From positions 26,633 through 90,632 of the forward strand of contig JAABUB010000003.1 in the NCBI GenBank assembly GCA_011389575.1: DNA of 64,000 nt, given 5' to 3'. Below are positions 1 to 64,000 of this stretch, piece after piece (position 1 is the stretch's first letter; the number at the start of each line of letters is the position of its first letter). Below the pieces are notes generated by a model that did no database searches, was not told the origin of the DNA, and worked only from the letters and a program-made list of their open reading frames with translations. The position numbers were made by a program, and so were the translations under genes. Origin of the DNA: Desulfotignum sp. Its GTDB lineage: Bacteria; Desulfobacterota; Desulfobacteria; Desulfobacterales; Desulfobacteraceae.

Positions 1-17
1 CCATTCACGGGTTTCCT

Positions 18-1091
18 GTGGGGTTGGTGCAGTGCGAATCCAATTTTCTCGGTATTATGGAACCGGGCCGTTATACCTGTGTTGGCAGTGGCGGCTGGGC
101 CAATATAATTGAAAAGTTCAAAAAAGCCAAAACATATTGTGACCAGCCATTTGAAGTACAGGTTGTGGGACGAAAGAAAAAAATCATCCCCATTAGTGAA
201 GAATGGATCGGAGACCGGTTTAACGGAGTTGGCTCCAGTAATATCCGGAAAGTCGACATTTCATGCCGTGATGCTGCAGGTGCTGATCTGCCGGATAATT
301 CACTGGATGCAGTTTTTACAGATCCGCCTTATTTTGGTAATGTCCAGTATGCCGAACTCATGGATTTCTGTTATGTCTGGTTGAAAAAACTGGTGGGGCA
401 GACATCTTCCGCTTTTAATGCACCATCAACCAGAAATGCACATGAGTTGACTGGAAACGTTGATATGGGCCGGGATTTAAAGCATTTTACCGAAGGGCTT
501 TCAGCGGTATTTCAGCGCATGGCAATGGCATTGAAAAACGGTGCCCCGTTCGTTTTTACATATCACCACAACAAACTGGAGGCCTACTATCCTGTAGCGG
601 TGGCAATTCTGGATGCCGATCTGGTCTGTTCGGCATCACTTCCCTGCCCCGGTGAAATGGGCGGCTCCATTCATATAAACGGCACAGGATCATCTATCAT
701 AGATACCGTATTTGTCTGCCGTTCAACAGGTACGATGAAGCGGAAATGGCTGGCTGATTCACCACAGGCGGTTGCAGAAATTGTGAATGCGGATATCGCC
801 TGTCTTAAAAATGGGAATGTCAAACCAACTCCGGGTGATATCCGGTGTATCATTTTCGGCCACATGGTTCGCTTGGCCATCTGGTCTTTGCGGTCCCAGT
901 GGAAAAAAGACAAACCGGTCTCGTCACGAATAACTAAAGTTGCCGCCTGGCTTCTGCAGTTCGGACGTCTGGCGGAAATAGAACAATTTTTAGAAAACGA
1001 CAAGGCGATGACAAACCCTGATAAAACTTTATTTGCCATTAATGAATCACTGGAGAGCTATGAAACCGAAAATACAGAAATTCCCTTTTGA
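18..1091 (+). CDS. DNA methylase (adenine-specific type, DUF1156-like), C-terminal portion; probably begins upstream of the window
   Basis: DPPY motif in DAVFTDPPYFGNVQYAELMDFCYVWLKK; FVFTYHHNK; ORF runs close to the window edge. Confidence 0.7.
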   Translation: MGLVQCESNFLGIMEPGRYTCVGSGGWANIIEKFKKAKTYCDQPFEVQVVGRKKKIIPISEEWIGDRFNGVGSSNIRKVDISCRDAAGADLPDNSLDAVFTDPPYFGNVQYAELMDFCYVWLKKLVGQTSSAFNAPSTRNAHELTGNVDMGRDLKHFTEGLSAVFQRMAMALKNGAPFVFTYHHNKLEAYYPVAVAILDADLVCSASLPCPGEMGGSIHINGTGSSIIDTVFVCRSTGTMKRKWLADSPQAVAEIVNADIACLKNGNVKPTPGDIRCIIFGHMVRLAIWSLRSQWKKDKPVSSRITKVAAWLLQFGRLAEIEQFLENDKAMTNPDKTLFAINESLESYETENTEIPF

Positions 1092-1106
1092 AGCTGCTGT
1101 GGTTTT

Positions 1107-1814
1107 GTGCGGTCCCTGGACCGGAAAATTCGTATAGCCCCTGAAACAGCACTCAATACCAATGGGGTCGTTAAAGAGCGGGTTGGTGCGATGATTCGTA
1201 CCGCATGTCAATTATTGTCAGAAGGTGCACCAAAAATAGAAACAGTGCTATTGCACCGTCTGGACAAAGCTGATACCAGACAAGGAATTGCAAGCATCAA
1301 AAACCTTTCCGGAATAGGGGTGCCGTATGGCATGCTGCTGTATGAACGACTTCTTGGAAGGCCTTTTGCCGGACATCGGGATTCTGTGAGTGACATTATT
1401 GGCGATACCCTGGAATCTGCCATCGAAGAAGTTCTCTTCAGGGCTGCCATCAGTTTTCGGAAAACCAAGCGGGCGGAAAGGATCGAGGGCTTTGACCAGT
1501 CTCCGGATTTTATTATTCCCAGTGAATTTAATCCGCAAATTATCATAGAAGCCAAGATTACTGAAGATGATGGCACAGCACGTGACAAAGTGACACGTAT
1601 TCAGCATCTTGGTCAATTGAGCCTTGCCGGCCGACGTGCAGACGATCCGAAATATGAAGTGATCGCATGTATAGGGGGGCGCGGTTTCGGGGTACGCAGA
1701 GAAGATATGAAAAAAATGATTATTGCTACCAGGGGCAAGGTTTTTACCTTGAAAACTTTGGATCGGTTGATTGAATGCACCCGGTTGAAGGAATTTCAGG
1801 CAGAACAGCCATAA
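1107..1814 (+). CDS. Putative PD-(D/E)XK nuclease / restriction endonuclease-like protein
   Basis: PDFIIPSEFNPQIIIEAKI matches PD-x(n)-(D/E)xK; GTG start 15 nt after the methylase stop. Confidence 0.6.
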   Translation: MRSLDRKIRIAPETALNTNGVVKERVGAMIRTACQLLSEGAPKIETVLLHRLDKADTRQGIASIKNLSGIGVPYGMLLYERLLGRPFAGHRDSVSDIIGDTLESAIEEVLFRAAISFRKTKRAERIEGFDQSPDFIIPSEFNPQIIIEAKITEDDGTARDKVTRIQHLGQLSLAGRRADDPKYEVIACIGGRGFGVRREDMKKMIIATRGKVFTLKTLDRLIECTRLKEFQAEQP

Positions 1815-1872
1815 AATGTTCTATTGATCCTGCACTGTTTCTGATGGGGGTTGTGATGGCCGGCCGGGCCAG

Positions 1873-2694
1873 TCAAACCCCCTTGAACCTGGCCTCCCGC
1901 CGTTCCAGAAAAGAATCCAGGCCCTCCTGGACATCCCGGGTTTTCATCAGGGGCATCAGATCCGGCAAAAGGCGGTCAATGGCGGCCTGGTCCCCGTGGG
2001 ACCGGGCCAGACGGCTGGACCGCAGGGAGGCGGCAACGCCTAAGGGGGCCTGTTTTGCAATGGTACCGGCAATGGCCAGGGCCGTGTCCAGGCAGGCTTC
2101 CGCCGGGGTCAGCTCCTGGACCAGGCCCAGGCGGAACGCTTCTTTTGCAGGGACCTCATCGCCGGTCAAAAGATAGCGCATGGCATTTCCCCAGCCTATC
2201 TCCTGGAAAAGGCGGACCGTGGCCCCGCCAACCGGGTAGATGCCCCGTTTGATTTCGATCTGACCGAACCGGACCGTGTCTGCCGCCACTCGAATATCAC
2301 AGGCCAGCAGCAGCTCCAGGCCGATGGTCAGGCAGATCCCCTGGACCGCCATGACCACGGGTTTGCCCACCTGTCTGTCCGGATCCAGTCCCAAAGGATC
2401 CATCCCCGATTCAGGCAGTTCAGGAAACTGTCCTCTGGAAAAGCATTCCGCCCAGTCCGGCAGGTCCAGGCCGGCGGTAAAATGGTCTCCTTTGGCATAC
2501 AGGACCCCGCACCGAAGGTTCGGATTGCGGTGCAGCTCGCCATAGGCAATGCTCAGCTGCCGGTACAGATCCAGGTCGAATGCATTGCGCTTTTCAGGTC
2601 GGTTCAGTCCCATGTGCAGCACATGTTCCCGGGTGTCCACTATCAGCTTGCTGTCTTGTGGTCTGTCTTCTGCTGTCAGGGGATTTTTTTGCAT
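1873..2694 (-). CDS. Enoyl-CoA hydratase/isomerase (crotonase) family protein
   Basis: HMGLNRPEKRNAFDLDLYRQL, GDHFTAGLDLPDW, ACDIRVAADTVRFGQIEIKRGIYP; internal ATG (MQKNPL) preferred as start. Confidence 0.85.
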   Translation of the reverse strand: MQKNPLTAEDRPQDSKLIVDTREHVLHMGLNRPEKRNAFDLDLYRQLSIAYGELHRNPNLRCGVLYAKGDHFTAGLDLPDWAECFSRGQFPELPESGMDPLGLDPDRQVGKPVVMAVQGICLTIGLELLLACDIRVAADTVRFGQIEIKRGIYPVGGATVRLFQEIGWGNAMRYLLTGDEVPAKEAFRLGLVQELTPAEACLDTALAIAGTIAKQAPLGVAASLRSSRLARSHGDQAAIDRLLPDLMPLMKTRDVQEGLDSFLERREARFKGV

Positions 2695-2948
2695 TGTCTT
2701 CTGGCTCCTTGAAATAAACACGGGGTTCGGTTTCCCTTGCAACTGCTGAATACATACCATCTTCATGCGCCGGACACAATGGAATGTCAACACAAACTAA
2801 CCGTATTTCAGGATTTTGGCATGATATGGAGACCATCCATCCTCCGGTATGAATATCCGTTTGGGCATTGCATCTGCTGCAAAAAAGCGGTATATTGAGA
2901 TATCCATTACAAAAATATCTGTAACCCATCGCATAAAAGGAGGCAACC

Positions 2949-4081
2949 ATGAAAGCTGCGCTTTTGCCCACTGCCCGGAAACTCGATCCACCGGCCGAAA
3001 CAGCCATCCGGGAATTTGAAGTTAAATGGGAACAGATCTCCGCCGAAGGCAACCGGCGCCTAATGGCGCGGCCGGACCTTGAAAAACTGGTGGGCAAGGG
3101 AAATGAACAAATGGCTGAAGATAACAACCGCAATTTTCCCCGGTTCATGTTATCGCTGTTTTCTGATTATCAACCAGCCGTGTTTGTGGAAACCGTGCTC
3201 TGGGTATTCCGGGCCTACCGGTCTCATGGGTTTCAAACCACCTATTGGGCCGCCAATCTCAACATCTGGGTGGACCTGCTGCAAAAAGAACTGTCTGCAG
3301 ATGCATGGACACAGATCTATCCCTTCTACAACTGGCTGATCGTCAACATCCCGGTGTTTACCGCCGTCACCGACACCGATTTGACAACCTCCGTCTCAAA
3401 CAGCCCGGATCACCTTCATGGTACAGGTACGCAGAAATGATCACCGAGGCGCTGTACCAGAACTACCTGACCCTGCTTTTAGACGGAAACCGCCGGGAAT
3501 GTGCCCGCATCGTGCAGCAGTTGCTGGGCCGGGACATCGAGATCAAGACCCTGTATGCCGACCTGTTTCAAAAAAGTCTGTACGAGGTGGGCCGGTTATG
3601 GGAATTCAACAGGATCTCGGTGGCCAAGGAACACCTGGTGACCGCCATCACCGAAGGATTGTTGAACCTGGTCTATCCCCGGCTGTTCGAAAGAGCAGTC
3701 TCCGATTCCGGGAATGATAGAAAAGTGGTGATCTCCTGTGCGGCCAACGAATTTCACCAGGTGGGCGGCAAAATGGTGGCGGACATCTTTGAACTCAACG
3801 GCTGGGACAGCCAGTTTCTGGGGGCCAACACCCCGGTGGATCAGATGCTGTCCCATATCCAGGAAGAAAAACCTGATCTGGTGGGGTTGTCTGTGAGCGT
3901 CTATTTCAACATGCCGGCACTGAAAGCCGGGTTAGCGGCCATCAGGGGAAATTTCCAGCATCTGGACATCTTTGTGGGGGGACAGGCTTTCAACTGGGGT
4001 GGCACTGAGATCACCAAACAATATTCGGGAACGGCTTATGTCCCGTCCCTTGACCGGCTCACCCCGCTGATTGCGGCATGA
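2949..4081 (+). pseudogene. Cobalamin (B12)-binding domain protein, CarH/photoreceptor-like, split into two frames (2949-3440 and 3245-4081) by an apparent 1-nt frameshift near 3378-3385
   Basis: N-terminal helical part in one frame, then LWEFNRISVAKEH (W-x9-EH), NEFHQVGGKMVADIFELNGWD (ExHxxG) and GGQAFNWGG in the other frame; reading gat-ttt-gac restores ...TDTDFDNLRLKQPG. Confidence 0.75.
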
Positions 4082-5067
4082 AAAAAAAGATGTGGGATAC
4101 CGACCGGCAGCCGGTTCTTCATTATCTTTTCCACCAGGCACCGGTGCTGTTTATGGTTTTGGATCGACAGGGCATCATCCGGCAGGTCAACCGGTTTGGG
4201 TCCCGGCTGCTGGGCTCGGATACAGCGGGGAAACCGTTTCAGGAGATCCTCATCGATTTTCATCACACCTTTGGCCTGGACCATGTCACCGCCTGTTCCG
4301 ATACCGTTCATCTGCTGGATTTTGACATACAATCCGGGAATGCTCAGACCTATCACTGCCTGTTTTATTCATTCAGGGATCAGATCCTGGTCTTCGGACA
4401 TCTGGATCTGGATGAAATCGAATCTTTGAGCAGTGAGCTGCTGGCAGTTAATCAGGAGCTGAACAACCTGACAAGGGAGCTGAACAGGAAAAACCGGGAA
4501 CTGGCCCGGGCTAATGAAAAAATCCTGGCACTTTCCCGCACCGATCACTTGACCGGTCTGGCCAACCGGGCCTATCTCTCCGAACGGATAGGCCAGATGA
4601 TTTCCCTGGCGGTCCGGAAATCCCGCCCCCTCTCCTTGATTATGACCGATATTGACAAGTTCAAAACCATCAACGACACCTATGGCCATGATGCCGGTGA
4701 CCGGGTGCTTCAGGGATTTGCCTGTCTGATGAAAACCAGCACCCGCACCGAAGATCTGGTGGCCCGTTTCGGCGGAGAGGAGTTTATTATCCTGCTGCCC
4801 CTGACAGACATCTGTGAAGCCCATGCCTATGCAGAACGGATCCGGCTGGCCCTGCCCCAAAAAAACCTGCTGCAGAACGGTCATCCCATTTTCGCCAGTT
4901 TCGGGGTCAGCCAGCTGCTGCCGAATGAAGACAGCGCCGGTTTGATCAAACGGGCGGACATGGCCTTGTACCGGGCCAAAACATCGGGCCGGAACCGGAC
5001 AGTGACGGCAACCGGCAGCGATGCGCATCCATCAGACCATTTGTCCGATAGTCAAAGACAACCATGA
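4078..5067 (+). CDS. PAS domain-containing diguanylate cyclase (GGDEF)
   Basis: RTDHLTGLANRAYLSERI, FGGEEFIILLP, AFFASFGVSQ-type C-terminus; N-terminal PAS-like region. Confidence 0.88.
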   Translation: MKKKMWDTDRQPVLHYLFHQAPVLFMVLDRQGIIRQVNRFGSRLLGSDTAGKPFQEILIDFHHTFGLDHVTACSDTVHLLDFDIQSGNAQTYHCLFYSFRDQILVFGHLDLDEIESLSSELLAVNQELNNLTRELNRKNRELARANEKILALSRTDHLTGLANRAYLSERIGQMISLAVRKSRPLSLIMTDIDKFKTINDTYGHDAGDRVLQGFACLMKTSTRTEDLVARFGGEEFIILLPLTDICEAHAYAERIRLALPQKNLLQNGHPIFASFGVSQLLPNEDSAGLIKRADMALYRAKTSGRNRTVTATGSDAHPSDHLSDSQRQP

Positions 5068-6197
5068 AAGAGACCAGAGAACAGGCCGCATACAGCTATG
5101 TCACCCGACAATCACAGGATCTGCTTTTTGTGCTGTCCGGTGACGGCCGTATTCTTGAGGCCAATGAATCAGCTCGATCTCTCACCGGCTGCCGGGAAAA
5201 TGACACCGCGTTTTCAGACCTGGTGGTGGATTTTACCGGCACATTCAATATAGCGGACATGGTCAAGGCACCGGGTGGGCCCCATCTTCTCAACATTAAA
5301 ACGGCAGCCGGACTGCCCCAGAGTTATGATTTCTATTTTGAGCAAATACAAAATCGGACCCTGGGTTTCGGCCGGCTCGATGCCCGTGAAATGGCGCACA
5401 TGCAAAAACAGCTGCTGTCGTTGAACCAGGAACTCAACAACCTGACCCGCCGGCTTCACAAACAAAATGCCGAGCTGGCCCGGTTGAACCAGGAAAAAAA
5501 TCAATTTCTGGGCATGGCGGCCCATGATCTGCGAAAACCCATCGGACTGATTCTCACCTATAGTGAATTCCTGCTGGATGAGGCGGCCCGGGACCTGGAC
5601 ACAGAACATCAAAATTTTTTGTCCACCATCCACAACCGATCTTTGTTCATGAAAAACCTGGTGGATGATTTTCTGGATGTCAGTGCCATTGAAGCCAGGC
5701 GGTTTGACCTGGATCTGCAGCCTGCGGATATGCCAAAAGTCCTGTCCCAAAGCCTGGAGATCAACCGGCTGCAAGCCCAAAAAAAGGGGGTTATGCTCGA
5801 GGTGGATATGGGCGCGTGTCCCGGGCCGGCCGTCATCGATGCCGCCAAAATCGAACAGGCTGTCACCAACCTGGTTTGCAACGCCATTGATTACAGCAGG
5901 GAGGGAGACACGGTCCGTGTTCGGCTTTTCTGCCGGCAGGACCATCTAATATTTTCGGTGGAAGACAACGGACCGGGAATGTCCCTGCAGGACATGGAAA
6001 AACTGTTCACCCCGTTCGGCAGAACCCGGACGAAAAAAACCGCCGGAGAAAAGAGCACCGGTCTCGGCTTGCTGATCACCCACAAGATTATCACAGCCCA
6101 CAACGGCACGCTGCATGTGGACAACGCACCGGACCACGGTACCACCATAACGGTGAAGCTGCCGGTTATCAAACAATTTGAAACACCAACGGAATAA
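5064..6197 (+). CDS. PAS domain sensor histidine kinase
   Basis: MAAHDLRKPIGLILTYSEFLL H-box; NLVCNAIDYSREGD; VEDNGPGMS; STGLGLLITHKII. Confidence 0.88.
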   Translation: MKETREQAAYSYVTRQSQDLLFVLSGDGRILEANESARSLTGCRENDTAFSDLVVDFTGTFNIADMVKAPGGPHLLNIKTAAGLPQSYDFYFEQIQNRTLGFGRLDAREMAHMQKQLLSLNQELNNLTRRLHKQNAELARLNQEKNQFLGMAAHDLRKPIGLILTYSEFLLDEAARDLDTEHQNFLSTIHNRSLFMKNLVDDFLDVSAIEARRFDLDLQPADMPKVLSQSLEINRLQAQKKGVMLEVDMGACPGPAVIDAAKIEQAVTNLVCNAIDYSREGDTVRVRLFCRQDHLIFSVEDNGPGMSLQDMEKLFTPFGRTRTKKTAGEKSTGLGLLITHKIITAHNGTLHVDNAPDHGTTITVKLPVIKQFETPTE

Positions 6198-6204
6198 ACC
6201 TGCC

Positions 6205-6822
6205 ATGACTCAACAGATAAAAATAATGATTGTGGATGATGACCCGGATGTGTTGTTTGCCACCACCCGGCTGGTTAAAAAAGCTGGATACACAGTAATG
6301 GAAGCATCCACCGGGGAAGCGGCTATAAAAACAGCCAGAGACCAGAAACCGGACATCATCCTTCTGGATGTGGTGCTGCCGGATATCATGGGCACAGAGC
6401 TTTGCCGGCAGATCAAGGCAGACCCCCGGGCTGGCGGCGGATACGTTCTTTTGACTTCCGGCATGAAGACCGCTTCGGACCAGCAGGCCGACGGACTGGA
6501 TGCCGGTGCGGACGGCTATATCGCCCGGCCTGTATCCAACCGGGAACTGATCGCCCGGATCAATGCCATGGTGCGGATTCTGACGGCGGAACGGGAGCGG
6601 GACCAGGTGATAGAAGAACTCAGACAGGCCCTGGCAAAGATCAAGCAGCTGAGCGCTCTGTTGCCCATCTGCATGCACTGTAAAAAAATCCGTGATGACA
6701 AAGGATACTGGAGTGAGATCGAAACCTATATCCGGGAAAACACGGACACGGAGTTCAGCCACAGCATCTGCCGGGAATGCGCCCAAAAGCATTACCCGGA
6801 GTTGAACCTTTTTGACCCATGA
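6205..6822 (+). CDS. Response regulator with Cys-rich C-terminal tail (LLPICMHCKKIRDDKGYW...FSHSICRECAQKHYP)
   Basis: Receiver domain IMIVDDDPDVL...IILLDVVLPDIMG; C-terminal CxxC...CxxC tail; start at MTQQIK preferred over 6178. Confidence 0.85.
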   Translation: MTQQIKIMIVDDDPDVLFATTRLVKKAGYTVMEASTGEAAIKTARDQKPDIILLDVVLPDIMGTELCRQIKADPRAGGGYVLLTSGMKTASDQQADGLDAGADGYIARPVSNRELIARINAMVRILTAERERDQVIEELRQALAKIKQLSALLPICMHCKKIRDDKGYWSEIETYIRENTDTEFSHSICRECAQKHYPELNLFDP

Positions 6823-6992
6823 AGCCTATTGTCATCTCACAGCTGGCCTGCATGGTCCGCAGCGCGCTGGACGGGTTCAGCCACTGAGATTTTCATGCCG
6901 GTGGGAGATTGATTAAGAAAGTACTCTTGACATTTATGAATCAAAATATTAGCTAATTGACAGATAAGAAATACTCTGTGAGGAGAGTAACA

Positions 6993-7232
6993 ATGAGTAC
7001 ATTGACTTTAAAAGTTCCTGACGTTCTGAATACACAACTCAACAGTTATGCCAAACAAAAAGGCCTGAGCAAATCGGAAATTGTACGTATTGCACTGTCA
7101 GAATACTTTTCAAGGGACAATATTTCATTTGAAGGATCAATTTTGGATCTATCAGAAGATTTAGCCGGCAGTATCGAGGCACCCTCAGATATCTCAATCA
7201 ATAAAGATTATCTGGAGGGATACTGCGCATGA
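6993..7232 (+). CDS. Ribbon-helix-helix (CopG-type) antitoxin
   Basis: MSTLTLKVPDVLNTQLNSYAKQKGLSKSEIVRIALSEYF; AGGAG upstream of the ATG; overlaps the next gene by 4 nt. Confidence 0.75.
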   Translation: MSTLTLKVPDVLNTQLNSYAKQKGLSKSEIVRIALSEYFSRDNISFEGSILDLSEDLAGSIEAPSDISINKDYLEGYCA

Positions 7233-7516
7233 AACAGAAAAGAGTCATTGTTGATACCGGGCCACTCGTAGCATTTCTCAACAAAAAAGATTCTTATCAT
7301 GAATGGGCAAAAATACAATTTTCTCTTATATCCCCTCCTTTCATATCATGCGAATCAGTCATATCAGAAGCGTATTTTTTGCTGCAAGGTTTTTCCAATG
7401 GGGCTCGTAACGTCTTGGAACTACTCGAACGTGAATTAATAATTCTACCCTTCGACTTAGAAGCGGAATCAAATTCAATAAAAATTCTTCTGGGAAAAGA
7501 TCAAATTGTGCAATAA
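7229..7516 (+). pseudogene. PIN-domain (VapC-like) toxin, apparently C-terminally truncated
   Basis: VIVDTGPLVAFLNKKDSYHEWA and CESVISEAYFLL are PIN N-terminal motifs; ORF stops at SIKILLGKDQIVQ before the usual late acidic catalytic region. Confidence 0.65.
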
Positions 7517-7525
7517 GGCAAAGAC

Positions 7526-8800
7526 ATGGCAGAAATCCCGGTACCTGCAATGAAAAAGAAACAGCTGTGGAAAAAGTTCTTCATTAATATCAGCCTCATT
7601 GTCGTCCTTTTTCTCATGGGCATATTTATCGGGTTTGCCGTCCAGACAGACCGGCTGATCTCTGAACAATATCTGACCACTGCCCGGGCCCATTTCAAAA
7701 ACATCGTTTTGACCCGGAGATGGAATGCGGAACATGGCGGGATATTTATTAAAAAGGGTCCGGGTGTTCGATCCAACCCTTATCTGGAAAATCCGGACAT
7801 CACAGCTGCGGACGGGACCGTCTATACCATGAAAAACCCGGCCCTGATGACCCGGGAAATTTCTGAATACGCCCGGCAGTCCGGTGATTTCATCTATCAC
7901 ATTACCAGTCTCATTCCTTTGAACCCGGACAATGCCCCGGATGACTTTGAAAGAGCGGCCCTTTCCGGTTTTGAAGAAGGAAACAGCGAAGTCCACGCAC
8001 TGCAAAAGGACAACGCACGATCCATTTACCGGTATATGGCACCGCTGTATGTGGAAGACAGCTGTATGCCCTGCCATGCAAAGCAAGGGTACAAGGTCGG
8101 AGATGTCCGGGGCGGAATCAGTGTGACATTTGATGTGAGCGACACACAAAGAAAAATGGCCCGAAACCGGTTTGGTTTCATCGGTCTGGGTATTGCCGCC
8201 TCTCTGGCGTTGCTGGGTATTGTTCTGTTTCTTATTTCCCGGCTGGCCGGAAGTCTCTCAGAGGCTTACAGCATCATCGAAACAATGTCCATCACGGATG
8301 AGCTGACCCAGCTGTTCAACCGCCGGCATTTTCATGCCAGGCTGGATGAGGAGATTGCGCGGGCCCGGCGGTATGGCCATCCCCTGAGTCTGCTCATGAT
8401 GGATATCGATCATTTCAAAACAATCAATGACAGGTACGGTCACCAGACCGGTGATGACGTGCTCAAGGCCATTGCCGCCATATTCGGGTCCAACACCCGG
8501 AGCGCCGATATTGTGGCTCGGTATGGCGGTGAAGAGTTTGTGGTGCTTCTGCCGGAAACCGAAAATGAAACCGCCAGGATGACCGCGGACAAACTGCGGG
8601 CCGCTATTGAACGCCAGGCGTTCACTTCGCCGGATCAATCCCCATTTCACGTGACCGCCAGTTTCGGGGTTGCTTGTCTGGATATGACAGACAAAAACAA
8701 CGCAGACACCGCACAACAGATTGTCAAAATGGCGGACGATGCCATGTATCAGGCCAAACAGGCCGGCCGCAACCGGGTGGTGGTTTCTTCAGGGATGTGA
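7526..8800 (+). CDS. Diguanylate cyclase with Tll0287/DUF3365-like heme-binding sensor domain
   Basis: N-terminal TM; DSCMPCHAKQGYKVGDVRGGISV (CxxCH); second TM; TDELTQLFNRRHFHARL...YGGEEFVVLLPE. Confidence 0.85.
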   Translation: MAEIPVPAMKKKQLWKKFFINISLIVVLFLMGIFIGFAVQTDRLISEQYLTTARAHFKNIVLTRRWNAEHGGIFIKKGPGVRSNPYLENPDITAADGTVYTMKNPALMTREISEYARQSGDFIYHITSLIPLNPDNAPDDFERAALSGFEEGNSEVHALQKDNARSIYRYMAPLYVEDSCMPCHAKQGYKVGDVRGGISVTFDVSDTQRKMARNRFGFIGLGIAASLALLGIVLFLISRLAGSLSEAYSIIETMSITDELTQLFNRRHFHARLDEEIARARRYGHPLSLLMMDIDHFKTINDRYGHQTGDDVLKAIAAIFGSNTRSADIVARYGGEEFVVLLPETENETARMTADKLRAAIERQAFTSPDQSPFHVTASFGVACLDMTDKNNADTAQQIVKMADDAMYQAKQAGRNRVVVSSGM

Positions 8801-8831
8801 TTTTCCGATGCTGGTCAACTGATCGGGTTTT

Positions 8832-10217
8832 TCAGGGTTGATCCGGACCCAGCCTGAACAGGTGCAGGGGCAGGGGTTCGGTGGCAATCTGCTGGATTCT
8901 GCCCGGCGTGCGGGTTTTGGTCAAAATCAGGCTGTTGGCGTATTTGCCGATCTGTTTGAGATCGCCTGGCCGCAGTTGGCCGGTCCATTTGATTTCTATT
9001 GGATGGAACCCCTGCCCGTCTACATAGGCGACATCCACCTCTCCCCTGGCCTTGATGTAATACGTGGGAAAACGCCGGCGATAAAGGCCGGCCACGCAAG
9101 CTTCGACCAGCTTGCCGCATTTCTCGGGGTTCTCCAGAAAGGGTCGCAGTTGCTCGGTGAACGGATCTTTTGCCGGGTTCAGCCAGGCATTGACCGCATG
9201 CAGGATAAACGGATCCGTGAACATCACCTTGCGGGCCTTTTTGGGTGCCGCCGTCAGCTTGTCTTCCTGCAGGGCCGGCTGGACATAGACCACGTCCATG
9301 GATTCCAGCAGGCTGATGTAATCGGCCACGGTCTGGGGGTGGTCGATGGCAAGATCCTGACACAGCGCATTCCAGGTCACCTGGGAACCCAGCCGTTTCA
9401 AAACGGCTTGCAAAACCTGGCGCAGGTAATGCTCCTGCTTGTTGCGCTTGATCATATCCCCGCGGATCCAGTCACTGTAAACCGCAAAGACAGCCGGAGG
9501 AATACGGTCTTCCCCGGCCAGGGCGTTGATGGCGGTCAAAAAACCGCCGTGAACCAGGAACTTGTCAAAGGCCGCAAACAGCCGCGCCATAACCCCGGCA
9601 TCAACTTGCGGGACAGGTGCCATCAGGGCCTCATGTTCCCCAGCGGTCAGGGTCCGGGTCAGGGTGATCACCTCGTTGAAACCAAGGGGAAAAATCTGAA
9701 AATCAACCTGATCGGCCATCCCTCTTCTTCCGGGAAAACACATCCTGGCGTCTTTGATGATGACCATGTCCGAGCCGGACAGCACAAATATTACATCTTC
9801 CAAAGCGCCGCTGTCGGCAAGATATTTCACCCCCTTGTCCCAGCCGCGGATATAGGTGACCTCATCCAGAATGACAAACCGAATCCCGGCGGGTCCGGCC
9901 GGCTGCAAATGGTCTCCTATCAGGCGAACCAAGGCATGCTGGTCGTCGATCAATTCCCCGCTGAAAAAGGCAATGGCATGGGGATGGACACCACTTTTCA
10001 GAAGATGAGCCATCCATTGCTTTAACAGGGTGGTTTTGCCGACCTGGCGGCCGCCGCTGACCGTGTAAATGCCGGGCACTTGAACCGGCAGCCCAAGGAT
10101 CAGGGGAAACTCCCATACCATGGGCTGACGGCTCAGAACCTTCAAATGCGGATCCTGGGAAAAGAACTGGTCCGGGCTTTCCAGGTGCAGGTTGTGGGGG
10201 GCAAAGCGAATATCCAT
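8832..10217 (-). CDS. AAA family ATPase with DUF4143-type C-terminus
   Basis: Walker A YTVSGGRQVGKTTLLKQWM; FVILDEVTYIRGWDKGVKYLAD; EVDVAYVDGQGFHPIEIKW nuclease-like end. Confidence 0.82.
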   Translation of the reverse strand: MDIRFAPHNLHLESPDQFFSQDPHLKVLSRQPMVWEFPLILGLPVQVPGIYTVSGGRQVGKTTLLKQWMAHLLKSGVHPHAIAFFSGELIDDQHALVRLIGDHLQPAGPAGIRFVILDEVTYIRGWDKGVKYLADSGALEDVIFVLSGSDMVIIKDARMCFPGRRGMADQVDFQIFPLGFNEVITLTRTLTAGEHEALMAPVPQVDAGVMARLFAAFDKFLVHGGFLTAINALAGEDRIPPAVFAVYSDWIRGDMIKRNKQEHYLRQVLQAVLKRLGSQVTWNALCQDLAIDHPQTVADYISLLESMDVVYVQPALQEDKLTAAPKKARKVMFTDPFILHAVNAWLNPAKDPFTEQLRPFLENPEKCGKLVEACVAGLYRRRFPTYYIKARGEVDVAYVDGQGFHPIEIKWTGQLRPGDLKQIGKYANSLILTKTRTPGRIQQIATEPLPLHLFRLGPDQP

Positions 10218-10233
10218 GCTGTTCTCCAGTCAC

Positions 10234-10249
10234 TGAATAAATTTATTCA
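10234..10249. promoter_or_regulatory. Perfect 16-bp palindrome TGAATAAATTTATTCA just upstream of the ATPase start
   Basis: Direct reading of cactgaataaatttattcaatg; self-reverse-complementary. Confidence 0.5.
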
Positions 10250-10412
10250 ATGCCCATTGAGTATATATGTATGCTGTTGGAAATGCAAGAGAAATGGTTT
10301 TCCCGATATTGGGCAACCGGTTGTCGTCCTTGATTTCCCATTGAAGTGCCTTGGACCGGTCAAAATCATTTGCATTTACCAGAAGATTTGTTGTTTTCAC
10401 CTGTTTTGATTT

Positions 10413-11420
10413 TTAATCGAACCGGAATGTGCCATTTTTGAACAATGCCAGGCAGGCATCCACCGCCCCTGGATCGTAGAGCACTCCCTTGTTTTGGGAA
10501 ATTTCTTCGAGCGCAATATCCACGCCAAGGGCCGGCCGATAGGGTCTGTGAGAAGACATGGCTTCCACGACATCGGCAACACAGAGAATCCGTGATTCAA
10601 GAAGAATTTCATCGCCGGACAGCCCCTGGGGATATCCGGTGCCGTTCATTTTTTCATGATGCTCCAGAACCATCCGGGCAATAGGCCAGGGAAATTCAAC
10701 ATCGGCAATGATATTATATCCGGTCGTGGCGTGGGTTTTGATCAGAGCAAACTCGATTTCGGTCAGCTTGCCCGGCTTGCTCAGGATTTCCGCAGGCACG
10801 GATATTTTTCCCAGATCATGAACCCGTCCGGCCATATGAATCCCCTCTATCAGATCTTTTCCCAGGCTCATCTCTTCGGCCATGGCCACAGCAAGGCTGG
10901 CAACCCGCTGTTGATGCCCAGCCGTGTAGGGATCTCTGGTTTCTATGGTCCGGGTCATCACCTGAATCATCCCTTCCAAAGCATTTTTCAGCCCGGCAGT
11001 GCGCTCCATCACCCTATTTTCAAGTTCCTGCCGGTAGTTGCGGTTGGTAATCTCCAGTTTCAAACGGCGCAACGCATTCTGGACATTGATGACCAGCTCG
11101 CTGTTGTGAAACGGTTTGATGATATATCCATAGGTCCCTGATTCTATGACGGCACGAGCGGTTTCAGGGTCATCTTCCCCTGTCACCATCAGAACCGCTG
11201 TGTCCGGATGGTGATCATTGATATGCCTTGCCAGATCGATGCCGGATTCATCCGGCATGTTCACGTCACACAGGGCCAGGGCCACGGCGTGGTTTTCAAG
11301 ATGATTCCTCGCCTCTTTGCCATTGGCCGCAAAAAAGCAGTTGAATCCGTGTGTTGAAAGTATCTGGCCCAGTAACCGCCGTAATTGTTCTTCATCATCC
11401 ACCACCAGTATTTTTGCCAT
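10413..11420 (-). CDS. Response regulator with HD-GYP domain (putative c-di-GMP phosphodiesterase)
   Basis: KILVVDDEEQLRRLLGQ; HQQRVASLAVAMAEEM, HDLGKISVP, HHEKMNGTGYPQGLSGDEI; ATG at MAKILV preferred. Confidence 0.9.
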   Translation of the reverse strand: MAKILVVDDEEQLRRLLGQILSTHGFNCFFAANGKEARNHLENHAVALALCDVNMPDESGIDLARHINDHHPDTAVLMVTGEDDPETARAVIESGTYGYIIKPFHNSELVINVQNALRRLKLEITNRNYRQELENRVMERTAGLKNALEGMIQVMTRTIETRDPYTAGHQQRVASLAVAMAEEMSLGKDLIEGIHMAGRVHDLGKISVPAEILSKPGKLTEIEFALIKTHATTGYNIIADVEFPWPIARMVLEHHEKMNGTGYPQGLSGDEILLESRILCVADVVEAMSSHRPYRPALGVDIALEEISQNKGVLYDPGAVDACLALFKNGTFRFD

Positions 11421-11461
11421 GTTTCTTCCCTGTTCGTCAGAAAAAAATTGTGTCGTTTTCA

Positions 11462-14284
11462 TCATTTGTTGTCCAGGGCCTGCCGCACTGTGGCGGCCAG
11501 TGCCTGGATCGATAACGGCTTCTGGATGAAATGCATCCCGTTGTCCAGAACCCCCTGGCCCGCGATCACGTCCGCCGTGTATCCGGACATGAGCACCCGC
11601 TTCATATCCGGATAACGGGTGGAAATGCGATCCGCCAGTTCCCGGCCGTTCATCTCCGGCATGACCACATCCGTCAGCAGCAGACGAATTTTTCCTGCGT
11701 GTTTTTCAGCCAGAACCAGGGCATCGTCCGGACGGGTTGCGCCCAGAACCTTGTAGTTCAGGCTTTCCAGCAACCGCGTCGCCATGGCCAGAAGGGCGGG
11801 CTCATCTTCCACCACCAGGAGGGTTTCCCCCCGGCCTGTTTCAGGTTTCAGTTCCTCCGGCCCTGTTTCCCCATCCAGACCGGTCGTGTCCCGGGGGAAA
11901 TACAGTTTAAAAGTCGTTCCATGGCCCGGCTCACTGTAGGCGTAGATGAACCCCTTGTTCTGTTTCATGATGCCGTACACCATGGGCAGGCCCAGCCCCG
12001 TACCCTGGCCGACCTTTTTGGTGGTAAAAAAGGGTTCGAAAATGAGATCCAGGGTATTTTTATCCATGCCGCAGCCGTTGTCACTGACTGCCACCAGGAC
12101 ATACTCTCCCAGAGCAAACCCTTTATGTTCAGTGCAGTCGTCTGAACCCAAAACCACATTCCCGGTTTCGATATGGATTTCTCCGATTCCTTGGATGGCA
12201 TCCCGGGCATTGACACACAGGTTCACCAGAATCTGATCCATCTGGGACGGGTCGATGCAGACCTGCCACACTTCGGTTCCCGGATGCCAGAAAAGGGTGA
12301 GATCTTCCCGCAGCAGGCGCCGAAGCATCTTGAGCATGCCCTCGACAGCCGAGTTTAGGTCCAGCACCTTCGGGGAAACCGTCTGTTTCCGGGCAAAGGC
12401 CAGTAATTTTCGGGTGATCTCCGAGGTGCGCTGGGCCGCATGTTCAATCTGTTCAAAATCGGCATACCGCGGATCAGATCTATCCATTTTTATCATGGCC
12501 AGCTGAGCGGTTCCCATGATGACACTGAGCATGTTGTTGTAGTCATGGGCCACACCGCCGGCCAGCCGGCCCACGGATTCCATCTTCTGGGCCTGCTGGA
12601 ACTGGGCTGAAAGTTCCAGCTGCTCGGTGATGTCCCGCTTGACAGCCACATAGTTGATGATGTTGCCGGCACCATCGTGCACCGGGGAAATGGTTGCCTC
12701 TTCTGTAAATTGTCTGCCGTCCTTGCGTTTGTTGATCATGCGGCCCTGCCAGATGCGGCCGCTGGTGATCTTTTTCCACAGCTGCTGATAAAACGCCTCG
12801 TCCTGTTCACCGCTGTTGAGAATGCGCGGGTTCCGGCCGAGAACTTCGGTCCGGGAATATCCGGTCACTGTTTCAAAGGCAGGGTTGACATACTGGATCG
12901 TGCCGTCCGGATCCGTGATCACGATGGTTTCCCCGGCCTGCTCCACGGCCAGGGTCACCTTCGAAAGTTCGGCCTCCCTGGCCTCTCTGGTCTGTACTTC
13001 CGCTTTCAGGTCCTCCAGGATGCGGCTTGTTTTGCGGTAGTTTTTTTGCAATTGTTCATTTGCCTGCTGCAGGGCATCATAGTTTTTTTTGGATCGGGTG
13101 ATATCCTGAAAACTGCCCTGAACCTTTACGATGTGACCGGTATTGTCCCTGACCGCCTCCCCCGTGGTTCTGACCCAGACGCGCTTGCCGGTCCGGGAGA
13201 TGATCTCCATGCGTTCATCATAGGGGATTCCTTTTTGAACACAATCCGTGAAAACCCGCTGGATTTTTTCCTGCCATTCAGGGGCATAGAACTGGATTCC
13301 TTCGGAGACAGCAGGCGCATGACCCCGGGGCATCTCATGGATATCGGCAACCGCATCCGACCATGTCATGGTATTTGTGCCCAGGTCAACGCTCCAGCCG
13401 CCGAATCGGGCGGTTTTCCCTGCAATTTTGAGCAGGGCGTAGCTGGCCTCCAGTTCTTTTTGTGCGGCTTTTCGTTCGGTGATGTCATGGATGATTGAGT
13501 GCAGCAGGTCTTTACCGGCGGATTCGATCCTGGAGCTGTAGACAGCCACATCCCGGACCGATCCGTCAGCCATGCGGTGCCTGAATTCAAAAAAGGTCTG
13601 TTTTCCTGTGCGCGTGTCTTCCATCCTGGCCTTCACCTGCTCGGGCGGGAGCGTGTTGATATCCATCATCTTCATCCGGCACAGTTCATCCCGGGACCAG
13701 CCGTAAAAGAATGCGGCAGCCTCGTTGGCATCAACGATACGGCCGTCGAAGGGATCGACCACCAGTTTCACTGCCGTGTGTTTTTCAAATAAATTACGAA
13801 ACAGGGCCTCTTTGGCCTGCAGTGCCTGTGTCCGTTCGGCCACCCGGGCTTCCAATTGTGCCTTTTCGGTCTGCAGGCGGCGGTTGGCCTGCTTGACCTT
13901 GGCCATGGCCCGGATCTGGGCGGTCAGTTCCAATGGTTCCAGGGGTTTGGTCAGAAATCCCTCGGCACCTGTCTCCAACGCTTTGACCCGGCTGGCTGCG
14001 TCGGTTTTAAGGGCTGTGAGAAAAACCACGGGAATATCCTTGAGCGGCTCATCCGCCTTGAGCCGGCGGCATACCTCAAACCCGTCCATGCCGGGCATGA
14101 CAATATCCAACAGGATCACGTCCGGGTCTTGGGCAGTGGCCAGTGCAATCCCGTCCGGCCCGTTTGTGGCTGTCAGAACCCGGGTTTGGGGAAGGGCATC
14201 CCGCACCACGGCGCTGAGGGTGGTCAAATTGTCCGGTTTGTCGTCAATGGCCAGGAGCGTGATGATGATGTCACTGGTTTCCAT
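11462..14284 (-). CDS. Hybrid sensor kinase: receiver, PAS repeats, HisKA/HATPase, C-terminal receiver
   Basis: LLAIDDKPDNLTTL; AQKMESVGRLAGGVAHDYNNMLSVIMG; GTGLGLPMVYGIMKQNKGFI; TLLVVEDEPALLAMATRLL. Confidence 0.88.
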   Translation of the reverse strand: METSDIIITLLAIDDKPDNLTTLSAVVRDALPQTRVLTATNGPDGIALATAQDPDVILLDIVMPGMDGFEVCRRLKADEPLKDIPVVFLTALKTDAASRVKALETGAEGFLTKPLEPLELTAQIRAMAKVKQANRRLQTEKAQLEARVAERTQALQAKEALFRNLFEKHTAVKLVVDPFDGRIVDANEAAAFFYGWSRDELCRMKMMDINTLPPEQVKARMEDTRTGKQTFFEFRHRMADGSVRDVAVYSSRIESAGKDLLHSIIHDITERKAAQKELEASYALLKIAGKTARFGGWSVDLGTNTMTWSDAVADIHEMPRGHAPAVSEGIQFYAPEWQEKIQRVFTDCVQKGIPYDERMEIISRTGKRVWVRTTGEAVRDNTGHIVKVQGSFQDITRSKKNYDALQQANEQLQKNYRKTSRILEDLKAEVQTREAREAELSKVTLAVEQAGETIVITDPDGTIQYVNPAFETVTGYSRTEVLGRNPRILNSGEQDEAFYQQLWKKITSGRIWQGRMINKRKDGRQFTEEATISPVHDGAGNIINYVAVKRDITEQLELSAQFQQAQKMESVGRLAGGVAHDYNNMLSVIMGTAQLAMIKMDRSDPRYADFEQIEHAAQRTSEITRKLLAFARKQTVSPKVLDLNSAVEGMLKMLRRLLREDLTLFWHPGTEVWQVCIDPSQMDQILVNLCVNARDAIQGIGEIHIETGNVVLGSDDCTEHKGFALGEYVLVAVSDNGCGMDKNTLDLIFEPFFTTKKVGQGTGLGLPMVYGIMKQNKGFIYAYSEPGHGTTFKLYFPRDTTGLDGETGPEELKPETGRGETLLVVEDEPALLAMATRLLESLNYKVLGATRPDDALVLAEKHAGKIRLLLTDVVMPEMNGRELADRISTRYPDMKRVLMSGYTADVIAGQGVLDNGMHFIQKPLSIQALAATVRQALDNK

Positions 14285-17039
14285 ACAGCACCTTTTCAAT
14301 CGTTGTTTTGAGCATTTGCGCATCAATGGGTTTGGAGACATAGCCGTCAAATCCCCGGGACAGAATGGTCTCCTGGTCGCCTTTCATGGCGCTGGCCGTG
14401 ACGGCCACCACGGGGATGTCCCGGAGGTCTTCATCTTCCCGGATGGCGGCCAGGGCCGCATATCCGTCCATGACCGGCAGGGCCAGGTCCATCAGGATCA
14501 GGTCGGGCCGATCCTGTCTGGCCTGTGCCACCCCGGCTTTTCCGTTCCGGGCTTCGACCACGGTGCAGGTTTCTTGCAGCAGGGCCTGCAGGGTGCGCAG
14601 GTTGTCCGGGTTGTCCTCCACCACCAGGATTTTGGGTTTTCCAGATACCGTCCGGCGGCGGATGGGGGGCCGCTTGCCCGGGTTTGCATCCGCCGGCGGC
14701 GCGACCATTCCGGCGACAGAGGCCAGCAGGTCTTTGCGGCGGATGTCGCCCTTGCGGATCAACTGGTAAATATGGTTGTGCCGGAGAAACCCCAGTTCCT
14801 CCCGGGTCACCTGCCGGGCCGCCAGAATGAGCACGGGCAGTTTTTCGGTCCGGGCCGTGCCCCGGATCTCCTTGAGCACGGCAAACCCGTCCATCTCCGG
14901 CATCATCAAATCGAGGATCACGGCATCGGGAACCTCCTCTTGGATTCGGGCCAGGGCCTCGATGCCGTTTTTCGCCGTTCGGATGTCATACCCCTGTTCG
15001 GCAAGCATCTCGGTCATCTGGATCACGATGGCTTCGGAATCTTCCACCAGCAGGATCCGGTGGCCGGCCGGCCCGGTTTGCCCGGATGGCTGGGCAGCCG
15101 GCCGCGGGGGTTTTGGATACGCATCCGCTGCCTCTTTTTTTGGCAGGGAAAGACGCAGGGGCAGGCGCAGGGTAAAGGTCGAGCCCTGTTTGGGCGTGCT
15201 TTCCACAAAGATGTCTCCCCCCAGCATTCGGGCGTATTTGCGGGCAATGGCCAGGCCCAGGCCGGTGCCGGCATAGGGACGTGACGTGCTGTCGTCCACC
15301 TGATGAAATTCATCGAAAATACAGGCAAGCTCACTGTTGGAAATACCGATGCCCGAGTCAATGACACAGATATCCAGCCCGTCGTTCTGATGCCGGGCCG
15401 TGATCTCCACGGATCCGGTTTGAGTGAACTTCACGGCATTGCCTGCCAGATTTTGAAGGATATGCCGCACTTTTTCAGGGTCGCTGAACAGCGGGGGAAG
15501 GTCTGCTTCCACTCGGTTGATCAGGTCAATATTTTTCTCTTGGGCCAGGGGGTCGAGCATCTCAACTACCGTGTCTGTCAGTTTCCGGATGGCAAAGGTG
15601 TCAGGGGTGATTTCCTCCCGGCCCGCCTCGATGCGGGACAGGTCGAGAATGTCGTTGATCAGGGAGAGCAGATGTTTTTCGTTGCGCTCGATGATCTCCA
15701 GGTACCCGTGTTCCTCTTCAGGGATTGTGCTGCCCAGGCGCCTGGCCAGCACCCCGGACAGGGCGATGACCGAGTTGAGGGGGGTGCGCAGCTCGTGGCT
15801 CATATTGGCCAGAAATATAGACTTGAGCCGGCTGGCATGTTCCAGTTCCCGGCTCTGGGTCTCCAGCTCGGCATTCATCTCGGTGAGTTCGCTGGTCTGG
15901 GTTTCCAGCCGGTCGGCCAGCTCCTGGATCTGACGGTACAGGAGCATCCCGTTTAGCCGGGCCGTGATGATGGGCAGAACATCGGTGATCAGCCGGAGGG
16001 CTTTGTGTTCATAGGGGCGGATACCGGCCAGGGAGATCACCGCCACCGGGGTTTCTTCGGCAAGCACGGGTATGGTGATGATCTCCCGGGGTCTGAACTC
16101 CCCGGTCACGGCGGAAAAGGTGAGGCAGGTGTCGTCAGGGATGGCCGTGATATGCTGGACCTGCCCGCTGGCCAGGGCGCTTCCGAATTCCCCTTCCAGG
16201 GTGTCTTTGGAAAACGCGGTCCGGCCGCCGGCGGTGAGACCGATGGATTCGAACATCTCAAAAGCGGCCTGATCGGCAGTGAGCAGATACACGGCCCCGA
16301 TCTGGGAGCCGGTATGGTTCATGAGCTGGGAGAGCAGTTTCCGGCAAAAGGTTTTTGCGTCTGTTTCGGTAAACAGGATGCCCACAAGGGATGCTGTATG
16401 ATCATTGATCTCCATCTCAACCTGAAGGGTTTGTGCCATGTCATCAAAAGCGGCCCCCACGGTTCCGAATTCGTTGGTTGAATCAATGCTGCACCGGACG
16501 GCAAAATCTCCTTCCCGGACCCGGTCTGCGGCATTGGCGATCTGTGTGAGAGGCATTCGAATCCATTTGACCAGAAAAATGGAAATGATCAGGGTGAACA
16601 ACAGACAGGCAGTGACATACAGGTAGAACCGTTGATCCAGACGGGTTTTCCGTTCCGAGGCATCCTTGAATAGCTTGTCGGCCTCGTTCCGGGCAAACGC
16701 GTTCACCGTGGCGGTAAACAAATATATTTTCCGGGCCTGGGCCCCGCCGATCCCGGCCGGTTTGGTGCGGTCGGCCGCTTCCTGCACCTTTCCCTGGTGC
16801 AGGCGCCGAATGGTTTCTTCCCGGATGGTGTTCCATTTCACAAACTCGTTACGCAGGCCGGCGATATCTTCAGCCGGCCCGAGGTAAAACCCGGCCATGA
16901 CATCGAGCCGTTGAAACGCGTCTGTCAATGCACCTGTCCAGAAAAGACGGGTCATGGCTGGAGGTATCCAGCCCGTGCATCCGGTCCATGGTCTGGATGA
17001 TCGCATCCACCAGGATGTGGGGTCTGTAGGGCTGGTCAT
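14271..17039 (-). CDS. HAMP/GAF hybrid histidine kinase with two C-terminal receivers; 5' end disrupted (see findings)
   Basis: HAMP-like WIRMPLTQIANAADRVREGDF; MSHELRTPLNSVIALSGVL; LVEDSEAIVIQMTEML and KILVVEDNPDNLRTL receivers. Confidence 0.82.
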   Translation of the reverse strand: MTSPTDPTSWWMRSSRPWTGCTGWIPPAMTRLFWTGALTDAFQRLDVMAGFYLGPAEDIAGLRNEFVKWNTIREETIRRLHQGKVQEAADRTKPAGIGGAQARKIYLFTATVNAFARNEADKLFKDASERKTRLDQRFYLYVTACLLFTLIISIFLVKWIRMPLTQIANAADRVREGDFAVRCSIDSTNEFGTVGAAFDDMAQTLQVEMEINDHTASLVGILFTETDAKTFCRKLLSQLMNHTGSQIGAVYLLTADQAAFEMFESIGLTAGGRTAFSKDTLEGEFGSALASGQVQHITAIPDDTCLTFSAVTGEFRPREIITIPVLAEETPVAVISLAGIRPYEHKALRLITDVLPIITARLNGMLLYRQIQELADRLETQTSELTEMNAELETQSRELEHASRLKSIFLANMSHELRTPLNSVIALSGVLARRLGSTIPEEEHGYLEIIERNEKHLLSLINDILDLSRIEAGREEITPDTFAIRKLTDTVVEMLDPLAQEKNIDLINRVEADLPPLFSDPEKVRHILQNLAGNAVKFTQTGSVEITARHQNDGLDICVIDSGIGISNSELACIFDEFHQVDDSTSRPYAGTGLGLAIARKYARMLGGDIFVESTPKQGSTFTLRLPLRLSLPKKEAADAYPKPPRPAAQPSGQTGPAGHRILLVEDSEAIVIQMTEMLAEQGYDIRTAKNGIEALARIQEEVPDAVILDLMMPEMDGFAVLKEIRGTARTEKLPVLILAARQVTREELGFLRHNHIYQLIRKGDIRRKDLLASVAGMVAPPADANPGKRPPIRRRTVSGKPKILVVEDNPDNLRTLQALLQETCTVVEARNGKAGVAQARQDRPDLILMDLALPVMDGYAALAAIREDEDLRDIPVVAVTASAMKGDQETILSRGFDGYVSKPIDAQMLKTTIEKVLYGNQ

Positions 17040-17087
17040 GGGTTGCTCCCGTCATGGGCTGTATTTGTCTCCAAAAAAAGGGTGGCT

Positions 17088-20000
17088 TCAGGGATTGTCC
17101 AGGACTTGCCGCACGGTGGCGGCCAGCGCATGGATCGATAACGGCTTTTGAATAAAATGCATCCCTTTGTCCAGAACCCCCTGGTGGGCAATCACATTGG
17201 CCGTGTAACCAGACATGAACACCCGTTTCAGATCCGGATACAGGGCCAAAAGCCGGTCCGCCAGCTCCCGGCCGTTCATATCCGGCATGACCACATCCGT
17301 CAGCAGCAAATGAATCTTTCCTGGATGTGTTTTTGCCAATCGAAGGGCATCATCCGGGTGGGATGCGCTCAGAACAGTGTAACCCAGGGTTTCCAGCAAC
17401 CGTGTGGCCAGTTTCAGAAGGGCGGATTCATCCTCCACCACCAGGATGGTCTCTCCCCGGCCTGCATCAGGGTGTGGTATGTCAGCCACTGTTTTTTCAA
17501 CGATGCCGGTCCTGTCACGGGCAAAATACAGTTTAAGGGTCGTTCCCCGGCCCGGTTCACTGTAGACGTTGACGAACCCCTTGTTCTGTTTCACGATGCC
17601 GTACACCATGGCCAGGCCCAGGCCGCTGCCCTGGCCCACCTGCTTGGTGGTGAAAAAGGGTTCGAACATCTGATCCAGCGTATTTTTGTCCATGCCGCAG
17701 CCGTTGTCGCTGACTGCCAGCATCACAAACTCCCCTGGAACAAATCCGTTGTGATCGGCGCAGTAATCTTGATCAAACACCCTGTTCCCCGTCTCGATGG
17801 TGATCTCACCGGTCCCGTCAATGGCATCCCGGGCATTGACACACAGGTTCATCAGGACCTGGTCCACCTGGGACGGGTCGATTTTCACCTGCCACACCCC
17901 GGTTCCCGGTTGCCAGGAAAGGGTGAGGTCTTCCCGCAGCAGGCGCCGCAGCATTTTGAGCATGCCTTCGACAGCCGAATTCAGGTCCAGTACCTTCGGG
18001 GAAACCGTTTGTTTCCGGGCAAACCCCAGTAGTTTGCGGGTGATATCCACGGAGCGCTGGGCCGCCTTGTCGATCTCCTTCAGATCGGCGTGCAGCCGAT
18101 CCGCAGCGCCCACTTTTCCCATGGCCAGCTGGGTGTACCCGATGATGATGCTGAGCATGTTGTTGTAGTCATGGGCCACGCCGCCGGCCAGCCGGCCCAC
18201 GGATTCCATTTTCTGGGCCTGCTGGAACTGGGCCGCCAGAGCCTTCTGTGCGGTGATGTCCTCTCCCACGGACAGGATCATCCAAAATGCATTGTTTTCC
18301 GTGAGCACGGCGTTGTGCCACTTGATCAGCCGCAGTTCTCCGGATTTGGTAACAATTTCGTTTTCAAACTGATGATCCATCAGCTGGTTGTCCACGATCT
18401 CGTTCCAGGTTTGATACAGAATTTCCTGGTTCTCTTGGGGAATGAACAGGGATATCCACTCCTTACCGATAACCTCTTGGGCCGTATACCCGGTCAGCCG
18501 TTCCGCAAACTTGTTGAAAACCGCAATTTTCGCGTTTTCCTGCAACCCCAGGATGATGTTCGGCGCATTGTCGATGATTTTCCGGGACCATTCCTTTTCC
18601 TGCCGCAGGGCGGTTTCACGTAATATGCGATCCGTTTCCTTCCACACCCCGTCCATGAGCAGCCTGAGCTGGAGCACATCACTCGGGTCATAATCGGTTT
18701 CCTTGTTGGCAACGCCCACCACGGCAACGATTTTTTCTCCGCTGAAAACAGGCACGGTCAGAAACTTGTTCAAAGGTGCGTGGCCATCTGGAAAGCCTTT
18801 CTTGAGCGGATGGGGTGCCTGAAAATCGTTTATCAGGATCGCTTTGCGCTGGCGCACGGCCTCGCCCCAGATGCCGGTGTTTTCCAGTTGGTAAACAATT
18901 TGCGGTTCCGTGACGGCGCACACGTTCATGACCCCTTTGGACCAGGTGTTGAGGGTGAATTCCCGGTTTTTTTCATTGTAAAAATAGATGTATCCGAGCC
19001 TGCTTTCCGTCAGCTGGATGGCCTCGTCCAGGGCGTAATCCAAAAACCCCTGCACGCTCGAAGATTGATGCTGGAGGATGCGTATCAGACTCTGCAGGCG
19101 GGTTTCGTTGTCCCGGATTTGCTCTTCCGCCTTCTTTCGCTCGGTGATGTCGGTAAACACCGTTGAAAAAAAACCCGGCTTGGGTCGGCCCACGGTGATA
19201 TGCAGGTGTTTTTGAATGGGTTCAAACCAGGTCTCGAATTCCGCGGGTTCACCTGTTTCGGCAACCCTGCTGTGAACATCGAGAAAAGGGGCCTGTCCAA
19301 GGCCGTAAAGCACTGAAGCCAGAGATCCGACAGCATCCTGGCGCCGGATTCCCGTGATGCGTTCATAGGCCGGATTGACATCTATTATCCGGTAATCCAC
19401 TGCCCGGCCGTTCTCGTAAACAATTTCATCCATGCAACTGGCCGCCGCCATGTTTTCGAACAGTGCGCGATACCTTGACTCGCTCTCGCGCTGCTGTTCT
19501 TCAGTGGCTGTCAGCTGCTGATTTGCGGCCAGCAGCTGCTGTTCGCCGGCGCGCAAGGCCTGGATGGATTGCTCACGCTCGATGATGGCCCCCAGGTATG
19601 CGGCGGCCTTTTCCAGGCGGGTTTTGGCGTAATCGATCACGAACGGCGGTCTGCTGGCATAGGCCCGGGCCTGCCTGCGCAAATCTGCCAGCGGCACTTT
19701 GAATTGCCTGGAAAGCACGCCAAGTGTGTTTTCATCTGTGGGCGGATCACCATATCCGAAGTTGATCGACCCCACAATGTCGCCGCCGGCCCAGACCGGC
19801 ACTGCGTAGAGACGGATACCCCCGCTGCATGCAATATCCACGGCCTGCCCCGTCTCCATGGATTGCAGGGAGGCGTTCTTCCAGCAGGATTCATGGCACA
19901 GCCATTTTCCGCTCTGCAACGCTTCCCGGTTGTCATCTGTGCTGCACAACCTGCGCGAGGCCGCGTCCATCATCTGGCACCAGCCCGAGGAGAACAAACC

Positions 20001-20297
20001 CAGGGCATAGCTGCCGTCCCGCTCGTAGATCGCCGCCGAGGTTTCCAGCAGGTCGAGGTATTCCGAGGCAATGTTTCCAAGCAGTTTTCGGCCAACGGTG
20101 GTCAGGATCAGCCCGCCCTGGTTCAGCAGGCTCAGATCGCCATAATCCGGGACGTAATCAGCATGCTCGGGTTTCCTGCCTGCCAGCATCCATTCGATTT
20201 GCTGTAAATTCCGCTGTGCGTGCCGGTTTCGGTCGGCCCGGGCCTCCAGCTCGCTGATGTGCTTTTTAAGCTGTTCAATTTCCGTCTTGGTATTCAT
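17088..20297 (-). CDS. PocR-PAS-GAF-PAS hybrid sensor kinase with C-terminal receiver
   Basis: PocR-like [25 protein letters not shown]...[51 protein letters not shown]. Confidence 0.87.
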   Translation of the reverse strand: [1069 protein letters not shown]

Positions 20298-20477
20298 TCG
20301 CCGTCTTCTCCGGAGTTGGCAAAACAGTTATTTTTCATCATTCACTTGTATGGTTTATAGTGGATGGTTGTCAATGTATAATCACTTTTGTTTTCGGACA
20401 AACGCTAGTAATTTGCTGGTGGTCTACGTGGATCAATGAACCTGTCGAGACGGGATGTGATGTCAACTTTCTGATAT

Positions 20478-21320
20478 TCAATCGTCATAAAGATCGAGGT
20501 CAGGGTAATGCTTTTTGGCACATTCCCGGCATATACTATGACTGAATCTTGCGTCAGAATGTTCATGGATATATTTCTCAATTTGATTCCAGTATCCTTT
20601 ATCATCTCGAATTTTCTTGCAATGAGAGCAAATAGGCAGCAGGCCGTTTAACTGCTTTACCTCTGCCAATGATTGTTCAAGTTCAGCGGTTCTTTGTTTT
20701 ACTGTATTTTCAAGGTGCAGTTTATGCTGCTGAAGTTCATACTGGGTCTTTTTCAGAAGAGATATGGATCTGGACAGCTTGAAATTCAAATGGGCGTGAT
20801 GGCAAAGCTGTTGGGTGACAACCCAGAGAAACTCCACTTTTTTATCAAACTCCTTTCTGGACATGTTTGTCATAGATTTGAAAGCTTCCAGCATTAATTT
20901 CGGGTCGGCACCGATTTCCATGGCGTATTCCATAACCCTTGTTTCAGTGACATCCGAAAGGTTTCCTTGACCGATCAGCCAGTTGCCAAGATGTTTTCCT
21001 TTCACAACAATCGGTGCACTGGCATCGACAAAACCGATCCCATAACAGGGACGGGAATAAGGCCGTCCCTGTTCTATTGATTTGCTCGCCAGTATCTGAG
21101 CGGAGCGGTGACACCGCTCTCTTCCCAGAGGTGTGCTTCGAATAATGGTACATACGCGGCTGTGGTTCACCGGCGGTATAATGGGCGTGCCCGTTTTATC
21201 CACCAGGGTGGATGCGACACCGCAGGCTTCAGCAAAGGATTTATTGATACGTTCTAATTCAGTGATATCAATAAGATCCAATAGTTCGAAAGCTTCAATT
21301 TTTTTTCCATCTTCATTCAT
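20478..21320 (-). CDS. PocR sensory domain protein with coiled coil and Cys-rich tail (LLPICSHCKKIRDDKGYW...)
   Basis: DITELERINKSFAEACGVASTLVDKTGTPI, C-rich PocR region, KLHLENTVKQRTAELEQSLAEVKQLNGLLPICSHCKKIRDDKGYWNQIEKYIHEHSDARFSHSICRECAKKHYPDL. Confidence 0.82.
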   Translation of the reverse strand: MNEDGKKIEAFELLDLIDITELERINKSFAEACGVASTLVDKTGTPIIPPVNHSRVCTIIRSTPLGRERCHRSAQILASKSIEQGRPYSRPCYGIGFVDASAPIVVKGKHLGNWLIGQGNLSDVTETRVMEYAMEIGADPKLMLEAFKSMTNMSRKEFDKKVEFLWVVTQQLCHHAHLNFKLSRSISLLKKTQYELQQHKLHLENTVKQRTAELEQSLAEVKQLNGLLPICSHCKKIRDDKGYWNQIEKYIHEHSDARFSHSICRECAKKHYPDLDLYDD

Positions 21321-21465
21321 AATATCCGTTGCGCTGAACCTCCGACGTAAAAGCCCGGGTCATACCCTTAACGACCACACAGGAACCGATCGCTTCGGCC
21401 CTGAGAATACCATTTTCCTGACAGACTGCAATCTCTCCGGAGTTGACGAAAAATTCATTTTTCAT
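21313..21465 (-). pseudogene. CheD-like N-terminal fragment (50 codons), overlapping the start of the PocR gene
   Basis: My minus-strand translation: MKNEFFVNSGEIAVCQENGILRAEAIGSCVVVKGMTRAFTSEVQRNGYYE*; SGEIAV...L.AEAIGSCVVV resembles the CheD N-terminus; too short for the ORF track. Confidence 0.55.
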
Positions 21466-21547
21466 CTCTCATTTTTACAGGCTTTGGAGGATGGGTGTCA
21501 AGGCGAAATTCTATGTGCCCCGGAACCTTGACACCGTTTCCGGAAAA

Positions 21548-22609
21548 TTATGGCTTTATGCCCTTGAGAATACCCGATTCGGTGGGGCCGGTGTAATCCA
21601 TGCGGACGATATCTGTCAGGCCGGCGGCGGTCATCATCTCCCGGATTTCCGATTCACTGTAGGATTGTCCGGAGTCGGTGCCCAGAAACATGTTCAGGGA
21701 AAACAGGGCCGCAAACTCGGGCCTGTCCCGGGTATCTTCCAGAAGGAAATCATGGATGAGCATCTGCCCGCCGGGCACCAGCGTTTTTCCGGCATGGGCC
21801 ACGATATCGGCCGCCTTGTCCGGTCCTTCCCCGTGGAGGACATGGGACAGCCAGGCGGCATCGAATTCCTGGTTCAACGAGATGTCATCTGTGGTGTAAT
21901 CTCCGGGAACAAACCGGATCCGGTCCGACAGGCCGAACTGCTCAATGGTTTTTTCGGCAAAGGGCCGGGTGGTGGGCAGATCGAACACCACCGCCGTGAG
22001 GTCCGGGTTGGCCCGGCAGAAATGAATGGCATAGGTGCCGGGGCCGCCCCCCATATCCAGCAGGCGGGAACACCCGGACAGGTCCACAGATTGAGCCACG
22101 ACCGGTGCCGTGGCCATGGCGTTGTTGAACATGCCCATCAAAAAGGCTTCCCGCCATTCTTCCGAAGATACCGAAGACCTATCCCGGATGGGGCCGCCCC
22201 GGGTCACAGCCTGGTCCATGCGGATCCAGGAATCGGCCAGGTGATGGTGATGCTGGATCATGTAACCGATATACCGGTCGGAATCTTTTGAGAGAAAGTC
22301 GGCGGAGGCCTGCGTGTTGGCATAACCGGTCGGTGTTTTGGTCAACAGGGCCATGGCGGCCAGGGCATCCAGGAGCATGGTGAGGCCCCGGAGATCCCAC
22401 CCTGTTTTTCGGGTTACCTCCCGGGCTGTCAGGGTATCACTGCCGATGATGGTGAAGATATCCAGTTTCACGGCCGTGTGGAGGGTGCAGGTTTTCCAGT
22501 AATATCCGGACAGTTCCAGCAGGGTGCCGGGATGCCAGTCTTTTGTGTGTGTCTCTGACGTGCCGCACCCCGAAGGGCACGAAGATTTATTGAACGAATC
22601 GTTTGATCC
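21548..22609 (-). CDS. SAM-dependent O-methyltransferase (family 2, acetylserotonin OMT-like)
   Basis: SRLLDMGGGPGTYAIHFCRANPDLTAVVFDLP; winged-helix N-terminus; GGQMLIHDFLLEDT. Confidence 0.85.
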   Translation of the reverse strand, partial: GSNDSFNKSSCPSGCGTSETHTKDWHPGTLLELSGYYWKTCTLHTAVKLDIFTIIGSDTLTAREVTRKTGWDLRGLTMLLDALAAMALLTKTPTGYANTQASADFLSKDSDRYIGYMIQHHHHLADSWIRMDQAVTRGGPIRDRSSVSSEEWREAFLMGMFNNAMATAPVVAQSVDLSGCSRLLDMGGGPGTYAIHFCRANPDLTAVVFDLPTTRPFAEKTIEQFGLSDRIRFVPGDYTTDDISLNQEFDAAWLSHVLHGEGPDKAADIVAHAGKTLVPGGQMLIHDFLLEDTRDRPEFAALFSLNMFLGTDSGQSYSESEIREMMTAAGLTDIVRMDYTGPTESGILKGIKP

Positions 22610-22756
22610 CATTTTCAAGTTCCTTTCCTGTTTCACCATGAACCTTCAGAACACATCCAATCACTCGACTAGAGCGTTGAACAAATCCAATACTTCGTGT
22701 TCTTAGCGTCCTTCGTATTAAAAAAAATCATCCGCCTCACTGATGGACCTGCTTTT

Positions 22757-23536
22757 TTATTTTTCCTGCCATTGGGGGGGACGCTTTTCAAAAAATGCGG
22801 TTACCCCTTCCTTTGCATCGTCTGTGGTGCAAAGCCGGGCAAACGCCTCGTTCATATAAGCAAAACGGGCCTCGTAGTGCAGGTCTTCGGAACGGTAAAA
22901 CGCGGTTTTGGCAATACACACTGCCACCGGGCTTTTTTTGGCCAGGTCAGCCGCCCATGCCATGGCCTGATCGTCCAGGTCCTCTTTGGGAACCAGTTTG
23001 TTCACCAGTCCTAAAGACAGGGCTTCCGGGGCCTTGATCAGGTCTCCGTAAAGGAGCAGTTCCAGGGCTTTTTTCCGGCCCACGCACCGGGATACCGGAA
23101 TCACCGGGCCCACACAGTTAAGCCCCACATTGATGGCGGTCAGGCCCATGCGCACGTTGTCAGCGGCAATGACCAGGTCGGCTGCGGCGGCCAGCCCCAT
23201 GCCGTTGGCGACAGCCACCCCGTGCACCTGGGCGATCACCGGTTTTTTAAGTTTTGAGATGGTCACCAGAGGCTGCTCCATGGTCTCGATCCACGCCTGG
23301 TATTCCATGGGGGTTTTACCGGCCAGTTCGTTCACATCAATGCCGGCGCAGAACGCTTTGCCGGCCCCTTTGAGCAGGATCACCCGCACCCCGGGGTCTG
23401 CATCCAGATCCAGCAGTGCCTGGTTCAGCTCCTGTGCCATGCGAATACTGAAGGTGTTCATCTGTTCGGGCCGGTGCAAGGTGATCACCGCCACATGGTT
23501 GTCTTTTGTTTGTGTCAAAATGTCTTGAAATGCCAT
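22757..23536 (-). CDS. Enoyl-CoA hydratase/isomerase family protein
   Basis: VAVITLHRPEQMNTFSIRMAQEL, GAGKAFCAGIDVNELAG, LAAAADLVIAADNVRMGLTAINVGL. Confidence 0.88.
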   Translation of the reverse strand: MAFQDILTQTKDNHVAVITLHRPEQMNTFSIRMAQELNQALLDLDADPGVRVILLKGAGKAFCAGIDVNELAGKTPMEYQAWIETMEQPLVTISKLKKPVIAQVHGVAVANGMGLAAAADLVIAADNVRMGLTAINVGLNCVGPVIPVSRCVGRKKALELLLYGDLIKAPEALSLGLVNKLVPKEDLDDQAMAWAADLAKKSPVAVCIAKTAFYRSEDLHYEARFAYMNEAFARLCTTDDAKEGVTAFFEKRPPQWQEK

Positions 23537-23539
23537 TAT

Positions 23540-24148
23540 TTACTCCTTTCCTATTAAAAAAATGCCATAGGTGGCAAACAGATTGGGCAGAACGTTTACC
23601 ATTGTCCCCTGCAGGTGCTGGTTTCTGGTGTTGATGGCGGCTTTTTTTAAGATGGTGAACCCGCCCTGCCGGGCAAAATTTTCAAAATCCCTGAGGCTGA
23701 GTACCCGGATATTGGGGGTGTTGTACCATTCATAGGGCAGTTCCTTTGTGACCGGGGCGCAGCCGGTGAACATCAGCTGGGTGCGGATCCGGTAGTGGCC
23801 GAAATTGGGAAAACTGACCACGCACTTGCCGGCCACCCTGAGCATGGACTGAATCAGCGACACCGGGTCATACACCTGCTGGAGGGTTTGGGAGCATATG
23901 GCATAGTCGAATGCCTGATCCGGGTAATCTTTGATCTCCGTGTTGATATCCCCCTGGAGCACGGAAATGCCTTTTTCAATGCATTTGACCACCCGAGACT
24001 CCTTAAGTTCGATCCCCCGCTCTATCACCTGTCTGTTCTGCTTGAGCCATAACAGCAGGTCCCCTTCTCCGCAGCCAAGACCCAGAACCCGGGACCCGGG
24101 GGCGACCCAGGAGGCAATAATCTGTAAATCATACCGCAGCGGATGCAT
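23540..24148 (-). CDS. metW: Methionine biosynthesis protein MetW
   Basis: SRVLGLGCGEGDLLLWL...FDYAICSQTLQQVYDP...SFPNFGHYRIRTQL; overlaps metX. Confidence 0.9.
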   Translation of the reverse strand: MHPLRYDLQIIASWVAPGSRVLGLGCGEGDLLLWLKQNRQVIERGIELKESRVVKCIEKGISVLQGDINTEIKDYPDQAFDYAICSQTLQQVYDPVSLIQSMLRVAGKCVVSFPNFGHYRIRTQLMFTGCAPVTKELPYEWYNTPNIRVLSLRDFENFARQGGFTILKKAAINTRNQHLQGTMVNVLPNLFATYGIFLIGKE

Positions 24149-25310
24149 GGGAAATACTCCTTAAAAACCCTGCCATCAGGTGGTCCAGCTTTTCATTGGG
24201 CAGCAGAAATGCGTCATGGCCCCACTGGGCCTCGATTTCACAGAAACTGACATCCAGGTTGTTCTTTTTCATGGCGGTAATCATCTCTTTGGACTGGTAG
24301 GTGGGGTAGAGCCAGTCCGAGGTATAGGACACCACCAGAAATCGGGCAGTGGTTTTGGAAAACGCCTTGACCAGAGAACCGTTGCCGTGCTCCTTGGCCA
24401 GGTCGAAATAGTCGGCCGCCTTGGTGATGTAGAGAAACGAGTTGGCATCGAACCGCTCGATGAACTTGTTGCCCTGGTACTGGAGATAGGATTCCACCTG
24501 GAAATCGGCCCCGAACTCAAAACTTAAGGCGCTTTTGTTCTGGAGGCGGCGGCCGAATTTCATGCGCATGGATTCATCGGACAGATAGGTGATATGCCCG
24601 ATCATCCTGGCGATGGCCAGGCCCATGCCCGGTTTGGTTCTGCCGTAGTAATGGCCGCTGCACCAGTTGGGATCTGCCATGATGGACTGCCTGGCAACCT
24701 CGTTAAAGGCAATGGCCAGGGCGGAATGGCGGCAGGTGGTGGCCAGGGGCACGGCCGCTGCCACCATGTCCGGATAACGCACACACCATTCCAGCACCTG
24801 CATGCCGCCCACCGATCCCCCCACCACCGCCAGCAGACGCGCAATGCCAAGATGGTCCACCAGGGCTTTCTGGGCCCGGACCATATCCCCGATGGTGATC
24901 ATGGGAAAGTTTGTGGCGTATTCTTTTTTGGTGGCCGGATTGACGGATGCCGGTCCAGTGGAGCCCATGCAGGAGCCCAGGATATTGGAGCAGATGACAA
25001 AATATTTTTCCGTGTCAATGCCTTTGCCCGGTCCCACCATGATATCCCACCACCCGGGCTTGGCATCCTCTGCCTTGTAGCAGCCGGCCACGTGGGAGTC
25101 GCCGGACAGGGCATGGAGTATGAAAACAGCGTTGGATTTATCCTGGTTCAAAGTGCCGCAGGTTTCATAGGCAATGGTGACAGGGCCTATCGACGCGCCG
25201 CTTTCCAAAGAAAACGGATCTTTTGGTCCGGCAAAGGTAAAAAACTGTTTTTCCACCAGGCCCACGGAGGCACCGTCCCGGTCATGGCCGATATACTCAC
25301 TCATGGTCAC
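24129..25310 (-). CDS. metX: Homoserine O-acetyltransferase
   Basis: VTIAYETCGTLN, HALSGDSHVAG, GGSVGGMQVLEW, RFLVVSYTSDWLYP, WGHDAFLLP. Confidence 0.93.
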   Translation of the reverse strand: MTMSEYIGHDRDGASVGLVEKQFFTFAGPKDPFSLESGASIGPVTIAYETCGTLNQDKSNAVFILHALSGDSHVAGCYKAEDAKPGWWDIMVGPGKGIDTEKYFVICSNILGSCMGSTGPASVNPATKKEYATNFPMITIGDMVRAQKALVDHLGIARLLAVVGGSVGGMQVLEWCVRYPDMVAAAVPLATTCRHSALAIAFNEVARQSIMADPNWCSGHYYGRTKPGMGLAIARMIGHITYLSDESMRMKFGRRLQNKSALSFEFGADFQVESYLQYQGNKFIERFDANSFLYITKAADYFDLAKEHGNGSLVKAFSKTTARFLVVSYTSDWLYPTYQSKEMITAMKKNNLDVSFCEIEAQWGHDAFLLPNEKLDHLMAGFLRSISHASAAV

Positions 25311-26554
25311 ACCTTTTCAAGGGCAGACGCCAGATCACCGCAGATATCTTCGATGTGCTCGATCCCCACTGAAAACCGCAGCAGACAAGGATCGGCCAGG
25401 CGTTCTTTCAGGTCCCGGGGAAACGAGACATACTGGGATGAATAGGGGTGGATGATCAGGGTCTTGCAGTCCCCCAGGTTGGCCAGGTTCAGGATCATGG
25501 ACAGGTTGTCCACCAGCCGGAAACAGGCATCCTGGTCTGCCAGGCCGAATGTCAGCATGGTGCCGAACCCTTTGCCGCCAAACTGTTTTTTTGCCATGTC
25601 ATGACAGGGGTGGTCGGAAAATCCGATAAAATTGACCCATTTCACTTTGGGATGTTCCTGCAGAAACCGGGCCGTCTGCATGGCATTTTCCATGTGCCGT
25701 TCCATGCGCACTCCCATGGTGGCCAGGCCCAGGACGGTTAAAAACGAATGAAACGGGGCTGCTGTGGTGCCGAAATTGACATGGTGTTCTTTGAACATGC
25801 GGTGTAAAAATGCCAGGTTCCCCTTCTGGGCCACAAACGGGGCAAAATCGGTAAACCGCTCCGTGCCCCAGTTGAACGTTCCGGCATCCACCACCACCCC
25901 GCCGAGGGCTCCGCCATGGCCGGAAAAATATTTGGTGGTGGAGTGCAGCACAATATCGGCTCCCAGTTCAATGGGCCGGCACAGCCAGGGGGATGCCAGG
26001 GTGTTGTCCACCATGAGGGGCACACCTTTTTCATGGGCAAGCGCAGCGATTTTTTTCAGGTCCGGGATTTCCATACCCGGATTGGTAATGGTTTCCATGT
26101 AGACGAACCGCGTTTTGTCTGTGATTTTTCCGGCAATATCATCCATATCCAGGGGATTGGCCAGGTGAACCGTGATGCCGTATTTTTTGAATATACTGGT
26201 GAACAGCGCATAGGTGGACATGAAAAGAGAGGAGGATGCCACAAATTCATCCCCGGCCCGCAGCAATGTCATGCAGGCATTGCTGATGGCTGCCATGCCC
26301 GAAGCCGTGACCACGGCGGCCCTGCCTGATTCCAGGGAGGCCAGTTTTTCCTCCAGGAACCGGTTGGTGGGGTTGGTCAGTCGCATATAGATATGATCGG
26401 GCAGCTCTCCGGCAAAAGTCTGGCTCAAGTTGTCTGCAGTCTCATGAAAATGGGCGGCAGACTGGAAAATGGGGGGCAGGGTCGCCCCTTCCCAGTCATG
26501 GTCTTTGATCCCTTCATGAATGGCCCTTGTTTCAAAGTGAAGCGGTTTGTCCAT
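25307..26554 (-). CDS. metY: O-acetylhomoserine sulfhydrylase / aminocarboxypropyltransferase (PLP enzyme)
   Basis: FETRAIHEG, LPPIFQSAAHFHETADNLSQTF, VDNTLASPWLCRPIELGADIVLHSTTKYFSGHGGALGGVVVD. Confidence 0.93.
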   Translation of the reverse strand: MDKPLHFETRAIHEGIKDHDWEGATLPPIFQSAAHFHETADNLSQTFAGELPDHIYMRLTNPTNRFLEEKLASLESGRAAVVTASGMAAISNACMTLLRAGDEFVASSSLFMSTYALFTSIFKKYGITVHLANPLDMDDIAGKITDKTRFVYMETITNPGMEIPDLKKIAALAHEKGVPLMVDNTLASPWLCRPIELGADIVLHSTTKYFSGHGGALGGVVVDAGTFNWGTERFTDFAPFVAQKGNLAFLHRMFKEHHVNFGTTAAPFHSFLTVLGLATMGVRMERHMENAMQTARFLQEHPKVKWVNFIGFSDHPCHDMAKKQFGGKGFGTMLTFGLADQDACFRLVDNLSMILNLANLGDCKTLIIHPYSSQYVSFPRDLKERLADPCLLRFSVGIEHIEDICGDLASALEKV

Positions 26555-26863
26555 CAGTCAGTTCCTCACCACAATATATCAGGGTTGAAAAAAGTTTAAT
26601 ATCACCTTGTGGTATATTTTTGTCAAGTGTAAATTGTATCTCCCCGGGGCCATCACATGCAACCATGTCCTGTTCAGCTGCTTGATACCCCACCCCCTGA
26701 TGGTTGCTGTGTGACCAGCCCGGGTCCGTTGTTTACAGTACCCCCCCGCGGCACAGATCAATGAAAAAGCTTGATGTAAGATTTCATTCCAGATAAATAG
26801 ACTGATAAACCGCCTTTTGGCGGGCTGTAAATGCAAACCCAACCACATGAGGAGTGTGAACAT

Positions 26864-27586
26864 ATGCCGGTAGTGACATGGAAAAAAGAAAACAAAATTG
26901 CAGTTGTGGAGATGTGCAACGGCCCCAACCGCATGAACAAGGTGTTTTCCCGCGATTTCAACCAGTGCCTTGACCAGGTCCAGCAAGATACAGATATCCG
27001 GGCCATGGTCCTGACCTCCACCGATGAAAAGAATTTTTCCCAGGGCATTGATGTGGAATGGATCGGTAAAAAGATTCAGGATCAGGACAATGACACGGTG
27101 ATGGTCTTCATGTATGCCATGAATAAGATTTTCAAACGTCTGCTGCTGTTTCCCGTGCCGGTGGTTGCCGCTATCAACGGCCACGCATTCGGTAACGGGG
27201 CCATAATTTCCTGTGCCTGTGATTTCCGGTTCATGAAAAAGGACCGGGGATTTTTCTGCTTTCCCGAGGTGGATGTGGGCATTCCGTTTCTGCCCGGCAT
27301 GATCGCCTTTGTGCGCAAGGCAATGCCGGAACCCCTCTTCAACCAAATGATCCTGTCAGGCCAGCGCATGACAGCCGAGGATCTTAAAGCGCACAACGTC
27401 ATCATCAAGGCCTGCGGCAACCAGGAAACCCTGATGACCGAAGCCCTGGCCTTTGCCGCTGCTTTTGATAAAAAACCGGGGATTTTCCGGGAATTGAAGC
27501 AGCGCATGCACAAGGAGCTGATCCGGGTTATGGACGAGCAGGACCCGGTATACATCGATGCGCTCAACCTGTTTGTGGCGGATTGA
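26864..27586 (+). CDS. Enoyl-CoA hydratase/isomerase family protein
   Basis: AINGHAFGNGAIISCACDFRFM; STDEKNFSQGIDVEW; GAGGAG RBS before MPVVTW. Confidence 0.83.
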   Translation: MPVVTWKKENKIAVVEMCNGPNRMNKVFSRDFNQCLDQVQQDTDIRAMVLTSTDEKNFSQGIDVEWIGKKIQDQDNDTVMVFMYAMNKIFKRLLLFPVPVVAAINGHAFGNGAIISCACDFRFMKKDRGFFCFPEVDVGIPFLPGMIAFVRKAMPEPLFNQMILSGQRMTAEDLKAHNVIIKACGNQETLMTEALAFAAAFDKKPGIFRELKQRMHKELIRVMDEQDPVYIDALNLFVAD

Positions 27587-27619
27587 AATAATTGAAAACA
27601 GGTGTTCAAGGGAGGTGAA

Positions 27620-27770
27620 AGCATCGGATTTGAGGGCTGCACCGCCATCATAACCGGTGTCGGCATCGGCCGGCCCTGTGCCCTGGATCTGGCCGGCGGG
27701 GGGCAAAAGTGGTCGGCAATACTATCGGCAGAACCAGGAACAACCTGCGGCTGGCGGTCAGGTGGTCCCT
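27620..27770 (+). pseudogene. Short-chain dehydrogenase N-terminal remnant
   Basis: FEGCTAIITGVGIGRPCALDLAGGG, continuing in another frame as AKVVGNTIGRTRNN; resembles an SDR Rossmann start (TAIITGxGxGIGRACALDLAxxGAKVV). Confidence 0.55.
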
Positions 27771-27853
27771 GTCTTGACTTTTCCAGGTGTTTGTGGTTTG
27801 ACCTGTTGTAATTGATGCATTGCTTTTAACGCAGCAAGCAGTAAGGAGCAGAT

Positions 27854-29563
27854 ATGAACCCGTTGCATTCGATCCGCACCAAACAGATGGCGGGATTTCT
27901 GGCCATTGCCGCCATTACGGCTATTGTCAGTCTGGTGAGTTATAATGGTATGAAAAATCTGGAGGCCAGCTTCAGACAGGTCATTGAAACAGCCCCTCTG
28001 ACGGAATCAGCCATTAACATGAAACTGGCGGTGAGTCAGGATATCGTGGCTATCATGACCCTCATGGCTGCTTTGGACACGGACCAGCTTGATGCTGCCT
28101 GGCAGGTGCATCTGGGAAACGCGGCCCGCTTTAACCAGTACCAAAAGGCAATTCTGGAAGGTGGTGACATTGGTGATAAACATGTTTTTCCCACCCGGGA
28201 TCCGGAACTGCGGCAAATCATGCAGGACGTAAAACAATTTCATACATCAGTTTTTCTTCCCAGTTTCAAGGTGGCCTATGACCAGATGCATCTGCAGTTA
28301 TCTGCAGAACCTTATGATTACACGCTTCTGGATACCATTGATGAAAAAACCATTGCCCTGGCCAACGAGCTGACCCGACAGCTGGACCAGGCCGGTGCCA
28401 TATCCCAGGGGCTTATCCTTCAGGCTGAAGCAGAGTTGATAAATGAAAAGCAGCAGGCGGTTACCATTCTGGCGACAGCCACACTGGTGGGAATCGCGGC
28501 AGCCGTTTTGCTGGGATTTGTCGTGTCGGGCCGGATTGCCAACCCGGTTAAAAAAGCGGCAGCCTTCACCGGAGATGTTGCCCGGGGAGATTTTTCCAAA
28601 ACCCTGGAGGTTACCCAGAAAGATGAAATCGGTTCCATGGTGAATGCCATGAACCAGATGGTACAGAAACTGGCATCGGTTTTTAAAAACATAGCCCGGG
28701 GGGTGGCCACCCTGGATCAGACAGCAGGGGATTTATCCGGGATTTCAGATACTCTGAAGACCCGCGCTGAACAAATGACCGATAAATCAGGTGCTGTCAG
28801 TGGTGCGGCCCAGGCAATGCAGGAACGGGTGGCGTCTGTCACCCAAAGTTCCCGGGCGTTTTCAGATAACCTGGATACGGTATCCGCTGCCATGGAACAG
28901 ATGAATAACACTGTGGCGGAAATTGCAAAAAATACCAGTGAGGCCCGGCAGATTTCAGAGACAGCGGTTTCAACAGCCAGCAGCGCTTCCAGCAGGGTGG
29001 ATGAGCTGGGCAAAGATGCAGCTGAAATCGGGCAGGTCACCCAGACCATCAGCGACATATCAGATCAGACCAATCTGCTGGCATTGAATGCCACCATTGA
29101 AGCGGCCCGGGCAGGAGAAGCCGGTAAAGGCTTTGCCGTTGTAGCCAATGAAATCAAAGGACTGGCCCGGCAGACAGCAGATGCTGCCAAAGATATCTCA
29201 AAAAAAATTGCGCGCATTCAGGATTCTTCCAAGGGTACCGTAACGGAGATCCAACAGATTTCAAAGGTAATCAATGATGTAAATACTATCGTCTCCTCTA
29301 TTGCCGGTGCCATTGAAGAGCAGTCCAGCACCGCCAGGGAGATTGCTGAAAACATCTCCATGGCTGCCCGGGGGGTACATGACAATCATGAACATATTGC
29401 AGACATATCCCGGGCATCATCCCGGATAACAGAAGACATCCTCAGTGTTGACAACCATGCCGGCACTGTCACAGATACCAGCCGAAAGGTGACCGAAAAC
29501 GTGACCAGGATCACGGAATTTGCCGCCAGCCTGGGACAGTCAGTCAGCCGCTTCAAGATTTAG
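27854..29563 (+). CDS. Methyl-accepting chemotaxis protein
   Basis: Two TM segments, HAMP, signalling hairpin [40 protein letters not shown]. Confidence 0.94.
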
Positions 29564-29638
29564 CTGACAAGCAAGAAGGCAAAAAGGGGCTGTATATGGT
29601 ATGGCGCAGGATATCCCCATAATGGAACATAAAATGGA

Positions 29639-30658
29639 ATGAACATTTTAGCGTTATCCCTTGATCAACTGACCCACCTTCTTGAAGCAAATCATGGCAA
29701 AGGCCGGTTTCATGCGCGGGCCCTGTACCGGGAAATTTTTAAAAATGCAAATCCGGATCTTTTTTCAGCACCTGAATTTGCCGCTTCCCCCAACCTGGCC
29801 AGGGACCTGCGCAAAAACATCTGTCTGGAACCAGGCAGGATAACAAAGGTTTTCCAGGACAAGGATCTTACCAAATTCATCACCCGTCTGTCCGACGGCC
29901 TGGACATAGAATCGGTCATCGTTCCCATGAACCGGTACAACACCCTGTGTGTGTCCAGCCAGGTGGGGTGCCGCATGGGATGCGCCTTTTGTGAAACAGG
30001 CGGCATGGGATTGAAACGTAACCTTACAGTATGTGAAATTACCGGCCAGTTGTACAATGCCAGACACATATTGAAAAAGCAGATCAAAAATATCGTATTC
30101 ATGGGCATGGGAGAGCCCTTTGACAATTTTGAATCTGTCATGGCTGCCGTGCAGATCATGAATGAGCAGAAAGGGTTTGACATTGCCCTGCGCCACATGA
30201 CCATTTCCACGGCAGGTGTGGTGCCGGGTATCCGAAAACTGGCTGCCATGAATTTGCCGGGCATCCGGCTGGCCGTGTCGATCAATGCCCCTGACAACCC
30301 GACCCGGTCAAAGCTGATGCCTGTGAACAATGCCTGGCCCCTGGAAAAACTTAAACAAACCCTTGCAGCCTTTCCTCTGCCCCGGAAAGGAACCTTTCTG
30401 CTTGAATACATCCTTATCAAAGGGATGAATGATTCTGATGCCCATGCAGATCAGCTGGCAAATTTCATTCATCCCCTGCCGGTGCGCCTGAATCTCATTC
30501 CCTGCAACCCGGTACCCGGTCTTGCCCATGAAAGTCCCTCAGATGAAGAAATGAACCGGTTTTCACAAAAACTGGTTGAAAAAAATATTTTTGTCATACG
30601 GCGCTGGAGCAAAGGCAGGTCCGTGTCTGCGGGCTGCGGTCAGCTGGGCCAGCAGTAA
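29639..30658 (+). CDS. rlmN: RlmN-family radical SAM rRNA/tRNA adenine-C2 methyltransferase
   Basis: CRMGCAFCETGGMGLKRNLT, FMGMGEPFDNFESV, VSINAPDN..R..LMPVN, SAGCGQL C-terminus. Confidence 0.85.
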   Translation: MNILALSLDQLTHLLEANHGKGRFHARALYREIFKNANPDLFSAPEFAASPNLARDLRKNICLEPGRITKVFQDKDLTKFITRLSDGLDIESVIVPMNRYNTLCVSSQVGCRMGCAFCETGGMGLKRNLTVCEITGQLYNARHILKKQIKNIVFMGMGEPFDNFESVMAAVQIMNEQKGFDIALRHMTISTAGVVPGIRKLAAMNLPGIRLAVSINAPDNPTRSKLMPVNNAWPLEKLKQTLAAFPLPRKGTFLLEYILIKGMNDSDAHADQLANFIHPLPVRLNLIPCNPVPGLAHESPSDEEMNRFSQKLVEKNIFVIRRWSKGRSVSAGCGQLGQQ

Positions 30659-30693
30659 ATGACCTGTATATTGCTTTTTTTCGGCGGGGCGTA

Positions 30694-32421
30694 TCATTTT
30701 GTGAGTTTTTTTATGTTATCTCTGGCAAATTCAATGGTGGGATCAATTTCCAGCGCCATTTCATAGTATTTTATCGCCAGTGCAGTTTCCCCCAGTTCCC
30801 GGTAATTGGAACCGATATTGGCATAGTTGATGGCCTGGGACGGGTCCACTTCCAGGGCGGTTTCAAAACAGGAGATGGCTTTGTGGTGGTTTTTTTGCAT
30901 AAAATGACAGACCCCAATGGTGTTGAGCAGGTCCGGTCGCTGGGAGTCCACGGACAGTCCTTTTTCGCAGATGATGATCGCCCTTTCATACAGGCCCAGG
31001 TCCTTGAGGCAGGCCCCCATGTGGGAACAGATGTCAGGCAGGTTCATTGGGACCGGTTCTCTTTTCAGGGCGGTTTCAAATTCCTGCAGTGCGGTGTGAA
31101 GGTCCCCCAGCGCATTGTATACCAGTCCTTTGTAAAAACTGGTGTAATATTGTTCCGGCAGGGCTTTTTCCAGGGCAGCGAGTTTGTCAAGGGCCTGGAC
31201 AGGCTCCAGGGTTTCGGTGATGAGTCTTGCTGAGAACATGCCCACACTGGCCGATGCGGCCCGCTCCCTGAAATGGGCCCCCGGCATGATGGTGTAAAAG
31301 GCCGGGATATCCAGATCCGGATGCCGGATGTCAATGGCCAGGATCTGGTAATCTTTTTTGCCCAGTGCGGCAATCAGGTTTTCCACCTCCACCCGGATAT
31401 TGGGATCTGACAGGTCCGGCAGATCAGACATATCCTTCATGGTCTCTGGATGGGTGATAAAGGCGGCATCTGCAATGTTGGTGAACTTGGGCAGGCCCGA
31501 GGCCACATAGTTGGATCCGGAATTGAAATCACCAGCCAGCTGGGCCACCTCGGTCAGGGCACGTCCCATGGCTTTCTGGGGATCAGGCGAAGTGCCTGCG
31601 GTCCACACGATCTCGCTTTTGTCCGGAAACGTGGCCGGATCCCAGGCCAGAACAGCAATGGTGGGAATACCCGTGTCCAGGGAAAGATCTGTTGCATGCA
31701 CTTGAATACCGCAGTTTCTGTATTTTGCCAGCATCTCTTGCACCAGAGGATCGGTAAAGGTGTCCAGACGGATGCCCGGGATATCCAGGGTACCGTGGCT
31801 TACCAGAGAAGATGTGTGCCGCTCCACCAGTTCGCAGATACCCTGGCTCAAGGCTTCTTCATTGCAGTTGCCCGCACAGGGCCCGTTGAATTCATTGATC
31901 ATGTAAAACCAGGTAAAGGGAATCAGCACTTCTTGGCCCAGGGTCAGGTTATACCCTGTGGTCCATTGCAGGTTCAGGCTGTCAAATATGGGTTTGACCC
32001 TGTGGGCATCAGCTGCATTGTCATGCACAGACCGGATGATCTGGTCAAAGGGCAGAATGTTTTCCCCGAGGTCCTCTGCCCGGGCAGAAAGGAAATTGCT
32101 TTTTTTGTTCACAAAGGAAAAAAAGCTGAAGCGTTCCGCCAGCTCCATGACGGCACTGGCTTCTGACTGGTCCGGAGTACCGCCTTTTCCCATCTGCTTG
32201 TTGGTGCCGATAACCTGCCTGGCATCTGTGCCGCACTCGCTGAAAAAAACCGGTATGTCCAGGCGGCCGTTGTCAATGCGGCGGGTCCGGCTCAGAATAT
32301 CCAGCCGGGTGGTGGCAGCTTTTTCTTTGAACCGGGCCACTGTCTTTTCCGGGGACATGATTTTATCCTGGTCATAGGTGTAGCCTTTTACCGCATCCGT
32401 AAGTTCGATGGTATATGTCAT
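30694..32421 (-). CDS. YcaO-domain protein with C-terminal TPR repeats
   Basis: YcaO motifs GKGGTPDQSEASAVMELAERFSFF, NGPCAGNCNEEALSQGICELVERH; TPR-like KAISCFETALEVDPSQAINYANIGSNYRELGE. Confidence 0.87.
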   Translation of the reverse strand: MTYTIELTDAVKGYTYDQDKIMSPEKTVARFKEKAATTRLDILSRTRRIDNGRLDIPVFFSECGTDARQVIGTNKQMGKGGTPDQSEASAVMELAERFSFFSFVNKKSNFLSARAEDLGENILPFDQIIRSVHDNAADAHRVKPIFDSLNLQWTTGYNLTLGQEVLIPFTWFYMINEFNGPCAGNCNEEALSQGICELVERHTSSLVSHGTLDIPGIRLDTFTDPLVQEMLAKYRNCGIQVHATDLSLDTGIPTIAVLAWDPATFPDKSEIVWTAGTSPDPQKAMGRALTEVAQLAGDFNSGSNYVASGLPKFTNIADAAFITHPETMKDMSDLPDLSDPNIRVEVENLIAALGKKDYQILAIDIRHPDLDIPAFYTIMPGAHFRERAASASVGMFSARLITETLEPVQALDKLAALEKALPEQYYTSFYKGLVYNALGDLHTALQEFETALKREPVPMNLPDICSHMGACLKDLGLYERAIIICEKGLSVDSQRPDLLNTIGVCHFMQKNHHKAISCFETALEVDPSQAINYANIGSNYRELGETALAIKYYEMALEIDPTIEFARDNIKKLTK

Positions 32422-32610
32422 GAAAATCTCTTTCGTATCCAGGGATTATAGGTTGCACATATGCCGGCCGGGACTGGAAAAGCATTTGAAAATGGGTTTT
32501 ACTGGTCCTGGCATCTGTTTTTTTTATGAAAGTGTTAAGTTTTAAGTGTTAAGCTAATACCTGACAGCTAACAGTTTTCTTTTTTTGTTGTGCCCGGCAG
32601 GGCATGGGTG

Positions 32611-33069
32611 TTATTTCAAAAGGGTTACAGCATCCCCCACCCGGATTGTACCTCCGGTAATGATTTTTGCAAACACCCCTTCTTTGGGCATGATGCAGTC
32701 TCCGGTGCGGTAGAAAATGGCACATTTTTTGTGGCATTCTTTGCCGATCTGGGTGATTTCAACAAGGGCTTTGTCCCCCAGCCGTACCTGCTGCCCGATC
32801 TTCTGGGTTTTCCAGTCAATGCCGGTGGTGGCGATGTTTTCAGCAAAATCTCCGAAATGCAGGACAAAGTCTTTGGTACTGACAGCCTCAATGCTTTCAG
32901 CTGCCAGAAAACTGAGCTGCCGGTGCCAGTCCCCGGCATGGGCATCCCCTTTGATGCCATGGTTTTCCATCAGTTCTACCTGGTCAGTGCACTGCTTGGT
33001 GGTGCCTTTTTTTTTGCTGATGGCAATGGAAACTATTTTCACGGGGCTTCCTTTTTTTGTGTTTGTCAA
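32611..33069 (-). CDS. MOSC domain protein (molybdenum cofactor-related)
   Basis: GIKGDAHAGDWHRQLSFLA, FGDFAENIATTGID, CAIFYRTGDCIMPKEGVFAKI; true start may be the internal GTG at 33042. Confidence 0.8.
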   Translation of the reverse strand: MTNTKKGSPVKIVSIAISKKKGTTKQCTDQVELMENHGIKGDAHAGDWHRQLSFLAAESIEAVSTKDFVLHFGDFAENIATTGIDWKTQKIGQQVRLGDKALVEITQIGKECHKKCAIFYRTGDCIMPKEGVFAKIITGGTIRVGDAVTLLK

Positions 33070-33149
33070 TACAGGCGGACTTTATATCACATTGTGGCAG
33101 TGGATTTCAATACCAAAAGCATGCTTCCGACGGGCAGAGGGGCGGCAGG

Positions 33150-33470
33150 TTATTTTTTGTCTGACCTGTTACGGGATTGTTCGTTTACAGGCGGGGCAGC
33201 AGCTGGGGACTTCACAGACGTTGTCCGGGGAAAAAGGTCTGTTTTTGAAAAAAAAGCTGCATCAATGTGCTGGTTGATTTTTTTGGCAAGACCTGCCGGC
33301 AGTTTCTGCAGGGCAAAGGACTGCTGGATACAGGCTTCAAGGCAGGTGTCCATGTCATATAATTGCCTGCAGACGTCACATTCCTGGATATGGGCCAGTA
33401 TGCCGTGATCCTGGGTCTGATTGTGTGCAGACCGGTTCTGCAGCCAGATAAAAAAGTCATTGCAGTTCAT
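33150..33470 (-). CDS. Putative anti-sigma factor (ZAS/zf-HC2-like)
   Basis: HIQECDVCRQLYDMDTCLEAC (HxxxCxxC); directly follows the ECF sigma gene. Confidence 0.6.
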   Translation of the reverse strand: MNCNDFFIWLQNRSAHNQTQDHGILAHIQECDVCRQLYDMDTCLEACIQQSFALQKLPAGLAKKINQHIDAAFFSKTDLFPRTTSVKSPAAAPPVNEQSRNRSDKK

Positions 33471-33496
33471 GGGTCAGATATGTTCCGGGTTATTGT

Positions 33497-34084
33497 TTAT
33501 ATGCAGGTTTTTTCCCTGCTGTCTTTCAATTGTTTCAACAACGTTACCTTTAACGCCTCTTTTGCCCTGTTCAATCTGGACATCACCGTTCCAAGGGGAA
33601 TATCAAGGGCTTTGGCAATGTCTTTGTACAGCATATCGTCCATATAATACAAGATCAAAATTTCTTTGTATTTTATGGGTAGCTGGTCAATGGCATCATT
33701 CACTATTCTGGTATCAACTGCCTGTTCCAGCAGTATGTCCGCTCCCTTTTTTTGTGTTTCAGATTTGAGGAATGCAATGTAATCGCTTTTCTGGAGCTGC
33801 TGCCTGGCATTGTCTTTTTGGCAGGTTTTTAAAAAATTATTGCGCAGAATTCTCAACAGCCAAGACTTGCATTTGCCCGGATCCTTGAGCTGGGAAAATT
33901 TGTGATAAGCCATCATAAATGTTTCCTGCACAATATCTTCCGCATCAAATACATTGCCGGTGTATTTAAGGGCCACATTGTATAAAAGCTTCATATGGGG
34001 ATATGTCAGCTTTTTAAACTGCTTTTTATCTGTTTTTGTTTTCAATACCATATCATCATATCCTGACTTAGCCTCCTGAATCAA
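33497..34084 (-). CDS. RNA polymerase sigma-70 family, ECF subfamily
   Basis: VFDAEDIVQETFMMAYHKFSQLKDPGKCKSWLLRILRN; IDQLPIKYKEILILYYMDDMLYKDIAKALDIPLGTVMSRLNRAKEAL. Confidence 0.9.
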   Translation of the reverse strand: MIQEAKSGYDDMVLKTKTDKKQFKKLTYPHMKLLYNVALKYTGNVFDAEDIVQETFMMAYHKFSQLKDPGKCKSWLLRILRNNFLKTCQKDNARQQLQKSDYIAFLKSETQKKGADILLEQAVDTRIVNDAIDQLPIKYKEILILYYMDDMLYKDIAKALDIPLGTVMSRLNRAKEALKVTLLKQLKDSREKTCI

Positions 34085-34159
34085 AGATAATCAGGATATG
34101 AATCAAAGCAATTGCTTTTTATTATATGACAGGAAGGGGCTTTGTTTTATTCCAGGATT

Positions 34160-35041
34160 TTACTGTACCGGTTCCAGGTGAACCATCACCTCGAGTATAT
34201 TGTTTTTGGTTTTCATCACGGTTTCTTTTACTGCTTCGGAGATGTCATGGCCCTGCTGCACAGTGATCCGGCCATCCACCTCCAGATGCAGATCAATATA
34301 AAATGCACCGCCTGTTTTTCTGGACCTGAGCCTGTGCACCCCTCTCACATGGGGGATATTTTTGATAAGGGTACGGATACGTGCCGTCTCCTGCGCGGAC
34401 ATGCCTGTATCCATCAGTTCCGCTATGCTGCCCCCCAGAATCCCAAGCCCTGCCTTGATAATGAAAACCGAGACCACGATGGCCCCCACCGGATCCAGAA
34501 AAGCCAGTTTCGGATTGATGAGGCCGGCAGTCACCGCCACCAGAACCGGGATGGATGACAATACATCTGTCCGGTGGTGCCAGGCATTGGCTTTAAGGGA
34601 AGATGACCGGTTTTTTACTCCGGCTGTATATGTGAGCCTGAAAAGAATCTCTTTGACAATAATAGACAGGACAGGGGCGAAGATCACCATTGGATGCAGT
34701 TTTGTTTCCACAGGATGCATCAGGGAAATGATGGCGTTATACCCGATGCCGGCTGCCACACCAAGCAGGATCAGACTGATGGAAATGGTGACAAAGGATT
34801 CGATTTTCTGATGGCCGAAGGGATGGCATGCATCAGGCGGGGCTGTCCAGTACCGGACACCGAACAGGATCACCAGATCTGATCCAATATCGGAAAAACT
34901 GTGCAGGGCATCTGCCACCACTGCCTGGCTGTTGCCTGCAATACCCATGGCCAGCTTGATCAGGGCCAGGCCCACATTGGTCCAAAGGCCGATCCAGGTG
35001 ATTTTTTCAATATTTTTTCTGGTTTGGTTCTGTGTGGTCAT
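34160..35041 (-). CDS. Cation diffusion facilitator family transporter
   Basis: ADALHSFSDIGSDLVILFG, HPFGHQKIES, NAWHHRTDVLSSIPVLV. Confidence 0.9.
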   Translation of the reverse strand: MTTQNQTRKNIEKITWIGLWTNVGLALIKLAMGIAGNSQAVVADALHSFSDIGSDLVILFGVRYWTAPPDACHPFGHQKIESFVTISISLILLGVAAGIGYNAIISLMHPVETKLHPMVIFAPVLSIIVKEILFRLTYTAGVKNRSSSLKANAWHHRTDVLSSIPVLVAVTAGLINPKLAFLDPVGAIVVSVFIIKAGLGILGGSIAELMDTGMSAQETARIRTLIKNIPHVRGVHRLRSRKTGGAFYIDLHLEVDGRITVQQGHDISEAVKETVMKTKNNILEVMVHLEPVQ

Positions 35042-36153
35042 AAAAGGTTTCCGTATATCACAGACAGGTCAATCAAGGGGATGAATTTGCGGTTGGCCGT
35101 TGGAAAAGCTAGCCTGTGGATGTTTTCAGGGGCAATCCACTGGTGGTCAATGGGGCCGTCCAATACCACATCTCCTGATATATAATCACAGTAAAATACA
35201 TCCATTTCAATCTTAAAATGGGTATAGGCATGCCTGACATGGGTCAGAAACGAAACAATCCTGACATCCAGGCCGGTTTCTTCTTTGATTTCCCTGATGC
35301 AGGCATCTTCTGCGCTTTCTTTGTTTTTTCTTTTTCCTCCGGGAAATTCCCATAATCCCCCCAGCAGACCGTCCAGTTTTCTTCGGGTTATCAGGAGACT
35401 GCCTTCTTTGATGACAATACCGGTGCTGATACGGTGGCAAGGAATTTTTTTTGTTTTCAGCCGCAGAGGAAAAAGCGAAACCCGGCTGCCGGCCAGGGCC
35501 AGGCAGGAATGTGCCAGGGGGCAGCTGCCGCAGTCAGGAACCGCCGGGGTACAGACCAGAGCCCCCAGCTCCATGAGGGCCTGGTTGAAACCTCCCGGAT
35601 CTGTCCGGTCCACAAGGGTGTCTGCAATGGCCTTGAAGCGGGTGTGTGCAGAAGACTGGTTTACCGGGATATCCAGGCATAACAGCCGGGCCAGCACCCG
35701 TTTTACATTGGCATCCACCACCGCATGGACCTGATTGAATGCCATGCTCATCACGGCTGATGCAATATAATCCCCCACCCCGGGCAGGGCTTTGAAATCG
35801 GAAAACCGGTCCGGGATGCGGCCGCCCTTTTGCTGTACCACCTGCCGGGCCGCCTTGTGCAGGTTTCTGGCTCTGGCATAATACCCCAGCCCTTCCCAGG
35901 ATTTGAGCACCTGTTCCAGATCAGCCCGGGCCAGGCTCTCCAGGGTGGGAAACCTGTCCACAAAGGCCAGAAAATAGGACACGGCTGTTTTGACCCGGGT
36001 TTGCTGGAGCATCACCTCTGATACCCAGATGCGGTAGGGATCGCAACTTTCCCGCCAGGGCAGGTGCCGGTGGTGGGTGTTGTACCAGTGCACAAGCGAT
36101 TTCCGGATCAAGGCAATATCTGCAAAGGCAAACCCGGGGATCTGTTTGTTCAT
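35038..36153 (-). CDS. mutY: A/G-specific adenine glycosylase
   Basis: WRESCDPYRIWVSEVMLQQTRVKTAVSYFLAF, LPGVGDYIASAVMSMAF, [4Fe-4S] CX6CX2CX5C, C-terminal NUDIX-like GGLWEFPGGKRK; start uncertain. Confidence 0.9.
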   Translation of the reverse strand: MNKQIPGFAFADIALIRKSLVHWYNTHHRHLPWRESCDPYRIWVSEVMLQQTRVKTAVSYFLAFVDRFPTLESLARADLEQVLKSWEGLGYYARARNLHKAARQVVQQKGGRIPDRFSDFKALPGVGDYIASAVMSMAFNQVHAVVDANVKRVLARLLCLDIPVNQSSAHTRFKAIADTLVDRTDPGGFNQALMELGALVCTPAVPDCGSCPLAHSCLALAGSRVSLFPLRLKTKKIPCHRISTGIVIKEGSLLITRRKLDGLLGGLWEFPGGKRKNKESAEDACIREIKEETGLDVRIVSFLTHVRHAYTHFKIEMDVFYCDYISGDVVLDGPIDHQWIAPENIHRLAFPTANRKFIPLIDLSVIYGNLL

Positions 36154-36245
36154 TTTGGGTTTTGGATGGATCATCTGAAATTTTCCATTTTGGCCGGCGG
36201 CTGTCCAGGCTGGTGCCGGCGGCTGCATGTTGCAGGATGGGCGGG

Positions 36246-38237
36246 TCATTGTTCGGCCTGCCTGGCAGGCGTGAACTGCTTTATTTGGTCAATGAACTGT
36301 TTTGTCAGGTTGTCGGGGCAGGTTCTGTGGAACCTGATCCGGATGTACATATCTGTTATGGCTGCAGCTTCTGGTCCAAGGTCCGGTCTTTTCTCCTGCA
36401 CTGTCAAAAGAAAAGCCATGGGTCCCTGGTCAGGTGACCTGGCCAGGCCGATGCGGGCCAGGCGTTTGCAGAAAAGGGCATACCCTGCTGTCACCGGGTC
36501 TTTTTTTGTGACACCGGACCGGTGCAGAAACATCCAGAAAAAAACAGCCACAACCATGACACTTAGGGTCAGCAATAAAAAAAAGACAGTCCCTGTTCCC
36601 CATGATGTGCCAAAACCCAGGCGCTGGAGCAACGCTTTCTGTTCTGAAAAAGAATACCCGGTGAACCAGGCCTCCCATGCAAGGTTCACAGCTTCCAGCA
36701 GGAAACCCATTTTTTTAAAAACAGAGATGGCATCCCGGGTGGTACCGGAATAGGAAAAAGACCCGTCCGGGTTCTGTTCCAGGCGGTCCGGTGCCACAGC
36801 CAGGGTGGGATCGATGCGGACCCAGCCCCTGTCTGACGTGTACACCTCCACCCAGGCGTGGGCAAAGGACTGGCGGATGCTCAGGTAATTGCCATAGGGA
36901 TTGAGTTCACCGCCCAGATACCCCCCCACCACCCTGGCCGGTATTTCCTGCACATTCAGCAGAAAAGCCAGGGCACCGGCATAATGTTCACAATACCCCT
37001 GCCGGGTTTCCAAAAGAAATTCATCCATGGGATGGTCCCCGAGCCTTGGCGGGGTCAGGGTATAGGTGAAATCGTTTTCAGTAAAATAGGCCAGGATCTG
37101 CTGGATTTTTCCATGGGCATCAGCGGTTCCCTCTGCCAGGGACCGGGCCAGCAGCCGGGCTTTCGGGTTATTGTTCGGTTGGGTGAAAACAAGGTCTGAA
37201 GACAGGGTGTCTGTTTTTCGATTGTCATCAGCCGTCGTCCGGATGCGGGAGACCGCCTGATAGGTTTTTTTCCGGGTCACCCGCTGTCTGGACACAAGGA
37301 TATGGCCGGCGGTCAGCTCCGCCCCCGGGGGTGCTGCAACCGGCCGGTCCAGAGCAAACAGCCTGCGGCTTTTATGGGGTTCCAGGGTAATGGTATGCGG
37401 CACAAGGCCTGGACCGTTTTCCTGAACAGAAGAGATTTCAACTGGATTGTCCGTCGGAAGCCACTGGGTGCCGTCAAACCTTTCAAATACAACCCCCCGC
37501 CAGTACAACGCATCCGGCGGTGGGAGCGCACCGTCAAATGCAACCCTGAAGGCCAGAGACTGGTCAAGGGTCATGCGGGAGATACTGCCGAAACCAAGTT
37601 TCTCCGAGAACCCGGATCTGCCGGTTCCTGGTGTTTCCATGGAGAACAGGCCGTGCTGGAGTCGGGGAAAAACCAGAAACAGAAGAACCATCAGCGGTAT
37701 GGCCTGGGCCAGGATACGGGCTGTCAGAAAAACACTGGGCATCAGCCGTCCTTCAGGGCGATTGATGCGTATCAGCGCAGCTGTGGTGACAAAAACAGAG
37801 AAAAACAGGTATAAAATAATCCACAGGGATTCGGACCGGAACAAACTGGTGATGATGATAAAGTAGGTGAGCAGCAGGGTGATCATCCGGTGCCGGTGGG
37901 TGGCCATTTCAAAGGGTTTGATGGCAGCCATGACTGCCATGAGGCCGACAAAAGCATCTGCTTCTATCCTTACACTGAAGGTGACCAGCAGTCCGGTTAT
38001 GCCGGCAACAGCCAGGATATGGCGCAGGATGGCGCCGGGAAGGGGCCACCCGGTTTTCAGCCGCACCAGCATGTATCCCCACATGAAAAAACACCAGACA
38101 ATGATCCATGCCGGCAGTCCCGGTGTATGGGGGGCAATGGCCACCACCAGGGCAAAGATAATGGGAAGCGCATGGCGGGTGTCCCGGTTCAAGCAGCCTC
38201 CTTTTTCCGGCTGTAAAGGGCAAGGGCTCTGAGACAT
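36246..38237 (-). CDS. DUF3488/transglutaminase-like membrane protein
   Basis: Multiple N-terminal TMs; ETRQGYCEHYAGALAFLLNVQEIPARVVGGYLGG; HAWVEVYTSDRGWVRIDPT; start approximate. Confidence 0.87.
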   Translation of the reverse strand: MSQSPCPLQPEKGGCLNRDTRHALPIIFALVVAIAPHTPGLPAWIIVWCFFMWGYMLVRLKTGWPLPGAILRHILAVAGITGLLVTFSVRIEADAFVGLMAVMAAIKPFEMATHRHRMITLLLTYFIIITSLFRSESLWIILYLFFSVFVTTAALIRINRPEGRLMPSVFLTARILAQAIPLMVLLFLVFPRLQHGLFSMETPGTGRSGFSEKLGFGSISRMTLDQSLAFRVAFDGALPPPDALYWRGVVFERFDGTQWLPTDNPVEISSVQENGPGLVPHTITLEPHKSRRLFALDRPVAAPPGAELTAGHILVSRQRVTRKKTYQAVSRIRTTADDNRKTDTLSSDLVFTQPNNNPKARLLARSLAEGTADAHGKIQQILAYFTENDFTYTLTPPRLGDHPMDEFLLETRQGYCEHYAGALAFLLNVQEIPARVVGGYLGGELNPYGNYLSIRQSFAHAWVEVYTSDRGWVRIDPTLAVAPDRLEQNPDGSFSYSGTTRDAISVFKKMGFLLEAVNLAWEAWFTGYSFSEQKALLQRLGFGTSWGTGTVFFLLLTLSVMVVAVFFWMFLHRSGVTKKDPVTAGYALFCKRLARIGLARSPDQGPMAFLLTVQEKRPDLGPEAAAITDMYIRIRFHRTCPDNLTKQFIDQIKQFTPARQAEQ

Positions 38238-39085
38238 TTTTTCTTGTGGGCCTGTCCCCGGGCCGGGGCTATCAGGGTGTGGGGCAGTTTAAGCCCAAAG
38301 GATTGGTTTCGGCTGTCCGCGGCAAGGACCATGCTGCACAGCCGGGACAGCCGGTATTCCGTATCCCTGGAAACAAAGGCGTCGAAATTTAGCAGTGTGA
38401 AATGGTCAGCACCGGCGGTAAAATTCTTGATAAATATACCCTGTCCCCGGGAAACCGCTTTCCAGGCGATGCGGCCCACATCATGGCCGGGCTGGTACAA
38501 TGACAGCCCCTGAAAATCATCCGGCCCTGCATGCCGGGTGTCTGCACTCCCCCCTGTGCCGCTGCCTCCCCGGTCTGATGCGGCACCCCCCTTCACAGGC
38601 ATTGGATACACAAGGCAGGTCATGTGCAAAGAAAGCCTGGCCCCCAATCGGAAGAATCCAAAAGGAAAAACCGAACAAAGTGTCAAAGCCCCGGGGATGA
38701 AAACCCCTCTTTTGGCTGTTTGTGCCGGGATCTCCAGGGTTTTTGTTTCATTTTTGGCGATGGTTGTCCAGGGTCCGGCCTGGCCGGGCAGGGCAAAATT
38801 CACAGCTACCCTTTCCTGGTTTTTTGCCTGCACCTGTATGGTAAATGCGTTTGTCTGGCCGGCAAACACCGGTCTGGCAGAAACAAAGGCGACATCCATG
38901 CCTGTCAGGTTCTTCAGAGAATAAAACAGGGAGATCAGGGCCATGCCCCCTAAAAGAAACACCAGGATAAAGCCTGCATTGTTGTTGTAGTTGATCGAAC
39001 CGGCCATCATGGCCCCGAGGATAATGAGAAAGAGCAGCCCGTGCCGGGTGGGGCGGATAAAGATCTGTTTTCTGGTCAGGACCAT
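38189..39085 (-). CDS. DUF58 domain-containing membrane protein
   Basis: FQGLSLYQPGHDVGRIAWKAVSRGQGIFIKNF; TM segments; between MoxR and transglutaminase genes. Confidence 0.85.
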   Translation of the reverse strand: MVLTRKQIFIRPTRHGLLFLIILGAMMAGSINYNNNAGFILVFLLGGMALISLFYSLKNLTGMDVAFVSARPVFAGQTNAFTIQVQAKNQERVAVNFALPGQAGPWTTIAKNETKTLEIPAQTAKRGVFIPGALTLCSVFPFGFFRLGARLSLHMTCLVYPMPVKGGAASDRGGSGTGGSADTRHAGPDDFQGLSLYQPGHDVGRIAWKAVSRGQGIFIKNFTAGADHFTLLNFDAFVSRDTEYRLSRLCSMVLAADSRNQSFGLKLPHTLIAPARGQAHKKKCLRALALYSRKKEAA

Positions 39086-39105
39086 GGATACCTCTCTGGC
39101 ACTGT

Positions 39106-40026
39106 TTATACAGGTACCGGTACTTTTTTGAGTATATCCATGAGCCTGTCCTTTGAAAATTCCGTCAGATCCGTGCCGGACCGCAGCCTGTGACCGGCCA
39201 CCCAGGGCAGCATCTGCTGCAGGTCTTCGGGCAGGGTGTGGTCCCGGCCGTGGAGATAGGCCCAGGCCCGGGCGGCCCGGGACAAAGACAGGCCGGCCCT
39301 GGGGGAAAGCCCGAACTGGAAGGTGCCCGATGTCCGGGTGAACTCCAGGATGTCCTGGAGATATGCCAGAAACGTATCAGACACATGGACCTGTTCCACT
39401 GCTGCCTGGATTTTCAGCACCCCGGTTTTGTCCATAAACGGCTGCAGTGCTGCCAGAGCAGGCTCTGCACCAGTACCCCGTAAAATTTCTTTTTCTGCTT
39501 TCCTGTCAGGGTATCCCAGGTGGATGCGCATGAGGAACCGGTCCATCTGGGATTCCGGCAAAGGAAAAGTGCCGGCCTGCTCTAAGGGGTTCTGGGTGGC
39601 GATGACAAAAAACGGGGCTTCCAAAGCCCTGGTCTCTCCTTCAATGGTCACCTGTTCCTCTTCCATGGCCTCCAGCAGGGCGCTCTGGCTTTTGGGGGTG
39701 GCCCGGTTGATTTCATCAGCCAGAAACACCTGGGTGAAAATGGGGCCGGGATGAAAGGTGAAGGTGGCGGCATGCTGGTCAAAAACAGACATGCCCAGAA
39801 TATCTCCGGGAAGCAGATCCGAGGTGAACTGCATGCGCTGGAACTTGAGTCCCATGCACCGGGCCAGCACCTTGGCCAGCGTGGTTTTGCCGATACCGGG
39901 AAGATCCTCGATGAGCAGGTGGCCCCGGGCAAAGATGCATGCCAGGGCCAGGCGGATCTGGGGTTCTTTTCCCAGCACAACAGAGCCCACCTGGTGGACG
40001 ATTTTTTCAAATAATTGTGTCATCAT
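39106..40026 (-). CDS. MoxR family AAA ATPase
   Basis: GHLLIEDLPGIGKTTLAKVLARCMGLKFQRMQFTSDLLPGDILG; VFLADEINRATPKSQSALLEAMEE. Confidence 0.93.
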   Translation of the reverse strand: MMTQLFEKIVHQVGSVVLGKEPQIRLALACIFARGHLLIEDLPGIGKTTLAKVLARCMGLKFQRMQFTSDLLPGDILGMSVFDQHAATFTFHPGPIFTQVFLADEINRATPKSQSALLEAMEEEQVTIEGETRALEAPFFVIATQNPLEQAGTFPLPESQMDRFLMRIHLGYPDRKAEKEILRGTGAEPALAALQPFMDKTGVLKIQAAVEQVHVSDTFLAYLQDILEFTRTSGTFQFGLSPRAGLSLSRAARAWAYLHGRDHTLPEDLQQMLPWVAGHRLRSGTDLTEFSKDRLMDILKKVPVPV

Positions 40027-40046
40027 GGGGTACAGGTTCCCTTGGA

Positions 40047-41597
40047 TCATTCGTGTTTTTCCCATTTTTTCCAGGACCGGATCAGAGAGATAAAGGTCCT
40101 TACCCCGATGCCGGACGGGCCTTTGGGGATATAGGATTTTTCCGTAAAATCCCAGGCAGTTCCGGCAATGTCCAGGTGGGCCCAGGGGGTTTTGTCCACA
40201 AATTTGGACAAATAGGCTGCTGCGGTAATGGTGCCCCCGGGTTTGCCTCCGACATTTTTGATGTCCGCCACCTTGGATTCGATCTGTTTTTCATAGTCTT
40301 TGTTCAAGGGCAGTCGCCACACCGGCTCGCCAGCCTCTTTTCCAGCTGCCAAAAGGCGGTCGGACAAAACATCGCTGTTGGACACCAGACCGGAATAATG
40401 GTGGCCCAGGCCGATGATCACCGCCCCGGTAAGCGTGGCAATATCCACCACACAGTCTGGTGCGTAGGTTTTGATGCCCCAGGCCAGGGCATCGGCCAGA
40501 ATCATACGGCCTTCTGCATCCGTGTTCACGATTTCGGATGTGACCCCGTTGTAATGGTGGATGATGTCACCCGGGTGGATGGCCCTGCTGCCGGACATGT
40601 TGTCCGTGGCCGGCACAATGGCCACCACCCTTATACCGGGTTTCTCTTCGGCCACAGCTGCCATGGTGGCCAGCACGGCAGCCCCGCCGCACATGTCGTA
40701 TTTCATCTCCTCCATACCCGCAGCCGGCTTGATGCTGATGCCCCCTGTATCAAAGGTGATTCCCTTGCCCACCAACAGCAGGGTGTCGGTTTTTTTGCCG
40801 GGATCATATTCCAGGGCCACCATGCAGGGCGGGGTGGATGATCCTTGGTTCACACCCAGGATGCCGCCCATGCCCAGTTTTTCCATATCTTCTTTTTCCA
40901 GGCAGGTACAGGTCAGGCCATGGGTTTTGGCCAGATCAGCTGCATAGTCTGCAAAATGCTTCGGGGTCCACCCGTTACCCGGCTCATTGGCCATATCCCT
41001 TGCAGCACAGGCGGATCTGGCTGCCATCACCCCCATTTTCGCCCCTTTGCGCACCGCCTTGACAGAGGTGTCTGAAAAGAATTTGATATCTGCCAGCCCT
41101 TCATAATCGGTTTTCTTTCTGGTGGTTTTTTTGTACTTGGCAAACCGGTAATCCCCTAAAAGTATGCCTTCTGCCACGGCCTGGGAGATTTTTTCCACAG
41201 GTATCTGCCCCATTTGGGGCACACAAACCAACAGGTTTTTTGCCTTGGTTTTTTCACAGGTTTTGGCTGTGTTTCCCCCGAGTCTGCGCAGGGTGTCCAG
41301 AAAATCGCCCGGGTCTTTATCAGGATCATCTTTGCCCATGCCCAGAACCAGGATGCGCCTGCCCCCTGATCTGTTTTTTTTCGTATCCCCATTCGGGTAA
41401 TACAGAAGTTCTTCATCCATTTTGCCAAAAAAATCCCCCAGTTCATGGGCCATTTTAACCCGGGCTTCTACTTTTGGATCACAAACAGGGGGCATATCTT
41501 TTCTCTGGATGGCAAAATAGACCACAAGATCAGATACAAGGGTGTCAACAGGTTTTTCAGTGATGGTCAGCCGGGTGTTTTTCATGGGTTTCTCCAT
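40047..41597 (-). CDS. pepA: Leucyl aminopeptidase (M17)
   Basis: LLLVGKGITFDTGGISIKPAAGMEEMKYDMCGGAAVLATM; NTDAEGRMILADAL. Confidence 0.92.
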   Translation of the reverse strand: MEKPMKNTRLTITEKPVDTLVSDLVVYFAIQRKDMPPVCDPKVEARVKMAHELGDFFGKMDEELLYYPNGDTKKNRSGGRRILVLGMGKDDPDKDPGDFLDTLRRLGGNTAKTCEKTKAKNLLVCVPQMGQIPVEKISQAVAEGILLGDYRFAKYKKTTRKKTDYEGLADIKFFSDTSVKAVRKGAKMGVMAARSACAARDMANEPGNGWTPKHFADYAADLAKTHGLTCTCLEKEDMEKLGMGGILGVNQGSSTPPCMVALEYDPGKKTDTLLLVGKGITFDTGGISIKPAAGMEEMKYDMCGGAAVLATMAAVAEEKPGIRVVAIVPATDNMSGSRAIHPGDIIHHYNGVTSEIVNTDAEGRMILADALAWGIKTYAPDCVVDIATLTGAVIIGLGHHYSGLVSNSDVLSDRLLAAGKEAGEPVWRLPLNKDYEKQIESKVADIKNVGGKPGGTITAAAYLSKFVDKTPWAHLDIAGTAWDFTEKSYIPKGPSGIGVRTFISLIRSWKKWEKHE

Positions 41598-41854
41598 ATT
41601 ATCGGGTAAAGATACTATTTTAACAGGAATTTGATTATACCATGATATTGCTTACCATGGAACCGGCAAGATGTCAGCTGTTCCCCTGGAATGTTTTTTC
41701 AGACACAGGAAATGAAAATATATTGACTTTCAGCGGGGTTTCCTATTCTATCTTAAAGAAGATATGTTCACAAAAAAAGCAAAACAGCATGGTGTGGCAG
41801 CTGAAGCAGACCATACCAGAAAAAAATAATGACCAAAAAAAGGAGGATGGATAT

Positions 41855-42409
41855 ATGGACAAAATGAAAGTGCGCGAACTCATGGTGCCGACAGACAGAT
41901 TTCCAAAAATATCGGATAACGCATCTTTATTTGATGCGCTTTTTGCCCTGGAAAAGGCCCAGGAGGCATTTTTATCCGGAAAAGCCGAGCAGAGAGTCCT
42001 TCTGGTGGAAGATGAACAAGAAAAGATCATCGGAAAAATCTCCCCTATTGACCTGTTCAAAGGACTGGAAAAAAAATACAACGAAGTGAATGTTGAAGAA
42101 ACCCTTGAAAAATTCGGCCTCAAATATATATGGAACAACATGCAAAAAGACTTGAGTTTGTGGGAAAGTCCGTTCGAGGATCTGTGCCGCAAAGCTGCTG
42201 ATGTCCATGTCAAAGATTTTGTCAATATTCCGGGGGAAGGCCAGACAGTTGAAGGGGACGACAATATTTCCAAATGCTTTCATCTGTTTGTTGTAAACCG
42301 GCACGATACCCTTTTTGTCCTGGAAAAAAATCAATTTGTGGCTTTGCTGCGGTTTTCCGATGTATACAGGGAGGTATCCCGGACAATGAGAGAGTGCACG
42401 GTTGGGTAA
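41855..42409 (+). CDS. CBS domain-containing protein
   Basis: MKVRELMVPTDRFPKISDNASLFDALFAL; LLVEDEQEKIIGKISPIDLFKGL; AGGAGG 12 nt before the ATG. Confidence 0.75.
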   Translation: MDKMKVRELMVPTDRFPKISDNASLFDALFALEKAQEAFLSGKAEQRVLLVEDEQEKIIGKISPIDLFKGLEKKYNEVNVEETLEKFGLKYIWNNMQKDLSLWESPFEDLCRKAADVHVKDFVNIPGEGQTVEGDDNISKCFHLFVVNRHDTLFVLEKNQFVALLRFSDVYREVSRTMRECTVG

Positions 42410-42457
42410 TGAATTAATTTGCGTAATAAAATAAAATGATGACCAGACAATGCCCCT

Positions 42458-43573
42458 ATGACGGCTGGAATAAAAAAAATTGTTTTTTTCTGCATGCTGG
42501 CAATGATCGCCGTCATCGGGGCCTTGCACTATTTTACGCCGGGCCATTACATCCTTTTGCATGATACCTTTCGCAGGCTGGCCTATTTTCCCATAGCCAT
42601 CGGCGCCATCCTTTATGGTCTGCCAGGGGGGATTTTAACGGCAGTTCTGGCGTGTGTGTTTTTTGTGCCCCACCTGCTGGTTTTCTGGTACCAGGGGCCC
42701 CAGGCCTATTATTCTGAATTGTCTGAAATTGTGTTTTATCTGGCAGCCGGGGTGGTGATCGGGGGTGTTTCCAGCCGGGAAAACCGCCTTCGGGAGAAAT
42801 ATCGAAAAATGTCTGAAAAGCTGTCCGTATCCTACCAGCGTCTCCACCACCAGGCCGGCCGGCTCCTGGAGGCAGAAACCCAGCTGGGCCAGGCCAGAAA
42901 GATGTCGGAACTGGGACAACTGTCTGCGTCTCTGGCCCATGAGATCAAAAACCCTCTGGCATCCATAAAAGGGGCTGCGGAAATTCTGGCGGATGAGGTG
43001 CCCGAAGGCCATCCCAGGCATGAGTTTATTGCCATCATGGGCAAAGAGATCTATCGCCTGAACCGGTCTGTGGAGGAGGTGCTGGCCTATTGCAAAGGAC
43101 AGCAGCCGCAAAATGACATCAACCTGAAATCTGCATCCAAGATCATAGACAAGGTGCTGCAGTTGCTGGACCCGGAAGTACAAAAAAAATCCATTGCCCT
43201 TGTCCGGGAAAATGATACCCGCTGCCGGGCATTCCAGGTGGAGGAATCTGCTGTCACCCAGGTGGTGCTGAACCTGGTTCTCAATGCAATAGATGCGGTG
43301 GAGAAAAAAGGGATGATCCGGATCAAAGAATGTTGTGATGACAAAGGGTATGGCATGGAAGTGGCTGACAACGGCCCGGGCATCGATGCAGATCAGGCAA
43401 AAGAGATATTCACGGCATTTGTCAGTTTCAAACAGGGGGGAACCGGCCTGGGGCTTCCCATCACCCGCAAAATTGTCCAGCGCCTGGGAGGCAGCATATC
43501 CATGGCCCGGTCCGATCTGGGCGGGGCCGCGTTTCTGGTTATCCTGCCGGGAAAAAACCAGGGATTGTCCTGA
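42458..43573 (+). CDS. Membrane sensor histidine kinase (NtrB-like)
   Basis: N-terminal TMs; MSELGQLSASLAHEIKNPLASIKGAAEIL; GGTGLGLPITRKIVQRLGG. Confidence 0.9.
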   Translation: MTAGIKKIVFFCMLAMIAVIGALHYFTPGHYILLHDTFRRLAYFPIAIGAILYGLPGGILTAVLACVFFVPHLLVFWYQGPQAYYSELSEIVFYLAAGVVIGGVSSRENRLREKYRKMSEKLSVSYQRLHHQAGRLLEAETQLGQARKMSELGQLSASLAHEIKNPLASIKGAAEILADEVPEGHPRHEFIAIMGKEIYRLNRSVEEVLAYCKGQQPQNDINLKSASKIIDKVLQLLDPEVQKKSIALVRENDTRCRAFQVEESAVTQVVLNLVLNAIDAVEKKGMIRIKECCDDKGYGMEVADNGPGIDADQAKEIFTAFVSFKQGGTGLGLPITRKIVQRLGGSISMARSDLGGAAFLVILPGKNQGLS

Positions 43574-43588
43574 TTGCAAGGAGATTAT

Positions 43589-44932
43589 ATGACCCGGACC
43601 ATTCTGCTCATAGATGATGACCCCAGCCTGCGGCGGGTGACCGAATACAACCTGTCGCAAAACGGATTTTTCGTGATCACAGCAGCTTCCGGACAGGAGG
43701 GTCTGGAAGCGTTTACACACCAGATGCCGGACCTGGTGGTGTCTGATGTCAAGCTGGGGGACATGAACGGCCTGGATCTTCTGGCCCAAATCAAGCAGGT
43801 GTCAGCGGAAATTCCGGTGATCATCATCACGGCCTTCGGCTCCATTGAAATGGCGGTGCAGGCCATGCAGAAAGGGGCGTTTACCTTTATCACCAAACCT
43901 TTTGACAGGCTGACCCTGATCCATGCCTGCAAAAAAGCCCTGGAACTGACAGGCCTGCGCACCCAGACCCGGCTGCTCACCCATGAAATCGACCGCCTCA
44001 CCGGCACCCGGGGCATCGTTTCCGCCAGTTCCGTCATGAAGGAGCTGCTGGAAACCGCATCCAGGGCTGCCAACAGTGATGCCACGGTGCTCATCACAGG
44101 AGAATCAGGCACCGGTAAGGAGCTGCTGGCCCGGCTCATTCACCGGAGCAGTCCCAGAAGTGAAGGTCCCATGGTCACGGTCAACTGTGCAGCCATTCCG
44201 CCGGGACTTATTGAAAGCGAGCTGTTCGGCCATGTAAAAGGGGCGTTTACCGGGGCGGTCAGGGACCGGAAAGGACACTTCATGACCGCATCCGGTGGCA
44301 CCCTTTTTCTGGATGAAATCGGTGAACTGGCAACAGATGTCCAGGTCAAGCTGCTGCGGGCCATCCAGGAAAAGCAGGTCCAGCCGGTGGGATCTGAACA
44401 AACCGTCCGGGCTGATATAAGGATCATTGCAGCCACCAACATGGATCTCCAGGAGCAGATGGCTGCGGGTGCCTTCAGGGAGGATCTGTTTTACCGCCTG
44501 TCTGTGATCCCTTTGTCCATCCCCCCTTTGCGGGAGCGCACCGAAGATATTTCCGCCCTGGCCGCCCATTTTTTAAAAAAATGTGATGCACCGACGGGCG
44601 TGCGGTTTTCTCCGGATGCCCTGGCACGGCTCACAACCTACCACTGGCCCGGTAATATCCGGGAAATGCAGAACCTGGTGGAGCGGTGCATTATCCTGAG
44701 AAACAGTGATGTGATCCAAGCATCAGACCTTCACCTGCCAGGGATGGCCCATGACCGTCCTGCTTTGGATCCGGTGATTCCGGATGAAGGTATCTCCCTG
44801 GATGCGATCCAGCGGGTCTATGTTGTCAAAGCGCTTGAAAAAGCAGGTCAGAACCGCTCTGAAGCGGCCCGTCTTTTAAAAATCCCCCGGCATGTGCTGC
44901 TGTACCGCATGGAAAAATACAACATCCACTAG
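43589..44932 (+). CDS. Sigma-54-dependent response regulator (NtrC family)
   Basis: Receiver; GESGTGKELLARLIH, ELFGHVKGAFTGAVRDRKGHF, C-terminal Fis-type HTH NRSEAARLLKIPRHVLLYRMEKY. Confidence 0.94.
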   Translation: MTRTILLIDDDPSLRRVTEYNLSQNGFFVITAASGQEGLEAFTHQMPDLVVSDVKLGDMNGLDLLAQIKQVSAEIPVIIITAFGSIEMAVQAMQKGAFTFITKPFDRLTLIHACKKALELTGLRTQTRLLTHEIDRLTGTRGIVSASSVMKELLETASRAANSDATVLITGESGTGKELLARLIHRSSPRSEGPMVTVNCAAIPPGLIESELFGHVKGAFTGAVRDRKGHFMTASGGTLFLDEIGELATDVQVKLLRAIQEKQVQPVGSEQTVRADIRIIAATNMDLQEQMAAGAFREDLFYRLSVIPLSIPPLRERTEDISALAAHFLKKCDAPTGVRFSPDALARLTTYHWPGNIREMQNLVERCIILRNSDVIQASDLHLPGMAHDRPALDPVIPDEGISLDAIQRVYVVKALEKAGQNRSEAARLLKIPRHVLLYRMEKYNIH

Positions 44933-45247
44933 GAACAATTTTTTCTGAATTGTCGCTTTGTCACGCTTTGGAAAGTCTGGGACGCGGTTTTGATATGGAA
45001 CAGAGGCTTTTTACAGCATATTCTACACCCCCTGCAGGATAATCTCCACCCGGCTTGTCATTCAGGAGAACGGATTTTCCCCGGCCCGTCTTTTTTTCAA
45101 AAAAAATCATACTATTTCAAATAGTTTCAATAATTCTTTTCAGTTTCATTCTGTCTGGCACAAAAAGTGGTTCATGCATTAAACAGGTATCCGGTTTACA
45201 ATGGATGCAATGGATGAATCAGGTTTTCAGGAACCCGGGAGACAGGT

Positions 45248-45652
45248 GTGAAAATTATAATCATTATATCCATTACAGCCTTTTTTCTGGCAGGCGGGCC
45301 GGTATCGGCCCGGGCCCCTGATCCAAACCCCATCCAGCGGGCTGTGTTCAAGGTGGAAAAGATCAGCGGTCGCGGATGCTTTTCTGTTATCAGTGACAGG
45401 TTTTCAAAACTGGAAGGGTTTTCCGGCATGGGGGTCAACCTTTTCACCAAAAAAGTGGCTGTGGATGTTACCCCGCCTTTGACCCCTGAAGTTGTCCAGG
45501 AGACCATTCAGGAACTGGGATTCCCTGTTTCACTGGTATCTGTGGATCCGGTGAAAGAAAAAGAATCCTTTGCATATCTTCATACCCGGTCCGGCAAGGG
45601 TGCCGGCTGTTGTACCGGCCGGGTATGTGATCCCGGACCCCTAACCCCTTAG
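45248..45652 (+). CDS. Exported HMA-like (heavy-metal-associated fold) protein
   Basis: Signal-like N-terminus MKIIIIISITAFFLAGGPVSA; VFKVEKISGRGCFSVISDRFSKLEGFSGMGVNLFTKKVAVDVTPPLTPEVVQETIQELGF has an HMA-like pattern; Cys-rich end GAGCCTGRVCD. Confidence 0.5.
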   Translation: MKIIIIISITAFFLAGGPVSARAPDPNPIQRAVFKVEKISGRGCFSVISDRFSKLEGFSGMGVNLFTKKVAVDVTPPLTPEVVQETIQELGFPVSLVSVDPVKEKESFAYLHTRSGKGAGCCTGRVCDPGPLTP

Positions 45653-45665
45653 GAGAAAACGTCAT

Positions 45666-46133
45666 ATGAAATCTGTATTATCATGGACGGCTGTGGCTGT
45701 TTTAGCGGTGTTCTTTTTCGGACCTGCCCATACCCAGGCCTGGTTCGGCAGCAAATATACCAAACTGACTCCGGATAAGGGAGTGCTTTTCATTCCGGTA
45801 AAAGATGTTTCCGACGGTCAGGCCCATTATTTTTCTGCCAGATCTGACAAAGGGATTGATGTGAAATTTTTTGTCGTCAAAAGCCGTGACGGGGTGATCC
45901 GGGCGGCTGTGGATGCCTGTGATGTGTGCTACCGGTCAGGCAAAGGCTATGTTCAGGAAGGCAATGTCATGGTGTGTACCAATTGCGGGATGCGGTTTGC
46001 CACAGACCGGATCAATGAGGTCAAGGGCGGCTGCAACCCTGCGCCCCTGAAGCGTATGGTAAAGGATGAGACCCTTGTGATCGCCATGGCAGACATCAAT
46101 GACAATGCCTGGTATTGTGAATTTAAAAAATAA
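45666..46133 (+). CDS. DUF2318-domain exported protein
   Basis: Signal-like N-terminus; VDACDVCYRSGKGYVQEGNVMVCTNCGMRFATDRINEVKGGCNPAPL. Confidence 0.8.
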   Translation: MKSVLSWTAVAVLAVFFFGPAHTQAWFGSKYTKLTPDKGVLFIPVKDVSDGQAHYFSARSDKGIDVKFFVVKSRDGVIRAAVDACDVCYRSGKGYVQEGNVMVCTNCGMRFATDRINEVKGGCNPAPLKRMVKDETLVIAMADINDNAWYCEFKK

Positions 46134-46144
46134 CAGGAGAAAAC

Positions 46145-46588
46145 ATGGCCTGGGATCCTGAAAAATACCGGGAAAAACGGGAACGCGTGCTGGGTATCCA
46201 AAAAAAAGGCATTTCATTCAGTATCATGGCAGCCATTGTATCTGTCACCATTCTTCTGGGACTGGGTGTTGTGACCGTTCCCAATGCGGTTTCCCTTTGG
46301 CAGACCCGGCACCTGGATGATGCCATTTACCGGCTCACAACAGGCCATGCCTGGCCGGATCAGGCCCTGGCCGGTATCCGGAATATGTCCGGGGTCAAAA
46401 AGGTGACAAAAGACCATCACGGAGGCCGGCTGGTGATCACCTTTGACCGCCGCCACACCGGTCCTGAAAAAATGGCGGGCCAGCTCAAGGAACACGGCCT
46501 TTCCTTTGCCCTGCTCAACCGGGTCAACCACCGGCAGCACCGGCAGATCACGGCAGAAGAAAAGGAGGCGGAAGGTGAAGCTTTATAA
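46145..46588 (+). CDS. Membrane-anchored protein with HMA-like C-terminal domain
   Basis: One TM (FSIMAAIVSVTILLGLGVVTVP); DQALAGIRNMSGVKKVTKDHHGGRLVITFDRRHTGPEKMAGQLKEHGLSF. Confidence 0.5.
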   Translation: MAWDPEKYREKRERVLGIQKKGISFSIMAAIVSVTILLGLGVVTVPNAVSLWQTRHLDDAIYRLTTGHAWPDQALAGIRNMSGVKKVTKDHHGGRLVITFDRRHTGPEKMAGQLKEHGLSFALLNRVNHRQHRQITAEEKEAEGEAL

Positions 46589-47732
46589 TATCTGCCTTGG
46601 CAATATCAAGCGCCGCAAGACCCGGATGCTTTTTTTGGCCCTGGGCCTGATCATCGGCATCGGCACAGTGGTCACCCTGTTGTCCATAACGGAATCCATG
46701 GGCCGGGATATTGAAGAACGCCTGGACCAGTTCGGTGCCAATATCGTGATGGCGCCCAGGATGGAGAACCTGTCCCTCAATTATGGCGGCATCGATGTGG
46801 GCGGGGTGAATTATGAGATCAGGGAACTGGACCAGGCATCCCTTTTTCGGATACATACCATTGAAAATGCCAAAAATCTGGGGGTGATCGCCCCCAAGAT
46901 CCTGGGTCCTGTAACCATCATGGACAAAACCGTGCTTCTTATGGGGGTGGTGTTTGAAGAGGAACTGGCCTTGAAACCCTGGTGGCAGAAAACCGGTGCC
47001 TTTCCAGAAGCAGACAACGAACTGCTGCTGGGATCAGCTGCGGCATCCTTGCTGAATGTATCCCCCGGCAGCACCCTGGAAATGAAAGGACACCCATTTC
47101 AGGTGAGCGGGGTTCTGGAGCCCACCGGCGGATCTGAAGACAATGCCGTCATTGCCGGCCTTTCCCCGGCCCAGAAAATTCTGGGAAAACAGGGGAAAAT
47201 ATCTTTGGTGGAAATCTCCGCCTTTTGCAGGGGATGTCCCATTACCGAGCTGACCCTTCAGATTGCGGAAAAATTTCCCAATGCAACAGTGACTGCCATG
47301 AAACAGGCGGTCATGTCCAAGATGCAGTCCATTGAACTGTTCAAATCCTTTTCCCTTGGTGTCTCAGTCCTGGTCATCACCATCGGGGCCCTGCTGGTCA
47401 TGGTGACCATGATGGGATCGGTGAACCAGCGAACCCGGGAGATCGGGGTTTTCAGGGCCATCGGGTTCCGCCAGGGACATGTGATGGAGATTATCCTGTT
47501 GGAGGCGCTGCTGCTGGGAGTTTTCGGCGGTCTGGCCGGGTTTGTCCTGGGCAATGGTGTTGCCCGGATTATCATCCCACTGACACTGGAAGCCGGCCGT
47601 TTTCCCGGAATCGACTGGCAGCTGGGGGGCATCTGCCTGCTCATGTCGGCTGCTTTGAGCCTCCTGGCCAGCCTGTATCCGGCTTTCAAGGCCGCATCTC
47701 TGGACCCTAACCAGGCATTGCGGGTGTTATGA
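46575..47732 (+). CDS. MacB/FtsX-type ABC transporter permease
   Basis: GTG start after GGAGG; RRKTRMLFLALGLIIGIGTVVTLLSI; VNQRTREIGVFRAIGFRQGHVMEIILLEALLLG. Confidence 0.9.
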   Translation: MKLYNICLGNIKRRKTRMLFLALGLIIGIGTVVTLLSITESMGRDIEERLDQFGANIVMAPRMENLSLNYGGIDVGGVNYEIRELDQASLFRIHTIENAKNLGVIAPKILGPVTIMDKTVLLMGVVFEEELALKPWWQKTGAFPEADNELLLGSAAASLLNVSPGSTLEMKGHPFQVSGVLEPTGGSEDNAVIAGLSPAQKILGKQGKISLVEISAFCRGCPITELTLQIAEKFPNATVTAMKQAVMSKMQSIELFKSFSLGVSVLVITIGALLVMVTMMGSVNQRTREIGVFRAIGFRQGHVMEIILLEALLLGVFGGLAGFVLGNGVARIIIPLTLEAGRFPGIDWQLGGICLLMSAALSLLASLYPAFKAASLDPNQALRVL

Positions 47733-48409
47733 TGAAACCGGTTGACCATTTTATACAGGTGCATGACCTTGTAAAAACCTATGCAGACGGCGGCCGGTCA
47801 GTGAGTGCCATTGATCAGGTGAACCTGTCCATTGATGACGGAGAATTTGTCACCATCATGGGCCGGTCCGGTTCCGGCAAAAGCACGCTTTTGTCCATGC
47901 TGGGGGCCCTGATGCGCCCCACCAGCGGAAAGGTGGTGGTGGATTCCATGGATTTGTACAGCCTGGGCAGTGAACAGCGGGCAGATTTCAGAAGTGAATA
48001 TATCGGGTTTATTTTCCAGTCGTTCCAGTTGATTCCCTATCTCACGGTGCTGGAAAATGTGTCCCTGCCCATGGCAGTCACCGGCCTGAAAAAGAAGAAG
48101 ATGGACATGGCCATGGCAGTGATTGACCGGGTGGGACTGGCAGACAAGCATGACCGGCTGCCGGACCGGCTGTCAGGGGGAGAGCAGGAACGGGTGGCAA
48201 TAGCCCGGGCCATTGTCAACCACCCGCCCCTGATCCTGGCGGATGAGCCCACCGGAAATCTGGATACGGACACCGCCGGCCGGATCATGGAACAGCTGGC
48301 ATCGTTGAACCGGGAGGGCCATACCATTGTGGTGGTGACCCACAACCCGGAAATGGAAGCATATGCTTCCCGGAATATCCGGGTCAGGGACGGCAGGGTG
48401 TCAGCTTGA
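47729..48409 (+). CDS. MacB/LolD-type ABC transporter ATP-binding protein
   Basis: TIMGRSGSGKSTLLSMLGALMRPTSG; LSGGEQERVAIARAIVNHPPLILADEPTGNLD. Confidence 0.93.
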   Translation: MMKPVDHFIQVHDLVKTYADGGRSVSAIDQVNLSIDDGEFVTIMGRSGSGKSTLLSMLGALMRPTSGKVVVDSMDLYSLGSEQRADFRSEYIGFIFQSFQLIPYLTVLENVSLPMAVTGLKKKKMDMAMAVIDRVGLADKHDRLPDRLSGGEQERVAIARAIVNHPPLILADEPTGNLDTDTAGRIMEQLASLNREGHTIVVVTHNPEMEAYASRNIRVRDGRVSA

Positions 48410-48547
48410 GACTGGTAGATAGCAGTGTGCTGAAAGCAGATATCTGTTTGTGTGTTATTATATTGATGAGACTGATTGAATCGGTCATCAAGTGAAATTA
48501 ACATTGACAAAACCCGTCCCTGTATATTAAAAGCAACACGCATGCAT

Positions 48548-48740
48548 TGAGGTGCCGGATTCCGTTACTTCAACGGAACTCCGGGTAAAAGGAAAGATGG
48601 TGGAATTCCATCGCATGCCAGCCGTTGCCGTAATCGGGGACAAGGAATGCATTCAGGCCACTCTTCTGTATCCCCCAGAGGGGGAAGGCGCATTCCAAGG
48701 ATGATCCGTGAGTCGGAAAGCCTGCCCTTTGCTGAACCAG
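48548..48740 (+). ncRNA. Cobalamin riboswitch (approximate boundaries)
   Basis: GGTGCCGG...GGGTAAAAGGAAAGATGGTGGAATTCCATCGCATGCC...CAGGCCACTCTTCTG...GTGAGTCGGAAAGCCTGCC, characteristic cobalamin-element blocks in order upstream of 48791. Confidence 0.85.
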
Positions 48741-48790
48741 GGATTTTTGCTGGAATCAAATCCTTCTGAATCTGTATATTCAGGAGGTAT

Positions 48791-49897
48791 ATGATGTCTG
48801 ATCGATTGGATAAACTCTTGGGCGGTTTCATTACCCGTCTGATCCAGAAAAAAGTTCTCACCCGTGAAGAATCCAGACAGGCCTTTTTCCATGTGTTGAA
48901 CAATGAGGTTACCGACATGCATCAGGGTGCCTTTCTGGCTGCATTGACAGCCAAAGGTGAAACCAGTGAGGAGGTGGCCGGGGCATGGGAGTCCGTTTAC
49001 AATCTGGACACCACCAAGGTTGCCATTGATCCATCCCTTGCACTGGTGGAAAACAGCGGCACCGGCATGGATACATTCAAAACATTCAACATCAGCACGG
49101 CGGCATCCATTGTTGCCGCTGCCGGTGGTGTTCCCATGGCCAGGCACGGCGCCAGAGCCATCACCTCGGTCTGCGGCACCGTGGATATGGCCGAAGCATT
49201 GGGAGTGGATGTGGAGTGCACTGCCGATATGGTTGCCAGAAGTATTGAATCATCAAATTTAGGGCTTTTTAACGGCATGAGCCCGCACATTCATCCTAAG
49301 GCGTTAGGACGGATCCTGTCCCGGATCTCTTTCGGCTCCACCTTGAATATTGCGGCCTCCCTTGCCAACCCGGCCCTGCCTTCCATCGGTGTACGCGGGG
49401 TATATGCAAAGGAAATGATCCAGCCTGTGGCGGCCGTGATGAAGGAGATCGGGTATACGCGTGCCCTGGTGGTTCACGGCGGCGTGGACCATTCTGAAAA
49501 AGGGATGGACGAAGCTTCGGTCTGCGGGATGACGTATTGCGCCGGAATTTTTAATGACGATGATATCTCACGGTTTACCATCGATCCGGTCCGTCTGGAT
49601 CTGTCTGCCGGAGATCCTGAGGAACTGGCACCGGAACCGGATATTGAAATAGAGTCCCGACGGTTTGCGAGGCTGCTTGCCAGGGCGGATAACGGTGCCA
49701 GAAAAGATGCAGTGATCCTGAATGCCGGTTTGATCTTCCTTGCAGCCGGAAAAGCCGGCACAGTTGAACAGGGGATCGAAACCGCCTGTCGGCTCCTGGA
49801 AAACGGTGCCGCCTTCAAGGCCCTTGAAAACTGGGTATCAAGTCAGAACCGCTCCCCTGAAAAAGGGTTGAAATCTCTTCACCGGCTGGTGTCATGA
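48791..49897 (+). CDS. Anthranilate phosphoribosyltransferase-like (TrpD/glycosyltransferase family 3) protein
   Basis: VENSGTGMDTFKTFNISTAASIVAAAGGVPMARHGARAITSVCGTVDMAEALGVDVE; FNGMSPHIHPKALGRILSRISFGSTLNIAASLANPA; VVHGGVDHSEKGMDE. Confidence 0.85.
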   Translation: MMSDRLDKLLGGFITRLIQKKVLTREESRQAFFHVLNNEVTDMHQGAFLAALTAKGETSEEVAGAWESVYNLDTTKVAIDPSLALVENSGTGMDTFKTFNISTAASIVAAAGGVPMARHGARAITSVCGTVDMAEALGVDVECTADMVARSIESSNLGLFNGMSPHIHPKALGRILSRISFGSTLNIAASLANPALPSIGVRGVYAKEMIQPVAAVMKEIGYTRALVVHGGVDHSEKGMDEASVCGMTYCAGIFNDDDISRFTIDPVRLDLSAGDPEELAPEPDIEIESRRFARLLARADNGARKDAVILNAGLIFLAAGKAGTVEQGIETACRLLENGAAFKALENWVSSQNRSPEKGLKSLHRLVS

Positions 49898-49898
49898 A

Positions 49899-50129
49899 AT
49901 GGAACTTCTGATAATAAAATCCGGAAGCGACTATATCAGGGTAAAAGAAAACAGTTTTGTTTTCTGCGGCCTGGACAAGGCCAGCGTATTTCCCGTAGAT
50001 ATGGCGGATGAAGTCAGGTCACTCAGGAAAAGGCTCGAATCAGAAGGGGCCGGGCTTGTCTGCATCAAAAAACTGGTTCTTACCGAACAGGAGTGGATGT
50101 CTGATGAAAATAGTTCTGAACCGGCTTAA
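49899..50129 (+). CDS. Small protein of unknown function in the riboswitch operon
   Basis: Starts 2 nt after the TrpD-like stop and overlaps the next gene by 26 nt; MELLIIKSGSDYIRVKENSFVFCGLDKASVFPVDMADEVRSLRKRLES. Confidence 0.65.
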   Translation: MELLIIKSGSDYIRVKENSFVFCGLDKASVFPVDMADEVRSLRKRLESEGAGLVCIKKLVLTEQEWMSDENSSEPA

Positions 50130-51165
50130 AACCCTTGAAATTGTAGAACAGGAGCCCCTTATTCCGGATATCCCGGACGGCTCTGTCAGGGTGGAGGTGC
50201 TGTGCTGTGCCGTATGCCGGACTGATGCAAAAATGTGGGAACAGGGCCACCGGGACCTGATCCTGCCACGAATTCCGGGACATGAGATGGTGGTCAGGGA
50301 TACGGATGGGAACCGTTTTATGGTGTGGCCGGGAACAAACTGCACCACCTGCAGCTATTGTCGGCAGGGATTGGAAAATCTGTGTGAAAAGATGAAAATC
50401 ATCGGATTTCACCACGACGGCGGGTTTGCTTCACATGTTGTTGTTCCTTCCCGGAACCTGATTCCGCTGTCTGCCGGTCTGGACAATCATACCGCCTGTT
50501 TTGGAGAACCGGTCGGCTGTATTATCAATGCCTTTGAAAAAATCGAATATAAAAAAAAAAGCCGGCTCCTTATTTACGGAGGCGGTACCATGGGGCTTGC
50601 TGCAGCCCTGTATGCCAAAAGCATCGGTCTGCAACCCCTGGTGATCGAAAAAAGGGAATCCAAGATTCATCACGTCAGGGCTTTTCTGGATGCAGCAGGC
50701 ATTTGCTGTGAAAAAGACACCCTTGACAATGAATTTGACCTAATAATCAATGCCTGCCCTGATGTCATCGCTTTCTGCCAGGCTGTATCAAAAGTGGCCA
50801 GGGCCGGCTGGATTTGCTTTTTCAGCGGAATTGCCAAAAACGAAACCATTGACACCAACCTGGTAAATCTTATCCACTACAAGGAAGCAAAACTCGCCGG
50901 TGCCTACGGCATGACCCGGACACATATGGAAAAAGCCATACCGTTCATTACCTCTCACCAGTCATATCTCAAATTACTGATACAGGACATTGTTCCGCCC
51001 CACAGGCTTCCAGCCCTGATGCCAAAGGTCCTGTCCGGCAGCAATCTCAAGTATATCCTGGATTTCACCCTTGCTTTTCGGGACTCCTCAATCGAAATAT
51101 CACATCAGGCCCCTGTTCAGCCCATGGGGATCGATACTGCCGCAGGCTGTTTTACTGTAGATTGA
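50104..51165 (+). CDS. Zinc-dependent medium-chain dehydrogenase (MDR family)
   Basis: EVLCCAVCRTDAKMWEQGHRD, RIPGHEMV, CTTCSYCRQGLENLCEKMKIIGFHHDGGFASHVVVP, LLIYGGGTMGLAAALYAKS; ATG at 50104. Confidence 0.87.
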   Translation: MKIVLNRLKTLEIVEQEPLIPDIPDGSVRVEVLCCAVCRTDAKMWEQGHRDLILPRIPGHEMVVRDTDGNRFMVWPGTNCTTCSYCRQGLENLCEKMKIIGFHHDGGFASHVVVPSRNLIPLSAGLDNHTACFGEPVGCIINAFEKIEYKKKSRLLIYGGGTMGLAAALYAKSIGLQPLVIEKRESKIHHVRAFLDAAGICCEKDTLDNEFDLIINACPDVIAFCQAVSKVARAGWICFFSGIAKNETIDTNLVNLIHYKEAKLAGAYGMTRTHMEKAIPFITSHQSYLKLLIQDIVPPHRLPALMPKVLSGSNLKYILDFTLAFRDSSIEISHQAPVQPMGIDTAAGCFTVD

Positions 51166-51308
51166 TGCGGTCTGATCCCAAGAAAATAGCACGATATTTT
51201 ATCTGAGTAGAATGAATCGGGGCCCGGCGGGAAATCTGTCGGGCTCCCTTTGCAAATGGGAGCAGGGGCCCTGAGTAATCCCCTTTTAGTGTGCTATTTA
51301 ACCTTTGA

Positions 51309-52019
51309 TCACATTTTCCTGCGCTTAAAAAAATCCCGCACAAAGGCAATATGGGTGTTCATGGACGTATAGGCAGTGTCCGGATCACGGGATGTGATGG
51401 CATCCAGGATGGCCCGGTGCTGGGTCAGTATTTTTTGGATATTGTTCGGGTCCTCATACAGACTGGCCAGGTTCTCCCGGATGCCATGGAACAGATAGTC
51501 ATAAAAATTGCGCATGATCAGGATGTGCAGCGGATTTTTGGCTGCATAGGCAATGGCCATGTGAAAGCTGGTGTCCGCTTCGGTGCCCAGGCGCCCGGAT
51601 TTCACCTCATGCTGCATTTCATCTATGCTCTGGGCCATGGCGGTGATATCGGTTTCATCCGCCCGCTGGGCAGCCAGGGAGGCAGCATTGCATTCCAGGC
51701 CCATCCGTACCTCAAGCAGGTCTACAAGAGAGGCGGACTGGGCTTCCATGGCCTTTGCCAAAGGGTTTTCCTGCACCGCTTCCATGGGTTTTACAAAGGT
51801 GCCCTGCCCCTGCTTCTGGGTAATCAGTCCCATGGTGACCAGCCGCTGGATGGCATCCCTGATGGTGGTGCGGGAGACATTCATGGCCTGGGCCAGCTCC
51901 CGCTCGGTCATCAGTTTTTCTCCAGGCTTGAGCTTGCCCCTGTAAATGAGTTCCCGGATCTGATCCAGGACCTGATCTGAGATGCGCTTGGGCTTTATGG
52001 GCTTTATGGGTATGGTCAT
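51309..52019 (-). CDS. GntR-family regulator, FadR subfamily
   Basis: VLDQIRELIYRGKLKPGEKLMTERELAQAMNVSRTTIRDAIQRLVTMGLITQKQGQGTFV; FCD-type C-terminus. Confidence 0.92.
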   Translation of the reverse strand: MTIPIKPIKPKRISDQVLDQIRELIYRGKLKPGEKLMTERELAQAMNVSRTTIRDAIQRLVTMGLITQKQGQGTFVKPMEAVQENPLAKAMEAQSASLVDLLEVRMGLECNAASLAAQRADETDITAMAQSIDEMQHEVKSGRLGTEADTSFHMAIAYAAKNPLHILIMRNFYDYLFHGIRENLASLYEDPNNIQKILTQHRAILDAITSRDPDTAYTSMNTHIAFVRDFFKRRKM

Positions 52020-52112
52020 AATCCTATGTTACATGCCGGTTTTATGGTCAAAATTCAAACCATGGATTATTTATTATTCCAGTTATTTTATCAAGGGTTT
52101 TTTAATCAAATC

Positions 52113-52949
52113 CTAATAGGTCAATACCATTCCGCCGTCAAACAGAAGATCCCCGCCCACCAGGTAATGTGAAAACCGGGAGAATCCAAATATAAACAGA
52201 TTTGCCACCTCCACCGGAGACATCATCTCCTTGACCCGGGAGGTACCCATCATAACATTCGAGACCACCTGTTCGGGTGTGATTCCCCGCTGTTCGGCCT
52301 GGGCCGCCACCTGGTTCAATGCAAGGGGGGTTTTGACAAATCCGGAGCTGATGGTAAAAGAGCGGATCATGCCTTCCCCTTCTGCGGAGATGGACTGGCT
52401 CAGGGCCCGGAGCCCGAATTTGGTGATGTTGTAAACCGGTTTGTTTTTGGTGCAGATGTGGGCATGGACCGATGCCATGTTGGCAACGGCCCCGGCGCCT
52501 GCCTGTTTCATATGGGGTATCACCAGCTGGGACAGAAAAAAAGGGGCCCTGAGCATGATTTTCTGCATCAGGTCATAGGTTTCCATGGGGAAATTTTCCA
52601 CCGCATCGATGTGCTGGATGCCGGCGATGTTGGCCAGGTATCTGATCTGTCCCAGGCCGGCTGCCGTTTCCACGGCAGATCTCACCTGCGCATCATCGGT
52701 CAGGTCGGTTTTGATGAAGGTCATATTTGCCCCGCCCAAAGCCTGTGCCATTTCAACGGTTTTTTCACCTTCTGTCTCATTAATATCCAGGCCTGTCACG
52801 GTTACCCCGTTGACAGCTGCTGCAATGGAAACAGCCCGTCCGATGCCGGTACCGCAGCCGCTCACAACACAGACATTTTGTTTGCAGAAATCATCATCGT
52901 CCAGTATCAGTATATCTTTTTTGGTGATTTCAGGTTCTTTGATTTCCAT
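52113..52949 (-). CDS. Short-chain dehydrogenase/reductase
   Basis: VCVVSGCGTGIGRAVSIAAAVNGVTVTGLDIN; NIAGIQHIDAV; NKPVYNITKFGLRALSQSIS. Confidence 0.88.
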   Translation of the reverse strand: MEIKEPEITKKDILILDDDDFCKQNVCVVSGCGTGIGRAVSIAAAVNGVTVTGLDINETEGEKTVEMAQALGGANMTFIKTDLTDDAQVRSAVETAAGLGQIRYLANIAGIQHIDAVENFPMETYDLMQKIMLRAPFFLSQLVIPHMKQAGAGAVANMASVHAHICTKNKPVYNITKFGLRALSQSISAEGEGMIRSFTISSGFVKTPLALNQVAAQAEQRGITPEQVVSNVMMGTSRVKEMMSPVEVANLFIFGFSRFSHYLVGGDLLFDGGMVLTY

Positions 52950-52977
52950 GGTGTTCTCCTTTCAGGTTGACAAACTT

Positions 52978-54300
52978 TTATGGGGTGTTTTTTTTAAGGC
53001 GAGATGCGTAAATTTCCATGGGATGCCGGACCGTTATGGATGATCCGGCCTTTCCCAGCATATCTGAGATCTGCATCATACAAGCCGGACACCCGGTGGA
53101 TACGGTTGTGCAGCCGGTATTTTCGATATTTTCCTCCTTGATTTTCCCAATGGAGCTGGACAGGTCATAATGGTAGATATTGAAACTGCCGCCCATGCCG
53201 CAGCATTTATCAGAACCGGCCATTTCGTTCAATTGACAGCCGGCCGCGGAGATAACCTGCCGGGGCTGATCTGCCACACCCAAAGACTTTTTCAGATGGC
53301 AGGGATCGTGGTAGGTCACGATGTCTGGTCCCTGATCAGATCCTGCTGGATCTGAAAAATTTTTCAGCGGATCAATTCCCACCCGGTCCACCAGGAACTG
53401 GTTGATGTCCATGGTTTTTTCAGCCAGGGCATTCAGTTTTTGCTGTATATCATCGGACGGGTTTTTGTAGACAGTCGGCCACAGTTTTTTAATGGTGGAG
53501 GTACAGGTGGCACAGGCCGTCACCAGCACATCAAATGGTTCTTTTTCAAACAGGGCCAGGTTATGGTCCACCAGGTGGGTAAAGCTGTCTCTGTCGCCGG
53601 ATGCCAGGGCGGGAATACCGCAGCATCCCTGGCCGGGGGGGATAACCACCCCCACCTGGTGATGGGACAGGACTTTCAGGGATGCTTTGGCCACATTGGG
53701 AAAAATTTTGTCTATCAGGCAACCGGTGAAGAAAGCGGCCCGAAGCCCGGACCCGGTGCTTGTGAAGCCTTTTTTCGGCAGGGTTTTGTGAAACGGGGTG
53801 GTGCTCAGGGGCATGAAATGCCTGTTGGCCAGCAGCGGAGAGATCAGACGGGCACAGGACGTGCCCTGGGCATCGGCAGAAGGTTTTGTGAAAAGGTCCT
53901 GGAAACGGCCGGCCCATTCCACCAGAGCGTCGAACCGGCCGGGATTGGCCAGCAGCTGCCTGAAGATCAGTTTTTTGGCAGGTGACAGGCCTTTGTATTC
54001 CGCCAGGATGGCCCGGGCCTTGATGAATATTTCCACCACATTGACACCGGAAGGGCAGTTGGCGGCACAGGACCCGCAGAGCAGGCAACGGTTCAGCCGT
54101 TCATTCACCCCGTCGGGATCCGTGAAAATATTATCCATCAGCCCGGTGAGCAGGGCCAGTTTGCCCCGTGCCACATCTGCTTCTTTGCGGGTTTGCTCAA
54201 ACAGGGGGCAGACCGACTGGCACATGCCGCAGCGAATGCAGGTCACCAGTTGTTCTTCCAGCTCTTTTACCAGGTTTGCCAGTTCTTTCATGCCTGTCAT
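52978..54300 (-). CDS. (Fe-S)-binding subunit, glycolate/D-lactate oxidase type (GlcF-like)
   Basis: CIRCGMCQSVCPLFEQTRKE, CLLCGSCAANCPSGVN; CCG repeats CCGIPALASGDRD and KCCGMGGSFN. Confidence 0.88.
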   Translation of the reverse strand: MTGMKELANLVKELEEQLVTCIRCGMCQSVCPLFEQTRKEADVARGKLALLTGLMDNIFTDPDGVNERLNRCLLCGSCAANCPSGVNVVEIFIKARAILAEYKGLSPAKKLIFRQLLANPGRFDALVEWAGRFQDLFTKPSADAQGTSCARLISPLLANRHFMPLSTTPFHKTLPKKGFTSTGSGLRAAFFTGCLIDKIFPNVAKASLKVLSHHQVGVVIPPGQGCCGIPALASGDRDSFTHLVDHNLALFEKEPFDVLVTACATCTSTIKKLWPTVYKNPSDDIQQKLNALAEKTMDINQFLVDRVGIDPLKNFSDPAGSDQGPDIVTYHDPCHLKKSLGVADQPRQVISAAGCQLNEMAGSDKCCGMGGSFNIYHYDLSSSIGKIKEENIENTGCTTVSTGCPACMMQISDMLGKAGSSITVRHPMEIYASRLKKNTP

Positions 54301-54307
54301 TACTAGG

Positions 54308-55696
54308 TTATACTCCTGTTATTTTGCCGGGATTCAAGATGTTGCGGGGGTCCAGGGCTGCCCGCAGTTGCCTGGAAAACAAGATGGAGGAATACCCGGC
54401 TTCCTTTTCCAGAAAAGGGGCCTTGGCAATGCCGGTGCCGTGTTCTCCGGAAAGGGTCCCCCCCATGGCCAGGGCCGTGTCAAAGATCTCTTCAATGGCC
54501 TGTTCCACCCGGTGAAATTCTTCCTTGTTTCTGCGGTCTGTGAGAATAGTGGGATGCAGGTTGCCGTCCCCGGCATGGCCGAAGGTGCCGATATCGATTT
54601 TGTATTTTTTCCCGATCTCCTGGAGGGCCTGTACCATGTCCGGAATCCTGCTTCGGGGAACCGTGGCATCCTCCAGCACCAGGGTGGGTTTGAGCTGGGC
54701 CAGGGCAGACAAAGCAGCTCTTCTGGCTGCCCAGATCCTGTCCCGCTGGGCATCATTTTTGGCCTGGTCAATGGTCCGAGCGCCCATTTTGCGGCACAGA
54801 TCCTTGACCTGTTCTGCTTCCTCAGCAACCACAGCCGGGTGTCCGTCCACCTCAATGAGCAGCAGGGCTGCTGCATCTTTGGGAAGTCCGGCCTTTGAAA
54901 AGTCTTCCACCGCCCGGATAGTGAAGTTGTCCAGGATTTCCAGGGTGGCCGGCAGAATGCGTGCGGAAATGATACCGGCCACGGTTTCCGATGCCTGTTC
55001 AATGGTATCATACACCGCCACCATGGCCTGCCTGGCCTTTGGGGCGGGGATGAGTTTGAGAATCACCTGGTCCAGGACCCCAAGGGTGCCTTCAGATCCC
55101 ACCATCAGTCCGGTAATATTATATCCGGTGGCGCACTTCACGGTCCTGGAACCGGTTTTGATATAATTGCCCTGGCAGTCAAAAAACTGCAGCCCCATGA
55201 CATAATCCTTGGTCACCCCGTATTTGAGTCCCCGCAACCCCCCGGCATTTTCCGCCACATTTCCGCCGATGGTGGAAACCGCCATGCTGCCCGGATCCGG
55301 CGGATAGAACAGTCCCAGCTTTTCCACTTCAGCTGCCAGGGTTGCCGTCACAACCCCTGGTTCCACCACAGCATACATGTCAGCCGCATTGATTTCAATG
55401 ATGCGGTTCATCCGGCCGGTGAGCACCACAATGCCGGAGGTCCGGGGAATGGTGCCGCCGGACAGATTGGTGCCTGATCCCCTTACCGTTATGGGGATAT
55501 GGTTTTCATGACACAGGGCGATGATTTCGCCAAGCTGGGTGGTGTTTTCGGGAATAACGGCTGCCCCGGGCATAACCGGGTCCAGCACTGCGGCATCATA
55601 GGAATAGGTGAACATGTCTTCTTTCTGCGTCAGCAGATGTTTGGGCCCCACAATTTTCTGGAGCGCCTCCTGGATGGACCGGGGGATCATAGGCAC
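54308..55696 (-). CDS. FAD-linked oxidase, glycolate/D-lactate dehydrogenase type (GlcD-like)
   Basis: VRGSGTNLSGGTIPRTSGIVVLTGRMNRI, YPPDPGSMAVSTIGGNVAENAGGLRGLKYGVTKDYV, GHAGDGNLHPTI, LSGEHGTG. Confidence 0.92.
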   Translation of the reverse strand: MPMIPRSIQEALQKIVGPKHLLTQKEDMFTYSYDAAVLDPVMPGAAVIPENTTQLGEIIALCHENHIPITVRGSGTNLSGGTIPRTSGIVVLTGRMNRIIEINAADMYAVVEPGVVTATLAAEVEKLGLFYPPDPGSMAVSTIGGNVAENAGGLRGLKYGVTKDYVMGLQFFDCQGNYIKTGSRTVKCATGYNITGLMVGSEGTLGVLDQVILKLIPAPKARQAMVAVYDTIEQASETVAGIISARILPATLEILDNFTIRAVEDFSKAGLPKDAAALLLIEVDGHPAVVAEEAEQVKDLCRKMGARTIDQAKNDAQRDRIWAARRAALSALAQLKPTLVLEDATVPRSRIPDMVQALQEIGKKYKIDIGTFGHAGDGNLHPTILTDRRNKEEFHRVEQAIEEIFDTALAMGGTLSGEHGTGIAKAPFLEKEAGYSSILFSRQLRAALDPRNILNPGKITGV

Positions 55697-55709
55697 CTCT
55701 TTTATTTTA

Positions 55710-55720
55710 TGGTACTACCA
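55710..55720. promoter_or_regulatory. FadR/LldR-type operator-like element TGGTACTACCA (copy 1)
   Basis: Near-palindrome TGGTA-C-TACCA in the divergent glcD/dctP intergenic region. Confidence 0.6.
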
Positions 55721-55879
55721 ATTCACTATCAAATAAATTTTCGGTGTTGTCAAATGGTTATTTCATGGCACCGCCTATGATTATACATCAGGTTTCAAAA
55801 ATATAACCATCTGTTTTTTCAGAATATAATATCGTATACCAAACTTTATGACAAAAAACAAACAAAAATTATTTTTTTC

Positions 55880-55910
55880 TTGACAAAGCAGTCCATATGG
55901 ATTTTAGTAT
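55880..55910 (+). promoter_or_regulatory. Candidate sigma-70 promoter of the TRAP/lut operon
   Basis: TTGACA at 55880-55885 and a TTTAGTAT -10-like block at 55903-55910, immediately followed by operator copy 2. Confidence 0.5.
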
Positions 55911-55921
55911 TGGTACTACCA
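55911..55921. promoter_or_regulatory. FadR/LldR-type operator-like element TGGTACTACCA (copy 2)
   Basis: Identical 11-mer directly downstream of the candidate promoter. Confidence 0.65.
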
Positions 55922-56073
55922 AGGAAGCCAGCAGCATAAAACAATGAAATGACCATTTTGGACTTACCGGAATACCTTTAAGACCGGTCCGGGAAAGGAG
56001 GCAAAAAACCATCTCAGGCAATATCTGGAGACAGGCGTGTGAATAATCAATTTTTTTAAGGATGGAGGAAAGC

Positions 56074-57222
56074 ATGAAAAAAGCATTAAGCATAATGGTA
56101 ACCCTACTGATGGCAGTTGTCTTTATCTGCGGCACTGCCCATGCCAAACGCGAAAAATTCGGGGAAGACCCCCGGGCAAAAGAAGCAAAACGGGTATCAT
56201 TCAAGACATCGGATGAAAAAATCCGGTGGAAAATGGTTATGCCCTGGTCCAAAGGGCTTTTGTTCTATGACATTGCATCCCATTTTGCCGACAGTGTCCG
56301 TCTGGCATCTGCCGGCCGCCTGGATATCAAACCGTTTTCCGCAGGCGAACTGGTACCTGCCATGCAGAGTTTTGATGCAGTAAGCACGGGTGCAGCTGAA
56401 GTGGGTCATGACTGGCCCGGTTACTGGAAAGGCAAAAATGAAGCCTTTGTGGCCCTGGCCTCTGTGCCTTTCGGCCTGGATGCTGAGTTGTACAACATCT
56501 GGCTGTATGAAAGGGGCGGTGTGGAGATGATGCAGGAAATCTATGGCCAGTTCAACCTGTTTGCCCTCCCCGGCGGCCAGTGCGGGCAGGAAATGGGACT
56601 TTCCTCCAATAAACGGGCCACCAGCATGGAAGATTTCAAAGGCATGCGGGTCCGTACCCCGGGCTGGTTCATGGATATTTTGAACAACCTGGGGGCGTCG
56701 GTGTCTCCCCTTCCCGGCGGCGAAGTCTACCTGGCCCTGGAGCGTGGCGTGATTGACGCAGCAGAATTTTCTTCTCCTGCCATCAACTATCCCATGGGAT
56801 TTGATGATATCACCAAATATGCGATTCAGCCCGGTGTTCACCAGCCAGGTATCCAGTGCGCCTTGTTCTTCAACAAGGATGCCTATGAAAAATTGCCCGA
56901 AGATCTCAAATGGATCATTGATATCGCTGCCAAGGAAACCCAGTTGTGGAGCTATAACTGGATCAACAACCTGAATGCTGAGGCCATCAAGCTTTTCCAG
57001 GAAAAAATGGAATTTGTCCACATGGATAAAGAAACCCTTATTGAGTTTCGCAAAACCACCAAAGAGTATATGGACACTGTGAAGGCAAATTTCCCGGATG
57101 CCAAAAAAATCCTGGATTCCCAGGACCAATTGATCGAAGACTATGCGCCATGGCGCAAGGCCCGCGGCGGGGCAACCCCCTGGCCCTATGAGACCTATAT
57201 CAGCGGTCAGATTCATGAATAA
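56074..57222 (+). CDS. TRAP transporter substrate-binding protein (DctP/TakP-like)
   Basis: Signal peptide; KMVMPWSKGLLFYDIASHFADSVRLASAGRLDIKPFSAGELVPAMQSFDAVSTGAAEVGHDW; MRVRTPGWFMDIL. Confidence 0.9.
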   Translation: MKKALSIMVTLLMAVVFICGTAHAKREKFGEDPRAKEAKRVSFKTSDEKIRWKMVMPWSKGLLFYDIASHFADSVRLASAGRLDIKPFSAGELVPAMQSFDAVSTGAAEVGHDWPGYWKGKNEAFVALASVPFGLDAELYNIWLYERGGVEMMQEIYGQFNLFALPGGQCGQEMGLSSNKRATSMEDFKGMRVRTPGWFMDILNNLGASVSPLPGGEVYLALERGVIDAAEFSSPAINYPMGFDDITKYAIQPGVHQPGIQCALFFNKDAYEKLPEDLKWIIDIAAKETQLWSYNWINNLNAEAIKLFQEKMEFVHMDKETLIEFRKTTKEYMDTVKANFPDAKKILDSQDQLIEDYAPWRKARGGATPWPYETYISGQIHE

Positions 57223-57276
57223 ATCCGTTTTTCGGATAAGTATTTTGTACTGATTCTGAAACGATAACCCAAAAAA

Positions 57277-57329
57277 GTCCGGCAGCCCTGTTTTTTAATC
57301 ATCCCAATATAACACACAGGCTGCCGGAC
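57277..57329 (+). promoter_or_regulatory. Long inverted repeat (GTCCGGCAGCC-CTG / CAGGCTGCCGGAC) between dctP and dctQ
   Basis: Arms at 57277-57290 and 57317-57329, 26-nt loop, one bulged base. Confidence 0.6.
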
Positions 57330-57351
57330 CCTGAATTTAAAGGAAATCAAG

Positions 57352-57867
57352 ATGTTGGAATCGTTATCAAAAAATCTGGAAAAGATCATCCGCAAGCAGG
57401 GGGATGTGACCTCTTTTCTTATATACCCGCTGCTGATCATCGTGGTATATGAGGTGTTCATGCGGTATGCATTCAATGCCCCCACCACCTGGGGATTTGA
57501 AGCCTCCACATTTTTGTACGGGCTGCATTACATGTTTGGGCTGTCTTATTCTGATGTCCATGGTGCCCATGTAAAGGTGGATATTTTCAGCTCCCTGGCC
57601 TCGGAAAAAGTCCAGACGGTTCTCAGCATTATCACCAATCTGGTTCTTTTTATGCCCGTTACCATCTGTCTTACCTTATGGGGCATTAAGTATGCGTACA
57701 CATCCACCCTGGGCCTTGAAGTGAATTCCACCTCCTGGGCGCCTCCCATCTGGCCGTTAAAAATATTGATGGCATTGTGTCTGGTGTTTTTACTGCTCCA
57801 GGGCATTGCCAATCTGTTAAAGGATATAAACTCACTCAAACAACAAGGAAGAAAGGTACTCCCATGA
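57352..57867 (+). CDS. TRAP transporter small permease (DctQ)
   Basis: Four TM-like helices; YEVFMRYAFNAPTTWGFEASTFLYGLHYMFGLSY. Confidence 0.88.
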   Translation: MLESLSKNLEKIIRKQGDVTSFLIYPLLIIVVYEVFMRYAFNAPTTWGFEASTFLYGLHYMFGLSYSDVHGAHVKVDIFSSLASEKVQTVLSIITNLVLFMPVTICLTLWGIKYAYTSTLGLEVNSTSWAPPIWPLKILMALCLVFLLLQGIANLLKDINSLKQQGRKVLP

Positions 57868-59204
57868 GTCTTGAATTCTTGACTGTGGCCATGTTTGCTA
57901 CCCTTATTTTTGCCATAATGCTCGGGCATCCCCTGGCCTATACCCTGGCAGCGGTTGCCACCCTGTTCGGCCTGATCGACAACGGATTTTCCATTCCCAT
58001 GCTGTTTGAGATGTTTATCAACAATATCTGGGGTTTGATGGAAAACTACACCCTGGTGGCCATCCCCTTGTTTATTCTCATGGCCCAGCTGCTGGACAGA
58101 TCCAAGGTTTCGGATGCATTGTTTGAATCCATGTATGTGGTGCTGGGCAGTATCAAAGGCGGTCTGGGTCTTGCAGTGGTGCTTGTGTGCACCGTATTTG
58201 CCGCCACCACCGGAATTATCGGGGCATCGGTTGTGGCCATGGGGCTGCTGGCCACCCCGGCCCTCATGAGCAAAGGATACCAAAAGGAACTGACCGCAGG
58301 CATTATCTGTGCCTCAGGTACCCTGGGTATACTGATTCCGCCCTCCATCATGATGGTGGTTTACGGCGGGCTCACCGGCATGAAGGAAACTTCGGTAGGC
58401 AACCTGTTTGCCGGCGCCATTTTTCCGGGCCTTTTACTGGCAGGTCTGTATTTCGCCTATATTTTAATTCGGTGCAATATCAACCCCAAGCTGGGCCCCC
58501 CCATTTCAAAAGGTGAGGCTTCCGGGTATACTGCCGGACAAAAATGGGCCATGACCATGAAATCCCTGCTGCCGCCGCTGGTTCTGATTCTGGCAGTTAT
58601 GGGAACGATTCTGGGCGGACTGGCCACCCCCACGGAAGCCGCCGGCCTTGGGGCATTTGGTGCAGTGCTCCTTGCCTTTTTCAACAGAAAGCTCAACTGG
58701 ACCGTATTGAAGGAAAGCGCCTATGCCACATTGAAAACCACCTCCATGGTCATGATGTTGTTCATCGGCGGAAAATTTTTCTCCGCTGTGTTCTTAAGCA
58801 TGGGCGGCGGAGATGTGGTGGCAGACCTGCTCATCGGTTCGGGCATGAACCAGTGGATCATTTTATTTATCATGATGTTTATCGTGTTTATCATGGGCAT
58901 GTTTATTGACTGGGCCGCTATCCTCCTGGTGACAGTGCCTATTTTTCTGCCCATTGCCATAGAGCTGGGGTTTGATCCATTGTGGTTTTCTCTGCTGTTG
59001 TGTGTGAATCTCCAGACCTCTTTTCTCACCCCGCCCTTTGGCTATGCCCTGTTTTACTTCAAGGGGGTGGCACCACCGGAATACACCATGATGCATATTT
59101 ACAGAGGCATTATCCCCTTTGTGCTGCTGCAGCTGATCAGCATCACCCTGCTGTGCCTGTTTCCGTCCATCGTTACCTGGCTGCCGGGTGTATTTTTCGG
59201 ATAA
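57864..59204 (+). CDS. TRAP transporter large permease (DctM)
   Basis: GHPLAYTLAAVATLFG; GILIPPSIMMVVYGGLT; ATPTEAAGLGAFGAVLLA-type motif; LQTSFLTPPFGYALFYFKG. Confidence 0.93.
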   Translation: MSLEFLTVAMFATLIFAIMLGHPLAYTLAAVATLFGLIDNGFSIPMLFEMFINNIWGLMENYTLVAIPLFILMAQLLDRSKVSDALFESMYVVLGSIKGGLGLAVVLVCTVFAATTGIIGASVVAMGLLATPALMSKGYQKELTAGIICASGTLGILIPPSIMMVVYGGLTGMKETSVGNLFAGAIFPGLLLAGLYFAYILIRCNINPKLGPPISKGEASGYTAGQKWAMTMKSLLPPLVLILAVMGTILGGLATPTEAAGLGAFGAVLLAFFNRKLNWTVLKESAYATLKTTSMVMMLFIGGKFFSAVFLSMGGGDVVADLLIGSGMNQWIILFIMMFIVFIMGMFIDWAAILLVTVPIFLPIAIELGFDPLWFSLLLCVNLQTSFLTPPFGYALFYFKGVAPPEYTMMHIYRGIIPFVLLQLISITLLCLFPSIVTWLPGVFFG

Positions 59205-59394
59205 GGGCGGTTATGTTCCAATAACGGCCATGCCCTGCCGGGCACAACAAATCATGAAAGAATTCATAGTGGTACATAGTTCTTTCATATAAACAATCAT
59301 GGCTGAGAGACCACAACAAATGATGAAAGTATAAGCAGTCAGCCGTCAGGTATTCGCTTAAAACTTTCAGATAAAAACAAAAAGGGAGGCAGAT

Positions 59395-60015
59395 ATGGTG
59401 AATACCACCACTGGCAGAAAAAAGGATGACTCGGCTGCAGTGTTTACACAAAAAGCCTCCCTGGTGAGCGCCTTTGTCCATGATGTAAAAGACCGGACAG
59501 GGGCCATGGACAAAACCCTGGAACTGCTGGCCCAAAAACCGCCCCTGGACCCGCAGATGGCCTCAGGAAAGAAACGGGATCCGTCCGAAAAAATCCTGGC
59601 AGCCCCCAACCTGGATCATGACGGATTCCAGCAGCTGTCTGACCAGTGCCGGGCATTTCCCCATATCCACCTGATCCGGGACAGGCTGCGCAATTTTCCC
59701 GGGGGCATTGACATGGGGGTGACAACAGCGGATTTTGGCATAGCAGACACCGGCACCCTGGTCATCAATTCCAATGATGAACAAACCCGCCTGGCCACCA
59801 TGCTCTGTGAGGTGCATGTGGCCATCCTGGCGGTGTCGGATATCCGGGAAACCGCCCTGTCCATGACCAAAGAACTGGAAATACTGGTCCGGCAGAAAGG
59901 ATCCTACACCGCCTTTGTCACCGGTGCCAGCCGAACCGCTGATATTGAACGGGTGCTGGCCATAGGGGTTCATGGGCCTCTGGAACTGCATATCATCCTG
60001 GTGGAGGAAAAATAA
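59395..60015 (+). CDS. LUD-domain lactate utilization protein (LutC-like)
   Basis: GVTTADFGIADTGTLVINSNDEQTRLATMLCEVHVAIL; FVTGASRTADIERVLAIGVHGPLELHIILVEE. Confidence 0.9.
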   Translation: MVNTTTGRKKDDSAAVFTQKASLVSAFVHDVKDRTGAMDKTLELLAQKPPLDPQMASGKKRDPSEKILAAPNLDHDGFQQLSDQCRAFPHIHLIRDRLRNFPGGIDMGVTTADFGIADTGTLVINSNDEQTRLATMLCEVHVAILAVSDIRETALSMTKELEILVRQKGSYTAFVTGASRTADIERVLAIGVHGPLELHIILVEEK

Positions 60016-62174
60016 TGGAGAGCCACGAAAGTCTTAAATCTTATAAAAATCGACTCGATGATGCCCTGGACAACCGGTTTCTTCGCCAGGCCATGGACAA
60101 ATTCGCCGTGGCCTACCGCGCATCCAGAGAAAACGCCTTTGCCTGCATGGATGTGGCAGACCTGATCCAACAGGTAGCAGACATCAAGGCTGCAGCTATT
60201 GCAGACAGCAAAGCCCTGCTGGACCGGTTTGTCAAAAAGGCAAAGGCACATGGTGTCCATGTGCACCTGGCAGATACGGCGGAAGATGCCAACCGCATTA
60301 TCGGCGAGATCGCTCAAAAATCCGGCTCAAAAAAAATTGTCAAATCCAAATCCATGACTGCAGAAGAGATCCATCTCAACAGATGGTTGGAAAATCTGGG
60401 TCTGGAAGTCACGGAAACCGATCTGGGGGAGTGGATTGTCCAGCTGCGCAAAGAAGGCCCTTCCCACATGGTCATGCCGGCCATACACCTGTCACGCTTC
60501 CAGGTGGCAGACCTGTTTTCCGATGTCACCGGAACAGACCAGGATGCAGAGATCGACCGCCTGGTCAAGGTGGCCAGAAAAGAGCTGCGGGAAAAATTTG
60601 TGGAAGCGGATATGGGCATCACCGGTGCCAACTATGCCCTGGCCGACACCGGCACCATCGGTATTGCAACCAATGAGGGCAATGCACGGCTGGTCACCAC
60701 CCTGCCCAAGATCCATGTGGCCCTGGTGGGTATTGACAAACTGCTGCCCACCCTTGCCGATGCATTGACCGTGAACCGGATCCTGCCCAAAAATGCCACC
60801 GGCCAGGCCATCACCTCCTATGTCACCTGGATCACCGGGCCGTCTGAATGCACCACCACCCCGTCGGGAAAACGGGAAATGCACATCGTGTTTCTGGACA
60901 ACGGCCGCAAAAAAATTGCGGCAGATCCGGTGTTCTCTCAGGTGCTCCAGTGTGTCCGGTGCGGGGCCTGCGCCAATGTGTGCCCGGTGTACCGCATGGT
61001 GGGGGGGCACCAGATGGGACATATCTATATCGGGGCCATCGGCCTGATCACCACCTATTTTTTTCACGGCATGGAAAATGCGAAAAACCTGGTGCAGAAC
61101 TGCACCAACTGCGGGGCGTGCAAGGCGGTGTGCGCCGGGGGCATCGATCTGCCCCACCTGATCAAGGAGATCCATACCCGAATCCAGGATGAAGCCGGGC
61201 ATCCGCTGCAAAGCCTGCTGCTGGGCAAGGTGCTCAAGAGCAGAAAACTGTTTCATTCTCTTTTGCGCACCGCCCATCTGGCCCAGAAACCGTTGCTGGA
61301 CAAAAAAGAGAAACCCTATCTGCGCCACCTGCCCATGATTTTTTCTTCAGATCACAATTTCAGAAGATTGCCTGCCATTGCGGATGTGCCGTTCCGGGAC
61401 CGGTTTATAAAACTGCACCAGCCGGCAAAAAACCCCGGGTTCACCATTGCCCTGTTTTCCGGATGTGTCCAGGATTTTGTCTATCCCGAACACCTGGAAG
61501 CCGCCATGAAAGGCTTTGCACAGCACAACATCCATGTGACATTCCCCATGGGGCAGTCCTGCTGCGGCCTGCCTGCCGTGAGCATGGGGGAAAAGTCAGC
61601 GGCCCGGGATGTGGCCCTCCAGAACCTGGATGCCATTGACCTGGATAAGGTGGATTACATTGTGACCCTGTGTGCTTCCTGCGCCTCCCATCTTACGCAC
61701 GGGGTGCCGAAACTGCTCAAGGACTATGCCCCGGAAAAGGCAGCGGCATTTGCTGACAAGGTGATACCGTATTCGGTATTCATGAACGATATTGTGGGCA
61801 TTGCATCTGACGTCAGTGCCGGCGCGGATGTCGGCAGAAAAACCGCGTTTCACTCCCCCTGCCACCTGTGCCGGGGCCTGGGGGTGCACAACACTCCCCA
61901 TGAGCTGATTGAAAAATCAGGAAATCAGTATGTTCCCGCAGTTGAAGAAGAGACCTGCTGCGGGTTCGGCGGCAGTTTTTCCACCACCTTCCCTGCGGTG
62001 TCCAATGAAATTCTCACCAGAAAACTGGATGATGTAACAGAATCCGGTGCAGACCTTCTGGTGACCGAATGTCCGGGATGCGTTCTCCAGCTGCGGGGCG
62101 GGGCTGCCAAGCAGGGCAGAAAATTCACGGTGTGTCACCTGTCAGAACTGCTGTATCCCCCAATGGAACACTGA
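60015..62174 (+). CDS. LutB-LutA fusion: LUD domain, 2x[4Fe-4S] and two CCG domains
   Basis: GANYALADTGTIGIATNEGNARL; CVRCGACANVCPVYR, CTNCGACKAVCAGGIDLP; SCCGLPAVSMGE and TCCGFGGSFS. Confidence 0.9.
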   Translation: MESHESLKSYKNRLDDALDNRFLRQAMDKFAVAYRASRENAFACMDVADLIQQVADIKAAAIADSKALLDRFVKKAKAHGVHVHLADTAEDANRIIGEIAQKSGSKKIVKSKSMTAEEIHLNRWLENLGLEVTETDLGEWIVQLRKEGPSHMVMPAIHLSRFQVADLFSDVTGTDQDAEIDRLVKVARKELREKFVEADMGITGANYALADTGTIGIATNEGNARLVTTLPKIHVALVGIDKLLPTLADALTVNRILPKNATGQAITSYVTWITGPSECTTTPSGKREMHIVFLDNGRKKIAADPVFSQVLQCVRCGACANVCPVYRMVGGHQMGHIYIGAIGLITTYFFHGMENAKNLVQNCTNCGACKAVCAGGIDLPHLIKEIHTRIQDEAGHPLQSLLLGKVLKSRKLFHSLLRTAHLAQKPLLDKKEKPYLRHLPMIFSSDHNFRRLPAIADVPFRDRFIKLHQPAKNPGFTIALFSGCVQDFVYPEHLEAAMKGFAQHNIHVTFPMGQSCCGLPAVSMGEKSAARDVALQNLDAIDLDKVDYIVTLCASCASHLTHGVPKLLKDYAPEKAAAFADKVIPYSVFMNDIVGIASDVSAGADVGRKTAFHSPCHLCRGLGVHNTPHELIEKSGNQYVPAVEEETCCGFGGSFSTTFPAVSNEILTRKLDDVTESGADLLVTECPGCVLQLRGGAAKQGRKFTVCHLSELLYPPMEH

Positions 62175-62279
62175 CCTTCCCTGGCTTGTGCTTTCCTGGC
62201 ATTCATGGTAAAATTTGGCCGTAAGATTGCGAAAATAATGCGCAATTTCAAAAATATTTAAAGCAAGAAAAGGAGAACA

Positions 62280-63065
62280 ATGCAGACCCCGAAAAGACAT
62301 CGTATTCAACTGCCGCAAACTTCCGTCAGCAAACTGTCACAGGATGAAGCGTACTTTTATGTGTATACATCAGACACAGAAAAAATCAAACTGCGGTTCC
62401 ATGATTATGACAAAATATATGACATGCCCGGGCTGTATGAACAGATATTTTATGACCGCCTCAAATGTGTTTCACCTGTCAAAGTGGCGGAAATTCTGAA
62501 ATCCGCCATCAATCAGACCAATGAAAATTTTACGGAACTGCGGGTGCTGGACCTGGGAGCAGGAAACGGGTTAATGGGAGAGGCTTTTAAAAAATTTGGC
62601 GTTGCCCGTCTGGTGGGCGTAGATATCATACCGGAAGCCAAAACAGCAACAGAGCGGGACAGGCCACATATGTACGATGCCTACTATGTGTCCGACTTCT
62701 GCAACCTGTCCGCAGAAGAAAAAGAAGAATACCAATCCTGGTCTTTGAACTGTCTGACCGTTGTTGCGGCCCTGGGATTCGGAGATATCCCCACCAAAGC
62801 ATTTGTTGAAGCATTTAATGTGATCCAGTCAGAAGGATGGGTGGGATTCAACATCAAGGAGACCTTTTTGAACGAATCAGATAATTCCGGGTTTTCACGC
62901 ATGATCCGGGAACTGATTTTTTCCAAATATATGGACATGTATCATCTGGAGCGGTACCGGCATCGGCTGTCTATAGAAGGAGAACCCCTCTACTACTACG
63001 CAATCGCCGCAAGGAAAAACGCAGATATTCCTGAAGAACTGGTCGAAAAATTTTCCGCGCAGTAA
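62280..63065 (+). CDS. Class I SAM-dependent methyltransferase
   Basis: LRVLDLGAGNGLMGEAFKKFGVARLVGVDIIPEA. Confidence 0.75.
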   Translation: MQTPKRHRIQLPQTSVSKLSQDEAYFYVYTSDTEKIKLRFHDYDKIYDMPGLYEQIFYDRLKCVSPVKVAEILKSAINQTNENFTELRVLDLGAGNGLMGEAFKKFGVARLVGVDIIPEAKTATERDRPHMYDAYYVSDFCNLSAEEKEEYQSWSLNCLTVVAALGFGDIPTKAFVEAFNVIQSEGWVGFNIKETFLNESDNSGFSRMIRELIFSKYMDMYHLERYRHRLSIEGEPLYYYAIAARKNADIPEELVEKFSAQ

Positions 63066-63120
63066 TACCCCGTCAAAACATGCCGGCATCAGGTTTTTTC
63101 CCGGCACCTGTATCTATGCC

Positions 63121-63942
63121 CTATGCCAGTGCGGGTTTTCTTATCCGTACTGGTTCAGGGGTGAAAACAGGCCGGGAAATACTGGTGGAGGTCATTGATT
63201 CATTCAATTCCTGGTTGGCCCCGTAAATATCGCGCACCACCGACGGCGTGAGTCTGGACGGCACATCATCAAACACGATGCAGCCCTGGAGCATGCCGAT
63301 CACCCTGTCGCAATAGGTTCTTGCCGTATCCAGGGTGTGCAGGTTGCACAGCACGGTCAGGTTGTCCCGGTCCCGGATCTCCCGCAGGGCGGTCATTACC
63401 TTTTCCGCGCTCAATGGATCCAGGGAGGCGATGGGCTCATCCGCCAGGACCATTTTCGGCTGCTGCATCAGGGCCCGGGCAATCGCCACCCGCTGCTGCT
63501 GTCCCCCGGACAGGGTTTCTGCCCGCTGCAGGGCCTGGTCCGCAATCCCCAGTCGGTCCAGGGCGGCCAGGGCTTCATCCACCATGAGCCTGCCGAAGAT
63601 ACTGAACAGGCTCTTGAGGGTGCTGTGGCCGTTCAGTCGGCCCATGAGCACATTGGTCACCACGTTCAGCCGGGGTACCAGGTTGAACTGCTGGAAGATC
63701 ATGGCGCAGTCCCGCTGCCACCGCCGTTTTTCTCTGCCGGAAAGCTGCAGTATTTCCCGGTCATTGATCCGGATGGATCCCCGGGTGGCATCGGTGAGCC
63801 GGTTGATCATGCGAAGAAGCGTGGATTTGCCGGCCCCGGACGGGCCGATCACGCCTATCATCTGGGGCTGGTCAATGGAAAAGGACACGGCATCCACAGC
63901 GGTTATTTTTCCGAATGTCTTGGTCAGGTCTGCTATTTTCAT
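63121..63942 (-). CDS. phnC: Phosphonate-type ABC transporter ATP-binding protein (PhnC)
   Basis: [85 protein letters not shown]. Confidence 0.88.
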
Positions 63943-64000
63943 AATATCCTCGTTTGGTTTGGATAAAAAGGTTCATCTGCAATGATCATGTTCCGGACCG

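Follow-up and report, generated by a model that had tools for sequence, protein, structure and literature searches.

CobT is the base-activating enzyme of cobamide synthesis, and the lower ligand of a cobamide determines which organisms can use it. BluB is a supplier of the base for CobT; it requires O2 and FMN, and in its reaction the ribityl C1' becomes ring C2. Anaerobic supply of the base before CobT is known from the cobamide-linked BzaABCDE/BzaF systems, which have a radical-SAM ThiC-like enzyme. The phenol-activating pair ArsAB has CobT homologues in its operon. In an open-access library, which leaves out most papers behind subscription, we found no account of a role for a TrpD-like enzyme in making cobamides, nor of an MDR dehydrogenase fused with CobT; this absence does not prove novelty. 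The figure legend of a Chlorobium paper names trpD and a dehydrogenase alongside cobalamin genes and makes no comment on them (PMC8620254).

We analyzed a window of 64,000 nucleotides from Desulfotignum sp., by which we mean the whole stretch of DNA. In this window a cobalamin riboswitch precedes three genes, encoding a TrpD-like phosphoribosyltransferase, a small protein of 76 amino acids and an MDR dehydrogenase; we call them the trio. Their coordinates are listed in Table 1. Compared with BzaABCDE/BzaF, the trio presumably holds the same place in the pathway, but its enzymes are a transferase of the PRPP type and a dehydrogenase of the NAD type, and it has no radical-SAM ThiC-like enzyme. 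Like BluB it presumably supplies a base for CobT, but presumably without a need for oxygen.

Table 1. Features of the riboswitch-controlled trio in the window
Feature	Positions	Strand	Remarks
Cobalamin riboswitch aptamer RF00174	48535-48743	+	Rfam 67.4 bits, E 1.7e-14, model positions 1-189
Expression platform, predicted 10-bp hairpin	48762-48787	+	pairs the whole Shine-Dalgarno sequence AGGAGG (48782-48787); z -2.8
TrpD-like phosphoribosyltransferase ORF	48791-49897	+	alternative start 48794; non-canonical clade, GTGMDxxKT
76-aa conserved small protein ORF	49899-50129	+	homologue in 66 of the best 80 loci (of 231)
Zinc-, NAD-type MDR dehydrogenase ORF	50104-51165	+	corresponds to the N-terminal part of the MDR-CobT fusion of relatives
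End of homology with the intact L078 fusion	51146-51165	+	CobT domain missing; short unrelated tail after

The earlier note on this DNA had read a cobalamin element at 48548-48740. This reading was confirmed by the Rfam scan, in which RF00174 matched over its full length with a score above the gathering score of 31.5 bits, as the sole Rfam match in the 64-kb window. The note had also pointed to a promoter-like TTGACA box at 48504. Our scan found no acceptable sigma-70-type partner for this box, that is, no consensus pair, and a promoter here is therefore unsupported. As to the packing of the genes, the 26-nt overlap of the second and third genes stood as described, while the gap after the first gene is 1 nt (49898) and not 2 nt. 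By the reading of ORFs only, the riboswitch is preceded on the same strand (45666-48409) by genes for a Cys-rich membrane-type protein and for an ABC permease and ATPase, and the opposite strand at 51309-55696 carries genes for a GntR-family-like regulator and an SDR-like dehydrogenase, as well as for two kinds of subunit, iron-sulfur and FAD, that resemble those of glycolate/lactate oxidase.

Between the aptamer and the start codon, the sequence CCUUCUGAAU-cuguat-AUUCAGGAGG is predicted to form a hairpin. An equivalent hairpin over the Shine-Dalgarno sequence was found in the loci L020-L024, L028-L030, L032, L037, L053, L057 and L078, and in L057 both sides of the stem are altered yet still paired. 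Since the hairpin pairs the whole Shine-Dalgarno sequence and is kept in close relatives, it is likely that the riboswitch acts at the level of translation. The predicted hiding of the Shine-Dalgarno sequence is consistent with control of expression by the ligand.

In order to find related loci, we scanned genomes with three TrpD-like query proteins. Of the 231 relatives obtained, we used the best 80 loci together with their flanking sequence. These best 80 of the 231 loci came from Desulfobacterales, Desulfobulbales, Firmicutes, Spirochaetota, Bacteroidota and Fermentibacterota, and the trio was conserved in at least five phyla. The Firmicutes possessing it were Desulfosporosinus, Pelotomaculum, Dethiobacter, Formimonas and Alkalibacter. 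The gene order was TrpD-small-MDR in Desulfobacterota and Bacteroidota, and MDR-TrpD-small in Firmicutes. A cobalamin riboswitch was located directly upstream on the same strand in 35 of the 44 loci scanned in Desulfobacterota and Firmicutes (17/20, 10/10, 5/7 and 3/7 by batch). These loci are related to one another, and the counts are therefore not independent events; still, the linkage extends over several phyla and is seen with both orders of the genes. The earlier note had named a lack of conserved linkage as grounds for giving up its reading, and a lack of any covariance hit likewise; neither was the case. The distribution is patchy, with the trio in 10 of 297 Desulfobacterota and in 6 of 83 genomes of the class of Desulfosporosinus. 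The closest relative of the window locus at the DNA level was L078, from a Desulfotignum MAG (93%), a similarity that by itself points to a probable source in the Desulfobacteraceae near Desulfotignum.

The TrpD-like protein belongs to the TrpD fold family (TIGR01245; PF02885 and PF00591) and resembles TrpD in its length and its PRPP/Mg motifs. On TIGR01245, with its cut-off at 199 bits, the window protein scored 235.7 bits and the TrpD-like group as a whole 211-286 bits, and the name TrpD will therefore probably be given to them by automatic pipelines. Canonical TrpDs scored 388-443 bits, save one 237-position match of 280 bits (genome G312). The PRPP/Mg residues (GTGxD, NIST and the DE pair) were kept in all of the 80 proteins from the best 80 of 231 loci. 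In the same 80 proteins, the fourth Gly of GTGGD was always replaced with Met (GTGMD), the equivalent of Arg-193 of Mtb TrpD was always Gly, and the equivalent of Asn-138 was always Ala or Ser. These two residues of Mtb TrpD bind the carboxylate of anthranilate (PMC9835598). In a maximum-likelihood tree, the TrpD-like proteins and their deep relatives formed a single clade to the exclusion of 20 canonical TrpDs (support 100/100, stem length 1.31).

The score above the cut-off would fit a normal tryptophan-pathway anthranilate phosphoribosyltransferase standing behind a riboswitch by chance. We think this hardly credible, because the protein forms a separate clade and has lost the residues for anthranilate, and because a canonical TrpD is encoded elsewhere both in the window's own genome (contig C60, 397 bits) and in 19/19 trio genomes tested. 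Activity only with anthranilate, which the earlier note had listed as a possible outcome against its reading, is made unlikely by the loss of both carboxylate-binding residues. The gene also lies in a cobamide operon and not in a trp operon.

The MDR protein has the catalytic Cys-His-Glu zinc ligands, four structural Cys residues and the GxGxxG motif, all of which varied little or not at all among 70 family members. The second Rossmann strand is followed by Glu, and an acidic residue at this position is typical of NAD-linked enzymes. The window protein matched ADH_N above its cut-off (55 bits). Thus the protein shares zinc ligands, GxGxxG and the NAD-type acidic residue with RspB-, Tdh- and GatD-like members of the MDR family, but it lies below the cut-offs of all equivalogs and forms its own cobamide-linked group. 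Assignment of its function by the nearest family was tried and gave only generic dehydrogenases. For the 76-aa protein, the AF2 model (pLDDT 91) consists of strands and one helix; a search of solved structures gave no match, and a fold search with the model gave none at E <= 0.001. Its match to DUF2584 (PF10763) scored 17.7 bits, which is less than the gathering threshold of 25.

In 51 of the best 80 of 231 loci, the MDR protein was fused in frame to CobT. The fused domain of L078 scored 421 bits on TIGR03160 (cut-off 319). The motifs GEMGxxN, GxGxG...K and LGEGTG, which hold the catalytic residues of CobT, were kept in 50-51 of the 51 fusions. In a quick tree the fused CobTs clustered separately from the stand-alone ones encoded in the same genomes, which is what a single origin of the fusion would produce. 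CobT was present in all 20 trio genomes tested, and the module usually brings its own; in G298, G299 and G312 the fused CobT was the only one. CobS was present in the same number of genomes (20/20), including these three.

The window differs from this arrangement. Its MDR aligns with that of L078 up to 51146, a position within the linker, and the domain search detected no DBI_PRT (CobT) domain in the trio; the gene is, as judged from the alignment, a truncated remnant of an MDR-CobT fusion. An MDR without CobT was also found in L020, L051, L057 and L064. The window is related more closely to L078, where the fusion is intact, than to L020, and its loss of CobT and that of L020 therefore look like independent events.

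The earlier note had suggested that the TrpD-like enzyme may take a CobT-like role, and had raised the question whether genomes with the trio lack cobT. A PRPP-type phosphoribosyltransferase within a cobamide operon would suit a replacement of CobT as the base-activating enzyme. However, CobT occurs in every one of the 20 trio genomes, is often fused to the partner MDR and keeps its catalytic motifs in the fusions, and the TrpD-like protein itself is not a CobT. We therefore consider such a replacement very unlikely, and neither a CobT-like role nor a lack of cobT was supported.

The linkage and fusion to CobT, together with the intact PRPP site, are also what would be seen if the TrpD-like enzyme supplied the phosphoribosyl donor of CobT (for example by re-forming NaMN from PRPP and the nicotinate set free, or as an alternative donor), with the MDR protein in an ancillary part. 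The lost Arg and Asn argue against a carboxylated acceptor such as nicotinate. NaMN is moreover an ordinary intermediate of the NAD pathway, for which a special supply is not expected, and the MDR protein would be left unexplained. Taken comprehensively, a donor supply seems unlikely to us.

The deep relatives, obtained by a profile search of other Desulfobacterota, mostly stand among cobamide genes. NCBIfam was used to check the majority of the neighbor names; for the CbiJ-like gene in L174, as for trpC/trpF in L171, the names come from reading of the sequence only. The order was MDR-TrpD-CobT in L170, trp operon-MDR-TrpD-CobT-CobS in L171, and MDR-TrpD-CobT-CobS-CobD-CbiB in L172 and L173, with BtuR and CobU close by. 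In L174, BtuF and a CbiS/CbiZ-like gene are followed by TrpD-MDR and then by CbiE and a CbiJ-like gene. The locus L085 of Salinivirgaceae reads cobI-cbiF-cbiG-cobJ-cobK-btuR-[trio-CobT]-cobT-cobQ. For L175, the deepest relative, no cobamide neighbor was visible. From these neighborhoods we conclude that the module belongs to cobamide synthesis, at the nucleotide-loop step. In L171 (G070 C235, 2200-10697) the trp operon (trpD, trpC, trpF, trpB and trpA) precedes the module on the same strand, and this adjacency may be chance or may be a hint about the substrate.

Some cobalamin riboswitches control B12-independent pathways or isozymes. The genes metE and nrdD have been named as examples (PMC8620254), and the earlier note had kept such a backup, switched on when cobamide is scarce, as its alternative. 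But the trio sits with cobamide-synthesis genes and is fused to CobT, and the operons showed no counterpart that depends on cobamide. This alternative was thus not supported, and there is very little chance that it is right. In contrast, the conserved trio, the riboswitches in several phyla, the fusion or adjacency to CobT and the nucleotide-loop neighbors bear out the link to the lower ligand that the note had drawn, and we hold it highly probable that the trio belongs to the cobamide lower-ligand pathway.

We then compared the sources of the base in the trio genomes. BluB (TIGR02476) above the cut-off was detected in 0/21 genomes, and 7 of 20 trio genomes showed no ThiC/Bza-family protein. 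In Alkalispirochaeta alkalica DSM 8900, whose sole CobT is the fused one, neither BluB nor a protein of the ThiC family was found. On the other hand, BzaF-like proteins adjoin the stand-alone cobT, not the fusion, in three Desulfobacterota genomes, G297 (contig C2), G300 (C37) and G308 (C1); these proteins form a clade apart from ThiC, and no NCBIfam BzaF model matched them. Desulfosporosinus lacus has the trio plus a BzaB-type protein (730 bits; cut-off 700). The idea that the trio strictly excludes Bza genes was therefore rejected, since several genomes carry both, and the module is not simply a replacement. The trio gives the impression of an additional module that runs in parallel and is equipped with a CobT of its own, and in some genomes it is the sole candidate source of the base.

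The coexistence with Bza genes, and the place of the deep relative L174 among uptake and remodeling genes (BtuF and CbiS/CbiZ-like), would also agree with a module for the salvage or modification of a base or alpha-ribotide that is already there (purine or benzimidazole), or for cobamide remodeling. Uptake and remodeling genes are missing from most loci, however, and a source of the base would still be required in those trio genomes that lack both bza and BluB. We regard this explanation as rather improbable.

The window's assembly comprises 163 contigs that total 3.56 Mb, with a completeness of about 83%, and contains six cobalamin riboswitches including that of the window. One on contig C10 precedes a stand-alone cobT, one on C86 precedes genes for a BtuC-like permease, an ATPase and a substrate-binding protein and then cbiL, and one on C29 precedes a TonB-receptor-like gene. 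On C105 (L011, 7480-8766), a riboswitch of 113 bits is followed by a periplasmic substrate-binding-like protein and then by a SelD-like gene. The sixth, on C97 (L014, 6843-7822), precedes a decayed second copy of the trio. This relic is one frame of 247 amino acids: a deletion within TrpD, running from one GMD motif to another, has brought its N-terminus together with its C-terminal part, and an MDR fragment comes after it. In this assembly of only about 83% completeness, we found no ThiC/Bza-family protein, no BluB over the cut-off and no CobS. Because the CobT part has been lost and a second copy has decayed, the local copy may be on its way out; the stand-alone CobT on C10 may serve in place of the lost domain.

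As a whole, we somewhat favor the explanation that the trio is a cobamide-repressed accessory module of nucleotide-loop synthesis, which, without oxygen, would produce or prepare the lower-ligand base that CobT activates. The TrpD-like enzyme would transfer the phosphoribosyl group of PRPP to an acceptor, aromatic or heterocyclic, that has no carboxylate of the anthranilate type, and the NAD-linked MDR protein would oxidize or reduce the product; the fusion and the gene order suggest this order of action, with CobT last. The resulting base would pass to CobT in cis in the fusion, and in trans here, via the stand-alone CobT on C10. The 76-aa protein may be a subunit of a complex or a chaperone. 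When cobamide is ample, the riboswitch would leave the Shine-Dalgarno sequence hidden in the hairpin and the module would be off. Judged from sequence alone, making a base, modifying one and supplying a phosphoribosyl donor would each fit. Points that speak against this explanation are the patchy distribution, the coexistence with Bza genes, the decay of the local copies, the trp operon beside L171 and the want of a cobamide neighbor in L175.

For the accessory base-supply module we can also picture a more specific chemistry, though we would give it only a small chance: the module would be a new way of making a lower ligand of the benzimidazole type without oxygen, in which ribose C1' would become ring C2. 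The product would perhaps be 5-methylbenzimidazole, to which the older literature assigns the place of the lower ligand in some sulfate reducers. The TrpD-like enzyme would place phosphoribose on an aromatic ortho-diamine and the ring would close on ribose C1'; the MDR protein would oxidize the closed ring, the sugar tail would be lost, and the fused CobT would activate the benzimidazole thus formed. If true, this route would be a redox-shifted counterpart of BluB.

These findings also bear on the reading of genomes. In L085 (11232-14340), the MDR-CobT fusion is directly followed by a CobT gene. Tandem cobT genes have been used as the rule to call arsAB (PMC6461909), and by this rule the pair in L085 could be miscalled arsAB, that is, phenolyl-cobamide synthesis (PMC6461909). 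Like ArsAB, the trio loci have CobT homologues in the operon, but there is only one CobT per trio module. Automatic annotation, for its part, likely labels the TrpD-like member of the module a tryptophan enzyme. The ligand structure has been predictable for only 58% of predicted cobamide producers (PMC6461909), and for many anaerobes the source of the lower ligand cannot be read from the genome. The trio module offers a marker for the supply of the lower ligand, together with a small number of candidate enzymes.
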